Positions 1 through 64,000 of a stretch of 64,000 nt of DNA are shown in pieces. The DNA comes from Daucus carota subsp. sativus (lineage: Eukaryota > Streptophyta > Magnoliopsida > Apiales > Apiaceae), in NCBI RefSeq assembly GCF_001625215.2, contig NC_030385.2, positions 30,653,598 to 30,717,597 on the forward strand, read 5' to 3'. The notes beneath the pieces were generated by a model that ran no database searches, had not been told where the DNA came from, and was given only the letters and a program-made list of their open reading frames with translations. Position numbers and translations under genes: made by a program. Every line of letters starts with the position of its first letter. Positions within the stretch are counted from its first letter, which is position 1.

Positions 1-1
1 A

Positions 2-178
2 ATTTCAGCCCTCAAACCACAATTACAGAGGTGGTTGGTTGATGCAACGAGAGAGCTTGAAGACAATGATATCATCGAAATAATAACAAAACAAAACAAA
101 CAAAAATTTTCAACCTGCACTCATTCTACTCTACAAAGTTTCTCACTTTATAGAATACCTTCACATGATCAACAGTAA
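2..178 (+). CDS. Possible 3' end of a gene entering from the left edge
   Basis: Reading frame 2 is open from the window edge to a TAA at 176-178. Its first ~30 codons read like a charged helical segment (ALKPQLQRWLVDATRELED); the rest is low quality. The start lies outside the window. It could be the tail of another member of the small-gene cluster, but frame 3 is also open for some distance and the end overlaps a promoter-like motif, TTCACATGATCAACAGTA. I do not recognise the protein. Confidence 0.2.
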   Translation: MSALKPQLQRWLVDATRELEDNDIIEIITKQNKQKFSTCTHSTLQSFSLYRIPSHDQQ

Positions 179-262
179 AGATTGGACCCACTTTTTCATA
201 CTGCCACTCTATAGATTAGACTACACACTGCCAAATCATAGCATGCAATTAAATTTAAAATT

Positions 263-361
263 TATATGTTTATCATGTTATTTTAAATCATTTTATTATG
301 TATATATAAATTTGTAAAAATAATTAATGAAATGAAATGAAATAATATATAAAAATTAATA
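263..361 (+). repeat. Left arm of ~100-bp inverted repeat
   Basis: This AT-rich segment is the reverse complement of 6087-6190 with only a few substitutions and one 5-bp indel, including the blocks ATTTCATTTCATTTCATTAAT and AATGATTTAAAATAACATG. The two arms bracket the six-gene cluster. No target-site duplication could be identified, so these may be termini of one element or two inverted copies of an AT-rich MITE. Confidence 0.75.
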
Positions 362-510
362 ATGGTACATTTCAAGTTTCATTATGTATTAACAAAATTA
401 TATATATGTAATGTTATATAATAATATGTGGTGAGAAAACAAGGCGAGGTCCGGTTGCTAAATGGTTGGCCTAAGTTCGCAACATTTTACTCTCTCTGTC
501 TCTCTCTCTT

Positions 511-545
511 TTGCACCGGGTCCAATCAAATCATTTATCTACTGT
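511..545 (-). pseudogene. Remnant of an acidic-tail family gene (internal deletion)
   Basis: The segment TTTGCACCGGGTCCAATCAAATCATTT matches, in the same orientation, codons inside the minus-strand gene at 1445-1903 (near 1735-1770). It then jumps straight to sequence matching 1979 onward, the promoter side of that gene. The copy has therefore lost most of its coding region. It shows that a minus-strand gene of this family once lay divergently upstream of the gene at 870. Confidence 0.6.
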
Positions 546-548
546 ACC

Positions 549-836
549 CATGTGAACAAGTTGAGGAGGAAGGCAGAGATTCCTTTACTTTAACCATGAA
601 AAGTAAATAGCATTTGTCAGGGGTGCAGAGATACGAAGACTGTAGCCATGTGAATTGTTTTTTGCTTTTGCAATGATAATATGCTGCATATATATTCGGA
701 CACTGTAGCCATGTGACCTGTTTTATGCTTTTGCAATGAAAATAAACTGCATATATATTCGTTCACTGTAGCCATGTGACCTGTTTTATGTCAATAAGTG
801 TACTGAATTAACCACACACACACACACACACACACA
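549..836. repeat. Partial copy of 63-bp tandem repeat block plus (AC)n tract
   Basis: The core GTAGCCATGTGAA/ACC recurs with CATGTG at 549, 648, 710 and 773, so the last three are spaced 62-63 bp. The sequence is a near-copy of 1983-2230. It ends in an (AC)n run at about 813-836, just before the gene at 870, and is the probable promoter region of that gene. Confidence 0.7.
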
Positions 837-869
837 AATTTCACATCGGCCAAGACAACAAAGCTGTAA

Positions 870-1265
870 ATGGGGAAGCATAAACGATCGAGAAAAGAAG
901 ACGAGGGGATAGAAGATTGGGGTTCTGAAGAAATGAAAGGCGAGGTTTCAATTGCTGCGGAAAAGGTTTCGAGAAAGATGAAGTTTGTTGCGGAGATGCA
1001 GTTGTTGCATTATCGAGAAGCAAGAAAGGGCAGGCATTGGGTGCCGACTAAGGAAGAAACTCGCACTGAAGTAATCTATGGAGTAGGCAATCCGTTACGA
1101 GAATATCACTACAGAAAAGATAGAGATATAAATAATTCTTTCTTCAGAGGACAGATCACGGACGAGCAAAGGATAGCCTTGTTGGAAGAAAACTGGTTAG
1201 AGTATGATGTAAAAGTCAAAGATATTGAGAAATCGAATTTTGACGAGTATGCAAAGCATCAGTGA
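870..1265 (+). CDS. Small basic protein, unnamed family A (copy 1)
   Basis: Intronless ORF of 131 residues; function not recognised. The N terminus (MGKHKRSRKEDE) is lysine/arginine rich and could act as a nuclear localisation signal (inference). Residues ~50-64 carry GRHWVPTKEE, which aligns with GKDWVMTEAE in the 247-residue protein at 5135-5878. Flanking helical segments also align (LREYHYRKDRDI with VHKLYFQRHREM), so the two are probable paralogues; this copy lacks the long Pro/Gln N-terminal part and the acidic tail. It is convergent with the minus gene ending at 1445 and has a copy of the 63-bp repeats upstream. No membrane segment or signal peptide is visible. Single-exon structure and repeat-rich promoter match its five neighbours. 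It could be a rapidly evolving, lineage-specific gene. Confidence 0.6.
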   Translation: MGKHKRSRKEDEGIEDWGSEEMKGEVSIAAEKVSRKMKFVAEMQLLHYREARKGRHWVPTKEETRTEVIYGVGNPLREYHYRKDRDINNSFFRGQITDEQRIALLEENWLEYDVKVKDIEKSNFDEYAKHQ

Positions 1266-1444
1266 TGGATTTTATTTAGCTTATGATGAATTCTGTCATA
1301 TGTTAGATGTGACTAATCCTCAAGTGATTGTATTACTATGTTTATGGTCTTTGTAATTGCAATTTCATTGAAATAAAAATAAAAAGAGTACAAACACCTT
1401 GATTTTGAAGAAGTACAAACAAACCCTAAGCAATGTCATATTTA

Positions 1445-1903
1445 TTAATCAGGATCATCGTCATCAGTTGGCTCTTCATCGGACATATCGTAATCGGAAA
1501 TGTAATTTGGGTTTTGAAGAAGTGAACATTCTTCTTCGAAAGACATATCCCTACCACTAGCATTTGCTGAATCTTGAGCCAACTTAATCATGTAGAAACG
1601 ACAACGACGCATCAACATTCTATTGTTCTCTTCCCTTATTAGTTCCACAGCTTCAATGACCAAACGACGATAATCACCCCAACTACCGTTAAAGTTACGA
1701 GCCGGATAAACGCCTAAAGACTCGCGGATGGGGAGCTTTGCACCGAGTCCAATCAAATCATTTCTCAACTGATCGGATTCCTCAAGACGGAATGCCCACT
1801 CGCGCCTCACTCCAGCAAAATACTCTTTGGGATCAGTGTATTTCAAGCTATAGTAGTCGTCATTCATTTGTTTAAGCAACCATTTTCTACTGGGTGAGTA
1901 CAT
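1445..1903 (-). CDS. Acidic-tail protein, unnamed family C (copy 1)
   Basis: Intronless, 152 residues from the ATG at 1903. An upstream in-frame ATG at 1993 lies in repeat sequence and would add a poorly conserved leader, so 1903 is preferred. No known domain recognised. The protein aligns with the minus-strand gene at 3855-4283 in four places: RKW near the N terminus, YSL followed by a TDP/SPE turn, EWxxRxLE, and a helix with REENNRM (REEENRM in the other). Both end in an acidic tail, here NPNYISDYDMSDEE followed by more Asp. A TATA-like TCTATATG lies about 60 bp upstream. It is divergent from the GRF zinc-finger gene at 2866, with the 63-bp tandem repeats between. Helical, charged, soluble and probably intracellular. 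Confidence 0.65.
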   Translation of the reverse strand: MYSPSRKWLLKQMNDDYYSLKYTDPKEYFAGVRREWAFRLEESDQLRNDLIGLGAKLPIRESLGVYPARNFNGSWGDYRRLVIEAVELIREENNRMLMRRCRFYMIKLAQDSANASGRDMSFEEECSLLQNPNYISDYDMSDEEPTDDDDPD

Positions 1904-1978
1904 TTTATGAGAAGATGATTTAAGTTTGAAGCTGCGAGTGTACAAGCTTTCAAAAAATAGGATTACATATAGACTAAT

Positions 1979-2805
1979 ATCTACTGTACCCATGTGAACA
2001 AGTTGAGGAGGAAGGCAGAGATTCCTTTACTTTAACCATGAAAAGTAAATAGCATTTGTCAGGGGTGCAGAGATACGAAGACTGTAGCCATGTGAATTGT
2101 TTTTGGCTTTTGCAATGATAATATGCTGCATATATATTCGTCCACTGTAGCCATGTGACCTGTTTTATGCTTTTGCAATGAAAATAAGCTGCATATATAT
2201 TCGTTCACTGTAGCCATGTGAACTTTTTTTTTCTTCTGCATTCATAGTATGCTGCATATAAAGTCGTCAACTGTAGGCATGTGAACTTTTTTTGTCTTCT
2301 GCAATGGTAATATGCTGCATATATATTCGTCCACTGTAGGCATGTGAACCTTTTTTGGCTTTTGCAATTATATAATGCTGCATATATATTCGTCCACTGT
2401 AGGCATGTGAACCTTTTTTGGCTTTTGCAATTATATAATGCTGCATATATATTCGTCCACTGTAGGCATGTGAACCTTTTTTGGCTTTTGCAATTATATA
2501 ATGCTGCAAACAGGTTCGTCCATTGTATCCATGTGAACAAGTTGAGGAGGAAGGCAGAGATTCCTTTACTTTAACCATTAAAAGTAAATAGCATTGTCGG
2601 GGGTGCACAAATACGAAGACTGTAGGCATGTGACCTGTTTTTTGTAGCCATGTGAACTTTATGTGGCTTTTGAAATGATAATATGCTGCATACTATTTCG
2701 TCCACTGTAGCCATGTGAACTTTTTTTGGCTTTTGCGATTATAACATGCTGTATACATATAATAATATGCTGCATACAGATACGTCTATTGTAGCCATGT
2801 GGGAA
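1979..2805. repeat. 63-bp tandem repeat array between divergent genes
   Basis: The core GTAG(C/G)CATGTGAA recurs with CATGTG at 2089, 2152, 2215, 2278, 2341, 2404, 2467 and 2530: eight starts exactly 63 bp apart. Further copies begin at 2628, 2649, 2712 and 2795 (steps of 21, 63 and 83 bp). Each unit carries a pyrimidine tract, CTTTTGCAAT and GCTGCATATATATTCGTCCACTGTA. 63 is a multiple of three, so long repetitive ORFs arise on both strands; I do not regard them as genes. The array fills the divergent promoter between the genes at 1903 and 2866. Confidence 0.9.
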
Positions 2806-2814
2806 AATATTGGT

Positions 2815-2822
2815 TATAAATA
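2815..2822 (+). promoter_or_regulatory. TATA box of first GRF gene
   Basis: TATAAATA lies 51 bp upstream of the ATG at 2866, right after the last 63-bp repeat copy. Normal plant TATA-to-ATG spacing for a short leader. Confidence 0.65.
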
Positions 2823-2865
2823 GTGGAAAGCTCGTTTATACATCTCAAAACAAAAACTTAATTAC

Positions 2866-3195
2866 ATGGAGAGAGTAAATGCGGTTATTGAAGGGGATAC
2901 ATGCTACTGTGAAAAGCTTGCTGTTCATAGTACATATCCAGGGACTGGGCCAAACGCTGGAAGAAAGATGTCACGGTGTCCATTCTGGCCGGACGGGTGC
3001 GGTTATATGTTTTGGATTGATGATCCACTTGAACCACGTTCAGCGGCTGTGCTAACTGAGATGACTAAGGAGATGAGTGATCTTATATGGGAGCATTATT
3101 TTACAAAGGAAAAGATTAGAGAGAAGCATGACGAAGAATTTGAACGCCTCAAGGGAAAAAATAAGGGGGAGGGTTCTTCAAGCAGGAAATGCTAG
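2866..3195 (+). CDS. GRF-type zinc-finger small protein (copy 1)
   Basis: 109 residues, intronless. Residues ~13-53 form a GRF zinc finger: CYC, then the GRF-like NAGRKM, then RCPFWPDGCGYMFWIDD. Four metal ligands are visible (CxC, a single C, then GC before the aromatic YMFW). The rest is a short charged helix (EKIREKHDEEFERLKGKNK), probably coiled coil. In other proteins the GRF finger binds single-stranded nucleic acid; small plant proteins with only this finger have no settled role, so function here is inference. The next gene is a clear tandem paralogue. Transcription probably starts from the TATA at 2815, under control of the 63-bp repeats shared with the divergent gene. Confidence 0.85.
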   Translation: MERVNAVIEGDTCYCEKLAVHSTYPGTGPNAGRKMSRCPFWPDGCGYMFWIDDPLEPRSAAVLTEMTKEMSDLIWEHYFTKEKIREKHDEEFERLKGKNKGEGSSSRKC

Positions 3196-3293
3196 ATTCA
3201 CCAATGTGCAATTATTGTTGTTTTCCCTATTTAGTTTAATAAGTTATGTATGGCTACATTAAAGTTGTTGTCACGATGTTCATTATTTTCATC

Positions 3294-3301
3294 TATAAAT
3301 A
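3294..3301 (+). promoter_or_regulatory. TATA box of second GRF gene
   Basis: TATAAATA 52 bp before the second GRF gene's ATG. Almost the same spacing as in the first copy, so the tandem gene carries its own core promoter. Confidence 0.6.
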
Positions 3302-3352
3302 ACTGGCTCCACACCTCACTTGTATCCACAACTAAAAAAAATTTTAAAACTT

Positions 3353-3673
3353 ATGGAGCCTGTTGCTTTAGAGAAGTGCTATTGTGACAAAGTCGTAGTT
3401 AGTAGAGTTTGGCGAGACAACGGTCCCGACGCTGGGAGGCGGATGATGCAATGTCCTGACGGACCCAATGGTTGCGGCTACATATTTTGGCTAGAGGACC
3501 GTCATGAAAGCCGTGCTGCCGAGGTCATTAGCAAGCTTTCAAACGAAATTAGTGACCTGAAATGGTCACAGGCAGTGGAAGTTACAAACATGGAGACTAA
3601 GCATGCTGAGAAACTAAAGAAGATGAAGAAGACCATGAGGGGACATGGATCTAGATGGGATGACGTAAATTGA
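3353..3673 (+). CDS. GRF-type zinc-finger small protein (copy 2)
   Basis: 106 residues from the ATG at 3353; the upstream in-frame extension begins at a TTG and is discarded. The finger (residues ~7-50) reads CYC, DAGRRM, QCPDGPNGCGYIFWLED, with all four Cys ligands and the aromatic box kept. A charged helix follows (NMETKHAEKLKKMKKTM). It matches the upstream copy across the finger but differs in the linker and tail, so the duplication is not very recent. Both start MExV. The gene is convergent with the minus-strand gene at 3855. Probably nucleic-acid binding (family knowledge); partners unknown. Confidence 0.85.
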   Translation: MEPVALEKCYCDKVVVSRVWRDNGPDAGRRMMQCPDGPNGCGYIFWLEDRHESRAAEVISKLSNEISDLKWSQAVEVTNMETKHAEKLKKMKKTMRGHGSRWDDVN

Positions 3674-3854
3674 TGTTATTTCTTATCTTCTTCATGTTTT
3701 ATGTTTGTTGTGTGTTTGTGTTTTCTTTTCGGGTTGTGTGTTTGTTGTGCTTTTGACGAAATACAACAAAGTTTATTAATAAAAGACAATAAAAAACTAG
3801 TAATACAACTTCAACTTCAAAGCAGGAAACAATGATGACGTTTCTACAAACCAA

Positions 3855-4283
3855 TTACTCGTCATCAGACATGTAGCTATCAGAATAGTAATCAGGGCTG
3901 GTGACCAATACAAGGTATTGTTGTTCTTTAAACCAGTCCCCTTCTTCGCGAAACATCCTAGCATCATCGTATAGACTCTGACGCTCCAGTCGCAGATTCA
4001 TGCGATTCTCCTCTTCTCTCGCTCTGAAGAGGGCGGCCTCCATCTCCTGTGGCGTTTCTCGAGGCATGGTACGAGCCCTTTGCTTGGGAATTGAAAGGCC
4101 AGCTAGTGCACAACGTTCCCTGCACACTTCAAGCGTACGCACACGCCACTCCCACTCATGCAACATGGTAGTAATTGACTCAGGGGAGTAACGTAAATTT
4201 GGGTTTAAAGAGTACGTAAACTCTGAATCACACCACCATTTTCTACCCATGGCAACAAACAAATCACCTGGTGTGTAATTCAT
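3855..4283 (-). CDS. Acidic-tail protein, unnamed family C (copy 2)
   Basis: 142 residues, intronless, paralogous to the gene at 1445-1903: GRKWW, YSLNPNLRYSPE, EWEWRVRTLE, a helix with REEENRM and the terminal SPDYYSDSYMSDDE. A second ATG 11 codons in (before GRKWW) is a possible alternative start. Tryptophan-rich N-terminal half, charged helical middle, short acidic C terminus that could be a protein-interaction motif (inference). Upstream on its strand is GCCTATAAATAGG, the same core promoter sequence as the divergent gene at 5135. Function unknown. Confidence 0.65.
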   Translation of the reverse strand: MNYTPGDLFVAMGRKWWCDSEFTYSLNPNLRYSPESITTMLHEWEWRVRTLEVCRERCALAGLSIPKQRARTMPRETPQEMEAALFRAREEENRMNLRLERQSLYDDARMFREEGDWFKEQQYLVLVTSPDYYSDSYMSDDE

Positions 4284-4348
4284 TATTTACACTATATTAT
4301 ATGCGCCCTCTATGGTTGTGTGTGCATTGACAACCTAATATGTGAACC

Positions 4349-4356
4349 TATTTATA
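4349..4356 (-). promoter_or_regulatory. TATA box of acidic-tail gene copy 2
   Basis: On the minus strand the sequence reads GCCTATAAATAGGTTCAC, 66 bp before the ATG. The 13-bp core GCCTATAAATAGG is also found at 5031-5043 on the plus strand for the divergent neighbour. Confidence 0.65.
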
Positions 4357-4424
4357 GGCATATCATTGTGCTACGATAATAATGCAGTTACAATCCAATT
4401 GATCAAATGTACAGAATAATAGCA

Positions 4425-4755
4425 ACTTTCACATGATCATCAGTAGTGAATAGTGCAAATACTCCTGCATGATATAAAGCAAAGCTTGACCACACACTGC
4501 ACAATGAAGAGCTTCACAACACACTGCACAATGAAAAGCTGCATGACATTAGGTAATTTTGACCAGCTTCACAAGACACAAAAAAACAAAGGCTGCATTA
4601 AAAATACATAGGCCACGTTATCATACTACAACTATATAAATACACTACACACTAACAAAATCATAATGCAGAGGTTCACATGATCAACATTACTGTCATA
4701 ATGCAGAGGTTCACATGATCAACAGTAGGTTATTTTGACCAGCTTCACAAGACAC
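4425..4755. repeat. Duplicated motif block in divergent promoter
   Basis: TTCACATGATCAACAGTA-like motifs occur near 4428, 4676 and 4710 (and at 161-178 near the window edge). A segment AGGT(A/T)ATTTTGACCAGCTTCACAAGACAC occurs at 4551 and 4727, about 176 bp apart. ACACACTGCACAATGAA also repeats near 4490-4530. These lie between the divergent genes at 4283 and 5135. The motif resembles the reverse complement of the 63-bp repeat core (GTTCACATGGCTACAGT). Confidence 0.6.
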
Positions 4756-5033
4756 TGCATCCTTCAATAACATATCAAACGACAAGGACTTGTCATATCA
4801 AACTTTAATTATGAGTAGTCTACTCAGCCCTTTAAATTGCAGCTACTGTTCTACTGCATTACAAGTTTGACTGAAAAAGATACAAGAAGTACAGAGACTT
4901 GTCATTTCAAATATTTTAAAGATACAAGGAGTGGGGAGATTTCTAATCAAATGTAATTTTATTTTCACTTTATGTAATGCTTGTGTTTCCTTTAATTTTA
5001 TGCAATGCTTGTGTTTAAAATAATCCATTCGCC

Positions 5034-5041
5034 TATAAATA
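5034..5041 (+). promoter_or_regulatory. TATA box of family A copy 2
   Basis: GCCTATAAATAGGT on the plus strand, 94 bp before the ATG at 5135. Identical core to the divergent gene's TATA region. Confidence 0.65.
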
Positions 5042-5134
5042 GGTCTTCATTATGGTTGATACACATACAAGCAACCAAACAAACACAAAAATCACTCATC
5101 ACTTAAGCTGAAACTGGATAAGGGCAAGGCACCA

Positions 5135-5878
5135 ATGGATAAGGGGAAAGCACCAATGACCCCCGGCTACGAAAAACGCCTCAAACAGCAACAAGATAGG
5201 AGACAACCGGAGCTTGTGTTGGGAGGGATGCGCAACAACCGAAGCAACCAACAACCTAAACCAGCTCCTAAAAGTAAGGCACCACCGGTCGTGCAACAAA
5301 AGCAAACTCGGCCACCGTTGGGACGGATGCGCACTGACTTTGACATCAACAAAATGATAGAGGAGATGAGAGAAGAGAGACGTCTCGAGGCTGAACATCA
5401 ACAGAACGTGAAGAAGTGGAACATTCTTTTCCGTAAAATCTGCAGGTATGTTTATAAGAGAATTAGAAGGGGCAAAGATTGGGTGATGACGGAGGCGGAA
5501 GATGATATCCATAACAGAAAATTCCCTGAAGTTCACAAACTCTATTTTCAACGCCATCGTGAGATGGGTATCCCATTTGGTGATTCTCGCTGGAGGTATT
5601 ATGCGGATAAAATCGATGAAGAGTGCGCCGCACTGCAGGCTAAACTCGAGGGACGTCAGGAAGCCAGATTTTGGGCGGAGTGGGGAGATGTGGACAATGT
5701 AACTTATCAGTGCCGTCGAGTACAAATGCCTACCCCGTGGGCCGATGATGATGTTGACGATGAAGAGGAAGGCGGTGTTGCTGATGATGGTGGAGACGAT
5801 GATGCTCACGCTGAGGACGATGAAGATGATGATGAAGGATATGGTTCCGACTATATTGTGGACATCAGTCAGGATTGA
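5135..5878 (+). CDS. Basic protein with acidic tail, unnamed family A (copy 2)
   Basis: 247 residues, intronless; the ATG follows a plausible TATA and leader. Residues 1-70 are Lys/Gln/Pro rich and probably disordered (PKPAPKSKAPPVVQQKQ). Residues ~75-190 are helical and charged, containing RRGKDWVMTEAEDD and WRYYADKIDEECAALQAKLE, which align with the protein at 870-1265. The last ~45 residues are almost all Asp/Glu/Gly, ending GSDYIVDISQD. A basic head and long acidic tail are common in chromatin or RNA-associated proteins, but no known domain is recognised, so that is only inference. Divergent from the acidic-tail gene at 4283. Confidence 0.65.
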   Translation: MDKGKAPMTPGYEKRLKQQQDRRQPELVLGGMRNNRSNQQPKPAPKSKAPPVVQQKQTRPPLGRMRTDFDINKMIEEMREERRLEAEHQQNVKKWNILFRKICRYVYKRIRRGKDWVMTEAEDDIHNRKFPEVHKLYFQRHREMGIPFGDSRWRYYADKIDEECAALQAKLEGRQEARFWAEWGDVDNVTYQCRRVQMPTPWADDDVDDEEEGGVADDGGDDDAHAEDDEDDDEGYGSDYIVDISQD

Positions 5879-6086
5879 GAACTTATGTCATGTTCTCATT
5901 TTAATCATATGTAATTTTATTTGCAGTTTTTTAATACTGCAAATCGGAATGATATATGCAATTTCTATTTATATTAATCTTTATTTTTAGTTAATTCAAT
6001 CAATTATATTTTATTTTTATATTAATAAAACTTTATCATAATACAATTATAATAAAATTTTTAAATAATATATCAAAAAATATTAA

Positions 6087-6190
6087 TATTAATTTATATA
6101 TATTTTTTCATTTCATTTCATTAATTATATTATTTTTACAAATTTATATACACATAATAAAATGATTTAAAATAACATGATAAACATATA
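6087..6190 (-). repeat. Right arm of ~100-bp inverted repeat
   Basis: Reverse complement of 263-361, about 95% identical by eye, with an extra 5 bp (ATTAT) in the middle. It lies just downstream of the last gene of the cluster. Homology stops at about 6190. Confidence 0.75.
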
Positions 6191-6235
6191 ATAAAATAAT
6201 GCAACAATTTTAAAAAAAAAAAATTAAACAATGGA

Positions 6236-6416
6236 GGTCGCCCTTGCCAGGGGCGACCCCTACTGGGGCAAAGTGAGAGTAAGGGTCGCCCTTGGCAGGG
6301 GCGACCCCTGAAGCCAAAAAAGTTTAGTTTGGGTCGCCCGACTTTAAATGATTTAGGCTGGTTAGTTTTGAAAAGTTGAACGTAGGCTGGTTAGTTTTGA
6401 AAACTTTACGTTCAAG
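6236..6416. repeat. GC-rich palindromic repeats and a 30-bp tandem repeat
   Basis: GGTCGCCC(TTGCCAG)GGGCGACCCCT occurs at 6236-6261 and again, with TTGGCAG as loop, at 6284-6309. Each copy is a perfect 8-bp stem. A third half-site GGGTCGCCCG lies at 6334. Then AGGCTGGTTAGTTTTGAAAA repeats at 6354 and 6384. No coding sequence here; probably part of a transposon or a satellite-like fragment. Confidence 0.6.
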
Positions 6417-7271
6417 CTGGTCATAAATGTAAGGGAGCCACAAACTTTGAACTCCAAACTCACATCCTTTCTTATATTCCTTCAAAGGACATCCATACTT
6501 CCTATAATTATTGTTGCTCCAATAGATTATATGATATCCTTAATTATAATTTTAAAAATTTTATTACAAATATTCATTTTAGAAGAGTTTTTCTTTTATA
6601 TAATTCAAATTATTAAACAAGTTCCTTACAGAACAACAAGGGTAAGTGATAGAAAACTAAACTCTCGAACTATCAATTACAATCTCATTACTAAACAAAA
6701 TAAAAACTAAATAATAATCATTTTATTTTTAAACCACTAACACATTATATATTTAAATTTTTTAATCTCTATTACAATCATATCTCGATTGAGTAATCTA
6801 ACCTATATCAATCATCAGCTGTGGACATTATAGCAGCGCACTTGATATTCACATAAGCACTATGTGTAACCCAATATCGAAAACTAACAATTATACAAAC
6901 TCTTGCAATATTAAACATCGTGTCGTATTTGATGTGAGTTATACTGATCATCCAAAATAATAAGTGTTTTTTCTCAAAATTATCGAGACTCCTAGCAAAT
7001 CACACAAAAACATCAAAACACAAAATACCAACATTTCAAAAATTAACAACCATGATAACAAGATACCTAATAAGAACTCTTCGAAAATGATCATATCTTA
7101 ATTTTATTAAGAAAAAATCTAATAAGAAATAGGATGGAAGAGCAATAATAATTAATCAATGATGATTGAAGAGAGGAGAAGTGATAGCTGGAATCCTAAA
7201 TTTGAAATTCGACTTTCAAAATTGCAAAGCAAACTGTCCCAAAGTCTTTTAAAAGAACAAAAAAAATATAC
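6417..7271. other. AT-rich intergenic DNA, no gene seen
   Basis: Only short spurious frames without family resemblance; no RNA gene or clear element found. Confidence 0.5.
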
Positions 7272-7274
7272 TTA

Positions 7275-8001
7275 GGGGTCATTTGTTTAGTCTTAACCAT
7301 AATTTCTGAACCAGTGATAATCTGAATCATGAGTGAGTGATGTCATTTGATAAATGTAATTTTTTAAATTTCTGGATGATAATATTTGTTGAAATTTCTT
7401 TTTTTTATATATACTTAATGATATAGAATTGTTCTAAAAAAAATACTCCCTCCGTCCCACCAGATTCTTTACAGTTTCCTTATTTGGCCGTCCCACCCAT
7501 TTCTTTACATTACAAAACTTTCCTAAAATAGTTAATGGGTCCCACCACTTTCCCACTTTTTCTTCCTTTTCACACTACTTTTACTCCACTATCTCTCTTT
7601 TATATATTAAAAATCAGTGAGTCTCGCCACTTCACCCACTTTTCTTTCTTTTTTCTACTACTTTATACATATTTCTTAACCTCCGTGCCCAAACCCAATG
7701 TAAAGAATTGGGTGGGACGGAGGGAGTACTATTTACCATTATATAAGAAATACAATTAAAAAATTTCTCAAAGTAATTAATTTCAACAACAATTAAAAAA
7801 TTATAGGATGTAACTATGTTTAATAGAGTATAGAATAGGCTGCTGGACCAAACCCCCTCCATTTCCTCACATCAGTCGTCCAGCTAATTTAATCGAGTCG
7901 TCCAGCTATTTTTTTGTCGTCCAGCAAAAAGAGCAGCGAGCCAGATGATCTGAACAAAAGACGGCTTCATCCTGTTCAGTTCAGCCATTAACAAATGCCC
8001 C
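7275..8001. mobile_element. PIF/Harbinger-like non-autonomous element, with nested Stowaway
   Basis: The termini GGGGTCATTTGTTTA and TAACAAATGCCCC are imperfect inverted repeats flanked by TTA (7272-7274 and 8002-8004), the 3-bp duplication typical of PIF/Harbinger. The right part has three copies of GTCGTCCAGC. A Stowaway MITE occupies 7446-7726. No transposase is encoded. The right TTA also serves as the left duplication of the next element. Confidence 0.6.
7446..7726. mobile_element. Stowaway MITE
   Basis: Perfect terminal inverted repeats CTCCCTCCGTCCCACC / GGTGGGACGGAGGGAG flanked by TA on both sides; 281 bp, non-coding. Stowaway elements are mobilised by Tc1/mariner-type transposases (family knowledge). 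Confidence 0.92.
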
Positions 8002-8004
8002 TTA

Positions 8005-8377
8005 GAGCAAGTCCAACAGTGTCCTAGTTGGAGGCCTAAATATAATATAAAAAATTATGTCCTAGTAGTTTAGGACATATTCTATTAACTTCAACTCCAA
8101 CAATGTGCCTTATTTTCACTATATGTTTAATATTTTATTATTAAAAGTTCACTTTCATCATTAAAACATAATATAAAATAGAGAGAGAAAAGAGTGTTGT
8201 AAGAATTTATTATAAAATATGGGATAGGGCAAGGAGGGAGAGTGCCTCAAAAATAAGGCTTGAATGAGTTGTCCTAGTGATATAGGGCATCACTAGGACA
8301 CTGTTGAATCAAGTTTTTTCATCAAATGCCCTATATTATGATTTAGGACAACAAATAGGGCAGCTGTTGGACTGCTC
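8005..8377. mobile_element. Tourist-like (PIF/Harbinger) MITE
   Basis: Termini GAGCAAGTCCAACAG and CTGTTGGACTGCTC, flanked by TTA at 8002-8004 and 8378-8380. 373 bp, AT-rich, non-coding. Confidence 0.8.
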
Positions 8378-8592
8378 TTAGTCACTATTATCTTCTCGTA
8401 TTTTTTTTTTTACCACAATTAGGTTTATATACTAGGAATGTTCTAATTTGGCTGTATCCGTCTCTCGCCACCATGTTTATTACAATGAATGTATGTTTCA
8501 CCAACAAAATAATGAACATGCTGAATAATAATAAATTGAACGATACAGCATGTCATCACAACTTTTAATCCGATAAGCATGCTTATACTGTC

Positions 8593-8855
8593 ATTTCCTT
8601 GAAAAAGTAAAGCTTACATTGTCTAGTTCCCATTCTAACCCCACAAGTGTCCTGTAGAATTTGTTTCACGCAACTTGTCCATATACAACAATGAACTGTA
8701 TGCATTATCAATAAATCTCAGTGACGCATTAAAAGTGTCCCACCGTACTTTCGTTCTCTTAAAAACATCATAACTACAATAATGCTCTCAAACAGTTTTC
8801 AGTTATTTACTTATTTTTGTTTCCTTTATTATGTGCGTTTCAGCTGTATATCAAG
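8593..8855 (+). promoter_or_regulatory. Duplicated GDU upstream block, displaced copy
   Basis: This stretch (from about TTCCTTGAAAAAGTAA through TTCCCATTCTAACCCCAC, CAACTTGTCC, TGAACTGTATGCA and CTCAGTGACG to GTGCGTTT) matches 15771-16033, which lies directly upstream of the second GDU gene. Here it ends at a hAT-like insertion and is ~1.5 kb from the TATA of the first GDU gene. It is probably an ancestral promoter-distal element pushed away by insertions. Confidence 0.6.
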
Positions 8856-9191
8856 CAGTGTTATAAAAAGCGCATTAAGCGGCCGATTAAGCGGCCGTCT
8901 AAGCGGAATCGCCCCAAAAACGCTTCGATTTTGTATTAAGCGGGTAATTAAGCGTTTTTTGAAATTAAGCGGATTATTAAGCGGATTAAGCGGTCGTTAA
9001 GCGGATTAAGCAGTAATTAAGCGGTCAAAATGATGTTGACTTCATAATTTTTTAATTTTTCAAATAATTTTTAATTATTATATAATTATAATTCTATTAA
9101 AAAGTTAAAAATTATATAACTATAATTCTATTAAAAAGTTAAAAAATATATATTATATTAAAAATTTAAATTCCTACCATAACATAATATT

Positions 9192-9231
<40 letters not shown>

Positions 9232-9370
9232 TTATAACTAAATATTTAATTATATTTAATTAATCCGCTTATTGACCCGCTTAAAATTCCGCTTAAACGT
9301 CCGCTTTACCGCTTAAGCGCTAGAAGGTCCTTGAACCGCTTAGGACCGATTTGCGCTTTTCACAACATTG
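8856..9370. mobile_element. hAT-like non-autonomous element rich in AAGCGG
   Basis: Ends CAGTGTTATAAAAAGCGC and (reverse complement) CAATGTTGTGAAAAGCGC, flanked by the 8-bp duplication ATATCAAG on both sides. Both subterminal regions are packed with TTAAGCGG/CCGCTTAA words; the centre is AT-rich with a (TA)n run at ~9196-9226. 515 bp, no transposase. Confidence 0.85.
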
Positions 9371-9378
9371 ATATCAAG

Positions 9379-10403
9379 TGGTTGCATCCGGGATTAATTA
9401 ACTTCCAATATTACCAATGAGTAGTAGTAGTTTCCTGTTAATTAAAATTTTCGAAAGTGAAAATAATTATTTGATTGTTATATAGAAATTTATAATCATG
9501 GGAATTCCAATAACCAAGAGCGGGGTATGTTGGTAACTTCCTACAAATAATGAATATTCATACTTCCATGAAAATTGCTCTTCTTTTGCTTTTGTCAACC
9601 GAACAATTTTATTTATAGTTACTTTTCAGGAAGTTGAAATTTCTAGATATTGAAGAGACAACCAAACAAACGCTAAGATTAAATTTTATTTCTTACTTAT
9701 ATATTTATATATAGATGTCGTTTGCCTAAATTTATATTTCAGAAATAAAGATTCATTTCGAAAGAAAAGTACATTAAACCGTATTTTTTTTCCGAAATAA
9801 ATTTTTTTTCTTTATGTCAAATAGTGAATATAAAACACTTATTTCTATATCATCTATCACCGAAAATTTTTATTTAAAAACTCATTTCTAAAAACAACAA
9901 ATGCTTATTTTTTAATAAATGGTACCCAAACAGGACGCGTAGAGTTATAGTGCCACCTTTGGATCCCCTTTCTCATGCTTTTGATGCCATTATTTAACGA
10001 GCAACAAAATCAAATTCCCAAAATAATCGAGACTAAATATAGTGTGGTTAAGTTTTGAATCTGATGGATCAAGGCTAAAATTAATTTTTATGTCATATTT
10101 TTAACTAAAACTTTGAATTCTACATTTTTTTTTTAATATCAAGTTATAAATTTAGAGTTCGGACTATCATCTAATTCTTGTTTAACGTACCGTGCATGGT
10201 ACACATCCGCCAGATAGTTAATCATAGTGACACATTTTCATCAAATAGTTAGTGATAAAGATTTATTTCCGGTTTTCTTCGAATCAGGTTCTCTCGCACG
10301 TTCTCATAAAATTTGTTATTAGAATAAATCCTATCGAGGTTTTCATATAAAAAAGAGGTTAACTAGTAATATTACTTCGTATCAGACATATACTCTATTT
10401 TTT
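9379..10403. other. Intergenic DNA upstream of first GDU gene
   Basis: No ORF or RNA gene recognised; AT-rich. It separates the displaced promoter block from the GDU core promoter. Confidence 0.4.
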
Positions 10404-10411
10404 TATAAATA
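10404..10411 (+). promoter_or_regulatory. TATA box of GDU copy 1
   Basis: TATAAATA in the context TTATAAATAACAGGTCGCATG. The matching sequence before the second GDU gene is CTATAAATAACACCTCGCAT, and the leaders that follow are also alike (CACTTAACCCGCCATC). Confidence 0.7.
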
Positions 10412-10547
10412 ACAGGTCGCATGTCCTCACTTAACCCGCCATCTTTATTCACCATTTCACCTGCTAACTCTCTCATTTCTCTATCACATTAGCAAGCTTC
10501 CTTGAATCCATAAAAATACACATAAACAAAAACACATACTACTCAAC

Positions 10548-11045
10548 ATGAAAGCAGTGGCGGATGCACCTCTGACGATGCCAGTACAGAAATCACCATG
10601 GCACTCACCAGTGCCCTACTTGTTCGGAGGCTTGGCAGCCATGTTAGGCCTGATTGCTTTTGCTCTCCTTATTCTGGCTTGCTCTTACTGGAAGCTCTCG
10701 GGATCTCTCGACAGTGGCGAAGCCGACTCCGAAAGAGATCTCGAGGCAGGCGGTGATGACGCCAGTGACAAGAAACCAGCTCCCGTTTATGAAGAAAAGT
10801 TTCTAGTCATAATGGCTGGACAAGAAAAGCCAACCTACTTGGCCACACCCAAGTCCAGCACCAGCCGAACATCATCTTTTGGCAGCACTGCTAGTGATAG
10901 CAACACGAGTTGTAGCAGTGACACGACTTTATCGGCGGAAAAATCGGACGATGAATCGATGGTTCCTGTAAGTTCTTTTGGTCAGGTAGAAATGAGGACC
11001 ATTATGGGGGACCATGAGGCCACGGACCGGGCAGCTTCTAATTGA
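10548..11045 (+). CDS. GLUTAMINE DUMPER (GDU) family protein, copy 1
   Basis: 165 residues, intronless. GDU proteins are small single-pass membrane proteins that raise amino-acid export and bind LOG2-type RING ubiquitin ligases (family knowledge). Visible here: a short Pro-rich N terminus (SPWHSPVPYLFGG), one hydrophobic segment at about 24-47, an acidic stretch (DSGEADSERDLEAGG) and the diagnostic VIMAG motif at 87-91 followed by GQEKPTYLATP. The Ser/Thr-rich C terminus is typical in length and low conservation. The first ~100 residues differ from copy 2 (16302) at only about three positions, while the C termini diverge. Core promoter and leader are shared with copy 2. Confidence 0.95.
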   Translation: MKAVADAPLTMPVQKSPWHSPVPYLFGGLAAMLGLIAFALLILACSYWKLSGSLDSGEADSERDLEAGGDDASDKKPAPVYEEKFLVIMAGQEKPTYLATPKSSTSRTSSFGSTASDSNTSCSSDTTLSAEKSDDESMVPVSSFGQVEMRTIMGDHEATDRAASN

Positions 11046-11555
11046 TAAATCGACATTTCAGGCGTTTTGATTGATTAAATTAGGGGAGTTTGATCTTTTA
11101 GGTGATTCATTTGTTTTGGAGTTTCACGTGATCATTCGGGAATGTAAATATAATTTTGAGGATGAAATGAAAAGAATCAACTCTTCGTCAATCTACGTGA
11201 TCAATGTCGGAGACATAAATGTGTCGGTTTCTATGTGTGCGGTTGGTCTCAAATGAGATCACTATAAGCGATTAAGCGAGCTTATCTTCAGCATTATTTT
11301 AAAATTCGACCAGTTCATAAACAAACGAGTTTAAGCCTGAAGGACTCGAAGTGAACATAATTACATATACTCGTAATTAATACAGAAGAGAATTGATACT
11401 TGTCGTGCATGAATAATTTCACTTAACCCTTGTAATGATGTGCTAGTTAATTAAAAATCTGTTTTAGTTGCCTTTTTTATATCTTATTAGTTATTAGCAT
11501 TTCTACTAAAATATATTTCATTATTATTTTATATTATACTATTTTTTAAAGGGTT

Positions 11556-11745
11556 TTTCTAGTGTGTTCCTATGGGTACACACTAACTACTTTTTGTTGA
11601 GATGGAGGGCTTTTACTGGTCATGTTTTTTATGCATTTGCAGGGGTTATGATAATTAATGAGGTTTTGGCTAATAAAAGTCTTCCACTTAAATAAAAAAT
11701 GGTTATTAGTGTGTACTCACTAGAGAATCTGTTTTTCAAAAACTT
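11556..11745. mobile_element. Possible MITE
   Basis: TTCTAGTGTGTTCC...GGGTACACACTAA at the left and TTAGTGTGTACTCACTAGAGAA at the right form imperfect inverted ends. Related ends (TTTTCTATGGTGTGCCCATGGGCACACACTAA) occur at 37708, and a similar structure at 54090-54235. Target duplications not resolved. Confidence 0.45.
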
Positions 11746-11825
11746 ATATTAAACTACTTTTTGCAGTGGTGAGAAATCAGAATATATACTCTGACACGCC
11801 AATCATATAAAGTTCTTTAAGCCGG

Positions 11826-12052
11826 GGGGTGTTTGTTTACAAAGAAGCTGGGGCTGCTTCTGATTTCTGTTTTTTTTGCCCGTTTGTGTAAAGAAGTAGA
11901 AGCACTTTTAAGAAGCTGAGAATGTTATAGTTTCTCTGTCACAGCTTCTGCTTCTTTTCCAAACACTTTATTAACTTATTTACTTCTCACTTCTGCTCCA
12001 CTTCTTTATTATAAATAAGAAGTCACTTCTTTTAGCTAACACAAACAGCCCT
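11826..12052. mobile_element. Possible hAT-like MITE
   Basis: Starts GGGGTGTTTGTTTACAAAGAAGC and ends AAGAAGTCACTTCTTTTAGCTAACACAAACAGCCC; the interior resembles the element at 61275-61520 in word content and order. No clear target-site duplication found. Confidence 0.5.
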
Positions 12053-12060
12053 TATATATG

Positions 12061-14174
12061 CGGTACAATGAATCAAAGAGAAATGATAAAAATGTCCTAT
12101 TTCACTAGCTTATTTTCCATCTTTTCCTCTTCTTTCTAGTACATGTATATGAATAACATTTAATCTCTCGAACGCACTGCATAGGTTCACATTTCACAAA
12201 TATTTCATTCTAATTAGCTAGACTAAGTTTCTTCTATCAGGATCATCCACACAGTGACCGATGAATTCATTAACACGGCAGTGACATCAAGCAAGAAAAT
12301 ATTTATAGTGCTTTTGAACTGTATTTTGAATGAAATAAGTATAAAAAATTGTTCTGCTATAATTGTTCTCATTTTTCTCACAAATAATTTATCATTTTTT
12401 TCATAAATAAATTGTTCTCACTTAAATCAGTATTTATATAATAATATATGGATGGCATAACGGATATACAGATATTTGTATCGTATATAAATATAATTCA
12501 TAATTAAAGCTCGGGAATTTTACCTTGCTAATTATCTAATGATCATGCATGATGCATTCATAAGTTAAATAAACAATGCGGAGTGTGTCGGTTCTCCGAG
12601 CACTATGGTATATTTTTAAATTTTCACTTAATTATATTAGTCAGAAGAAAAAACGAATTTATTTGGTTCCAAAACACTCAATTTTAAATACAAACTAAAG
12701 TATATGCAGTGTACAGGTTTTCCAATCAATAGATCTTGTATATAAAGATTAAGGCTAGGATTAAAGCTAGGTTGAAGTAATGTACACATTTAAGCATAGA
12801 ACATATCCTAAACTCGCACCTCCTTTTCCTCTCCTTTATTCTTTGCTTTCCTCAACAGTAGTTCCCCCTGTTTCTTCAGATTCCAACATCGCCAATATGG
12901 TGCTTTCTTTATATAAATACTTTAATACTTTGCAAAAAGATATATGAATGCTGCTTTACAAGTTACATACATTATACATACATATAAAAATATATATAAA
13001 TATTTAAGTTAGGCCCTACTCCCTCAAATTATATTCTTTATACTTTGTTTTATACCTCCACGTACGTACTCTTCATGATTTCAAGTACGCAAATTTTAAG
13101 TTTATAAATGATATAAGAATAAGATGACATATTATAAGTTCTATATTTATATAATCTCATCATGCCCGGTCGTGTAAAATTATGCATATGCTAAATATAT
13201 ATATCGATAATTTTAGAGTAAATTATATAGTGCTGATCATGCTTTTCACTAAATTTAAAAAAAATGACCGAATTTTCAAATTTATAAATTATTGATCACA
13301 TTTTACTTCCTTCTTAAAAAATGGCTTATGCTGATTTGTAAAATGAAAATGAACCATTATTTTGAAAGATTAAAGTAAAATGTGGTCATCATTTTAGAAA
13401 ATAATTAACAAATAATTGATAAATATTATTATTTTAAAATATAAAAACTAAAACTGACCACTAATTTGTAAATTCGAAATTTTGACCGCTCTTTTAAGAT
13501 TCGATGTAGAACACGACGACGGTCATCTTTTAATTTATCCACAATTTTCCTTCTGAAAATTCTAATTTCATCAATGCCAAATGGTGTCCCCTGCAGCCTG
13601 CAGAGTGATACATCCATCCGATTCATTATAGCAATAACCTCCAGCTCCTATCCCAATTTTTCACCTATAGAAAATAAATAGTGAAGCTTTAAAATTGAAA
13701 GTTGCTTGAGAAGTGACAGCAGCCACAAAAGCAGCAAATAGTATAGTGGTGGCAACCCCCATTGTTAAGCTAACAAAAACAATCAGGTTGTGGCCTTGTG
13801 GACATCCCACTTAAAGAAAATTAATATTATAAACTTAGTACTAACTAATATGATTAGAATATGGAAATATATGTTCCCCGTAGATTCCCACGGAGATTTG
13901 TCCTTGATCTTATTTGTAATCTTATCTCTGTGAAGAATCCATTTATAAACCCGGATTTGATACTCCATATATGCTTAATTTTCTATGATTAGACTGGAAC
14001 ACCTGGGGCGCCACAAGTTTAATTGCCAATTCTTATAATTTCACACTAACTCTAATCTGATTTAATTAATATTGACATTAATATAATGTTAAAGAATCTA
14101 TTCACCATTTTTCATAATCCAAAAAAAGTTTCCCAATAACCTCTTGGCTAAAACTCCTTTCGAGAGGTGATTTG
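12061..14174. other. Intergenic AT-rich DNA, no gene seen
   Basis: Several short frames without family resemblance. The left half may carry regulatory DNA, but I see no motif worth naming. Confidence 0.4.
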
Positions 14175-14177
14175 TTA

Positions 14178-14572
14178 GAGCATCTCCAACCATCTAAAAC
14201 CCTAGGCTAAAAAGTGAATTGACATACCTAAAATAAAAAAATTTAGCCAACAGCTCCATAAACTCAACTCCAATCATGCTCACCTTTTGTCTATAAATTT
14301 AGCCAACCTCCTATGGATGGCTAAATTTGTCGAACCTTTACAAGTCTGTAAGAAAATCTGTAGGAAGATTGCACATCATTTATTACCATATTGAATTGAT
14401 ATATTCTATTTTAACAATTTAAAATATTAATAACATACTATTTTTAAATTATAGCCAACCAATATAGCCAGTACCATTGAAGCAAAATGTCTTATAGGTT
14501 CAACAAATTTTACATAATGTCTTACAGGTCCAATTTAGCCAACGATTATAGCCAACGCCGTTGAAGATGCTC
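14178..14572. mobile_element. Tourist-like MITE (395-bp family), copy 1
   Basis: GAGCATCTCCAACCATCTAAAACC at the left and GCCAACGCCGTTGAAGATGCTC at the right, flanked by TTA. 395 bp; very similar along its length to the copy at 36034-36428, and in reverse to the interrupted copy at 59968-61061. Confidence 0.88.
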
Positions 14573-14962
14573 TTAGGCGTCACTTTCACAACCTTGGCAA
14601 TTATATCTCTAGTACGATGCAGAAATAATTGGACAGGCGGTACAGAAATAAATTTAAAACGAATGAGCATCGCTAGATGCAAAGAAACAATTAGTATAAG
14701 CTAGCTAGTGGGATTCGGTAACATGACTCACGTTGCATTAGCAATCTTCTAGTAGTGCTTAATTGGCAGTTAACTATAACTTCCTTTCGAGATTGTGAAC
14801 CGTACGCTACAAGCTGAGTAAAATTGAACGATATTGATATTGAAGGACGACTGAGTTCTCGAATTTTAGTCCTGTCATAGTGTCATTGAATGATAATTAA
14901 ATTTAGTCGGTTGTGCATAGAATTGAAAATGTTGCAATAATTTACAACAGTAACATTGAGTA

Positions 14963-15238
14963 TTCTCTCCGTCCCTCTGAAATGTATACATATGGATTGG
15001 ATACGGAGATTAAGAAAAGTGTATAAAGTAATGTAAGGAGAAAGAGAAAGAAAAATGGGTAAAGTGGCGGGACCCATCAATATATAATTGATAGATTTAG
15101 AAAAGTAGTTGAAAGTAGTGTTTGAATGAGATTTTTATATTATAAAAATTTACTATCTTAAGAAAGTTTTGAAATGTATAGAATTAAATGGGATATCCAA
15201 AAAAGAAAAATTTATAGAATTAAATGGGACGGAGAGAG
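14963..15238. mobile_element. Stowaway MITE
   Basis: Ends TTCTCTCCGTCCC and GGGACGGAGAGAG, flanked by TA (14961-14962, 15239-15240). Contains the related subterminal words GAATTAAATGGGA. Non-coding. Confidence 0.85.
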
Positions 15239-15240
15239 TA

Positions 15241-15770
15241 TTATTTTAAGTGTGTTTTGTGTAATTGTGGCTGCAGATCTTTTGAGGATATACAGTGCAT
15301 GTACGGTTGTCCCTCTACTTTTGAGGCGATGATGGTAATGCCGACTGGCGAGTGGGAGCCCTTTGCTTTCGTTTCTGGGACAGTCCAATAGTTTTTACAG
15401 ATAAGCACGAATCACTCGTGTCCTAAAATAATAATAATTTTGATTTTTTATACGTATTTTGAGATGTGGAAAAAATATAGATTATTGTTTGGATTTTTGT
15501 TAAATAAAAATTATCCTCTGCTCTTATTTAGCAGCACGGAATGTTTGAAACAATATCTAAAGAATGGACACCCAAACCTAACTCACTTCTACATCAAAAC
15601 ACAAACTCCACGCATCAGCTTCACAGCCGTTACAGTTATCCAACTGACTTCATATTGTTTTGTAATTAAACCCTTCGATGATTTTTTTTTAATTACAAGA
15701 ACGTGATCAGTTCCTGAACAAAGCTATGAAGAGCTCCACTTTCGATCCCATAAACAAGTTAGTACTATTA
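15241..15770. other. Intergenic DNA, no gene seen
   Basis: Only a weak frame of 88 codons (15440-15706) with no family resemblance and intergenic-like composition. Confidence 0.4.
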
Positions 15771-16033
15771 GTTTCTCTAAAAAGTAACGCACGTATATTT
15801 ATAATTCCCATTCTAACCCCACCGAGTTTTGTGGATTATGTTTCACACAACTTGTCCATTATGTAAACATGAACTGTATGCAATACTGTCCTTAAACCTC
15901 AGTGACGTTTCAAAAGGGTCGCACCGTACTTGCATTTCTCTCGCAAAGCATCATAACTGCAATAATACTCTCCCACAGTTTCAAGTTTTTTCTTTTGCTA
16001 CTTTTACTAAGTGCGTTTTATCTGTACACTAAG
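15771..16033 (+). promoter_or_regulatory. GDU upstream block, proximal copy
   Basis: Homologous to 8593-8855. It contains TTCCCATTCTAACCCCAC, CACAACTTGTCCAT, TGAACTGTATGCAATA and CTCAGTGACGT and lies ~150 bp upstream of the GDU copy 2 TATA. Conservation after duplication makes it a candidate regulatory region. Confidence 0.55.
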
Positions 16034-16185
16034 ATCAGATTTCATCATTATATTATTATATATATACAAACACACCAGTAGTGCTTCCTGGGACATGCAT
16101 ATGACGACATTCATTAACATGCCCACCCGAAAACCCTAATCACGTTATTCGGTTTTACTTAATTATTCCCTAATCCCCTTCTTTC

Positions 16186-16193
16186 TATAAATA
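16186..16193 (+). promoter_or_regulatory. TATA box of GDU copy 2
   Basis: TATAAATA, 116 bp upstream of the ATG, followed by a leader with a CT-rich microsatellite at about 16250-16287. Confidence 0.7.
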
Positions 16194-16301
16194 ACACCTC
16201 GCATTTGCTCACTTAACCCGCCATCTCCTTATTCACCTGCTAAATCAATCTCTCTCTCTCTATCTATCTCTCTCTCTCTCTCTCTCTATACATTAAAAGA
16301 T

Positions 16302-16757
16302 ATGACGGCAGTGGCAAATGCACCCTTGACGATGCCAGTACAGAAATCACCATGGCACTCACCAGTTCCCTACTTGTTCGGAGGCTTGGCAGCCATGTTA
16401 GGCCTAATCGCTTTTGCTCTCCTTATTCTAGCTTGCTCCTACTGGAAGCTCTCGGGATCTCTCGACAGTGGCGAAGCCGACTCCGAAAGAGACCTCGAGG
16501 CAGGCGGTGATGACGCCAAAGACAAGAAACCAGCTCCCGTTTATGAAGAAAAATTTCTAGTGATAATGGCTGGACAAGAAAAACCAACCTACCTGGCCAC
16601 ACCCAAGTCCAGCACCAGCCGAACATCATCTTTTGGCAGCACTACTAGTGAAAGCAACACGAGTACTTGTAGCAGTAACGAGATGTGTTGTACTTTTGTG
16701 GTACAGACGAGTAGTCAAGTATTGAACCGTGATGTCACGGATCGGACGGCTCCTTGA
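16302..16757 (+). CDS. GLUTAMINE DUMPER (GDU) family protein, copy 2
   Basis: 151 residues, intronless. Same plan as copy 1: Pro-rich N terminus, single membrane segment (~24-47), acidic patch and VIMAG (87-91). Differences from copy 1 in the first 100 residues are few (T2, N6, K73). The C terminus diverges after NTSTCSS: copy 1 has an insertion-like Ser/Glu/Asp stretch, while this copy has a shorter CCTFVVQTSS tail. Expected at the plasma membrane, promoting amino-acid efflux (family knowledge). Tandem duplication in direct orientation, ~5.75 kb apart, with transposons between. Confidence 0.95.
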   Translation: MTAVANAPLTMPVQKSPWHSPVPYLFGGLAAMLGLIAFALLILACSYWKLSGSLDSGEADSERDLEAGGDDAKDKKPAPVYEEKFLVIMAGQEKPTYLATPKSSTSRTSSFGSTTSESNTSTCSSNEMCCTFVVQTSSQVLNRDVTDRTAP

Positions 16758-17580
16758 TTTCTCTAGCAATCTCTTGATGGTTCATTGACAGGATCGCAGT
16801 AATTTAAAATACCTCGATCGGGAATGTAAATATATTTTTGAGAATGAAATGAAAGAGTCATCGTTTCCTTTAGTTCGAGTTATGATCATTATTATATTAT
16901 AATTTATTTTTCATCCCAACCTAATTATTTTCTCAGGGAAGGTGATAGGGATTCCGTCAATTTAAATTACGCTGAAATTAACCGTTTTTCTAGTAGTGGA
17001 AATTGGCAGTTGTGGCTAATAAAATTGTTACAAATAGAAAGAGATATATTGTGACGTGAAGGAAAACATTGCAAGTAGTTCTCATTCCTACAGAAGTACG
17101 TTATAGCTGGCTTGTAGATGAGTTGATTAAAGTTGGAGGATTGGGCGCTTTAAAAGGAGGATGAGGTTAAGCCAATGAAAGAAGAGCTACGAAATCGAGA
17201 AGGAAAAGAATAAAAATGCTTTTGGGAGTGGTGTGAACTGTTAGCACCGGGAGGAGCAAAAAATCGAATATGTATGTTTGTTTTCTTTTGTGAAGTGGAG
17301 TCTGGGGTATTATCTATTCATCATCGTGGCCCCTGCACAAGATTATCATGTCGTTTCCTATCATTACTATTGCAGCCTGCAGGCGATAATCCGATCTTTT
17401 GACCTGGAAAACAAAGATTACAAAAAAACTTATTTACATGAAATATTTATAATTTTCGTTTCAATATGCATCGACTCCCATTTTGTCTGATTGCAGACCC
17501 TCTAGGACAATTAATTAATTTGCGTTTTGTATTTGATATGTTATGATGTTCTTGGCACTAGCAAGTGGCCACGAAGAAAT
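16758..17580. other. 3' flank of GDU copy 2, no gene seen
   Basis: A 70-codon frame (17278-17490) shows no family resemblance. GGGAATGTAAATATA...GAATGAAATGAAA is shared with the 3' flank of copy 1 (near 11137), so 3' untranslated sequence was duplicated too. Confidence 0.45.
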
Positions 17581-17590
17581 GGGGCTAGAA

Positions 17591-17827
17591 GGGATGACAA
17601 TATCAGACACGACCTGAATCTGACTCGAACCCGCAATCTGATTTATTGAGACAGAACCCGAAAGTGATCCGAAAATCACCCGATCGACTCGAAATGACCC
17701 GAAATTAGAATTTCATTTCTAAACACTCCAGTTTGCAGTTTTATTCAATTATAAGTGATTTTAGCTTGATCCAAAAACGACCCGATTGCTGACACGAACA
17801 CGACCTGTTACCCGAAATTGCCGCCCC
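17591..17827. mobile_element. hAT-like MITE rich in GACCCGAA
   Basis: Ends GGGATGACAAT and (reverse complement) GGGGCGGCAAT; flanks GGCTAGAA and GCCTAGAA agree at 7 of 8 positions. The interior is full of ACCCGAA / CGAACACGACC words. 237 bp. Confidence 0.65.
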
Positions 17828-17835
17828 GCCTAGAA

Positions 17836-19192
17836 GAAAGGATTGGTCTCAAGTATACTCTGAGGCCTGAGCGTAAAAACTTAGTTTTGAATATTAGTTC
17901 TGCTAATAGTTAGACTCATAGGTGAGTGAGTGTACTGTTGTGAATGCTAAAATGTGAGATTAATTTCTGGGCCTAATGGTAGCAATAAACATCTATGCGT
18001 GATATAATGAAGAAGTCCAGTGCAATCAGATAGTAGGAGTGACCCATTGACTCCTTGATGGGCTAGTGCAACATAAACAAAACTTACATTAATTTTGTTG
18101 AGTGAAGTGCGTGTAAGAATATATTATTGTCTCATGTTTGTTGATTATCTATATAACATAATTTTTGTTTTGCAAATACTTCAATTTATTTAAAAATAAT
18201 CTTCCGAAACTTTGTATATATATCAACACACAGAGTACTTTCTCAATATTAGATTTGATAGGTTCATTTATATCTTCCACAGACGAAGGGCCATAAATTG
18301 AAATATATCCTGAACCTTTTACCTTTTCTTTAAGAAATAGAGAATAATCTTTATATCCTTTACATTGTGCAGAATAAGCTTTGCATTCCTGTACCTCTCC
18401 TAGCCCCGGGTTACTAATTTGGTGTTTTGTTACTGCTTCAGCATATTATACCCTCTGTTTTTTTCCCATGAAACAGGATTTGCAGCTTGTTTTGTTGCTG
18501 GGAGTTGTGTTGTACCAGGTCTGTTTCTTGTTTGTTAATATCACCATCTTTGCTCATCAGAAACCATCTATTCACTTTTATCTATATTATCTATTTCACA
18601 ACTGTTTCATTCAATTTTTAGCATTACCGTTACATAGAGAGATATCAGAATGTCATTTTAAATGGTAACAAACAAGATGTCACTATATACCATAACAATG
18701 CAATTGTAAATCAGCTTAAAAAATCTGTGTCCGGAGAACAAACTAATGAACCTGGTCACATTAGATTCCGAATAATTATTTCTATTTCCCAGGCAACTAA
18801 AACAAGTTTAATGCAAGTGAAATACTCATGGTATAATGTTACTGAGATTGTGATTATGTTAATGACGGACATCCCATAATTAAGGCTAGACAAAGAGGAG
18901 ACTGCCAAATGATGCCACAGGAGCTGTGCAATAATATATATTAGTAACAAGCTTATTTATGTTCACAATGAGATTAATCTTGTACATGCTCGCCTCATCA
19001 TACTAGTTTTATTGTTTTATTTGTCAACATGTATATTAATTTATTTAACTTTACTGTATTTTACCTAAGATATTAAGAAATGCTAGCCGGCAGGGGTCGG
19101 CAAATTTACAAATGCATTATCTGAAATAGTAGAGTTGATTTAGTTTAAAAAGAGAAACTTGATCTTTGTATTTTCTTGTATGAGGGTTGCAG
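17836..19192. other. Upstream region of kinase gene
   Basis: Probably holds the promoter and 5' leader. TTGCAG at 19187-19192 is a good splice acceptor 15 bp before the ATG, so an intron in the 5' untranslated region is likely; its donor is not fixed. The 95-codon frame at 18381 looks spurious. Confidence 0.4.
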
Positions 19193-19207
19193 CCCAGAGG
19201 AAACCTT

Positions 19208-20713
19208 ATGGGGTCTTCATTAAGTTGTTGCAGTGATGAGAAAGTCGAAGAAGGGTGCTTAAATTTAATTACTCTGGAATCAGCTTACTTTTTGTATGTA
19301 CTATTTTTTTTGTGCGCATAATTCATCATTTGTGTGTGGAATTTTTGTAGGATTTCATCACCAGTGGATGGTCCCTGGAGAATTTTTACCTACAAAGAGT
19401 TGAATGTGGCAACTAATGGATTTAGTGAGGAGCACAAACTTGGAGAGGGAGGATTCGGAAGCGTTTACTGGGGAAAAACCTCTGATGGACTTCAGGTGAC
19501 TATGTAAAATGATTTCATTTGTCTACTTAATGTTGTTCCCTATTGACAGTAATGAATCAGTGCCTCTTAAAACCCCCTACCTCCTGTTATTAAAGTATTA
19601 CCGGTTTGACTTCCTCATTGTCTTTTTCCTTTTACTATCTGAATGTGTGTAGATAGCTGTAAAGAAGTTGAAATCTATGAATTCAAAAGCAGAGATGGAA
19701 TTCGCTGTGGAGGTTGAAGTTTTAGGAAGGGTACGACACAAGAATTTATTGGGGCTTAGGGGCTACTGTGCGGATGCTGACCAGCGCCTAATTGTGTATG
19801 ATTACATGCCCAACCTCAGTTTGTTATCTCATCTACACGGCCAGTTTGCCACTGATGTTCAGTTAGATTGGAAGAAAAGAATGAAGATTGCTATTGGTTC
19901 TGCTGAAGGTTTGGTGTAAGTTTTTGTTTCTGTTAGTTGTATTGTTTTACATATCTTCCAGGACACTAAGAAATGTACACAAGTTCAAACTTAATTATTT
20001 GTTTTTGTGAACTTATTGGTAGGTATTTGCACCATGAAGTGTCACCCCACATCATCCACAGAGATGTAAAGGCTAGTAATGTGTTACTTGATTCAAATTT
20101 CGAGCCACTAGTTGCTGATTTTGGATTCGCCAAGCTTATTCCAGATGGTGTTAGCCACATGACCACTCGAGTCAAGGGAACATTAGGATACCTTGCACCA
20201 GAATATGCAATGTGGGGAAAGGTTTCTGAGAGTTGTGATGTGTATAGTTTTGGGATCCTACTACTAGAGATCTTCACTGGAAGAAAGCCAATTGAGAAGC
20301 TCCCTGGTGGTGTCAAAAGGACAATAACTGAATGGGCGGAGCCACTGATCACAAAAGGAAAATTCAAAGATATTGTTGATCCAAAACTTCGTGGGAATTT
20401 TGATGAAAATCAGCTAAAACAATGCATCAATGCTGCAGCCTTGTGTGTACAGAGTGAACCGGATAACAGGCCTACAATGAAAGAAGTGGCTGAGTTGCTC
20501 AAAGGATATCAAGGTAAAGGAGGTGGAATGGCTACAACAAAGATGAGGCTTAATAGTGTCAAGTACAAGGAAGAACTTATGGCACTTGATGATCAAAGTA
20601 GTGATGAGGATGGTGGTTATGATGAGAGCCGAAGTGCTTATGGCGTCTTTGGCGCCATGGAGGTGCAGAGGATGCAAGATCCGTATAGGCGACCTTATGG
20701 TGATCGCAGATAA
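19208..20713 (+). CDS. PTI1-like receptor-like cytoplasmic kinase
   Basis: Four exons: 19208-19254, 19351-19495, 19653-19915 and 20023-20713, all GT-AG, giving 381 residues. N terminus MGSSLSCC fits N-myristoylation at Gly2 plus palmitoylation of Cys7/8, so membrane anchoring is likely. The kinase domain has the Gly loop GEGGFGSV (47-54), catalytic Lys68 in [13 protein letters not shown] (164-171; RD kinase), DFG (184-186), GTLGYLAPE in the activation segment and [11 protein letters not shown]. The Ser/Asp-rich tail ends in [11 protein letters not shown]. It closely resembles the Arabidopsis At3g15890 group of PTI1-like RLCKs, whose pathway is poorly defined. Expected protein Ser/Thr kinase at the plasma membrane. 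No missing catalytic residues. Confidence 0.93.
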
Positions 20714-22260
20714 AAAATTGGTCTAGGGACTGAAGATGAGAAGCTGGAAATTACATTACACATGATTTAATTCATGCAGGAAAACTATGAGCATACTGCT
20801 ACCTACTAAACTAGTTACTTTTCGCTATTTTTACATATATTGTTACTATATATTGAAGTTCATCATGTTTTTAAGAACATGCAATTTACTCTTGTACAGT
20901 GTGATTTTGTGTATTTCTGTTTTAATGTTTCAGTGATGCTAATGACTTGAGTCCTGAAACAACAACAAACTGGCCCCTAAATAAAATACTAACAAACTTC
21001 CTCATGAAATAATGTGTGTCATCTTTACTTAGCACTTAGCAGAGTAGCATGATAACAGACAATTATGGTTCATTTGTTATAGCTAAGTTATTGTATTCTA
21101 CAAATGACATATTTGAATAAAAGACAACCCTTTCAGTCTTTCTTTAAACCTAACACATTATATTGCTGGCAATTCACATAAGAGTCTCCAAAAGAAACAT
21201 AAGACATAGTTAAAGACGTTAGGATTTTGCATGCAAGTACTGTAAATTCTGAACTCGTTAAAATCTGATTCCTCCAACTAGTCACGTACATTTTCTGAAA
21301 TTCATAATCTCACTCAGGATATAAGCTTCTGGTATTTCTTTTTACTTTTAATTTGGCGCATATCATAAATACTAGACTCTATGGATACACAATTTTGAAA
21401 AATTATAAACATTTTAAAACACCATAATTTTCTTAATCAGTGATCAAACTATTCAATCTCTTTCTATCGTCATTAGCCCTTCTGTCGGAACCGAACACTA
21501 AAAACAACTCAAAATTATTCTAATTAAATTAAATTTGAATGTTTAAAGTTCTTTCAACTCCATTTTTTCAAAATTTAGTTCTACAAAATAAGCTTTATAA
21601 GAATATATATATATCAAAAAAATAAAATTATAATAAAAACCTCTATGATTTTATATAATTTGTACAACAGTTACTTGAATCCAAAACTTATCACTCTATA
21701 ATAATGTATTTCTCGATTTAACCTCTCTCTTTTCATTTAGAAGGGGAATCTAATTCAGATTTCACGAAAATAATTATATTTTATAAATTTTAATGAACTG
21801 TAAGTAGTTTGACTTTATATGTAGTATACGCGTATAGTATAGCGGATTCGAAATAAAATTTCATTGAATTGATATAATGGATTTAACTTTCAAAATCTAG
21901 ATGGATTTCTAATAAAAATAGAATAGAGAAAAGTGTCATAAAATTGTATTTTATTAGATCTAAAATAATTCAGCAACTTTTGATATGATCAGATTTATCT
22001 AGATAATTTCAATTAAATATTCTCATATTTTTGAAGATAATTTAAAATACTAATTAAATAAATATTTTAAAATTCTGACCAGATTTCCTAAAATTACAAT
22101 ACATTTTTCACATTAATTATTATTAATTAAAATGGTATAAAACAAAATAAAGATTGTTGTAGTTTGAGCTTGATCTGCTTAATCTTGATTACGTTAAGTA
22201 GCCCACACTCCAATTGACTAAACAAACAAACAAAACAGAGCAACCCTCTCGCCCCAGCCC
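20714..22260. other. Intergenic region, no gene seen
   Basis: 3' flank of the kinase, then AT-rich DNA. From about 22200 the sequence becomes CT-rich leader of the ARL1 gene. Confidence 0.4.
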
Positions 22261-22301
22261 AGATCAACACCGCTTCACAACACCTCTCCTTTCCTCCTTC
22301 A

Positions 22302-22393
22302 GTAAGTCACCTTGTATTTCATTTCTTTTATCTCTAACTTTTTCTTAAAATTCACTCTTATACTTGTAATTTTCCTAATCGGGTTGCAAACAG
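22302..22393 (+). other. Likely 5'UTR intron of ARL1
   Basis: GTAAGT follows CTCCTTCA and an acceptor TTGCAAACAG ends at 22393, about 100 bp before the ATG. Inferred from splice signals only. Confidence 0.4.
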
Positions 22394-22491
22394 GGTCAGG
22401 GTCGGGTCAGGTTTAGGGTTCTGCTCCACCCAATTATATGTACAATCACACCAACACAGATCCGATCTGATACGTGTAATTACTGCCTTAA

Positions 22492-26710
<4,219 letters not shown>

Positions 26711-27966
26711 ATTTTGAAACGAGAACTCAGGTTTCTTCTGCTGTGAGAAAGTGGTGCTACTGTTTGTTATGGGATAGAAAAGATGAAAAGAAGTTTCTTG
26801 TTATGTTAAGTGATTTTTTAGTATACTGCTGATAAAAATGACAGATATTTCATTGAATATAAGCATGCATCTGGTGTTTTTTGTTCTTGCTAATCCACTT
26901 TAGCTGTATCTAGCAAAGCTACTACCATCTTTATCTGATGTTTTGTAAGAATTTTTTTATCTAGGCCTCTTTATAATATAATTTCTGATTTACAGTAGTT
27001 TTTCTGTAAATGTGTAATAATTCCCACCACTTATCTGGCAAGCGGGCAACAGGAGAACAAAGTACATGCAGCAAGAATAAAATGTGTTGATTCACGCAAC
27101 TTGTATTCTCTCTTTTCTGACAAGCGGGCAACGGGAAAACAACGTATTTGCAACCCTATTGTTGTTTGTGGGTGGTTTATGGTGCTCCTAAAACTCTCAA
27201 GGTCACAAAAGTCAAAATCGTTTCATGATTGTTACAAGGTGAACAAAAAATGGTGTGAAAAACATTTGTGAATTTCGTAATAAGGGTCAGAGTCCCTGAA
27301 AATGATATATATGCAGGGATGTTATAGCATCCTTCAGCCTTCAGCTAGAAAATTATCTCATCGTAGGGTATATATAACAATGATATTTTCATTAGTTACA
27401 AATTTTTGTTTGAAAAGTGTCAAAAATTAATTAGTGAGACGGTTACTCTTTTACACCATATAATATGTTTAAAAAGTTAAAGACGAACAATTTTGAGAGT
27501 GAAGGAGTAACATTATTTAAATATAGTGGTCAGCATTTTTTTTTTGTCACATTTAACTCTGATATCCAACAGTTAGTTACTTCAGTGACAAACAATAATC
27601 CCCCAAAATGACACGAACTGAAACATGAATGCCATTCTATACAACTTCATCACACCGAAAGGAACTTAAAGATGCTCAGCATGGCACCAAGTCACTAACA
27701 ACATAGTATACAATTTCATTATACGAAAAGGAAAACATTGAGGAATAATTTGCACAATTATGCATAAATTAACATCCATTTTTTTTATTATAATTCAAAA
27801 TATTTACTTGACCGAGAAAACCACATTGTCCGACCGACTGCCAAAGTTTCTGATATCTAAGCATCATACATTATTACTAACTGCCAAAGTTTCTGATATC
27901 TAAGCATCGTACATTATTACTAAGCACTATGACTCATGCTGATGGCAGCGAAATTTCCTCATATTT
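26711..27966. other. Region between convergent ARL1 and xylose isomerase 3' ends
   Basis: No gene seen. CAAGCGGGCAAC(A/G)GGA occurs twice (~27040 and 27123). A 43-bp unit starting CTGCCAAAGTTTCTGATATC is tandemly repeated twice at 27838-27923, just before the xylose isomerase stop codon. Confidence 0.5.
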
Positions 27967-30900
27967 CTACAGAGCAGACTGGAAAATCATTTCAGCTAGT
28001 TCCTGCAAAAATCCACCCCACCTTGGAATTAACACTTATAATAGTTCAATTCAAGTACGAATGCGAAACTACTACAAAAAGACACAAATATCTCTCCAAA
28101 GGATGCAACTAGTGCATATAGACTACCTCAAACATTAACGGGATCCATTCTAAATAGTTTTCAACTCGAATTTGTCAGGTACTTGCGAAATTATGCATAA
28201 TCATAGTTGCTTAACTATCAACCATAAGCAGTTACGCTAAAAGTCATTAAAGTCAAGCCTCGTGTTTGTTTAGACAGACCACTAGCAGAAACGCATTTAG
28301 TGCAAAGTCAAAGCGCAGCAAGTAAAAAACACTGCTTTGGTCACATAATACAACTTGATGAGTTCTTACCTGCTTGGCAGAAGGAACTTTGGGTTCTCCC
28401 CACTCCAGGACCTTTCGCTGAAGATACTCAAAATCAGCTTTTCCCGCCTTCAGGTAACATAAAAGAACCGGCATATCAGACAAGTCAGCATATCCGTTAT
28501 TGAGTGTATTTTTTGTATATATTACACATTTAATCACGGGAAGATGTAGAGGGAACAAAAGCAACCTACCTCTATCTGAGCTCCAACTTCATTGTCAAAG
28601 CTCTGATATCTCTTACGAACAAGGTCAGGCAAAGAGCCATCCTAGTCAAAAGCAAAAAAAACCCAGTTTAGTTTCTCACGAAAAAAGAAAGAAACAGTTG
28701 CAGTAGAGTGAGAAAAATCACCTCAATAATCTTTGCAACATTTCGCAAACCACGGGCCAGGGTATCCATGCCAGCAATATGAGCAATAAATAAGTCCTCA
28801 ACATCTGTGCTTTCTCTTCGCCTGATCATATAGACTCATTAGTGTCAGTATAGTCACCACTGAAGCTTTGCTGGTATTACAACATGAAGTAAATAACTAG
28901 TTTTTTTGTTTGTTTTTTATCACTTGAGAGTACTGGAAAAAATTCTTGTTCAGAGTTATTCAAAAATTAAGAAATGAACAAGGAACCACTTCAGAGGGTG
29001 ATTGGATAGCGGTAAGGGCTTATCCTTTATTGTCCCAGAGTCCTGGGTTCGACTATCATTTACCCCAAGAATTATTATTAGTACATATACTAATTTGCAT
29101 GCTCATAAGCCAACTTGTTAAAAAAAAATGTCGCTTCAAGACACGACTCACTAAATAAGTATACCATGCAACCATCAGTGACTCAGTGTAATAGCAGCAA
29201 CATGAAAGAATAATGCATTAAATTTACAAGGCAAGCAAACAGTTGTCAGAACTATATTGTTAATTAGCTAATTTAAAATGTTTACATTCATTGAGAAGTA
29301 ACTTACAATTTGGCATCAAAATTGAACCCTCCTGGTGACAACCCTCCCTGTAAGAGAAATAACAATACAGAGACATGTTAGTAAATTCCCAGCTTTTTAA
29401 GTATTCTTTGAGCCAAAAAAGGTATATAATGACATTCACTTACATTTCTAACAACACTGAGCATAACCAACGTAGCTTCACCTACATCCATCAAAAATTG
29501 ATCTGTATCCCAACCTGTGATTACAACAGCATCATATATTTAAGTTTTAGTTACCACTATAAAGAAGCACATCTCTTGAAGAATAAACATGCCACAGTGA
29601 AACCGTTACCAGTCTGAGGATCGCCACTATTGGCATCAATGTTTCCAAGCAAACCATTTATCCTTGCAGTTTCAAGCTCATGGTGGCAGCTACAAAAAAA
29701 TAGTGCCACTAAATCAGCCTCAGACCTTCAATTTTATTGCTTATACGGAGATGTAAACGTCTATATTATGTTTTAGACCAACATAGATTCGGAACATATC
29801 TACTACATAATGTTGCCCGATATTCATACTTTAGTTCAAGAATTAAAAATAGTTATCGAATTTCTAGAAGGATATAAAACAAGGATTTACGCATCAAATC
29901 AAATGTTCCTAATCACTACATTGAAGAGGGCATGATCACAAAATTTGCAATCATATAACTTTGTAATCTTAGACGGTTAAAACAAAACAAACAAGACAGT
30001 TAAAACAATTCTCCAATCTCACATTTTGTTGTACTTCAAATAGATTCTGACTTTATATATGGGTTGAATCTCTAATTGGATGATTTTTTGGATAACAATA
30101 ATGTCGTGCGAAGATCACAACAAATTGTAGGTGTACTTGTATTACTCCCTCAAAAAAAAGTGTTTCATTTGTTCTATATTTACTATCTAAGGTAGCCATT
30201 TTTGAGTGGTCCTGAGAAAAATGGTGTCATATTTGTCTTATTGCCATCAATTAAGCGTCGACTATTTTGAGGAACTACAAATTGCTGTATACTAAAGAAT
30301 GAAATTCTTTATACAAAATGAAGTTTAATAACTTTTACAGATATGATGAACTACAACGAGACACTGAATTTAGCTAGTTAACACCACAAACCTGTGACCA
30401 GAAAGGGTTGCATGGTTGCACTCAATGTTCAGTTTAAAGTCATCTGCAAATCAAAGAACAAATGATTAAACGGATATTTTACTTTTTAATCACAGTTCTT
30501 GCAAGTTGACTGCTATCCGAAAATTGCTTATCCTTTATCCAAGCAGACATGGCAAAGCAAGAAGAAAATTTAAGGCAAAATAAGAATAAGCAGAAAGGTG
30601 GTGTAACCTAAGCCTGAATGCTGACATCAAATAAATGAATTAGAAAAGTTAAATAAGGATCTAATACACTAAAAGAATTACATTTCCATCAACTTAAAAA
30701 GTATAAGATTCATCAGATTTCAATTGTTTTATAGTAATGCAAAAGGATATTTCCTGATCTGATCTCCCCAATTTATTTCATTAAGTATCTTACTGACCAC
30801 CTTTTAGAGATAATACTGGGAAAAGTTCACAAACTGGATTATCAAATAAAAACGGATAAATAAAAGTGTAACACAACAAGAGAGTTAGGTTTAATACCTA

Positions 30901-33443
30901 TAAGGCCATATTTGCGCAAGAAATTCGCTGAAGTTGCAGCATCCCAGTCATACCTGACACAACCAATATATGTAAAGAGAGAGAAATCTTAAAACATGCT
31001 ATAACAACCAGATAATCATATAAAATGCATACTGGTGTTTGGTAGGTTCTTGGGGCTTTGGTTCAATAAGAAGTGTCCCTGATGAGAAGCAGCAGTAACC
31101 AGATGTGAGTAGAAGCCTCAAATTTAAACTTACGATAATGGTGTCAGTGCAATTTATTTGGGTCTATAGGCCCATACTGGAGTTATTACTGGAACTTAGA
31201 GGTTTTGCTAATTATTGCTGCGAATGAGTTAGTTTGTGATGAAGGTTGTTTGTTCAAATTATGTAATGAGGATTTATGTTTTGTTGAACTCTTGTCCTTT
31301 CTGCTAGTTCTTTTGCGGAAAGAAAAAAAAAAGTTGCTAGTTTAGTGCCCACCCTAGTTTAAATCATTCTGCCTCTGTCACTGATAAAACTTATCTACTG
31401 TCATGCACTTCTAGTAGATAACTATGCAACTACTCTACCGCAGTTTTAGGCCTAAGAATTAGTAAACAGAATGATACCATTAAATCCTATTTTTTTCTTG
31501 TAGGCAACAGCAGCTTCAAAAAATCTAGCCTGCAAAAATTAGATAAAGAGAAACTCAAGTTACGGACTTTAAGTCATATAGATTGAAGATTTTTAAGAAT
31601 AAAGGGCATTGTTGAAAAAGTAAAGCACAGCTTTTACAAGAGTTAGAATCATTAGGATCATGAACTTGAAAGAAAAATAAATGCAGAAGTAGAATAGAAT
31701 TGCCATCAATTGAAAGAGGGGAAAGAATGTGACATCTAACCATATGATTAAGCTCTTTTTCCATATCAGTATTCAAGAGGGATTGATAACCCTCCCGACC
31801 ACCCCAGAAAACAAAATTTTCTCCTCCCAAATAATGTGTGACCTGTAACAAATGATGTTACGAATTCAACCTTATATGCAACTAACAGGACCATTTTTAA
31901 TTGCTAAAAAATCACTAACCTCCATAGCTTTTTTAACCTGGGCAGCACCATATGCATATACACCCAATTCAGGGCTGTTCACCGATACAGATAACCAAAT
32001 CATATTAGAATGCATTTTGGTTGCTAAGATGAGCATATGAGAACCATAAATACCTTGTAGCAGCACCATGCATATAGCGAGGATGCAAGAACAACTGAGC
32101 TGTGCCCCACAGAGGACGAATATTTGTACCCTAAACAAAAAACTATAATAAGAACAGGTTTTTCGAACTAGATACCACTTTGTACAAAACTAATCTACAT
32201 CAATATTATAGACTGTACATATTCAACATAATTTCATAAACATTGCAAGCAATATGATAAAAGAATTAGCTTCACTCATTTGCAATACCTGAAGCTCCTT
32301 TGCAAGGGCTACAACTTCATCCAGATTTGCGTTGGATTCCTGTGATCATCATAGAATGAGTTAAGATATCAAGACAAACTATCATCCAACAAATGAAGGT
32401 ATACTCAGTAAATCTATTATACAAGAAGCAATTTCCCTTGGTCCTGCTATATACCCAGTCTATCGAAAGTAGAATCGAACTGAAAAGTAATATGTTTAAA
32501 AAAGCTCCATGACAAAGTTGCAACACAAGGTATGTGCAATGATCCATTGAAGCACAATATGCATTTAAATCTACATACCTCCAGTGTTTTACCATCAGGA
32601 GCAATATCTCTGTCATGGAAGCACCACCTGTCTACTCCAAGCTTCTCCAAGAACTCAAAGTTTGCTCTCACTGCATCATCAATTTTTATGATTACAATAA
32701 CATCAACAAACTAGCTATATTTTAATTTCACGGGTTGATTTATGAATCTCTAACTTACTTCTCCTCTTTGCCATAGATATGGAATTAGTACCATCTTCCC
32801 ATGGCCAGACTTTTGTAGCTGAACCAAATGGATCGCCTCCTGTCCCACGGAACGTATGCCAAAATGCAACGCTGAATCGCATCCAATCCTGAAGTAAACA
32901 TGTAAATATTATCACAATTATGAGAAATCACAAATACAATTGTTTAAAAATATCAGGAAAAGTTAAAAGAAAAAAAAGAGCCTCAAGGCAAGAACCTTCA
33001 TCGTTTTCCCCAAAATCTCTTCATTGGCATTATACCATTTGAATGCCAGATGGTTCTTAGTAGAAGGCCCCTAAACATAAAAAAACATAAACAATTATAT
33101 CTTGATATGTAATCACATTTTCTGCCGTAAAATCTCAAAACTTTATCACCAAACAGCCTTATTACCTCATACTTAATCTTTGGAATGCCAGGAAAGAACT
33201 CCCCCTCCCAATCATCAGAATCACTACATTCACTACCAACATCAGCGGGACAAGTAGGTGGACCAACAGCAATCTGTGGACACAGTCAATTTTTCCAAAC
33301 AAATAAAATCAACCCCATCAAAAAAAAATCAAAACTTGTAATAATCACCAACAAAAAGCAATAATCTTTACCACTTTTGAAGGGATCACAAACAACCCTA
33401 CAAAAAACAGTAACAAAACACCACTCTTCATCATCTTTTTCAT
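27967..33443 (-). CDS. XYLA: Xylose isomerase
   Basis: Twenty exons, all GT-AG, from the ATG at 33443 to TAG at 27967: 33372-33443, 33166-33273, 32996-33070, 32759-32888, 32579-32670, 32289-32339, 32054-32130, 31920-31974, 31741-31842, 31478-31529, 31033-31078, 30898-30953, 30392-30443, 29610-29689, 29444-29514, 29307-29347, 28722-28821, 28570-28641, 28370-28447 and 27967-28002. Total 1446 nt, 481 residues, the usual plant length. Residues 1-~25 are a signal peptide ([19 protein letters not shown]). The TIM barrel carries [10 protein letters not shown] with the His147/Asp150 pair, IEPKP (Glu277, Lys279), IECNHA (Glu313, His316) and NIDANSGD...WDTD (Asp341, 352, 354), the expected metal sites. 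Interconverts D-xylose and D-xylulose. A 5'UTR intron is likely. No damage seen. Confidence 0.97.
28990..29135 (+). mobile_element. Possible SINE in xylose isomerase intron 16
   Basis: GGATAGCGGTAAGGGCTTAT resembles an A box and GGGTTCGACTATCATTT a B box of a tRNA-type promoter, about 30 bp apart. The unit ends in a run of nine A. It lies on the plus strand, antisense to the gene. No target-site duplication identified. Confidence 0.45.
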
Positions 33444-33673
33444 TATGATACACAAAACCCTGTAACATAAAAATCAAAACTTAAACACATAAGATAATAA
33501 TCAAACGAATATCAAGCCTATCAAGAATATAATAAAAACAAAAATTCCTTATTTTTTAATCGAACACCTTTCTGCACACACACATACATGTATCAAGATC
33601 AAGAAAAGATGAGAGAATTGATAATCGAACTAAATAATAACCCACAAGAAAAAAATAGGATAAGATGCATACC
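33444..33673 (-). other. Likely 5'UTR exon-intron junction of xylose isomerase
   Basis: On the minus strand a donor (ACATTACTG|GTATGC) at 33672 and an acceptor (TTATGTTACAG) ending at about 33463 would remove a 210-bp 5'UTR intron and leave GGTTTTGTGTATCATA before the ATG. Inferred from signals. Confidence 0.45.
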
Positions 33674-33735
33674 AGTAATGTAGAGCGTAAATTAGAGCAA
33701 CAAGAATTACACTACCGCAGCTCACAAGAACCCTG

Positions 33736-33742
33736 TTTTATA
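33736..33742 (-). promoter_or_regulatory. TATA box of xylose isomerase
   Basis: TATAAAA on the minus strand in GTGCTATAAAACAGG, about 65 bp upstream of the putative 5'UTR donor. Confidence 0.5.
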
Positions 33743-33991
33743 GCACTAGAGTACTTCTAGTTATTATGAGTCAAATCAGTTTCATAACACTTTATCTAAT
33801 TATACTATTTTAATAATGGTGTGATTATCATGATAAATACACGTCAGCAACGTCATCTTATCTATAGGGGAAATGCTATACCCTCTATATTTTTGCTAAT
33901 TTTCTTTCCGGTCGATAATGTTTGATAGATTCTATTTATTAATAATAATCGGATCTTGTTTTCACGTAAATTATTTAATTAAGATTAAGAT

Positions 33992-34713
33992 CATCGCACA
34001 TCGGAAAAAACCCTATAAACCCTAATTCTCTCTAGCCTCTAGCCTCTCTCTTGTCGTAGCCGTCTGGGGCTTCCATCGGTTTTCACCGGTGGAAAGCCCC
34101 AAATCACTTGATTGCTTTGTTTTTCTTTCTAGTTTTTGAATAATACATCTTCTCGAAAAACTTAGATCTAAAACCATCGGAGATTTCGCTGTCTCTCTTC
34201 CAAGCGGGTGAGTTTCGGTCTGATTTCTCTTGTTTTTGTGGTTCTATTTCGGATCTATTCTCGGAAGAATTCTTAGATCTAAAACCATCGGAGATTTCGT
34301 TGTCTTTCTTCTCTGTTTAAAGCGGGTGGATTTTCAGTCCGATTTCTCTTGTTTCTGTGGTTCTGCTCAGATCTAAGGTTGTTTTCTCTCCCTGGTGAGA
34401 GTTTTGTTTTTCGCTTCTTAATTGTAAGCGGGGTCTTGATTTGATGATGAAAGTTTGTATGGAATCGCCGTTTTGGTCGATAGCTCAAACGATAGCCCTG
34501 TTAGGGCATGATGAAGAGGGTACCAGTAATTCAACGAGGATGCATGAAGCGGGTACTTGTATTTGTATATACATTTTCTTCAAAATATCGTTTAACTGTC
34601 TCTTTATGAGAACAGGCGATTGCAAATTACTGTTTGTTCGACTCGATCATTGGTGTAGATGCCGTATGGCTTTTTATTATTAAAATTAACACCTTTGTTT
34701 CAAAAAAAAAAAA
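33992..34713 (+). mobile_element. Poly(A) retroposon with tandem 5' monomers
   Basis: Flanked by the direct repeat AAGATTAAGAT (33981-33991 and 34714-34724) and ending ACCTTTGTTTC plus a run of A. These are marks of target-primed reverse transcription. The 5' part is leader-like (ACCCTAATTCTCTCTAGCC) and holds a hairpin GGGGCTTCCATCGGTTTTCACCGGTGGAAAGCCCC. It also has two ~110-bp tandem units beginning CTTAGATCTAAAACCATCGGAGATTTCG (34161 and 34271). No ORF for reverse transcriptase. Probably a non-autonomous LINE derivative. Confidence 0.7.
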
Positions 34714-34886
34714 AAGATTAAGATATTTATTTAGAATAAGATACTTGCTTGTATTGTCACTCGAGAAAATTTTTAATATTTGAGTTTTAGAAATATAGTA
34801 TAGAAAATTGATTTATTAGTCTAAATATTATAAATGATATAATAATATCTCAAAAGTTCTGTTTTTTAAATTCAACTCATGCGACA

Positions 34887-35247
34887 CAGTGTTACAGAGA
34901 TCGGGAATCGGACCTAATCGGTTGAGTTACCGATTCAAGGATTAATCGGAAATCGGGGACTAATCGGAGGATTAATCGGAGTGAAAATCAAATTTATTTT
35001 AATATTAAAATATTATTTAATATTTAATTATTATTATATTAGCTATTTAGTAACTAATATATTTATTATATCCATAAACTCTATAATTATTCATATTAAA
35101 AGTAATATAGTATTTTAAATTTTAATAATTTATCATATATACTTTGATTAAGAAATATATATAAGGATTAATCGGATTTCAAAAATCGAATCGGCGGCCG
35201 ATCTTTCAGGAGATTAATCGGTTGAATTGGGGATTTTTAGAACACTG
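34887..35247. mobile_element. hAT-like MITE rich in AATCGG
   Basis: CAGTGTT and AACACTG ends, flanked by ATGCGACA and ATGCTACA (7 of 8 match). Subterminal parts are dense with TTAATCGG/GAATCGG; AT-rich core. 361 bp. Confidence 0.75.
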
Positions 35248-35298
35248 ATGCTACACGTAGAAAGATATATAAAATGGAGATCAGTTATATAATAATAT

Positions 35299-35854
35299 AG
35301 GGTTAATTATCAAGCTGGTCACTGAAGTGGGCTTAATGTATCAAATTGGTCACTGAACTCAAAACGGTATCAAGATGGTCACTGAAGTGACCATAAATAT
35401 CAAACAGGTACCTTGAAATATAAGTTCAAGCAGTAAAAATATTATTTATAATATTTTACACATTATTTTTGAATGTTACCAAAACAAAGTAAAAGGTTAT
35501 GACTTCTACTATTTATGATAATATATTAAGATTTTATCAAGTTTATTTATTATTTATTTTTAATTAAAACAAAGAAAATAACTATATAATAAAATATAAA
35601 TAATAAATAAACTTGATAAAATATAAATATATTATTTTAAATACTAGAAATCATAACCTTTTAGTTGGTTAGGGTAACATTTAAAAATAATGTGTAAAAC
35701 TTTATAGATAATATTTTTACTGCTTGAACTTATATTTCAAGTTACCTGTTTGATATTTATGGTCACTTCAGTGACCATTTTGATACCGTTTTGAGTTCAG
35801 TGACCAACTTGATACATTAAGCCCACTTCAGTGACCAACCTGATAATTAACCCT
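35299..35854. mobile_element. Long-inverted-repeat (Mutator-like) MITE
   Basis: AGGGTTAATTATCA(A/G)G(C/G)TGGTCACTGAAGTGGGCTTAATGTATCAA is repeated inverted at the right end, and the arms extend to nearly 250 bp each. Flanked by AATAATAT on both sides. The arms contain several GGTCACTGAA words. Non-coding, 556 bp, able to fold into a long hairpin. Confidence 0.85.
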
Positions 35855-36033
35855 AATAATATATTTTAATATTATTTGTGTTGTATTTTCTTATTTAAAT
35901 TCATCATATATTTTCACAGAACTTATTCCCGGTACACCTTTATAAATTGAGGAGTCCGTGGCTTTCAGGATGTCAGCGGGGTGATTGAGATCATGGGGTC
36001 ATTATCAACTGAAAAGAACCGTATGCCGTGTAA

Positions 36034-36428
36034 GAGCATCTCCAACCATCTAAAATCCTTGGATAAAAAGTGAGCTGACATATTTAAAATAAAAAAAATT
36101 AGCCAACAGCTTCAAAAACTCAACTCCAACCATGCTCACCTGTTGTCTATAAATTTAGCCAACCTCCTATGGATGGCTAAATTTGTCGAACCTCTACAGG
36201 TCTGTAAGAAAATCTGTAGGAAGATTGTACATCATTTATTACCATATTAAACTGATATATTCTATTTTAACAATTTAAAATATTAATAACATACTATTTT
36301 TAAATTATAGCCAATCAATATAGCCAGTACCATTGAAGCAAAATGTTTTGCAGGTTCAGCAAATTTTACATAATGTCTTGCAGGTCCAATTTAGCCAATA
36401 ATAATAGCCAACGCCGTTGGAGATGCTC
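36034..36428. mobile_element. Tourist-like MITE (395-bp family), copy 2
   Basis: GAGCATCTCCAACCATCTAAAATCC at the left and CCGTTGGAGATGCTC at the right, flanked by TAA. Same length and orientation as the copy at 14178-14572, with scattered substitutions. Confidence 0.9.
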
Positions 36429-37064
36429 TAACGTTTTTTTGAACATATACCACTTCTATAATTAAGAACGGTCCCATCCTCAAACGTTGGATTGAGGTGG
36501 CAGCTTAGCCCTGTCTTGGGAAGCTAGCCCACTTTGAAAGGTGAAACTCGTTTTAATTTTATCCAGAAAAATATTTGGTTACGTGTTAATTGTTGCTGCT
36601 TCGGTAGTGCTAGTCCATGTCCGTTCCCAAATTTTTTATTTTAGCAATGGTAAAATAATTTACGAAACTATCACCGAAATGACATTGATGGTTGAAGGAT
36701 CGTGTACACAACTTTTAGAAAGTCTCTTTATTCTTAAATTTAATAAACGTATAATATTAAGATCATCAAAAATTAGATATTTGCCAATCCATACATTAGT
36801 TTCATCTACGTTGCATTATAAAATATACTATATTTTTCATACAGGAATTTATAATATTTATTTTTGTTATTATATGTATTTAATATTTATTATTTAATTT
36901 AATTTTAAAAATATATTTATATTAAAATAATATGCATGTTTTAACAAAAATAAGATTTAACAAGTACGTAATTTGTGAAATGTGGACGATATTATATGAT
37001 CCTGGTCATGAAGAAGATTTAACAAGTACGTAAATTGCATCGTCACGCTCCACCGAGGATCACT

Positions 37065-37490
37065 CAATTACTTGAAAACGAAAGAATCGATTATGTGAAT
37101 TGGTAATCAGTATCAGAAAAGTGACTCAGAGAAGGAGCGAGATGAAATCAACAAATTCACTTGACTCAATTATCATGTAATTTTCTCATTCAATTCATTT
37201 TTTTTTAATTCTGTTTATGTATATATGTGTACATGTGATACAATATCAACGCAAGTATACATAGAATTAAAAAAAAATGAATTGAAAGAGGAAATTACAT
37301 GATAATTGAGTCGAGTGAATTTGTTGATTTGATCTCGCTCCCTCTCCGAGTAAAAAAAATGAATTGAAATAGGAAATTACATGATAATTGAGTCGAGTGA
37401 ATTTGTTGATTTGATCTCGCTCCCTCCCCGAGTCACTTTTTCGGGATTGATAACCGATTCACATAATTGATTTTTTCTTGTTCAAAACAC
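37065..37490. mobile_element. Fold-back element with duplicated right arm
   Basis: The left arm (AATCGATTATGTGAATTGGTAATC ... CAACAAATTCACTTGACTCAATTATCATGTAATTT) is matched in reverse by the right arm. The inner ~85 bp of the right arm (ATGAATTGAAA...CTCGCTCCCTC) is present twice in tandem (from ~37278 and ~37360). Non-coding. Confidence 0.65.
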
Positions 37491-40107
37491 CAGTCTCAGC
37501 ATCCGTCGGAATTAGAAGAAGAGAGGGGAATTTTGTTTGATGATCATAAATTTGTGTTTGCTGTTATTTATTTACGGACTCCGTATAAATTGAGATGGAT
37601 ATGAGATGAGGCATGAACATAAATTTTAATTTAATAGTTCTATTAATATTATGAATAAATTAGAATTAATGATGTAATCTTTCAAAAGTAAACATATTTG
37701 TATCGGTTTTTCTATGGTGTGCCCATGGGCACACACTAAGCACCAAAATTTATGAATTTGGATAGTTTCTATTGGCTTAGCTTTTTTAATAATGGTGTAC
37801 CTCCTGCAGTTGCAACAACCACACCAATCAAAACTCTCTAATTTTAAAAATGTTAGTTTGGGATGGAGGGAGTACTGTGACAGAGTTACATTTTTTCTCG
37901 ATAGTGAATATGACTACTTGAAATTAATGTAACGTGTTAATAGATAGCATTAAACAAGTGTACGACCTGTTCGACAAAATGAAGTGTACAATCAATTTTA
38001 AATTTGTGCATGGGAAACAGTTGAATGGCTTAAGAAACACAATTAGCGGTTAAATTAGAACATCCAAGGAATAGCCAAACAGACGCCCTTTATTTCCTGG
38101 AGTGCCTGAACATTAAACTTGTTTTTAACTGAACAAAAGCATTAAAAAAATTAAAATTTTATTCAGACTACTAATTCAACAATCTGGATTTCCAAATATA
38201 ACAACCGGCTTGTCAGTTGAATCTAAAGAAATCCAAGAATCATAACCAGGTCATATACAAAGGCAAGTAGCAATTACAAAAATCTGTTTTTAACCAAGCT
38301 TGATCCGCTTGCTCTCTTCAGAACTTCAGATCTTTCATGTAAGATTCACCAGATACCTGACACAGTCAAACAGATGACTGGTTCTGTATGCAGTTTTTCT
38401 GAATTACTTGCTGAATTTCTACAATTTAATGATCAAAATCATATTAATTCTCACAGTAAAAAGCCTCCTCACAGATACATATAAAATATAATGTATTATA
38501 CTAAACAAAAGTTACAAGTTCTTAAAATAAGGTAGCAGTTCCATAATTTTAGAGCAGATTACATTGTATACACTGCAGAGGGTCCAAAGAAGATTAAGAA
38601 TGATACTAATCACATTTGGAACAAATGGAGGATGGGTACAATATAATCTCAGAAAAACACTTTTAGAAAAAAGATATCAATCTTTAATGTATACTTCATC
38701 GAGTCAACCATGTCAATTCATGATACAGTATAGTTATCTTTGGGATAACATCTAGATAACATCTACTTCTATAGTTATTTTGAATTAACATCATCCTAAG
38801 TTTTCTTAGGAACAAGCTAATATGCTGTTGTACAGCGTATAATTCACAAAATTGAATTAATGATATCATTTTGGTTACTGCTGTTAACTCCTGTGACAAA
38901 ACCGTGACAGTGCTAAGAAGGCATGTGCGTGGGTAGTACTATGTGGCATGTGCTGAGTTGAATGTTGGACAAATGTACACACAAATAAAGACAGAAACTG
39001 GAAGTATTTTGCCGTTCTATCGATTGAAAAAAAGTAAAGGGGCGAAGTGTGCGATTAGGAAAGGATTTGGGGGAAAAACCCTAAATCAAAGAGTTTAATC
39101 CAGCAGTTATTCGTGTGTTTCATGATCAAATCGGTTAAATATAGCACCTTAAAGTATAGACTAGCATTGGTGTGGTTTGTTGTTTGAATGAAATTGAGAT
39201 ATAAAATATATACAACATGTATATATTCACAAACTTACGTAAAAATTATATCAGTTGGTTGCACACAGTGTTTGATACAAAAGAGACATTACATTCCAGC
39301 TAAACATTCCCATGCCATGTGGTTGACGGATTCTGTCAAAAAATTTAGTTAACGGCATTGACCAAAATGATATCATTTATTCATTTTAGTGAGTCGGGTG
39401 AGACTCCGTGGAGATCAGTGACCTACTTCATATTAATAATGACTTTCGTGACTAGTTTGATAATCAAGCCTAAAATATTGAGTGTTGATTTCCCTGTGCA
39501 ATTAACTGGAATGTGCTAGAGCTATTATATAGATAACTAGTGGGATTTTCCTGAGTTTCGTCATTATCTTTTTCAAGATTATTAATTCATAAAACAAAAG
39601 CCATCAAACAATAAATTATTAAAAGTTGCCAGTCTAGACTTCACATAGCCAAACCTAAATTTTCTTTTTGAGTTCATTTCCAACTTACAGTGCTACCTAC
39701 GTGACCCAACAATCAGTATCACATGTTAATTAATTTGAAGATAAAAGACCTTTTTAGGTCACGTTATTGATTTGATCAGATTTGCCAAAAATGAACAGCG
39801 TAAATTATGGCCACATAAATTTTGGGAAATGATTTAAATGTCTTGCACAAACAAATGAAGCAATTAAGAGGATTTCTAAAACACAAGGCAGACAGACTGA
39901 GAGGAAAAACATGTGGACATGCCGGAATGAGATACCCAAACATTTATTTCCTGTATTTTCCTCTCAAATTTAGTTTTGTTTATTTATGGAAAGTCACGTT
40001 CATTACTATAGCAGTCAAGATGTTAGGTATATAACAATAATACACAAGTAATGTAAATATTCAGTGTCTTACCTGCAAAACACAAGGCTCTACCAGATAG
40101 ATAAATG
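37491..40107. other. Intergenic region, no gene seen
   Basis: Isolated MITE ends at 37708 (TTTTCTATGGTGTGCCCATGGGCAC) and 37858 (GGATGGAGGGAGTA). A decayed relative of the 35299 element lies near 39400-39475. The remaining frames are short and unsupported. Confidence 0.45.
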
Positions 40108-43100
40108 CTAAACATGAAAGTTATCTATCATATGGAGAACCACGTCGGCACCATCAGAATTTAACCAATAGCTTTTGACCTAAGTTTGTCATAGAAGATA
40201 AAAGATAAGATGAAAATTAAACTAAGAAGTAACATATTCGTATGCTTCATGAGATTTAGACCATATTAGAACAATATTATTACACACAACACAGGAAGTA
40301 CTTGGGGAGAGCAAGGCCAGCAACCGCACAGGGTCAGGGCCCAAAATTATATACCCCGTCTTATAGTATATGTTTATAGATGGTAAAAGTTAGCAAAAAC
40401 TACTATTATTCCCTCATAGAGAATGATCCCATTAAATAAGAAATATTGGTGCAATAAGAAGTGCAAGATCAACTCATTTGAGGTAAATTATTAAAATTGC
40501 TCTTTACCATCTCCTATGATAATTTATTTTGTCCAAAAAATATTACTCCCTTTGTCCCCCTCATTTCTTTACGTTACTTTTCGGCACGCTTTTCCACACT
40601 CATTTAAAGTATAGTTCCATAATATATTTTTAAAATTTTTTTTCTCGGAAAAAAAATTTGATACTTAAACTTTTATACAAAAAAAGAAAATTTTAGAAAA
40701 AAGATCTACAACTATACTTTATAGGAGCCGCAAAATGCGCGCAAACAGTGAACGTAAACAACCGCGGGGGATGAAGGGAGTATTTAATATTATCATATGT
40801 ATTGTAGCATATAATTTAAGATCCCGATATTGAGATTATGCACGGGGCCTCAAATTCCATTGCCTGACACCCAACAAAATTGGCCAAATGACAGGGACTT
40901 GGTCCTAATGAGATTGTTAATAATATGGTTAAATGATCGACTTCGTCAAAACCAAATTGTCAAAGATTAAAAAGATTAATTATATTCTATATTGTTTCTG
41001 AATCTTCATGCACTTGAATATAATAAAGGCATATAAATACAAGAGAGCCCATCACTGGTGGCACTATCCCCGTTAAGAAGGGATACATGGTTTAAATGTA
41101 AATTAGTATGAAACTACAATTATAAACTATTGCATCACTGCCCAACATATTATAATTTTTGAGTCACTGTTAACTAGTGGATATTACCAAACAGGCAAAC
41201 TAGCAGTCACAACTCTCATTTTAAAATTAAGATAAGCTTTCTTAAATTTGAATAAATATTAATTAATGTTGATTGGTTAATATGTTCTAGTAATAAACTA
41301 AACGCTGGATATTATTGACATGAATCAACAAATTGCTAGAAAAATAATAATAAAGTACAATCATATAATCGAGGGTGCCAGCATTAAGATTCATAAGGAA
41401 TAACTGAACAGAAAACTTAAAACTTACAATATAAGTACTGAAGGTCTGTAGTATCTACTTGTGGCATAGATTTTATAAAAATAATTTGTTCCAATATAAA
41501 GCCTAAGACATTATCTTACCAGATGTTGAAATGTCATGGAAGATAAAACAAAGAAGAATTAGTATTAAGAAATGGCAAGTGAGGTGAAGGAAATAGATAT
41601 ACACAAAATATAGAAAGAATCAAGGAATTTAAAAAAAGAACAGCAACAAGAAAACTCGTAGAAAATCAAGAGGACAAAAAAAAGAAATTGAAAAAGAAAA
41701 AGAAGCAGGTTGATGTAATTCTTGGAAATGAAGGAAACGGGAGGATTTATAAATGGAAACAAAAAAAAAAAAGCAACATAAAATGAAATGCCAAAAAAAA
41801 AAACCAGTTGGGGTATTTAAGAGAACAGAAAACAAACAGAAAAAAGGAGAACAAAGGATATATACTGCTTTAATAGAAAATACTGCCCCTTAATTTTTAG
41901 AATAAATTTTTCAGCAGTAGCACATGTATTTGAAATCTTTTCCAAGAATTAGCAAGAACTGGTAAGAACTAGTAGAAGAATATAAAGTTGATTTCAGGAT
42001 TAATTAGAGAGACTTGCCTGAATGGTGCTGTGTGCAACATATCTTTGCCTACTCTTACCGAAGCTAACATCTATACGCTCCCAAGGTACTTGAGAGAGGC
42101 CTCTGATCATCTCTTCTGCATGTGAAGAACACAAAAAATTTTGCAAATTATAATTTTCACTTATAGATGAACAGTACTATGTATTTACACATTTCAGAGA
42201 AGTATTATATAAAAGATAACTATTAAGATATATCAACTTGGAGATTTATACACTCAATTACTTATGGTGCATTACAAGTGTTAGTTATATGGGAAAAGAT
42301 CATGTGAAGCCTAGAAAACTAGCATCTTTGGAACTAACTCTAGTATATTGTTTAAGGAAATTTATAATGAACTGTTGATTTCTTTTGTTAGGAAAAATTA
42401 GTTTTACTGTTGGTTATTGTTTAGAAGATATGAAGGAATGATCTGGCCAAACTAAGACAGGCAGAGAAACAAAGAATTTGTTTTCTTGGGCCTAGGATGG
42501 TTGATTCTAGATAGCGTTTGGTTCCTTGCTACAATGTAAAAGTTCATATTATTTTAAAGAGAACACACCTAAAATTCATGAGTTTCTATGATAGGAATCA
42601 CAAGATAAGCAGGATACCGACTCCAATACATTAATGTACATCCATGCACATCATAATATACCACATATATATCCAAAACATAAAGATTCCTTAATATACA
42701 CAAAACATAATTTGACAAACCTTCCAAGTCATTTGTCTGCGTGCTGACTGAGGATGATACCTCCCTCTGAATATTTTCAGTTGTTTCTCGGTTGACATAT
42801 ACAATATGTGGGTACTTATCATCCCCGACAAGAAGATCCTTCTAGAAAAAGCGGAAAGGGAAAGAATTTATTGCCATTAAAATTTTCAAGTTCATAAATT
42901 ATAGTGGCGCCAAAGAAACCGACCTCTGGAAGTTCATGCTGACGTCGAATTGACGATGTTCGCCACCCAACCACGTCTTATAGTTGGTTAAGTTAGACGA
43001 TAATACAATTTGGTCATTCTGACAAAAACTCAGGTTTAGGAAAATATAAATAAAAAAGGATACGGTCATGGTTTGCATTTGCATATGCCACACGACGTTT

Positions 43101-46100
43101 AAAAGACCGCAAACCTGATCTACAAAAGTTTGGAAATGATACCATTTACATTCAAGTTTTGCAACATGATTATTTGTGGAAAGTAAAACTATTTAAGTGA
43201 AATGTATGGGAAAAATCCTTGCTAACATGAATTTAAGATCATCCAGGTCATAAACCATTTGGAGGAGGAGAGGCCTGTCATCATCTTTATCAGTTAAAAA
43301 AAGATGCTTCCCAGATCTCCCAGCAATCAAGTGTGCAGTTTGAGAGGCTTGTTTCTCAAGGAAAGGAAGACCGCCGAGGAACGGAAGCTGCCAAAGCAAA
43401 AATAATGATATAGACCATGCATTCTAAATAAAGAATGGCTTGAACAAAGTTAAAAATTAAAAATGAAGCAATAAAAGGACTTGGTACCAAAATAGAGGAT
43501 TTGTCAAGGAAGAAACTGCAAAACATGAAGCCATGACCATGCAATGGGATCAAAGATTCAGTAGATCTGAGCAGGTTTAAGTTTTTTCCTTACCAGCCAG
43601 ATATATATGAAGTTATTTGTGAAACAAATAAGTACTTGTGCTTGTTGCGCCATCTATCAGTGACTTTTCTTTCATTTTTTGTAGCCACTTCTTGGTTCAC
43701 TTTTTTTTTTTTGTGTGTGGAAATTTCAAGTCCACAGTCCATTTATAAAGGAGAGATCTTTGAAGCAAAAGATCAGTGATCTCCACCAAGTTGCATTTAC
43801 TAACGCAAGAAATATATATTATTTAATGATTACCAGTAGTAGAGAATACAAAACTATTTAACAATGAAAAAAGTAAAAGTAAGGGTTAAATAGCTAATAC
43901 ATAAGTAAGCTGGTTAAAAACTTGTAGTTTGGTCATGTTGTTGAAAAAACTTTCAAACACATAACTTTGCTTCATATAATTTTCAATCGAACGATCGTGC
44001 TAACAGAAACTTACACGAACGTTAAAAGTCATTGACTTTTAACGTTCTCCGTTAAAATACCCGTTTACCCGACCCGACCCAATCCTAATCACATTTAAAT
44101 TCAAAATAAAACATAAAACCACGTCTTTTTACATCTATTACATCAGTATCGATTGAGCGGGAAGGAGGAGTGAACTCAGCGGCGATTCAACTTGGTGACG
44201 ACTGAACTCAGCGGCGATTAAGAATGGATTGGATGGGCATGTTTATGTTCTTACGGGGTTGATTTCTTTGTATGCAAATTGCGGAGAGATGGTGCCAGCG
44301 AAATTGTTGTTTGAGCAGATTGAGCAGCCGGATTTGGCATCATATAATGCTATAATTCTCTTTATTAGTGTAACTGCATGGGGGGATGCTTATTATGTTT
44401 GGAATGATGTTTTTGCATTATTGTTCTTGTTCTAGTGATCTTTTTGAAAGATAGCTATATTCCGTTAATGTTTTTAACAGAATTCACGGGAATTACTGAT
44501 ATGCAAGTTTTTAAATACTTCATTAGTTGACTGTGAGCTTTTTTAACAACATGACTAAACTGCAAGTTTTTAACTAGCTTAGTTATGAATTAGCCATTTA
44601 ACCCGTAAAAAAAATAATGAAAACAATAAAATTTTATAATAAAAGCATATAACATATCTGATATGCCTTCCAATATTTCCTTTAACCCCCCTTCATCTAT
44701 TTCCTTTATACGGGTTTTACTAAATGATAGCAAAGTTTTTATAACCACATGTCCTTGCCCGTTATGATCACCACAAGAAAACTACTTATTTACTCGGTAT
44801 TTATTCTTTAATCGAATAAAACTATGTGAGAGTGTGCAGACATTTAACACATATGCGGCACATTTAGATTTAAAGTACAAGAACAAAGAAAAAAAAATAG
44901 TTTCAAAAAAAAAGGACAAAGAAAAAAATATAGATGTAAACATTTAATATACTGATGTACCTGTTTGTTGCCCACTGAACCAAGATGCGGAGTTGCTACT
45001 GTTATGAAATTTATAGGTTCCAATCCAGCAATTTTACCTCCTTGATGCTGATAAAGCCTCCCTACAGCATACCTCGCAACAAGACCTCCCAACGAGTGAG
45101 CGACGAAGGATATTTTGTTTACCGCAGGCCATTGTGTGACAACATCCAATACCTATCCCACAAACAAATCAAGATACATACAGGAAATTCTTAGGCCGGT
45201 TAAATACATAAATAGAGGCAATGACTTTAATGTCAAGTTACTTGAGAATATAAATATATCACTGAACAGTACCTCTTCAGACAACCTCTCGCCCATTCGA
45301 TCTACACCATCGAAAGTCAACTGTAACGAATTGCACTCGCTGCCTGCTCTAACAAAAAATAACATTTCGACCCGGGGTAAGAATAAAAATACCCAAAATT
45401 CAACATCGAGTTAAAACATGTGGATTGTGACTGAAAAGTGGATATTCCAGTTATTCAGTACTGACTAGTCAATAAAAATATTGTTGACTGTATCTGAGTT
45501 ATTGCAACTATATTTAAAGGACAAAACTAAGAATGTTTCTTCAAATGCTTAATACAAGTAAGTTGAACCCACTGCCAGTATACTATACAACCAGCATCAC
45601 ACTATTTTCAGGAATGAATGCTACATTTAATGCAATTGTCATGCTCATTAATTTAATATATAACAGGTTATATGATTTGGTTGGAGGCTACATATTATAA
45701 TGGCGATCAGAAGGGGTATTATTCAAGAATGGAAGTCAGTTTGCTTTTTACAGGTCCAACAAGTAAATATAAGCAAATGATCTGACCAATTATGCTATAC
45801 AAACCTGAATATTACTTGTTATACAAACAACACTACAGACCATAATTAGTATGAGAGTTGCATGTGAATGTTAGGGTAAAGAAATTGAAGCTTAGGTGAG
45901 AGTTTTCTTTTTAAGCCTACTTTTTAAAGCCTTCATAGGTATAGGGTGATTTTAGTAACTTCTTTCTTTTTCAGAGGTTATATGTGTGTAACTCAGTTAA
46001 TGGGTGTGCGTGTCTGTGTGGCTGCCAATTTCGAATATATGAGCCTTCATTTTATGATTCTAAAGTATTATGAATATGTAACAGAACGCTAAGTTTTAAA

Positions 46101-47658
46101 CCATAATAGTTATGTAGGCTGAAGCAGAAACAAGCACTTACGATGAACTACAACTTTGCCAGAAAGCTTCTTTACAAATTGCTCAGCTGCATATCTCCAA
46201 TCTTCAGAACTGAACATTTCAGATGTAAATAAGTAATCTTATGCAGTCTTTCATATATAACAAATCATGCCATCGTAATTATTAATTTATGGCCGGCAAA
46301 AGGCATAATGCATTTGTGTTTGAGAACAAGATAGAGTCAAATAAAGGAAAACTTGTCTGATGAGTAGAAACAGTAGGTATCACAACTTTAATGTAAGCTA
46401 TAACAAAAGTTCATAGCAGAATTTACGAAGTTGATTGAATTCCAAGAATCCCATACAGAACAAACAATTTAACTTAGAATAGTAAGGCTTTTGGCAGAGA
46501 GTAGATTTAATGCTTATCAAACATTGTTCATATACAGTCCCCCTTCCATCGCTAAAGATGATAGCAATAATAATTGTGCATAACTATTGATACCGAATGT
46601 CAACCCGATCCCTTAATGGATACTGATTATCATAAAAGGGTTAGAAGAGAGTCACCATGGGAAATCAATTCCTAGCCCTGAAAAAATCTAATAAAACGGA
46701 AAATTTTTGTACACAGCGAAACTAATTGTGTACAGGTACCTCGTTACTAATGATTAAGAGTAATGACCTAAACATAATAACATAAAAATGGTCACATATC
46801 CCATAACTACATGGACTTGATGCGTATATAACAGAAAAATGTACTTAGCCACCTTCGATTCTGAAACTCTGGCCTCTCTTTGATTAATATTCTCAATCTC
46901 AGATCCAGAAAAGACGAAGAAAATGAAAAAAGGAAACGAATCCTAATTTCCCCAACGAACTTCCATGGAACTATCAATTTACTATAGCTCTCTACAAATA
47001 ACGATTATGACGTCTAGTACGGATGATTGTCATCAACAATAAGCAAAACTATTCGGCTAACAACATTTCAATTCATCTAAAAGCACATAAAAATTGACAC
47101 AAACTTCTCCGTGATCAACTATTTAGTATCGAATCATTCTATAAGTTAGCAGCAAACCAAGCAGCTCTTACAACGTTTTGGCAACTGATTCACAAAAACT
47201 AAAAATTCAGTGCCTTCAAAAATACTAGACTGCAAATTCCACTACTTCAACTCGGCATAAACAATATGTTCTGTGCATAAAAATTCAAATGCGAAATCAC
47301 ATCATCAATCACAAACCATACAAAACACAATAAAAAGTAAACACTAATATTACCTTCCAACAATACCATTGACCATAATGACAAGATGGTCAGCTTGCTC
47401 ATCCGGAGTCGGGTCAAAAACATCCTGGCCGCCAGAAACAGACTCAAGCTGCTCCTTACTGGACCGATCCATAAAGTAAGTCGTGCTTAGTTTACGAATG
47501 AAGTCCATATTGTTATTACCACTCTGGGCCCATACCAATCGATAGTTTCTACTTCTTCTTCTACTGAGTCTGGGTAATGATTGAGGTTGAGGCCCAAATA
47601 AGGAAGATGTTGCAGGAGAAGAAGGAAGCCTAAGCGGAGAATGAGTAGGCAGGGACAT
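40108..47658 (-). CDS. DUF676-type lipase/serine esterase (alpha/beta hydrolase)
   Basis: Ten exons on the minus strand: 47354-47658, 46142-46209, 45273-45346, 44961-45152, 43227-43387, 43064-43119, 42924-42976, 42721-42841, 42018-42115 and 40108-40179. They total 1200 nt, 399 residues. The first ATG is at 47658. The Ser/Pro/Arg-rich N terminus (~1-45) looks like a plastid transit peptide (inference). HLVIMVNGIVGSSEDW opens the hydrolase fold. The nucleophile elbow is AHSLGG with Ser169 (Ala replaces the first Gly, as is usual in this plant family). Further motifs: ATPHLGS, SFKRRVAYANANHD and VPWERIDVSF. It ends VKSYWLNSDGADVVLHMIDNF. Intron 9 uses a GC donor (CAG|GCAAGT). Introns hold a Mutator-like element and a Stowaway. 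Substrate unknown. Confidence 0.92.
40546..40780. mobile_element. Stowaway MITE in lipase intron 9
   Basis: CTCCCTTTGTCCCCCTC at the left and GGGGGATGAAGGGAG at the right, flanked by TA. 235 bp; degenerate ends suggest an older insertion. Confidence 0.75.
43883..44604. mobile_element. Mutator-like element carrying a PPR gene fragment (Pack-MULE-like)
   Basis: Ends GGGTTAAATAGCTAATACATAAGTAAGCTGGTTAAAAACTTG and, in reverse, GGGTTAAATGGCTAATTCATAACTAAGCTAGTTAAAAACTTG: long inverted repeats of at least ~75 bp. Flanks GTAAAAGTAA and GTAAAAAAAA are similar (8 of 10). It lies in lipase intron 4 and encloses GC-richer sequence with gene-like coding potential. No transposase. Confidence 0.75.
44229..44370 (+). 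pseudogene. PPR protein fragment
   Basis: The frame reads HVYVLTGLISLYANCGEM, then AKLLFEQIEQPDLASYNAI: one pentatricopeptide repeat of the plant PLS type plus part of the next (compare the usual LISMYxKCG...AxxxFxxM...DxxxWNAxI pattern). It has no start context of its own and ends soon in non-PPR sequence. It lies inside the Mutator-like element, so it is a captured fragment rather than a gene. Confidence 0.7.
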
Positions 47659-49165
47659 GCGTGGCGGATCAAATTCAGACAATACAACTACTTAGATAAT
47701 ACAGAGTTACTATTACAAATGTTGTCTTTGTCTGTATACGTAGATATGATATGTGTGCTTTTCATGTAAGTATGTATACACGCACGGTTTTATTGTTTGG
47801 CAGAGATTCAGACGAGACTGGAGATCGGTGGACGGTGGTTGACTTGTACTTTTACACGATGCCACTGATTAATTATTCAGCATTTCGGCTAAATAGTCCG
47901 TCTCTTGTTACTTTTCCTGTTTGCCTTGGACACGTTTGCCAACACACATTTTTTATCGTCAATATCTTTAATTTCATATTAATATTAAATAAAAAATCTT
48001 TATTGTATTAAAATACTCGTAAATACTTTATCATCAATATCTTTAATTTCATATTAATATTAAATAAAAAATCTTTATTGTATTAAAATACTCGTAAATA
48101 CGAATCCAACAAGATCACTCATGACTATATTTGGTCTTATAGATTTGACGTAAATTAAACATTTGTCTCATGTTATGAACAGTCCCGACATTTCAAATAG
48201 GAAAAGCTTAAAGAAACAGAGGGAATAGTGGACTTTTATAGAGACTGAAATTTATATAAATTATATAATTAAATATTATAAAAATTTTATTCATAAAATA
48301 AAATGTATAATTCTTTTTAATATTTATTTTTAGTTTATGAGTTATTTCTGGAGCTCATTTTTCATTTTCAGAGCAACAAAGCAGGAAAAGATCAAATTAT
48401 CCTTGCATTAATTTTTTCCCAGAGTTGTTTATTATATATATAGGGGCAGTTTTGTCTTTTTATTTTTCTTTTGTTCTGAAAATAACAAATGTGTTTTGGA
48501 TATAACATTTTTCTTTATGAAATTATAAAATAATAATTTAATTTCCGATCAATATTGATCGATTTGATAAAAAGTTTAGAATGTAAAAAAGATTACCTGT
48601 TAAGTGTTAAGTGCCATCCATCACTTCAATAGTATTTAACTTTAATCATGTGGTTCAACAAAAAAGCTTCATATTCACCCCTCTCAAGTCTCTATCATCA
48701 CATTGGCCATTAACAACATGGCCGCCATAAAAAAATTAATAGTATTAGATTTCAAATAATTATGAAATACATGTCCAAACTTAAATTTAATGTATACTCA
48801 ATTATTTAACAAATTCTAATATGATTACACCATCTGCAGCTGAGACTGTTGTGATTACATCTTCATGGCTTGCACTGCTACAAGTTCATCATCAAATTCA
48901 TCATAGCTGGAGCTGCAGGATTAACTTGCTTCTGGGTATTGTAAACTGCAGTTATAAAAATGTTATTGTCTTCTGCTTTGACAGTAGCTTTCTGTTTATT
49001 ATTGAGATTCCTCTTGCTGACAAAGTAAATAATACTAGTACACCATCAAAGACTAAGCATGTTCTAACAAAACAACATTCATTTCATATGGGCAATGTGA
49101 AATCTATAGCAACTACCATGGTATTGGTAGCATATTCTACATTATACTAATGTGTTGCATATGAA
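47659..49165. other. Intergenic region with a 75-bp tandem duplication
   Basis: A 75-bp AT-rich unit (TTTATC(G/A)TCAATATCTTTAATTTC...) occurs twice at 47952-48101. The 109-codon frame at 48821 has no family resemblance. The lipase promoter should lie just right of 47658. Confidence 0.5.
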
Positions 49166-49762
49166 CTAGTAAGGCCTCTCTCCCACATAATTACCCACTG
49201 GATCATAATTACAAGTCATAAACACATCTCCACTCTCGCAAACCACCCTAGCACACCCCACTCTTCTTGTTGTTTTCCACACTATCTGCGTATAATGTCC
49301 ACATTCTTGTTCCTCTGCGCAACTGTTTGCCGCGTAATTGTAGTATTTTTCTTCTTCTGCCCACGCTTGAACAGCCTGGGTCGGTTTCCAATCAGAGCCG
49401 CTTCCCCAGAAGATGTTTTCACCAAGTTTGAACTCGAATTCTGGGAAGGAATGTATGAGCTCACAGTCTGCTTGTCTCTGTCCAGCCCACCATTTCGCGT
49501 AGTCCTCTAGCTGAGTGTCATAAGTGAGTGGCCACTCCCATTTGGCTGCCCTCACTATATTGTGAGCAAACAGAAACTGGAATTGTTCCGCGACACAATT
49601 CCAGCATAGCTGCTGTGAGATTTTGTATATGGTATTGTTATCTGATCGTAGAGGTGTGATTTTTGGCGGTGGAGTGGAGGAAGTGTTGACAGACAGGACA
49701 GTGTTGTTTGATGAATGTGTGGAGAGGCACAGAATGATCAGGAGAATAAAAGATGGATTCAT
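49166..49762 (-). CDS. PR-1-like secreted CAP protein, copy 1
   Basis: 198 residues, intronless. Signal peptide at 1-~24 (MNPSFILLIILCLSTHSS), then a ~35-residue linker with PPP. The CAP domain starts near 58 with AHN (His67), followed by ENIFWGSG, CGHYTQIVW, RRVGCARVVC and MTCNYD, and ends PVGNYVGERPY. The CAP His/Glu/Glu/His cavity residues appear kept. The C-terminal PxGNYxGxxPY peptide after CNYD fits the CAPE1 defence peptide pattern (family knowledge; processing here is inference). PR-1 proteins are apoplastic, bind sterols and mark salicylate responses. Same strand as the paralogue at 50989. Confidence 0.93.
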   Translation of the reverse strand: MNPSFILLIILCLSTHSSNNTVLSVNTSSTPPPKITPLRSDNNTIYKISQQLCWNCVAEQFQFLFAHNIVRAAKWEWPLTYDTQLEDYAKWWAGQRQADCELIHSFPEFEFKLGENIFWGSGSDWKPTQAVQAWAEEEKYYNYAANSCAEEQECGHYTQIVWKTTRRVGCARVVCESGDVFMTCNYDPVGNYVGERPY

Positions 49763-50988
49763 TGTTTTAGTGGTGAATTCAACAAGGCTTGGGGAGAAAC
49801 ACAGCCAATTAGTTATGCAGTACTAAAATTATGCACAGGCTGTGATTCATGAGGCATATATTGCTAGTACATGCGACGACAAATTTTGAAAGATATGGTT
49901 GTCATAGAACTGTGGAAAGCAATTGCTTGCATTAGTCAATTTTTGTGGGGTTCCATCTGTGCCCGAACCAGGATTTATACTCTCTGTTTATGTATCATTT
50001 AAGCCATCTTTCACGCGTTTTTTTTAAACAAGAAATTCAGGCAAGGTAATTTCAGAGTTTTAGTTATGTGATCATGAAATATGTATGTGACTACGTGAGC
50101 CTTTAACAAGGACTAATTCTGTTTCACCTCAGCTTATCAATCGAGTTATTTGCTCCAGACTAAAATTTTCTGAAGAAACAAATTGGGAATCCGAATGAAC
50201 AGGAAGTTTAGAAAAGAGTGTAATACAGGTAGGAGGGAATGAATGGAATCTGTTGGCTCATGTGATGTAAACGGCTGAGGCTATGCATTTGTTGAGCCCG
50301 TGAACTGTAATTGTTTGATTCTTCCATTTATTATATCATGCTGTATATGAAATAATCAAGTCTCTGGCTACTAGCATGTTACTGGACATTCTAGAAAACA
50401 TGGAGCACTTATCTTCACAAAAACATGGACAAGTGTCGCTCATTTGGTGGAAATTGCTGATAGAATTAGACACTAGAGGTCATAAGAAAAATACTTGTAA
50501 TTTCACAGAATCACCAAACTTCAACTGGACCATGTTGTAGGCTTGTTGCATTCAATAGTATATCACACCAGAATGCGCGTGTAATTCACTGGAAAGAAGA
50601 ATCTTAAACATGTAACATATGAGACGGATTTAGTAGAGAACCACATATCCGTGAGGATCATGATGGGGATCGAAAGAAACCGTGAGTATCATGAGAACCA
50701 AAATTCAGTAATTCTGTTGCATAATGATCCTGCAAATTTTGTTTAGAACTTTTATAATAATGCAAAATGCCTTAGTTGATTTGGGGATGTATCACGTTTA
50801 TCAACTTTATTTTTTTCCATTCAAACCTCAGAAGGTGAAAAAGTGAATTACTTTCTCCTTTTTTTACAGCTCCAAGACTCCATTCAAATGAACTGCTAAG
50901 TTAGTTCCACATTTTCAGAGAAAAAAAATTCCAAAGAAGAAAGTTAAAGAAATACAAAAATGTCGAATTGAATACTACTGTATAAAAA
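49763..50988. other. Intergenic region between the PR-1 genes
   Basis: Promoter of the copy to its left and 3' flank of the copy to its right. No further gene, repeat or named cis element recognised. Confidence 0.4.
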
Positions 50989-51489
50989 TCAGTAAGGCTT
51001 CTCCCCAATATAATTGCCAGGAGGATCATAATTGCAAGTCATAAACACACCTCTGCCACCAAAACAATTTACTCTAGCACAACCAACTCTTCTCGTTTGC
51101 CTCCACACAATCTGTGTATAATGCCCACACTCCTCCCCTCCACCGCAAGAATTTGACCAGTAGTTGTACCACTTCTTTTCCCCCACCCATGCAGCTGCGG
51201 CCTGAACAGGGCTCCACTTGTTTCCGCTCCCCCAAAATATGTTCTCTCCATAATCCCCGTTAGAGTGCTTCAACGCACAGTCCCACCGCCTCTGGTTAGC
51301 GTACCATTGAGCATAGCGCGCAAGTTTGGCATCCCATACAAGTGGACGCATTCTCAATGCAGACCTTGCTGCATTTTGTGGTGCCAGAAATTGGCTTATC
51401 ACCGAGTTCAGGTTCTTGGCATCGGAAGAAGTGGCTGAGACAATGAGGAGGAAGACAAGTAAATTGAGGATTATACTTGGGGGACTCAT
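50989..51489 (-). CDS. PR-1-like secreted CAP protein, copy 2
   Basis: 166 residues, intronless, the usual PR-1 length. Signal peptide 1-~23 (LNLLVFLLIVSATSSDA). The CAP domain has YAQWYANQRRWDC, LKHSNGDYGENIFWGSG, CGHYTQIVW (His123), RRVGCARVNC and MTCNYD, and ends PPGNYIGEKPY. It contains six or more Cys for the three disulfides. Oddity: the first cavity histidine, normally in (A/P)HNxAR, is glutamine here (APQNAAR, Gln38), while its neighbour keeps AHN. Expected apoplastic and defence-linked (family knowledge). The C-terminal CAPE-like peptide is retained. Confidence 0.94.
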   Translation of the reverse strand: MSPPSIILNLLVFLLIVSATSSDAKNLNSVISQFLAPQNAARSALRMRPLVWDAKLARYAQWYANQRRWDCALKHSNGDYGENIFWGSGNKWSPVQAAAAWVGEKKWYNYWSNSCGGGEECGHYTQIVWRQTRRVGCARVNCFGGRGVFMTCNYDPPGNYIGEKPY

Positions 51490-52256
51490 TTACACATAAC
51501 TCTCCATGGTTGCATTGGTAATTCAATATATAAGAAGTTGAATGAACTTAAGTCTTGAGTGGTTAGATTTGTAAGGAATATGATTAATTGTCAACTATGG
51601 GGTGGCACCCATGTTCGATAATGATTACCACATATTTCTTTTTTCACAAAGGTTTCAACAACCTCAAGTGCTATTAAGTATTAACACACATCAAGTTAAA
51701 TTGCTATAGTATTCATGATTATTATACAAGTAGAATCATATAATTGAGGAGGAGCCGCACAGATTTTCTACCAAATACCCTGATTATTCTGACTTCATAT
51801 ACAGATAGATTTTGTGGAAAAAAGAATGAGAATTGTTGTGCGGCCTGCAGATTAGTATAAACTAATCTCAGACTGCTAGCTATGCACGGATGTCATGCAC
51901 ACCTGATGAAATGATAGCACCTAAATCAGCGGCACCTAACAATCATGCAAAATCAATGATCAAAGCGGATTTAACGCATCCAAAATAATGTCTCAATGAT
52001 AACTATACTGTAAGATGGGCAGGACCAAGCAACATAGAAAATCTGCATATCCGGAAAAGGTTATAGTCTTGTGTTTACTGATTACTGCGTAATTTTAAGC
52101 AATAGCTGATAAGCTAATTAATTAGTTCATAAGGGAGGAAACTTACTATTTGAGCCAAGTTTAAGAAGCAGATGAGATATAGCATTACAAAGCTTGACAA
52201 TATGAATTTATTCTTGACTGAGGGTCATGACATACCGATTAATGATCAATAGTTTA
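51490..52256. other. Intergenic region, no gene seen
   Basis: Promoter of PR-1 copy 2 at the left side and 3' flank of the glycosyltransferase at the right. Nothing else recognised. Confidence 0.4.
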
Positions 52257-53594
52257 TCAAATGGTAAATAGTAGATTACTAAAAGTTCTGAAATTATGAG
52301 TTGAGCTTCCATTCGGTCCTGTACTTTCAAGCAACCGGCTTCTAAGTATTCCCACGTTTTCTCTCATTTCTTTTCCCTTATCGCCAACCATTATGCTGTC
52401 CAAGGCCTCCATTGTTCCGCCTTCAGTAAACTTGCCATCCTTCACTTTCATACCAATCTTCCATACTTCCTCCACCAACCTACAATTTATCATATTATCT
52501 CCTAGCAGAGGCCTTGCTACCAAGGGCACACAACATAATATACTCTCCACCAGTGAATTAAACCCACAGTGTGTCACATAAACTCCGACAGAAGGATGTC
52601 CTAAAACTTGCAGCTGAGGAGCCCATGCTACTATCTTTCCATGTCCACTCGTCTTCTCAGAGAATCCATCTGGCAGCAGGCTCCTCATGGTGTCCTGAAG
52701 TGACCAGATAAACGGTCTTTTGGAAGAAGCTAATGCTTCTGCTAGTGCTACTATTTCACTTGGCGGTGGGACTAATACGTTACCAAATCCTATATATACC
52801 ACTGATCCGCTCTCACGAGTGTCCAGCCACTCAAGGCACCCGCTTGTATCGTCTGAATTTGATAACAGAGGCACAGTTATTGTTGATGGGCCTACATTAA
52901 GTACATTTCTTAAAATTGGCTTCAAATCACTTGTTCCAGCAGGCTCGAGTTCCTCAAATGAGTTAATTGCAACGGCAGTAGCCCCAGCCAGCTTCGTCCC
53001 CATATCTTGAAGCATTTTTGAAAGCGGAGATTCCAAGTCACCACATACCACTCCTTCAGGTAAATCAGATACACGAACAGCTGATAATCCCGGGAGGATC
53101 TTAACATTTGCCTCTTCATTTTCAATAGAGAAGTGAGCACGGATGAGGTCAGTGTAAACATGAGCAGAAAAAGAGGTAGCTCCAGCAGCCCAAAATGCCA
53201 GCCAAGGAACACCCATCACCTCTGCCATGTCATTTGCGAACCACAAGAATGCGTCAGCTAAAATGCAGCTGACTTTCACCCCAGAGTCTGCCTCGGCCTG
53301 TTTCACAATCTTATAAAAATTCTCAGGGGTGGCCTCTAGGAATATCTCAACTAGCTGTTGAGGTGATTTGGAAGAAGCTTCTTCTGGGAATACTCCATCC
53401 CACACGTCGTAAGGCTTGATCAGACTGTGTGCTGGCTTAGAGAAAATCTTTGCAATCGAGGCTGGCGTGCTGAGAAAGGAGAAAATGACTCCAAGTGGTG
53501 CAGACGCGGCGAGCCTCTGGGTGAGGTTGAGGAGAGCTGCTGCATGGGAACCGAATGGGAAAGCCAAGACAGCAATGTGGGTTGTTCTAGTCAT
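52257..53594 (-). CDS. Family-1 UDP-glycosyltransferase, flavonoid 3-O-GT-like
   Basis: 445 residues in one exon. N-terminal FPFGSHAAALL with catalytic His17 and partner Asp114 (LADAFLWF) fits UGT78-type flavonoid/anthocyanidin 3-O-glycosyltransferases (VYIGFG, FEELEP). The PSPG box spans 324-367 from WAPQLQVLGHPSVG to LLGDN. Two donor-contact positions are unusual: residue 22 of the box is Phe345 (THCGFNS) instead of Trp, and residue 44 is Asn367 instead of Gln (glucose) or His (galactose). ESILCCVP also replaces the usual ESIxxGVP. Members of this group often have one intron; none here. Catalytic dyad intact, so probably active, but acceptor and sugar donor are open. Cytosolic. Confidence 0.92.
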   Translation of the reverse strand: MTRTTHIAVLAFPFGSHAAALLNLTQRLAASAPLGVIFSFLSTPASIAKIFSKPAHSLIKPYDVWDGVFPEEASSKSPQQLVEIFLEATPENFYKIVKQAEADSGVKVSCILADAFLWFANDMAEVMGVPWLAFWAAGATSFSAHVYTDLIRAHFSIENEEANVKILPGLSAVRVSDLPEGVVCGDLESPLSKMLQDMGTKLAGATAVAINSFEELEPAGTSDLKPILRNVLNVGPSTITVPLLSNSDDTSGCLEWLDTRESGSVVYIGFGNVLVPPPSEIVALAEALASSKRPFIWSLQDTMRSLLPDGFSEKTSGHGKIVAWAPQLQVLGHPSVGVYVTHCGFNSLVESILCCVPLVARPLLGDNMINCRLVEEVWKIGMKVKDGKFTEGGTMEALDSIMVGDKGKEMRENVGILRSRLLESTGPNGSSTHNFRTFSNLLFTI

Positions 53595-54541
53595 GCCAGT
53601 CAGTCTGATTAAACAGAGAGCAGCTTATATTATACACTCTGATTATAACTTGGACATAACTAATCAAATAAAACGACAAACTATGTATTATATATGTCAC
53701 GCTCATTTTATCACATGAGACGTGCGATGAACATATATCAAGCTACATGAGATCGATGCTTCCCTTAATCTGTTCTAACAACCTCTCACACTTTTCGAAG
53801 TCACTTGATTATGGCAGGTTGCTAGCACTTAGTTATGCTTTTGGAGAGAAATTAAGAAAATTTTCAAGTGGTTTTCTACGTATCGAGATTGTCGAGATTA
53901 TCGTAACCTCTAATTTCTACAATATTGCAGTGTTTCATTTCGAAATTCAGTTATACTATTAGTTAATAATTTTATCATACCTTGAGATACAACAGATATT
54001 CTACGTGTTTAGGTATGTACGAAATCTGATTCAAACGCTAAAGATCCTAGCAAAAAGTCTTACCGGATGGACAATATAAATAATCGGATTTTCTATAGCA
54101 CACGCTAACAAAAATTATTTATTTATGTGATGGATTTTGATCGACTCCCATTGATAGTTCCTGCTTGCACAAAATTTACCAATTAAAATCTCCCGTCTAA
54201 TTAAAAAATAGTTGTTAGTGTGTCGCCGTACACATACAGCAGAAAGAAGTATGGATAATATGATAATCATTTCATATTTGACTATATGGACTGATATAGT
54301 CAAATACGTACAACAAGATTTTCAATCATGTAGATTAAAACTATCTTCAAGGTAAGCTCATATAAGATAAATTCTACTATATTTAATATTACTTATTATC
54401 ATATTAAAAATTATATTTTATCTATAATAACATGAAATTAAGGACCATTTCTTATAACGATAGACAAGGAACGGCCCACTTATTATTGAGTAGATTCCTA
54501 TCTCTTATAAAAGTTGTATTAAAATTATAATCGATGCATAT
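53595..54541. other. Upstream of glycosyltransferase; a possible MITE
   Basis: A segment at ~54090-54235 has inverted ends (TTTTCTATAGCACACGCTAACAA / TTGTTAGTGTGTCGCCGTAC) like the element at 11556. No gene seen. Confidence 0.4.
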
Positions 54542-54545
54542 ATTA

Positions 54546-54855
54546 CTCCCTCCTCCCTCCGTCATTTTTTATCTGTCCATTTTGGAAAAAAAACACATAC
54601 CAAAGAATAATTGATTGTATAAACTTTTTCATTAAATACCTCTAATCAATATCTTGAAAATGATGGAATACCCCTACTTTATGTCTTTAAAACATGAATT
54701 CAACCAAGTTTTAAATAAGTCAAGCCTTGAAAATTGAAATTATGGAGATATATTTGAAAAACTATCATTAAATTAGTTTTGAAAGTATAAATGGACAGAT
54801 AAATAGGGATAAATTTTTACTTCCAAAGTGGACAGATAAATAGGGACGGAGGGAG
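54546..54855. mobile_element. Stowaway MITE, family shared with 55800
   Basis: CTCCCTCCTCCCTCCGTC at the left and GGGACGGAGGGAG at the right, TA on both sides. Interior (GTCCATTTTGGAAAAAAAACACATACCAAAGAATA...) nearly identical to 55800-56102. 310 bp. Confidence 0.88.
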
Positions 54856-54873
54856 TATTAAACTTATGATATA

Positions 54874-55105
54874 CTCGTTCTGTTTTGAAATATAAGTCGT
54901 TTGATTTTTCGACATACACTTTTAAGTCATTTGACCGTTTAGTTAAGATTATTATTTTTATATTTTTTTTCTGAATAAAAAAAATATGATTAATATTATA
55001 ATTCAGAAAAAAAAAAATTAAAATTATTATTTTAACTAAGCGGTCAAACAATTTAAACGTGTGTGCCAAAAAACCAAGCGACCTATATTTCAAAAACGGA
55101 GAGAG
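54874..55105. mobile_element. Stowaway-like MITE with long stem
   Basis: CTCGTTCTGTTTTGAAATATAAGTCG and, in reverse, CTCTCTCCGTTTTTGAAATATAGGTCG; TA flanks at 54872-54873 and 55106-55107. The two halves are largely complementary (GACCGTTTAGTTAA / TTAACTAAGCGGTC). 232 bp. Confidence 0.85.
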
Positions 55106-55489
55106 TATTTGTTGAACGGATAAAATAAAATATGACTATTGACATTAATTTGGTATAACAAATGTACAGTTACTTATTAAATATGACCAAATTATTTATA
55201 GTTGTATTTCAATATTGGAAGAAGATATTGAGGCGTACAGTAGACTCCAATTATAGTTATTTTTGGTATCAATTTGGGAAAAATATATATTTGGCAGGGA
55301 TTCTGTAATCAATCTTCAGATCATACTACCAAGGAATGTGGTAGGTAGACTAATTTCTCACAGAATTTTTTTACGGTTATTACCCATATGAGCTCGAAGC
55401 TTGTTTTGGTAACCCCCGGAAATTTTTCGTATAAACTAACAATTCCAATAATTTCGGCTAATTTCAAACATTTTTTCGAAACTCCTAAG

Positions 55490-55660
55490 ATAATACCCTC
55501 TCCGTCCCAACTATTTGTAACAGAGATGAGGGATGAAGGTAGTTGGTATAATAGTATTTTATATTATTAAAAATTATTATTTTTGTAATCTATTTTTGTA
55601 ATATATATAATTGATGGAATATCCAAAAAAAAACTGTATATAGAAGTAGAAGTGGTCACG
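55490..55660. mobile_element. Stowaway remnant (one end)
   Basis: TACCCTCTCCGTCCCAACTATTTGTAA is a Stowaway left end. The matching right end is missing, though GATGGAATATCCAAAAAA internal words remain. Confidence 0.45.
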
Positions 55661-55799
55661 TTAGATAAATTTTGGTTCTGGTCCTACACGTTACATACAT
55701 CTAAATCAACATAAAATGGGCAACTATCGAATTTATATACCGTAAAGGCGTGAACATAGTAATATTTAACTTGTTGGGATTCGCAGAAAATCAGATATA

Positions 55800-56102
55800 C
55801 TCCCTCCGTCCCTTTTTATTTGTCCATTTTGGAAAAAAAAAACACATACCAAGGAATACTTGATTGTATAAACTTTTTCATTAAATACCCCTAATTAATA
55901 TCTTGAAAATGGTGGAATACCCCTACTTTATGTCTTGAAAACATGAATTCAACCAAGTTTTAAATAAGTCAAGTATTGAAAATTGAAATTATGGAGATAT
56001 ATTTGAAAAATTATCATTAAATTAGTTTTGAAAGTATAAATGGACAGATAAACAGGACAAATTTTTACTTCCAAAATGGACAGATAAATAGGGACGGAGG
56101 AG
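55800..56102. mobile_element. Stowaway MITE
   Basis: CTCCCTCCGTCCCTTTTTATTTGTCC and GGGACGGAGGAG ends, TA flanks. 303 bp. Close sister of 54546-54855. Confidence 0.9.
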
Positions 56103-56523
56103 TACCATATATCGCCAAATAAATATTCTTTTAAAAAGTGAAAGATATAGACTTATCAACCAAATAAACGTCTGATCATTCTCCGCAAAATACGAAGGAA
56201 ACATAAATCCCGTAAATCAAAGTGAAAATCTCCCATATAAGAACTCTCCACACATGCTACAGCCTACACAGCAAAAACCCTAATTCCTAGTTCCTCATCA
56301 AAGGTGACTAGTGAGTTCTAACTTCTAATATTGTTCCAGGTTTGTGATCATATTTTTATTACTCTTATTAATTGTTCTATTGTTATAATTGCTTGCCATG
56401 CATGCAGTTGTGGATCATGATCTGTATTATATGTACCATGACCTCCCGTCGTTAGTTTTGATCTGTATTATTCTGTCTGCAGAAGTTTAATAATTATTTT
56501 CTATATATGTAGATTCTATTCAA

Positions 56524-56946
56524 ATGGCAGGAAATTATCCACATTACGAAATAGGTTTGATTTACACCGGTCCGCGTCCGACTTATTCTTCCGAGACGGT
56601 CAGAGTTAAGAATGAGAACAAAGAGAGTGGGAGCTACGAGCGCTTCACAGCTAAGAAAAAGACGGTGACTTGTGAGCCCTTTGTTGATAGGTATGGGCGC
56701 GAGGGTTACAAAGATGAGCGCTCGGAATCCACTATCTATAAATTTGGTGATAAAGATGGATACACTGAGGTCACTACCGAGAAGAAGGTGAAACACGTCG
56801 ACTATAACAAAAGCAACTGCAGCAACAACTACAACAACAACAAAGCGAAGAGATCCTACGCAAATTGCGATAAGTATTATAGTTATGATAAGAGCAGCCG
56901 CAACGACTATAAGAGAGTTAAGTGGGACTATCCCGAAAGCGACTAG
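56524..56946 (+). CDS. Hydrophilic Tyr-rich protein, unnamed family, copy 1
   Basis: 140 residues in one coding exon; begins MAGNYP. Function not recognised. The core (~26-100) reads VRVKNENKESGSYERFTAKKKTV, EPFVDRYGREGYKDE, then FGDKDGYTEV and KVKHVDYNKS, shared with the genes at 58171 and 63691. This copy lacks their N-terminal acidic Tyr repeats and has an Asn/Lys/Tyr-rich tail. No signal peptide or membrane segment; likely disordered and cytosolic or nuclear. The leader ACACAGCAAAAACCCTAA at ~56266 matches the leaders of copies 2 and 3. An intron in the 5'UTR (donor near 56304-56310, acceptor TAG ending 56512) is likely in all three. Confidence 0.75.
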   Translation: MAGNYPHYEIGLIYTGPRPTYSSETVRVKNENKESGSYERFTAKKKTVTCEPFVDRYGREGYKDERSESTIYKFGDKDGYTEVTTEKKVKHVDYNKSNCSNNYNNNKAKRSYANCDKYYSYDKSSRNDYKRVKWDYPESD

Positions 56947-58170
56947 TAGTTTGTTCTGCATGTTGATGACCTCTGCAGTGAGGGGTTTTGTTTTAATGTT
57001 ATTTTTAATTTTAGTTTCTTGCTTTGGTAATCTGCTACGAGGAACTATATCAAGTTTGTTAGTGGTTTAAATTGTTGATCAAAGATAGTTTTTGCTTTAT
57101 TTAAACTTGAGCGGAATGCAAGTGCGAAACTTTAAATTCATGTGCGATTCATTAATCAGAGATGTGCTATAGCATTAAAAGAGTAATGCATCTTCTCCGA
57201 TTTTGTGAATCCATTATTATTAACGTCAGTGTAACTAATCAAAAATTATCTAATAATATTTGATTAAAAAATTTTGAATATAACTTTTGGGTTCTATGTC
57301 ATTTTCCATTTTTAATTAATACAACCATTCACAGAAAAAAAAGATACAACTGTCCAGTCAAGTTTAAGCAAAATGAATCTTATAAATGCGAAAATCTGAC
57401 AATTAATTACGTATGGAGCTCCATTACTGTTCTTCAAATCTTTTGGTAAACAAATTAGGGAAAACAGTGTTTTGGCTAGGATTTTGTGTCCCATGAAGCA
57501 TTATTAACTGTCTTTCATTTATCGTGGTCCGTGGATATAGCGTAGTGCAGATGACAGGTTGTTTGTATAATGTTATCGTGGCTGATAATGATATGCCTTA
57601 AAAAACGGTCATGTATAGCCATTTAACTGTATACAAAGTTGTGCACGATTATCCCATATCAACTCATATCCTATCCTATATAAATAATTCATATACCTTC
57701 ATTTCACAGCAAAAGCCCTCGCTCTGAGCTTTGTCAAAAGGTGAGTTTTATTTTTTCAAGTAAATGTAAAACCATGATTTTACGATTTTTTCATTGTTCT
57801 TGTAGTCTTTTAACCTTGATGCCTTGCAATTTTGGGTAAGTGTACAAAATGGTCATACCCTGTTCTGTTGTGTTTATTTGAGTGTACTAATGTTATAGCC
57901 GATAATCATGTTCTGCCATACAGTAATGCTAACGGTGATAATATATGTATCCGATTTCTACCTGTTTAATTAAGCTTAAATATATCCTATACGTTGTTAG
58001 CTTCACATATAGTTATTCTTCGTGTGCATCGTGATTGTGATTGTTCTTAAGATGAATTGATTAGTAACTGTTTAATTGTTCTAGTTACTACATTAACATG
58101 TTCTGTTTCTGATATCCATGTCAGAGAAGTCTAATATAATTAACTGGTGTGCACATAGATTATATCGAAC
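56947..58170. other. Spacer with promoter and 5'UTR intron of copy 2
   Basis: TATATAAATA at 57677-57686, the leader TTTCACAGCAAAAGCCCTCGC at ~57703, a donor GTGAGT at 57741 and an acceptor CACATAG ending at 58159 define a likely ~420-bp 5'UTR intron. No other gene seen. Confidence 0.5.
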
Positions 58171-58728
58171 ATGGCAGGACAATATTCAGATGACGAATCT
58201 TACGATGACTATAGTAACACTTACTCCGAGTCCACCCGAGAGTATTCAGATGACGAATCTTATGGTGACCGTGGTATCAGTTATTCAAAGTCCTACACGC
58301 CAGAATATTCAGACGACGAATCTTATGACAACTACGTCGAATCCAAGGCTAACAGCGGAGAATACTCAGATGATGATTCGTATGCTCTTGGTGACTACGG
58401 CACCACCTACTCAGGATCCAAGGCTGGAAGTCAGGTGAGTGTGCATCAAGACACGTACCGAGTAAGAAATGAGCACAAACAGAGCGGGAGCTATGAGCGC
58501 TTCACTGCGAAAGACAAGACGGTGCGTGGCGAACCCTTTGTGGATAGGTATGGTAACCGTGGTTACAAGAATGAGCACACCACGACTTCAAATTACAAAG
58601 TCGGGGATAAACGGGGCTATACTGAGTACCAGCGAGAGGACAAGGTGAAGCATGTTGATTTTAACAAAAGCAGCTATAGCAACAACAACAAAGCTGTGAG
58701 GTCCTACTCAAAATATCGCAAGTATTAG
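58171..58728 (+). CDS. Hydrophilic repeat protein, unnamed family, copy 2
   Basis: 185 residues. N-terminal half: four imperfect repeats of (Q/E)YSDDESYxD at about 4-12, 24-32, 46-54 and 64-72, each followed by a Ser/Tyr-rich spacer. C-terminal half: the family core YRVRNEHKQSGSYERFTAK, GEPFVDRYGNRGYKNE, YKVGDKRGY and KVKHVDFNKS, then a basic Asn/Lys/Tyr tail. Highly hydrophilic, tyrosine rich and charge-segregated (acidic front, basic back), a composition typical of disordered proteins. The SDDES boxes are good casein kinase 2-type sites (inference). I know no function for the family. Confidence 0.8.
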   Translation: MAGQYSDDESYDDYSNTYSESTREYSDDESYGDRGISYSKSYTPEYSDDESYDNYVESKANSGEYSDDDSYALGDYGTTYSGSKAGSQVSVHQDTYRVRNEHKQSGSYERFTAKDKTVRGEPFVDRYGNRGYKNEHTTTSNYKVGDKRGYTEYQREDKVKHVDFNKSSYSNNNKAVRSYSKYRKY

Positions 58729-59131
58729 GCCACTCCATCGGCATGCGGCCTGGACTTTTAGACTTGTTTTCACTGCTTATAACATTTTCAACATGGTGTT
58801 GCAATGCTTACCTCTGTGTGGCATTTACTTTCGCATCTTTTCTACGATATATCGAATTTACGCATAGGCGCGAAAAAAACATTTGGGTATAATTTATAAG
58901 AAAGAAGAAAAAAATTTCAAGAAAATTTTTTTTAAAACATTTTTATCCCTCCGTCACTTATTAAAATTTTATAAAAATTATAATATAATTTCATAATTTA
59001 GTTTTAAATTATTTTATGTAAATTAAATTTTTAAATATTAAATTTTAATAAAATATTTATATTTATATAGATTTATGAAATTATTTTTAAAAAATCATGT
59101 GTCCCCAGCTTAAAAGAATCGAGGGGCCAGA
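58729..59131. other. 3' flank of copy 2
   Basis: AT-rich; one isolated Stowaway-like end (TCCCTCCGTCACTTATTAA) near 58946. No gene seen. Confidence 0.4.
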
Positions 59132-59139
59132 CTCCGGAG

Positions 59140-59318
59140 TAGGGGTGTCAATGGATCGGATATCCGGTCCGACCCGGTCCGATCCAGAGCTAACGGAGCG
59201 GATATGGATCACTTAAAATAATATCCGATCCGAAAAAAATCCGATCCGGAAAATATCCGATCCGATATGTATAGGATATGGATTTAATATGATCCGATCC
59301 GAAAAAAATCCGATCCGA

Positions 59319-59369
<51 letters not shown>

Positions 59370-59898
59370 TTATATATGTGTGTATATATACTCTATTAAG
59401 ATATTACATATATAAATAACTAAATAAAATTAGAGAGCGTTTGAACTTGGATAGTTGAACTTATTAAACATTTGGTTTGAGAGTTTTGAGCATGCAATAC
59501 AACCTATTTAAATTTTAAGTTTCTCATATTTTATTAGAAGATTTGTAATATTTATAAGTTAACGTAGTGTTTCTAAATCCTAAACTTCCGGAATTTATTA
59601 AAGACTTGCAATAATTGAACAAGTGTGTTTTTGTATTTTAAAACACTACATTTTGATTTTATAAATTATTATTATAAGTGATTCCAACAAATTTTTATAG
59701 GTGAAGACTTTTTTCTTGTTTAAATATAAACGGAGCGGAGCTCCGATCCGAAAATCCGTGATCCTACGGATTAGGATATGGATCGTGTTGTAAAAAATCC
59801 GGTTGAAATCCGATCCGAATCCGAATCCGGTAAAATTAAACGAATCAGGATATGGATCGTGCCTGATCCGATCCAGATCCGATCCATTGACACCCCTA
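59140..59898. mobile_element. hAT-like element rich in GATCCG
   Basis: Perfect ends TAGGGGTGTCAATGG / CCATTGACACCCCTA flanked by CTCCGGAG on both sides. Subterminal regions are built of CCGATCCGA words; AT-rich middle with a (TA)n run at ~59322-59357. 759 bp, no transposase. Confidence 0.93.
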
Positions 59899-59967
59899 CT
59901 CCGGAGTCAGTAAGCACTAAGCAGTAACAGAGGCCGGAGTTAAAAGCGCAAAAAGCTTGCCGCGTAA

Positions 59968-61061
59968 GAACATCTCCAACCGCGTTGGGTATAATCGTTG
60001 ACTAAATTGAACCTGTAAGACATTATGTAAAATTTGCCGAACCGGTAAGATATTGTCCTTAATGGTATTGACTATATTGGTTGGCTATAATTTAAAAATA
60101 ACATGTTATTAATATTTTAGTTCGTTAAAATAGAATATATCAGTTTAATATGGTAATAAATGATGTGCAATCATCCTACAGATTTCTTATAGACCTGTAG
60201 AGCTTCGACAAATATAGCCACCCATAGGTAGGGCTGTTAACGAAACAAATATTTAATGAAATATTCGGTATTCGAATTCGTTTAGTATTATTCGTGTTCG
60301 TTTATTAGCAAATATAAATACGAATTCAAATCTTAAAAAATATTCGGTTCACTAACAAATACAAATTCGAATAGATAAATATTCGTATTCGCTTAATTAT
60401 TCGGAAATTAAATATTATATATATATATTATTTTATATTATATAGAAAAATATTATATTTCTTATTTAATAAGACTATGTATTATTTTGGGACCAGATAT
60501 TAAATTAAATCAGCCCAGTCCATATACTAAAAGGTTGAGCCAGTGAAAATTCTGTTGTATGATCTTGGAATCAATTAAGGCGTATAAAATTTTACATTTT
60601 GGTTGTAATTTGAATTTTATTTTCTTTGAATTGGATGATTGTACTATGTATAATTAGTACTTTATAGCTTGCTTGAATTGGTGAAGCATGAGAGTTTATA
60701 ACTTTTGTCACGGGTTAGCACTTCACTTATTTAGTTCCATTCTGTTTTAAATGAGTACCTTAAACGAATACGAATAGTTCGTGAATCTAACCGAATCCGA
60801 ATACGAAAACAAATAATTATTCGGATAATAAACGAATACAAATCCGGATATATATATTTAAACCGAATACAAATATGAAAATTAAAATATTCATTTTGAA
60901 TTCGTTTCGTTAACAGCCCTACCCATAGGAGATTGACTAAAATTATAGACAACAAGTTCACGTGGTTGGAGTATGATTTTTTCAACAGGTTGTCTAAATT
61001 TTTTATATTTGGAATGCCAACTCATTTTTTAGCTAAGGGGTTTGTATGATTAGAGATGCTC
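59968..61061. mobile_element. Tourist-like MITE (395-bp family), copy 3, split by a hAT insertion
   Basis: GAACATCTCCAACCGCGTTGG at the left and GATTAGAGATGCTC at the right, TAA flanks. Inverted relative to the copies at 14178 and 36034. It is interrupted at 60229-60921 by another element; removing that and one 8-bp duplication rejoins CCACCCATAGG with AGATTGACTAA. Confidence 0.85.
60229..60921. mobile_element. hAT-like element rich in CGAATACGAAT, nested
   Basis: TAGGGCTGTTAACGAAAC / GTTTCGTTAACAGCCCTA-type ends with the 8-bp duplication CCCATAGG on both sides. Subterminal regions dense in TATTCG/CGAATA words. 693 bp, non-coding. Confidence 0.93.
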
Positions 61062-61274
61062 TAAGCCCATATTCCCTCCGTATACTTTAATTTTTTATAT
61101 TTTTTTGCTGATTGGCATGTATTATAATATATTTATAAAATATAATTTTATTATTTATTTTTGAGATTTTGTTTTCAAAATAAAAATTTATCATCTAAAT
61201 TTTTATTTAGAGAAATAAAAATTTTAAAATTAATTAGAGAACAATATTTACAAGAGCATGCGTGATGGGTTCCC

Positions 61275-61520
61275 AATATACAGGGGGTGTTTATTTCCGG
61301 CTTAAAAGCCGGGCTTCTGGTTTATAAGTTAGAAACACTTATTTGTGCCGTTTGTGTCAAGAAGCACTTATAAAAGTTAAGAATGCTAGCTTTTGTTTCA
61401 GGTTTCTGCTTATCTCCCAAACACTTTAATCACTTATAACTCTTTTCTTGTTTCTAACTTTTACTCCACCTTTTTATTTTAAGCAAAAAACGCTTATTTT
61501 AAACTCAACCAAACACCTCA
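61275..61520. mobile_element. Possible hAT-like MITE
   Basis: GGGGGTGTTTATTTCCGGCTTAAAAGCC at the left and CAACCAAACACCTC at the right; flanks AATATACAG and ACTATACAG are alike. The interior resembles 11826-12052. Confidence 0.55.
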
Positions 61521-63690
61521 TACTATACAGATATGCAGTAGACAGAGAGAGTTTATCTTTGTCAAAAATTTGGGTTAAATATCTCTGGCAAAAGACTGAG
61601 ATATTCGATCAATCAATCAACACTTTCAACTTCCCATTAAAATTTACCATCATCAATCTACCATTACAGCGGGCACAGTAACTAGAACTAACTTTTTTAA
61701 TCTAACGGTTAGAATCGACTCATCTAACTCACCTTTAATTCTACAGTTACCTGTACATTACAAATGACCCCCAAAACTACCACCACCCCTTCATTTTCAC
61801 AGCAAAAGCCCTAGCATCTGCTCTAGTTTTTTCAACTGTGAGTTCTATTAACTTAACTATTGCATATTCATCTTATCTTTACTTATATTCTGGTTTTATA
61901 TTTGTGCATATCTACTTCTATTTGTCTAGCTGTTGTGTTGTTAATCACGTATTCAACTGTTTCTATGGTTTGTTAATTTACCGTAGTTGTGCATGTTTTG
62001 CTAAGCTTGATTTGTTATACATATAGTTCTGGTGTTTTTTTTTTTCGCCACGATATATAGTTCTGGTGTTAATATATTATGATACTAAGTTTTTGTAAAT
62101 AAATGACAATCATGATCTGTTGATCTGTAGTAAATATGTTCTTAGGAAGACAAAATTGTCACATGCGATATGTACTCCCTCCGTCCCAGGGAGTAGTATA
62201 CGCATGGTGTTGTGTGGAACGGAAGTTAGGAAGAAGTGTAATTGGTAAAGTTAAGTAGGAGAAGTGGGTAAAATGATGGGACCAACTAATATTTAATGTA
62301 TAAAATGGGTATGGTGTGAGTAAAGTGGTGCGACCGCTAATATTTAAGGTATAAAGGAGGTGTAGTGGAAGGAAACAGTGGGTGTAAAGTTTTATATTAT
62401 AAAATTTTATTGCTTTATGAATCTATACAATTGAATTAGATGTCCTAAAAAAGGAACCGTATAAAAAAATGAATGAGATGGGGGTATTGTTTGAGTGGTT
62501 TATTTATTTGTATAAGTTGCATATGCTTTCGGACTTATTTTATTTTTAATAGTTTCCCTGTGCTGCGAGATATTAGTCCAATGTACTGTAATTGCTTTGT
62601 TTAGATCTTCTAAATGAATTTTCAGTGTTGATATCAATGTTGCAGGTCTTAATTAGTTGTTTTCCGTGTTTAAAACGTTGAGAATAGATGTTTTGGTGAA
62701 CATTTGATCATTTGAGATCGTGTGTTGCAATTATTTAAAATATATTTGAGACCTCTAATATATACATCTGGTTCACAGCTAAAACTGGCCCCTAGTATCA
62801 TAGAAAAACCCTGGAAGATGCGAGTTTTATATATACCAAGTTTATGTATGTTCTGTTCATATATATTTTTGTATATTTTGGTTGGATTTATTTGTGTACA
62901 GTTGTGTTTGTCTCAGTACACTCTTGCTGTTCTGTTTTTTGTAAATTTTTTGCAGTAATGCGTCTCTAAGTTTATATATTTTTAGCTCTATTTTCATCAT
63001 GTTTTGGTGACCTTGATTTCTTGTAACATATACACTCATTTGTGGCATTCATATATTGAGTTTATATGGACCTGTAAGATGTAGAATGAGTATCATCATC
63101 TGCAGTATATACTGCTAAAAATGGTCATAAATTTAATATCTACATAAATATTCTTATCCTGGTTTGTTTCTTTGACAGCATTATATGGATGTTTTCAGTT
63201 TAGTATTCATGTATAGGGGTGATATTTGATTTTAATATGACTCATGAACTGCAGTAATGAATGGTGACAGTAAATCCATAAGATTCTGCCTAATTTTTTG
63301 TTATAGTGGTTCTATTCCATTTCTCATAGCTTTGAAGTTCCCTTCCCGATTTTGTACAAGATGATTAGTGTGCGTTTGATGTGAGAAGGGCATTGATCGA
63401 GCTATGATTTTTAAGGGCCTGGTGTAAATTGTACAGGTCTAATGGGGTTTTGTATATGTTGTCAAATGCACTCAATAGAGTACATGTTGAAAAGCATGCA
63501 TAAGTAAAGTTCAATTATATTTTGCTTGCAAATTATATTCTTTTTGTGTGTTACAAACTTGGCAAATAAGAAACTTCTATTGGTTTGGGAAGGAACTAAT
63601 GATGACCTGTTAGATTGTTTACAACATTCTCTCTGCGATATCTATCTGATAAATCTCATAGTTATGCTTTTGGTGGACTCAGAGTATCAA
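61521..63690. other. Upstream region and long 5'UTR intron of copy 3
   Basis: The leader TTTTCACAGCAAAAGCCCTAGC at ~61794 matches the other two copies. A donor GTGAGT at 61839 and an acceptor GACTCAG ending at 63682 would give a ~1.84-kb 5'UTR intron, holding a Stowaway at 62175-62484. No other gene seen. Confidence 0.5.
62175..62484. mobile_element. Stowaway MITE, degenerate right end
   Basis: CTCCCTCCGTCCCAGGGAG at the left; at the right only GAGATGGGGG before TA. Interior words (GAATTAGATGTCC, AAAAAAGGAACCG) recall the element at 14963. 310 bp. Confidence 0.65.
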
Positions 63691-64000
63691 ATGGCAGGAG
63701 AGTATTCAGATTATGATGATGATTATTCAGGTGAACAACACTATGCTCTTGTTGACTATGGTACCACTGACCCAGAGACCAACTCGAAAAGTGAAGGATA
63801 TTCAGGTGAACAGCACCATGCTCTTGGTAACTATGGTACCAGTTACTCAAAGTCCTTGACTCAAAGTGGTGGAAAGGGGGTGAATGTGTATCAACAGACA
63901 TACCGTGCTAAGAATGAGGACAAACAGACTGGGAGCTATAAACGCTTCACTGCTAAGGACAAGGCGGTGGCAGGTGAACCCTTTGTGGATAGGTGTGGGA
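63691..64000 (+). CDS. Hydrophilic repeat protein, unnamed family, copy 3 (runs off the window)
   Basis: Open from ATG at 63691 to the window end (103 codons); the 3' end is missing. Starts MAGEYSDYDDDYSGEQHYAL. It has two repeats of YSGEQH(Y/H)AL(V/G)(D/N)YGT, a different motif from copy 2, then YSKS and the family core YRAKNEDKQTGSYKRFTAK, GEPFVDR. The usual Tyr of DRYG is Cys here. The leader and 5'UTR intron layout match the other copies. Unknown function. Confidence 0.75.
   Translation, partial: MAGEYSDYDDDYSGEQHYALVDYGTTDPETNSKSEGYSGEQHHALGNYGTSYSKSLTQSGGKGVNVYQQTYRAKNEDKQTGSYKRFTAKDKAVAGEPFVDRCG

Follow-up and report, generated by a model that had tools for sequence, protein, structure and literature searches.

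Dispersed Mutator-like elements of carrot carry three families of small accessory genes and a conserved motif array

Mutator-like elements (MULEs) encode a transposase that acts on terminal inverted repeats (TIRs), moves the element by cut-and-paste and leaves target-site duplications (TSDs) of 9-10 bp. In Pack-MULEs, non-transposase genes lie between MULE TIRs, and these elements contain captured pieces only and no transposase. MULEs with extra genes are also known, with one or two such genes described in the papers cited here (PMC6446971, PMC5735166, PMC10398659, PMC13317346). Kaonashi MULEs, which carry Ulp1, have a captured and conserved extra gene, according to PMC13317346. MUDR-type elements (maize MuDR, with mudrA and mudrB, and its relatives) have long TIRs, 9-10 bp duplications, a MULE transposase with a SWIM finger and extra open reading frames (ORFs), and an antisense ORF with a plant mobile domain is listed for most of the group in PMC6446971. 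The VANDAL/Hiun elements of Arabidopsis (VANA, VANB and VANC) combine a MULE with extra proteins and short noncoding motifs (YAGTATTAY). Amplification has turned these motifs into tandem repeats within noncoding DNA (PMC5735166 and PMC10398659), and they are also found upstream of VANA (PMC5735166). The founding VANDALs have no TIRs, or short degenerate ones, while TIRs of 46-174 bp and transposases with SWIM and CCHC are listed for the group in PMC6446971.

The window analysed here is a stretch of 64,000 nucleotides from Daucus carota subsp. sativus (contig NC_030385.2, positions 30,653,598 to 30,717,597); coordinates without a contig or locus name refer to it. Genome-wide comparison showed that positions 1-6439 (plus strand) form the right half of a MULE of 12,193 bp at C5:30647844-30660036, one of dozens of dispersed copies. 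The left half, off the window to the left, contains the left TIR (C5:30647844-30648064), the transposase gene, the accessory gene A3 and exon 2 of a GRF-like gene. The right TIR lies at 6217-6439 (minus strand), with the terminus GGCTCCC reading inward, and is homologous to the TIRs of a copy on contig C8. The two TIRs of the window element are ~220 bp long and 80.6% identical over 227 bp (right TIR against L076:4244-4465), and both ends are flanked by the perfect 9-bp duplication ACAAACTTT (6440-6448 and C5:30647835-30647843). The C8 copy, which belongs to a second family, is 14,853 bp long, with TIRs 76% identical over 197 bp and a 9-bp TSD.

Ten other elements with paired TIRs showed a perfect 10-bp TSD in eight cases, a match at 9 of 10 bases in one and none in one, whereas all 132 mismatched TIR pairings differed at four or more positions. 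TSDs were compared at 9 or 10 bp, since a version fixed at 9 bp overlooked the 10-bp TSDs and left one mismatched pairing with only three mismatches. Long TIRs in the window and C8 elements, TSDs in the 8-11 bp range (9 bp in these two and 10 bp in most others) and, via the C8 copy, a MULE transposase domain are all features of TIR-type MULEs. An 8-11 bp duplication had been anticipated at the inverted arms found inside the element; it is present at the true TIR ends, but not at the arms.

The transposase gene adjoins the window just off its left edge, between the TIRs. The Pfam scan, run on the C8 copy only, identified PF10551 (MULE, 2.1e-19), PF03108 (DBD_Tnp_Mut, 1e-9) and PF04434 (SWIM, 4.9e-4), and the transposase of the window element is 78% identical to this copy over 489 residues. 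The frame of the window copy is broken relative to a sister copy, and therefore this element probably relies on intact copies to move.

The carrot elements resemble the MUDR type in their TIRs, TSDs, SWIM-finger transposase and extra ORFs, and the C8 copy also contains an antisense plant-mobile-domain ORF detected with Pfam. However, they carry seven or eight accessory genes of three families, while MuDR has the single mudrB. They are similar to VANDALs in having extra proteins and short tandem motifs in noncoding DNA, and the C8 transposase shows, besides SWIM, a C-terminal CCHC-like stretch recognized by eye; the long TIRs and the motif itself (CTGTAGCCATGTGAA, with none at the transposase) set them apart. 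Like Kaonashi they have conserved extra genes, but these are GRF genes and two unnamed families, and Ulp1 had no Pfam match in the six window ORFs or the nine C8 ORFs. They differ from Pack-MULEs in having their own transposase and a conserved cargo. The literature consulted on GRF fingers in transposons, MULEs or gene clusters, and on accessory or anti-silencing genes of MULEs, describes no such element in the portions available, and repeat databases may catalogue the family.

Six ORFs of 131, 182, 109, 106, 142 and 247 aa are present in the order A+, C-, G+, G+, C-, A+, as originally predicted, and their assignment to three families was supported by blastp for G (G1 and G2, 4e-29) and by hhalign for C (C1 and C2, 87%) and A (A1 and A2/A3, 88% over 39 columns). 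The summed length of the six longest ATG-initiated ORFs of 262-6191 was greater than in all 300 Markov shuffles, which is evidence for the segment rather than for each gene, given that two of the six fall outside the predicted genes. These two are an ORF of 152 aa antisense to A2 and one of 120 aa within the motif array.

Five accessory genes are clearly under purifying selection, with dN/dS values from 0.16 to 0.34. A1 (870-1265, plus strand, 131 aa) has 63% amino acid identity to its C8 copy and a ratio of 0.34 (0.19-0.59). C1 (1445-1903, minus strand, 152 aa) is 73% identical to its C8 copy, with a ratio of 0.16 (0.09-0.29) that is rough, as its dS exceeds 1 by NG86, which is also the case for the transposase. 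Its start most likely lies at 1903 (MYSPSRKW) and not at 1993, since the sequence from there can be aligned with both C2 and the C8 copy. The GRF zinc finger predicted for the G genes was confirmed by PF06839 in G1 (2866-3195, plus strand, 109 aa; E 2.8e-6; dN/dS 0.26, 0.13-0.48) and G2 (3353-3673, plus strand, 106 aa; E 4.9e-6; dN/dS 0.20, 0.10-0.35), while the C8 counterpart of G1 was below the cut-off. C2 (3855-4283, minus strand, 142 aa) is 89% identical to its C8 copy, with a ratio of 0.27 (0.14-0.53). A2 (5135-5878, plus strand, 247 aa) is weakly constrained (0.55 and 0.58, upper bounds 0.84 and 0.89), as is A3, whose interval includes 1. Selection thus keeps several extra genes working, perhaps because they help the element to stay active in its host.

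The long acidic tail of A2 implies that this feature, by which family C had been defined, does not discriminate C from A. A single superfamily of A and C was rejected, as the C1-A2 z-score of 5.0 was not above the best shuffle and profile comparison found nothing. As had been suspected, the gene cluster extends to the left of position 263: positions 75-1 (minus strand) are part of exon 1 of a GRF-like gene whose product has a hydrophobic segment at its C terminus, probably spliced to exon 2 at L076:9978-9619 (open frames at L001 1358-1128 and 1218-859; splice and domain assigned by eye). The element family holds up to eight small genes, namely A1-A3, C1-C2, G1-G2 and this probably spliced gene, several of them arranged as divergent pairs. 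The C8 family has the identical A1+ C1- G1+ G2+ block, plus C2, A2, A3 and the transposase.

Pfam gave no match for A1, C1, A2 or A3, and one match below the cut-off for C2 (HTH_32, E 0.36). The predicted structure of C2 is helical (mean pLDDT 71.6), and that of A2 was too poor for use (50.5). A search of solved structures returned none for A2, one weak match for C2 and two weak NEIL3 matches for G1 (E 0.038 and 0.31). A viral origin was discarded, since A2, C2 and G2 had no confirmed relatives in viral contigs and PHROGs gave only two weak matches to C2. Comparison with plasmids gave no match, and the tRNA search found none.

The divergent interval between C1 and G1 contains 12 copies of CTGTAGCCATGTGAA with up to two mismatches (1984-2801, plus strand), including a 63-bp array detected by TRF at 2081-2538. 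Another 63-bp tandem array with the motif (639-790, plus strand) lies upstream of A1, with four motif copies in 262-869. This region includes a duplicate of the C1 5' region (510-787, plus strand), in which a 35-bp piece similar to C1 coding positions 1737-1771 (91%) is fused to a copy of 1978-2229 (252 bp, 98%). A related core, CATGTGAA, occurs in the opposite orientation in the C2-A2 interval, where three copies of TTCACATGATCA(A/T)CA(G/T)T were found (4428-4726, minus strand), and the C8 element has three similar copies. TATA-like boxes precede the ATG in several divergent intervals.

Of 30 element copies fetched, 26 have at least three CTGTAGCCATGTGAA motifs upstream of G1, while shuffles gave a mean of 0, and the number of motifs per copy ranges from 0 to 14. 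The exact pattern has 36 matches in the 441 Mb genome, against 0 for the reversed pattern, and 31 of them lie within 2 kb of a listed A, C or G match. Identity between the two families is 0.91 in motif columns and 0.38 outside them, a contrast biased upward by the choice of units by motif. The C1-G1 motifs are conserved between families while their spacers diverge, and they are nearly confined to these elements. No motif was found in the transposase flanks of the elements examined, one from each family.

It is very probable that the locus is a MULE whose accessory genes serve the element, and this unusually large module perhaps has a regulatory role. The genes would be co-expressed from shared divergent promoters, and the most likely role of the GRF, A and C proteins would be that of a joint module for regulation or anti-silencing that acts through the arrays, perhaps a functional parallel to VANDAL/VANC. 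More specifically, the element could be a MULE of the TIR type, separate from the VANDALs described so far, with a sequence-specific anti-silencing module of its own, in which A, C and/or GRF proteins recognise the CTGTAGCCATGTGAA arrays and hold the hub of accessory genes open. This version appears doubtful: the motif core is alike in both families despite 27-33% divergence of the C1, G1 and G2 proteins, unlike the fast co-evolution of VANC, and the transposase gene lacks the motif that VANA has upstream.

These observations also make a serious contender, though not an outright favourite, of a host transcription factor that binds the arrays as ordinary enhancers for shared accessory expression, the element proteins doing something else, such as helping the transposase or repair. 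CATGTG is a known plant transcription-factor core. Such a factor would fit the placement of the motifs in divergent intervals, of which several have TATA-like boxes, the absence of motifs from the transposase flanks and a core conserved where the proteins diverge. A pattern almost restricted to these elements, and varying in number among copies as described for targets of transposon-encoded proteins, argues against it.

Service to the element would be lost if the accessory genes were host genes that had been captured and hitchhike in the manner of Pack-MULEs, with no function for it. The apparent splicing of the GRF-like gene would be consistent with capture, as would the cargo, which differs between copies. 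Counting against the main reading as well, a 9-kb copy on contig C1 lacks A1, C1, G1 and nearly all of G2 (a fragment is left), so the whole set is not required in every mobile copy. Likewise, among the first 45 transposase matches no more than 12 are accompanied by A, C and G together at distances up to 15 kb, and a transposase lies that close to only 20 of 51 G2-type matches. Nevertheless, capture seems improbable given the purifying selection on five genes, the block order common to two diverged families and the long open frames of the accompanying transposase family.

As predicted, A/C/G sets occur together elsewhere in the genome, contrary to the alternative that they never do. Among the matches listed there are at least 149 for G, 60 for C (C2 query), 172 for A and 88 for the transposase, as well as at least 63 for the right TIR (best 40 of 253 candidates scored); all are lower bounds, as only the best candidates were scored. 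Within 15 kb, 64 of 87 transposase matches are near A, C or G, and 40 of 52 C2-type and 50 of 62 A2-type matches are near a transposase, against three or fewer under random placement. These tallies refer to typed subsets (51 G2-type and 45 G1-type of 149 G matches, 52 of 60 C, 62 of 172 A, 87 of 88 transposase, 17 of 19 arm matches after dropping two antisense duplicates, and 40 of 63 TIR matches after dropping short secondary ones).

The original prediction took the segment between the arms for a possible mobile or amplifying cassette. The genes do lie in a mobile, amplified unit, but its ends are the TIRs at C5:30647844 and 6439. The arms themselves are real: 262-361 aligns with the reverse complement of 6087-6191 over ~100 bp, with a few mismatches and a single gap of 5 bases (91-92% identity in BLAST when the gap is counted), and the local score of 172 compares with a maximum of 76 among 2000 shuffled pairs. 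The left arm (plus strand) is an AT-rich repeat at an equal internal position in L001 (window), L002, L004 and L006, and not an element end. The right arm (minus strand) is a subterminal repeat that lies ~25 bp inward of the right TIR, at an equal position in L003, L005, L007 and L008 (window). Homology between copies continues through both positions, so copies do not end at the arms.

Of 17 arm matches, eight lie just interior to a listed TIR, at most 600 bp from it, and eight have a listed gene match no more than 15 kb away. Five weaker matches (75-83% identity) are near no listed TIR, but each of the nine with at least 90% identity either adjoins a listed terminal repeat or has a listed gene match at a distance of up to 15 kb, contrary to what a separate MITE unlinked to the genes would show. 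Independent MITE insertion of each arm was also rejected, with flank matches of only 2 and 3 bp.

The window copy is a chimera with a breakpoint between two MULE subfamilies at 5016-5019. To its left the sequence is ~97% identical to elements at C5:12066526, C9:30299837 and C1:20329033, every alignment stopping at 5016, and to its right, from 5019, it is 99.6% identical to the element at C2:48998477. The arms therefore derive from different elements and bracket the genes because of this recombination. A mobile segment 262-6191, ending in repeats of 100 bp and flanked by a duplication of 6 bp, would account for the sharp outer ends of arm homology and for the TAAAAT found outside each arm (P about 0.006 for exact boundaries and 0.025 when a slip of one base is allowed). 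Yet it is most improbable, as the arms separate in other copies and the left repeat of L004 continues beyond 262 into sequence found after the right arm; the paired TAAAAT is a coincidence, as the right one belongs to the repeat itself in L004. A host operon-like cluster with transposons nearby by chance, suggested by six ORFs side by side, has practically no chance of being correct, as the copies are dispersed over contigs C1-C9 inside elements bounded by TIRs and TSDs.

The carrot MULE is thus a high-copy family with three small gene families, each duplicated within the element, at least five members under purifying selection and an element-specific promoter array. Should the arrays prove to be the targets of its proteins, the family would add another case of a plant transposon that counteracts or tunes its own silencing. 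These results also suggest that some GRF-type plant genes regarded as uncharacterised may be transposon genes.

The carrot gene island, in a window at C5:30653598-30717597, belongs to a Mutator-like element (MULE) whose cargo is conserved and whose motif arrays are specific to the element. The two inverted arms (262-361 and 6087-6191) are real, far above chance, as are the six open reading frames between them, which exceed chance expectation. Comparison supported the division of these genes into families A, C and G, profile comparison gave no relationship between A and C, and the start of gene C1 is better placed at 1903 than at 1993. The original prediction of a unit bracketed by the arms was not borne out, since the arms occupy separate sites in other copies and the element ends lie outside them.

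A second element of this kind, on contig C8, was read from three fetched stretches, and its genes are enclosed by ~197-bp inverted repeats. Their order is C2-type (-), A2-type (-), A3 (+), transposase in two frames (+), A1 (+), C1 (-), G1 (+) and G2 (+), followed by two minus-strand ORFs, one unnamed with 281 residues and one with a plant-mobile domain (PMD). The transposase carries DBD_Tnp_Mut, MULE and SWIM domains (Pfam). The 10 kb to the left of the window (L076) contain the same kind of element, with a left terminal inverted repeat (TIR) at L076:4245 that matches window 6439-6217 in inverse order, and a transposase 78% identical to that of C8. This left half of the window element also includes an A3 gene and the second exon of a GRF-like gene; the first exon of the latter lies at window 75-1, with a putative splice read by eye.

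Both elements open with GGCTCC; the window element (12,193 bp) has ACAAACTTT at either side, and the C8 element (14,853 bp) has TTCATAAAT. TIRs and target-site duplications of this kind define a Mutator-like element of the TIR type. In a genome search with the right TIR, 40 of 253 candidates were scored, from which ten further elements were paired. Flank comparison revealed perfect 10-bp duplications in eight and 9/10 matching bases in one, while the best of 132 mismatched left-right pairings used as a control had 4 mismatches. For C9:33164722, whose terminal bases differ, the right end was positioned manually at the flank. The flanks of the element at C6:7084684-7089568 (L087, L088) contained no direct duplication; it has the same TIRs and perfectly inverted flanks (TCCGACTGCA / TGCAGTCGGA), which may reflect an inverted duplication of one end, and its transposase match lies within a 1010-residue open frame.

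A flanking duplication of 8-11 bp had been anticipated, and one of 9 bp was found, at the TIR-bounded ends. The TAAAAT match outside the arms was rejected as a target duplication of an arm-bounded unit, since the left repeat in stretch L004 runs past the position of window 262 into sequence found after the right arm. In L003, L005, L007 and the window the right arm sits ~25 bp inward from the right TIR, and the left arm occupies an internal position in L002, L004, L006 and the window. To the left of ~5016 the window element is ~97% identical to elements at C5:12066526, C9:30299837 and C1:20329033, whereas from 5019 on it matches the C2:48998477 element, at 99.6% identity for 939 bp and at 96%, with gaps, over the remainder. 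Recombination between MULE subfamilies thus produced the bracketing arrangement of the arms as a by-product. C8:7814168-7842962 (L003, L004, L012, L043) is a large rearranged or nested copy. It has a right-type end at 7814168; its arms are 24.6 kb apart and inverse in order, a piece of transposase falls outside them, and G2 and C2 each have one internal stop.

Other features lie further right in the window, including kinase, CAP and UDPGT genes, which suggest by their presence that the DNA is from a plant. Inverted CTCCCTCCGTCCCACC-like ends at ~7446-7727, read by eye, resemble those of Stowaway-type MITEs. Repeated TTAAGCGG units and an inverted counterpart flank an AT-rich middle at ~8870-9360 (by eye) and are probably a further small element with inverted repeats. 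Two genes for small membrane proteins, closely similar to each other (10551-11042 and 16320-16754), had no Pfam match; their products resemble GLUTAMINE DUMPER proteins. Two tandem CAP/PR-1-type genes on the minus strand (49166-51489) adjoin a UDP-glycosyltransferase gene, and two related small repetitive proteins with common GSYERFTAK and GEPFVDRYG-like stretches (56494-58728) had no Pfam match.

As expected from the original prediction, A/C/G sets occur elsewhere in the genome (441 Mb in 11 contigs): the G2, C2 and A2 queries listed at least 149, 60 and 172 matches, respectively, on contigs C1-C9, and the C8 element has all three families. Within 15 kb, an A, C or G match accompanied 64/87 transposase matches, and a transposase accompanied 40/52 C2-type and 50/62 A2-type, but only 20/51 G2-type matches (typed subsets of the matches listed; random placement gives at most 3). 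All three families were near 12 of the first 45 listed transposase matches at this distance. A 9-kb element on contig C1 lacks A1, C1 and G1 and retains G2 only as a fragment. Cargo therefore varies, and at least some copies can do without part of the accessory set.

The window copy is probably not autonomous, judging by its transposase region, which is split into two overlapping frames (L076 5047-5532 and 5472-6524). A copy on contig C1 has a single frame across that stretch, yet is broken elsewhere; another on contig C5 has a 1028-residue open frame around the transposase, so copies with long open transposase frames exist. Comparison of the window family with the C8 family gave dN/dS values (NG86 with codon bootstrap) of 0.12 for transposase exon 2, 0.34 for A1, 0.16 for C1, 0.26 for G1, 0.20 for G2 and 0.27 for C2 (upper bounds ≤0.59), the C1 and transposase ratios being rough because dS exceeds 1. 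For A2, comparison with two A2-type genes gave 0.55 and 0.58 (upper bounds 0.84 and 0.89), and A3 gave 0.59 with an interval that includes 1. By these ratios the A1, C1, G1, G2 and C2 proteins are clearly conserved by selection, and A2 moderately.

The C1-G1 interval holds a 63-bp tandem array (window) or a 158-bp one (C8 element), with 12 and 9 copies of CTGTAGCCATGTGAA, respectively (≤2 mismatches). Four more copies precede A1 in the window and one lies in the C8 A2-A3 interval, and the C2-A2 interval has three TTCACATGAT-type copies in each element; the same CTGTAGCCATGTGAA search found none in the transposase flanks of either. Of 30 fetched copies, 26 had at least three motifs upstream of G1 (shuffles, mean 0), two had two and two had none. 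The genome has 36 exact matches to the pattern CTGTWGNCATGTGAAC (reversed control, 0), 31 of them within 2 kb of an A/C/G match among those listed. Between-family identity was 0.91 within the motif and 0.38 outside it, for units picked by the motif itself; when CTGTAG alone served as the anchor, the CATGTG after it was intact in 6/9 C8 and 9/9 window units. At window 510-544, upstream of A1, 35 bp of the C1 coding sequence (1737-1771) adjoin a copy of the C1 promoter with 98% identity, which suggests the loss of a C gene there and an ancestral divergent unit of C and a partner.

The nearest worked-out parallel to the proposed module is Hiun/VANDAL21, in which, according to PMC5735166 and PMC10398659, VANC binds a short motif that has been amplified as tandem repeats, and brings about methylation loss. 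Unlike VANDAL21, the carrot element has no motifs at the transposase gene, and its motif is constant while the accessory proteins diverge. Both differences favour a host factor or a conserved autoregulator; service of the arrays by a host factor is a tentative but real possibility, and VANC-like anti-silencing by the accessory proteins, put forward by analogy, is rather unlikely.

Extra MULE ORFs are already named in PMC6446971 and PMC13317346 (mudrB, mutB, vanB, vanC, PMD and Ulp1). In a comparison by features, the antisense PMD ORF of the C8 element and the TIR length recall the MUDR group, and the C8 transposase has a CCHC-like end (by eye), a feature listed for the VANDAL group, among others, in PMC6446971. 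Searches confined to published papers yielded no seven- or eight-gene accessory set in three families with GRF fingers. What appears to be new is this set, rather than the presence of extra ORFs. A MULE transposase moves its element by cut-and-paste, and the accessory cargo would help the element.
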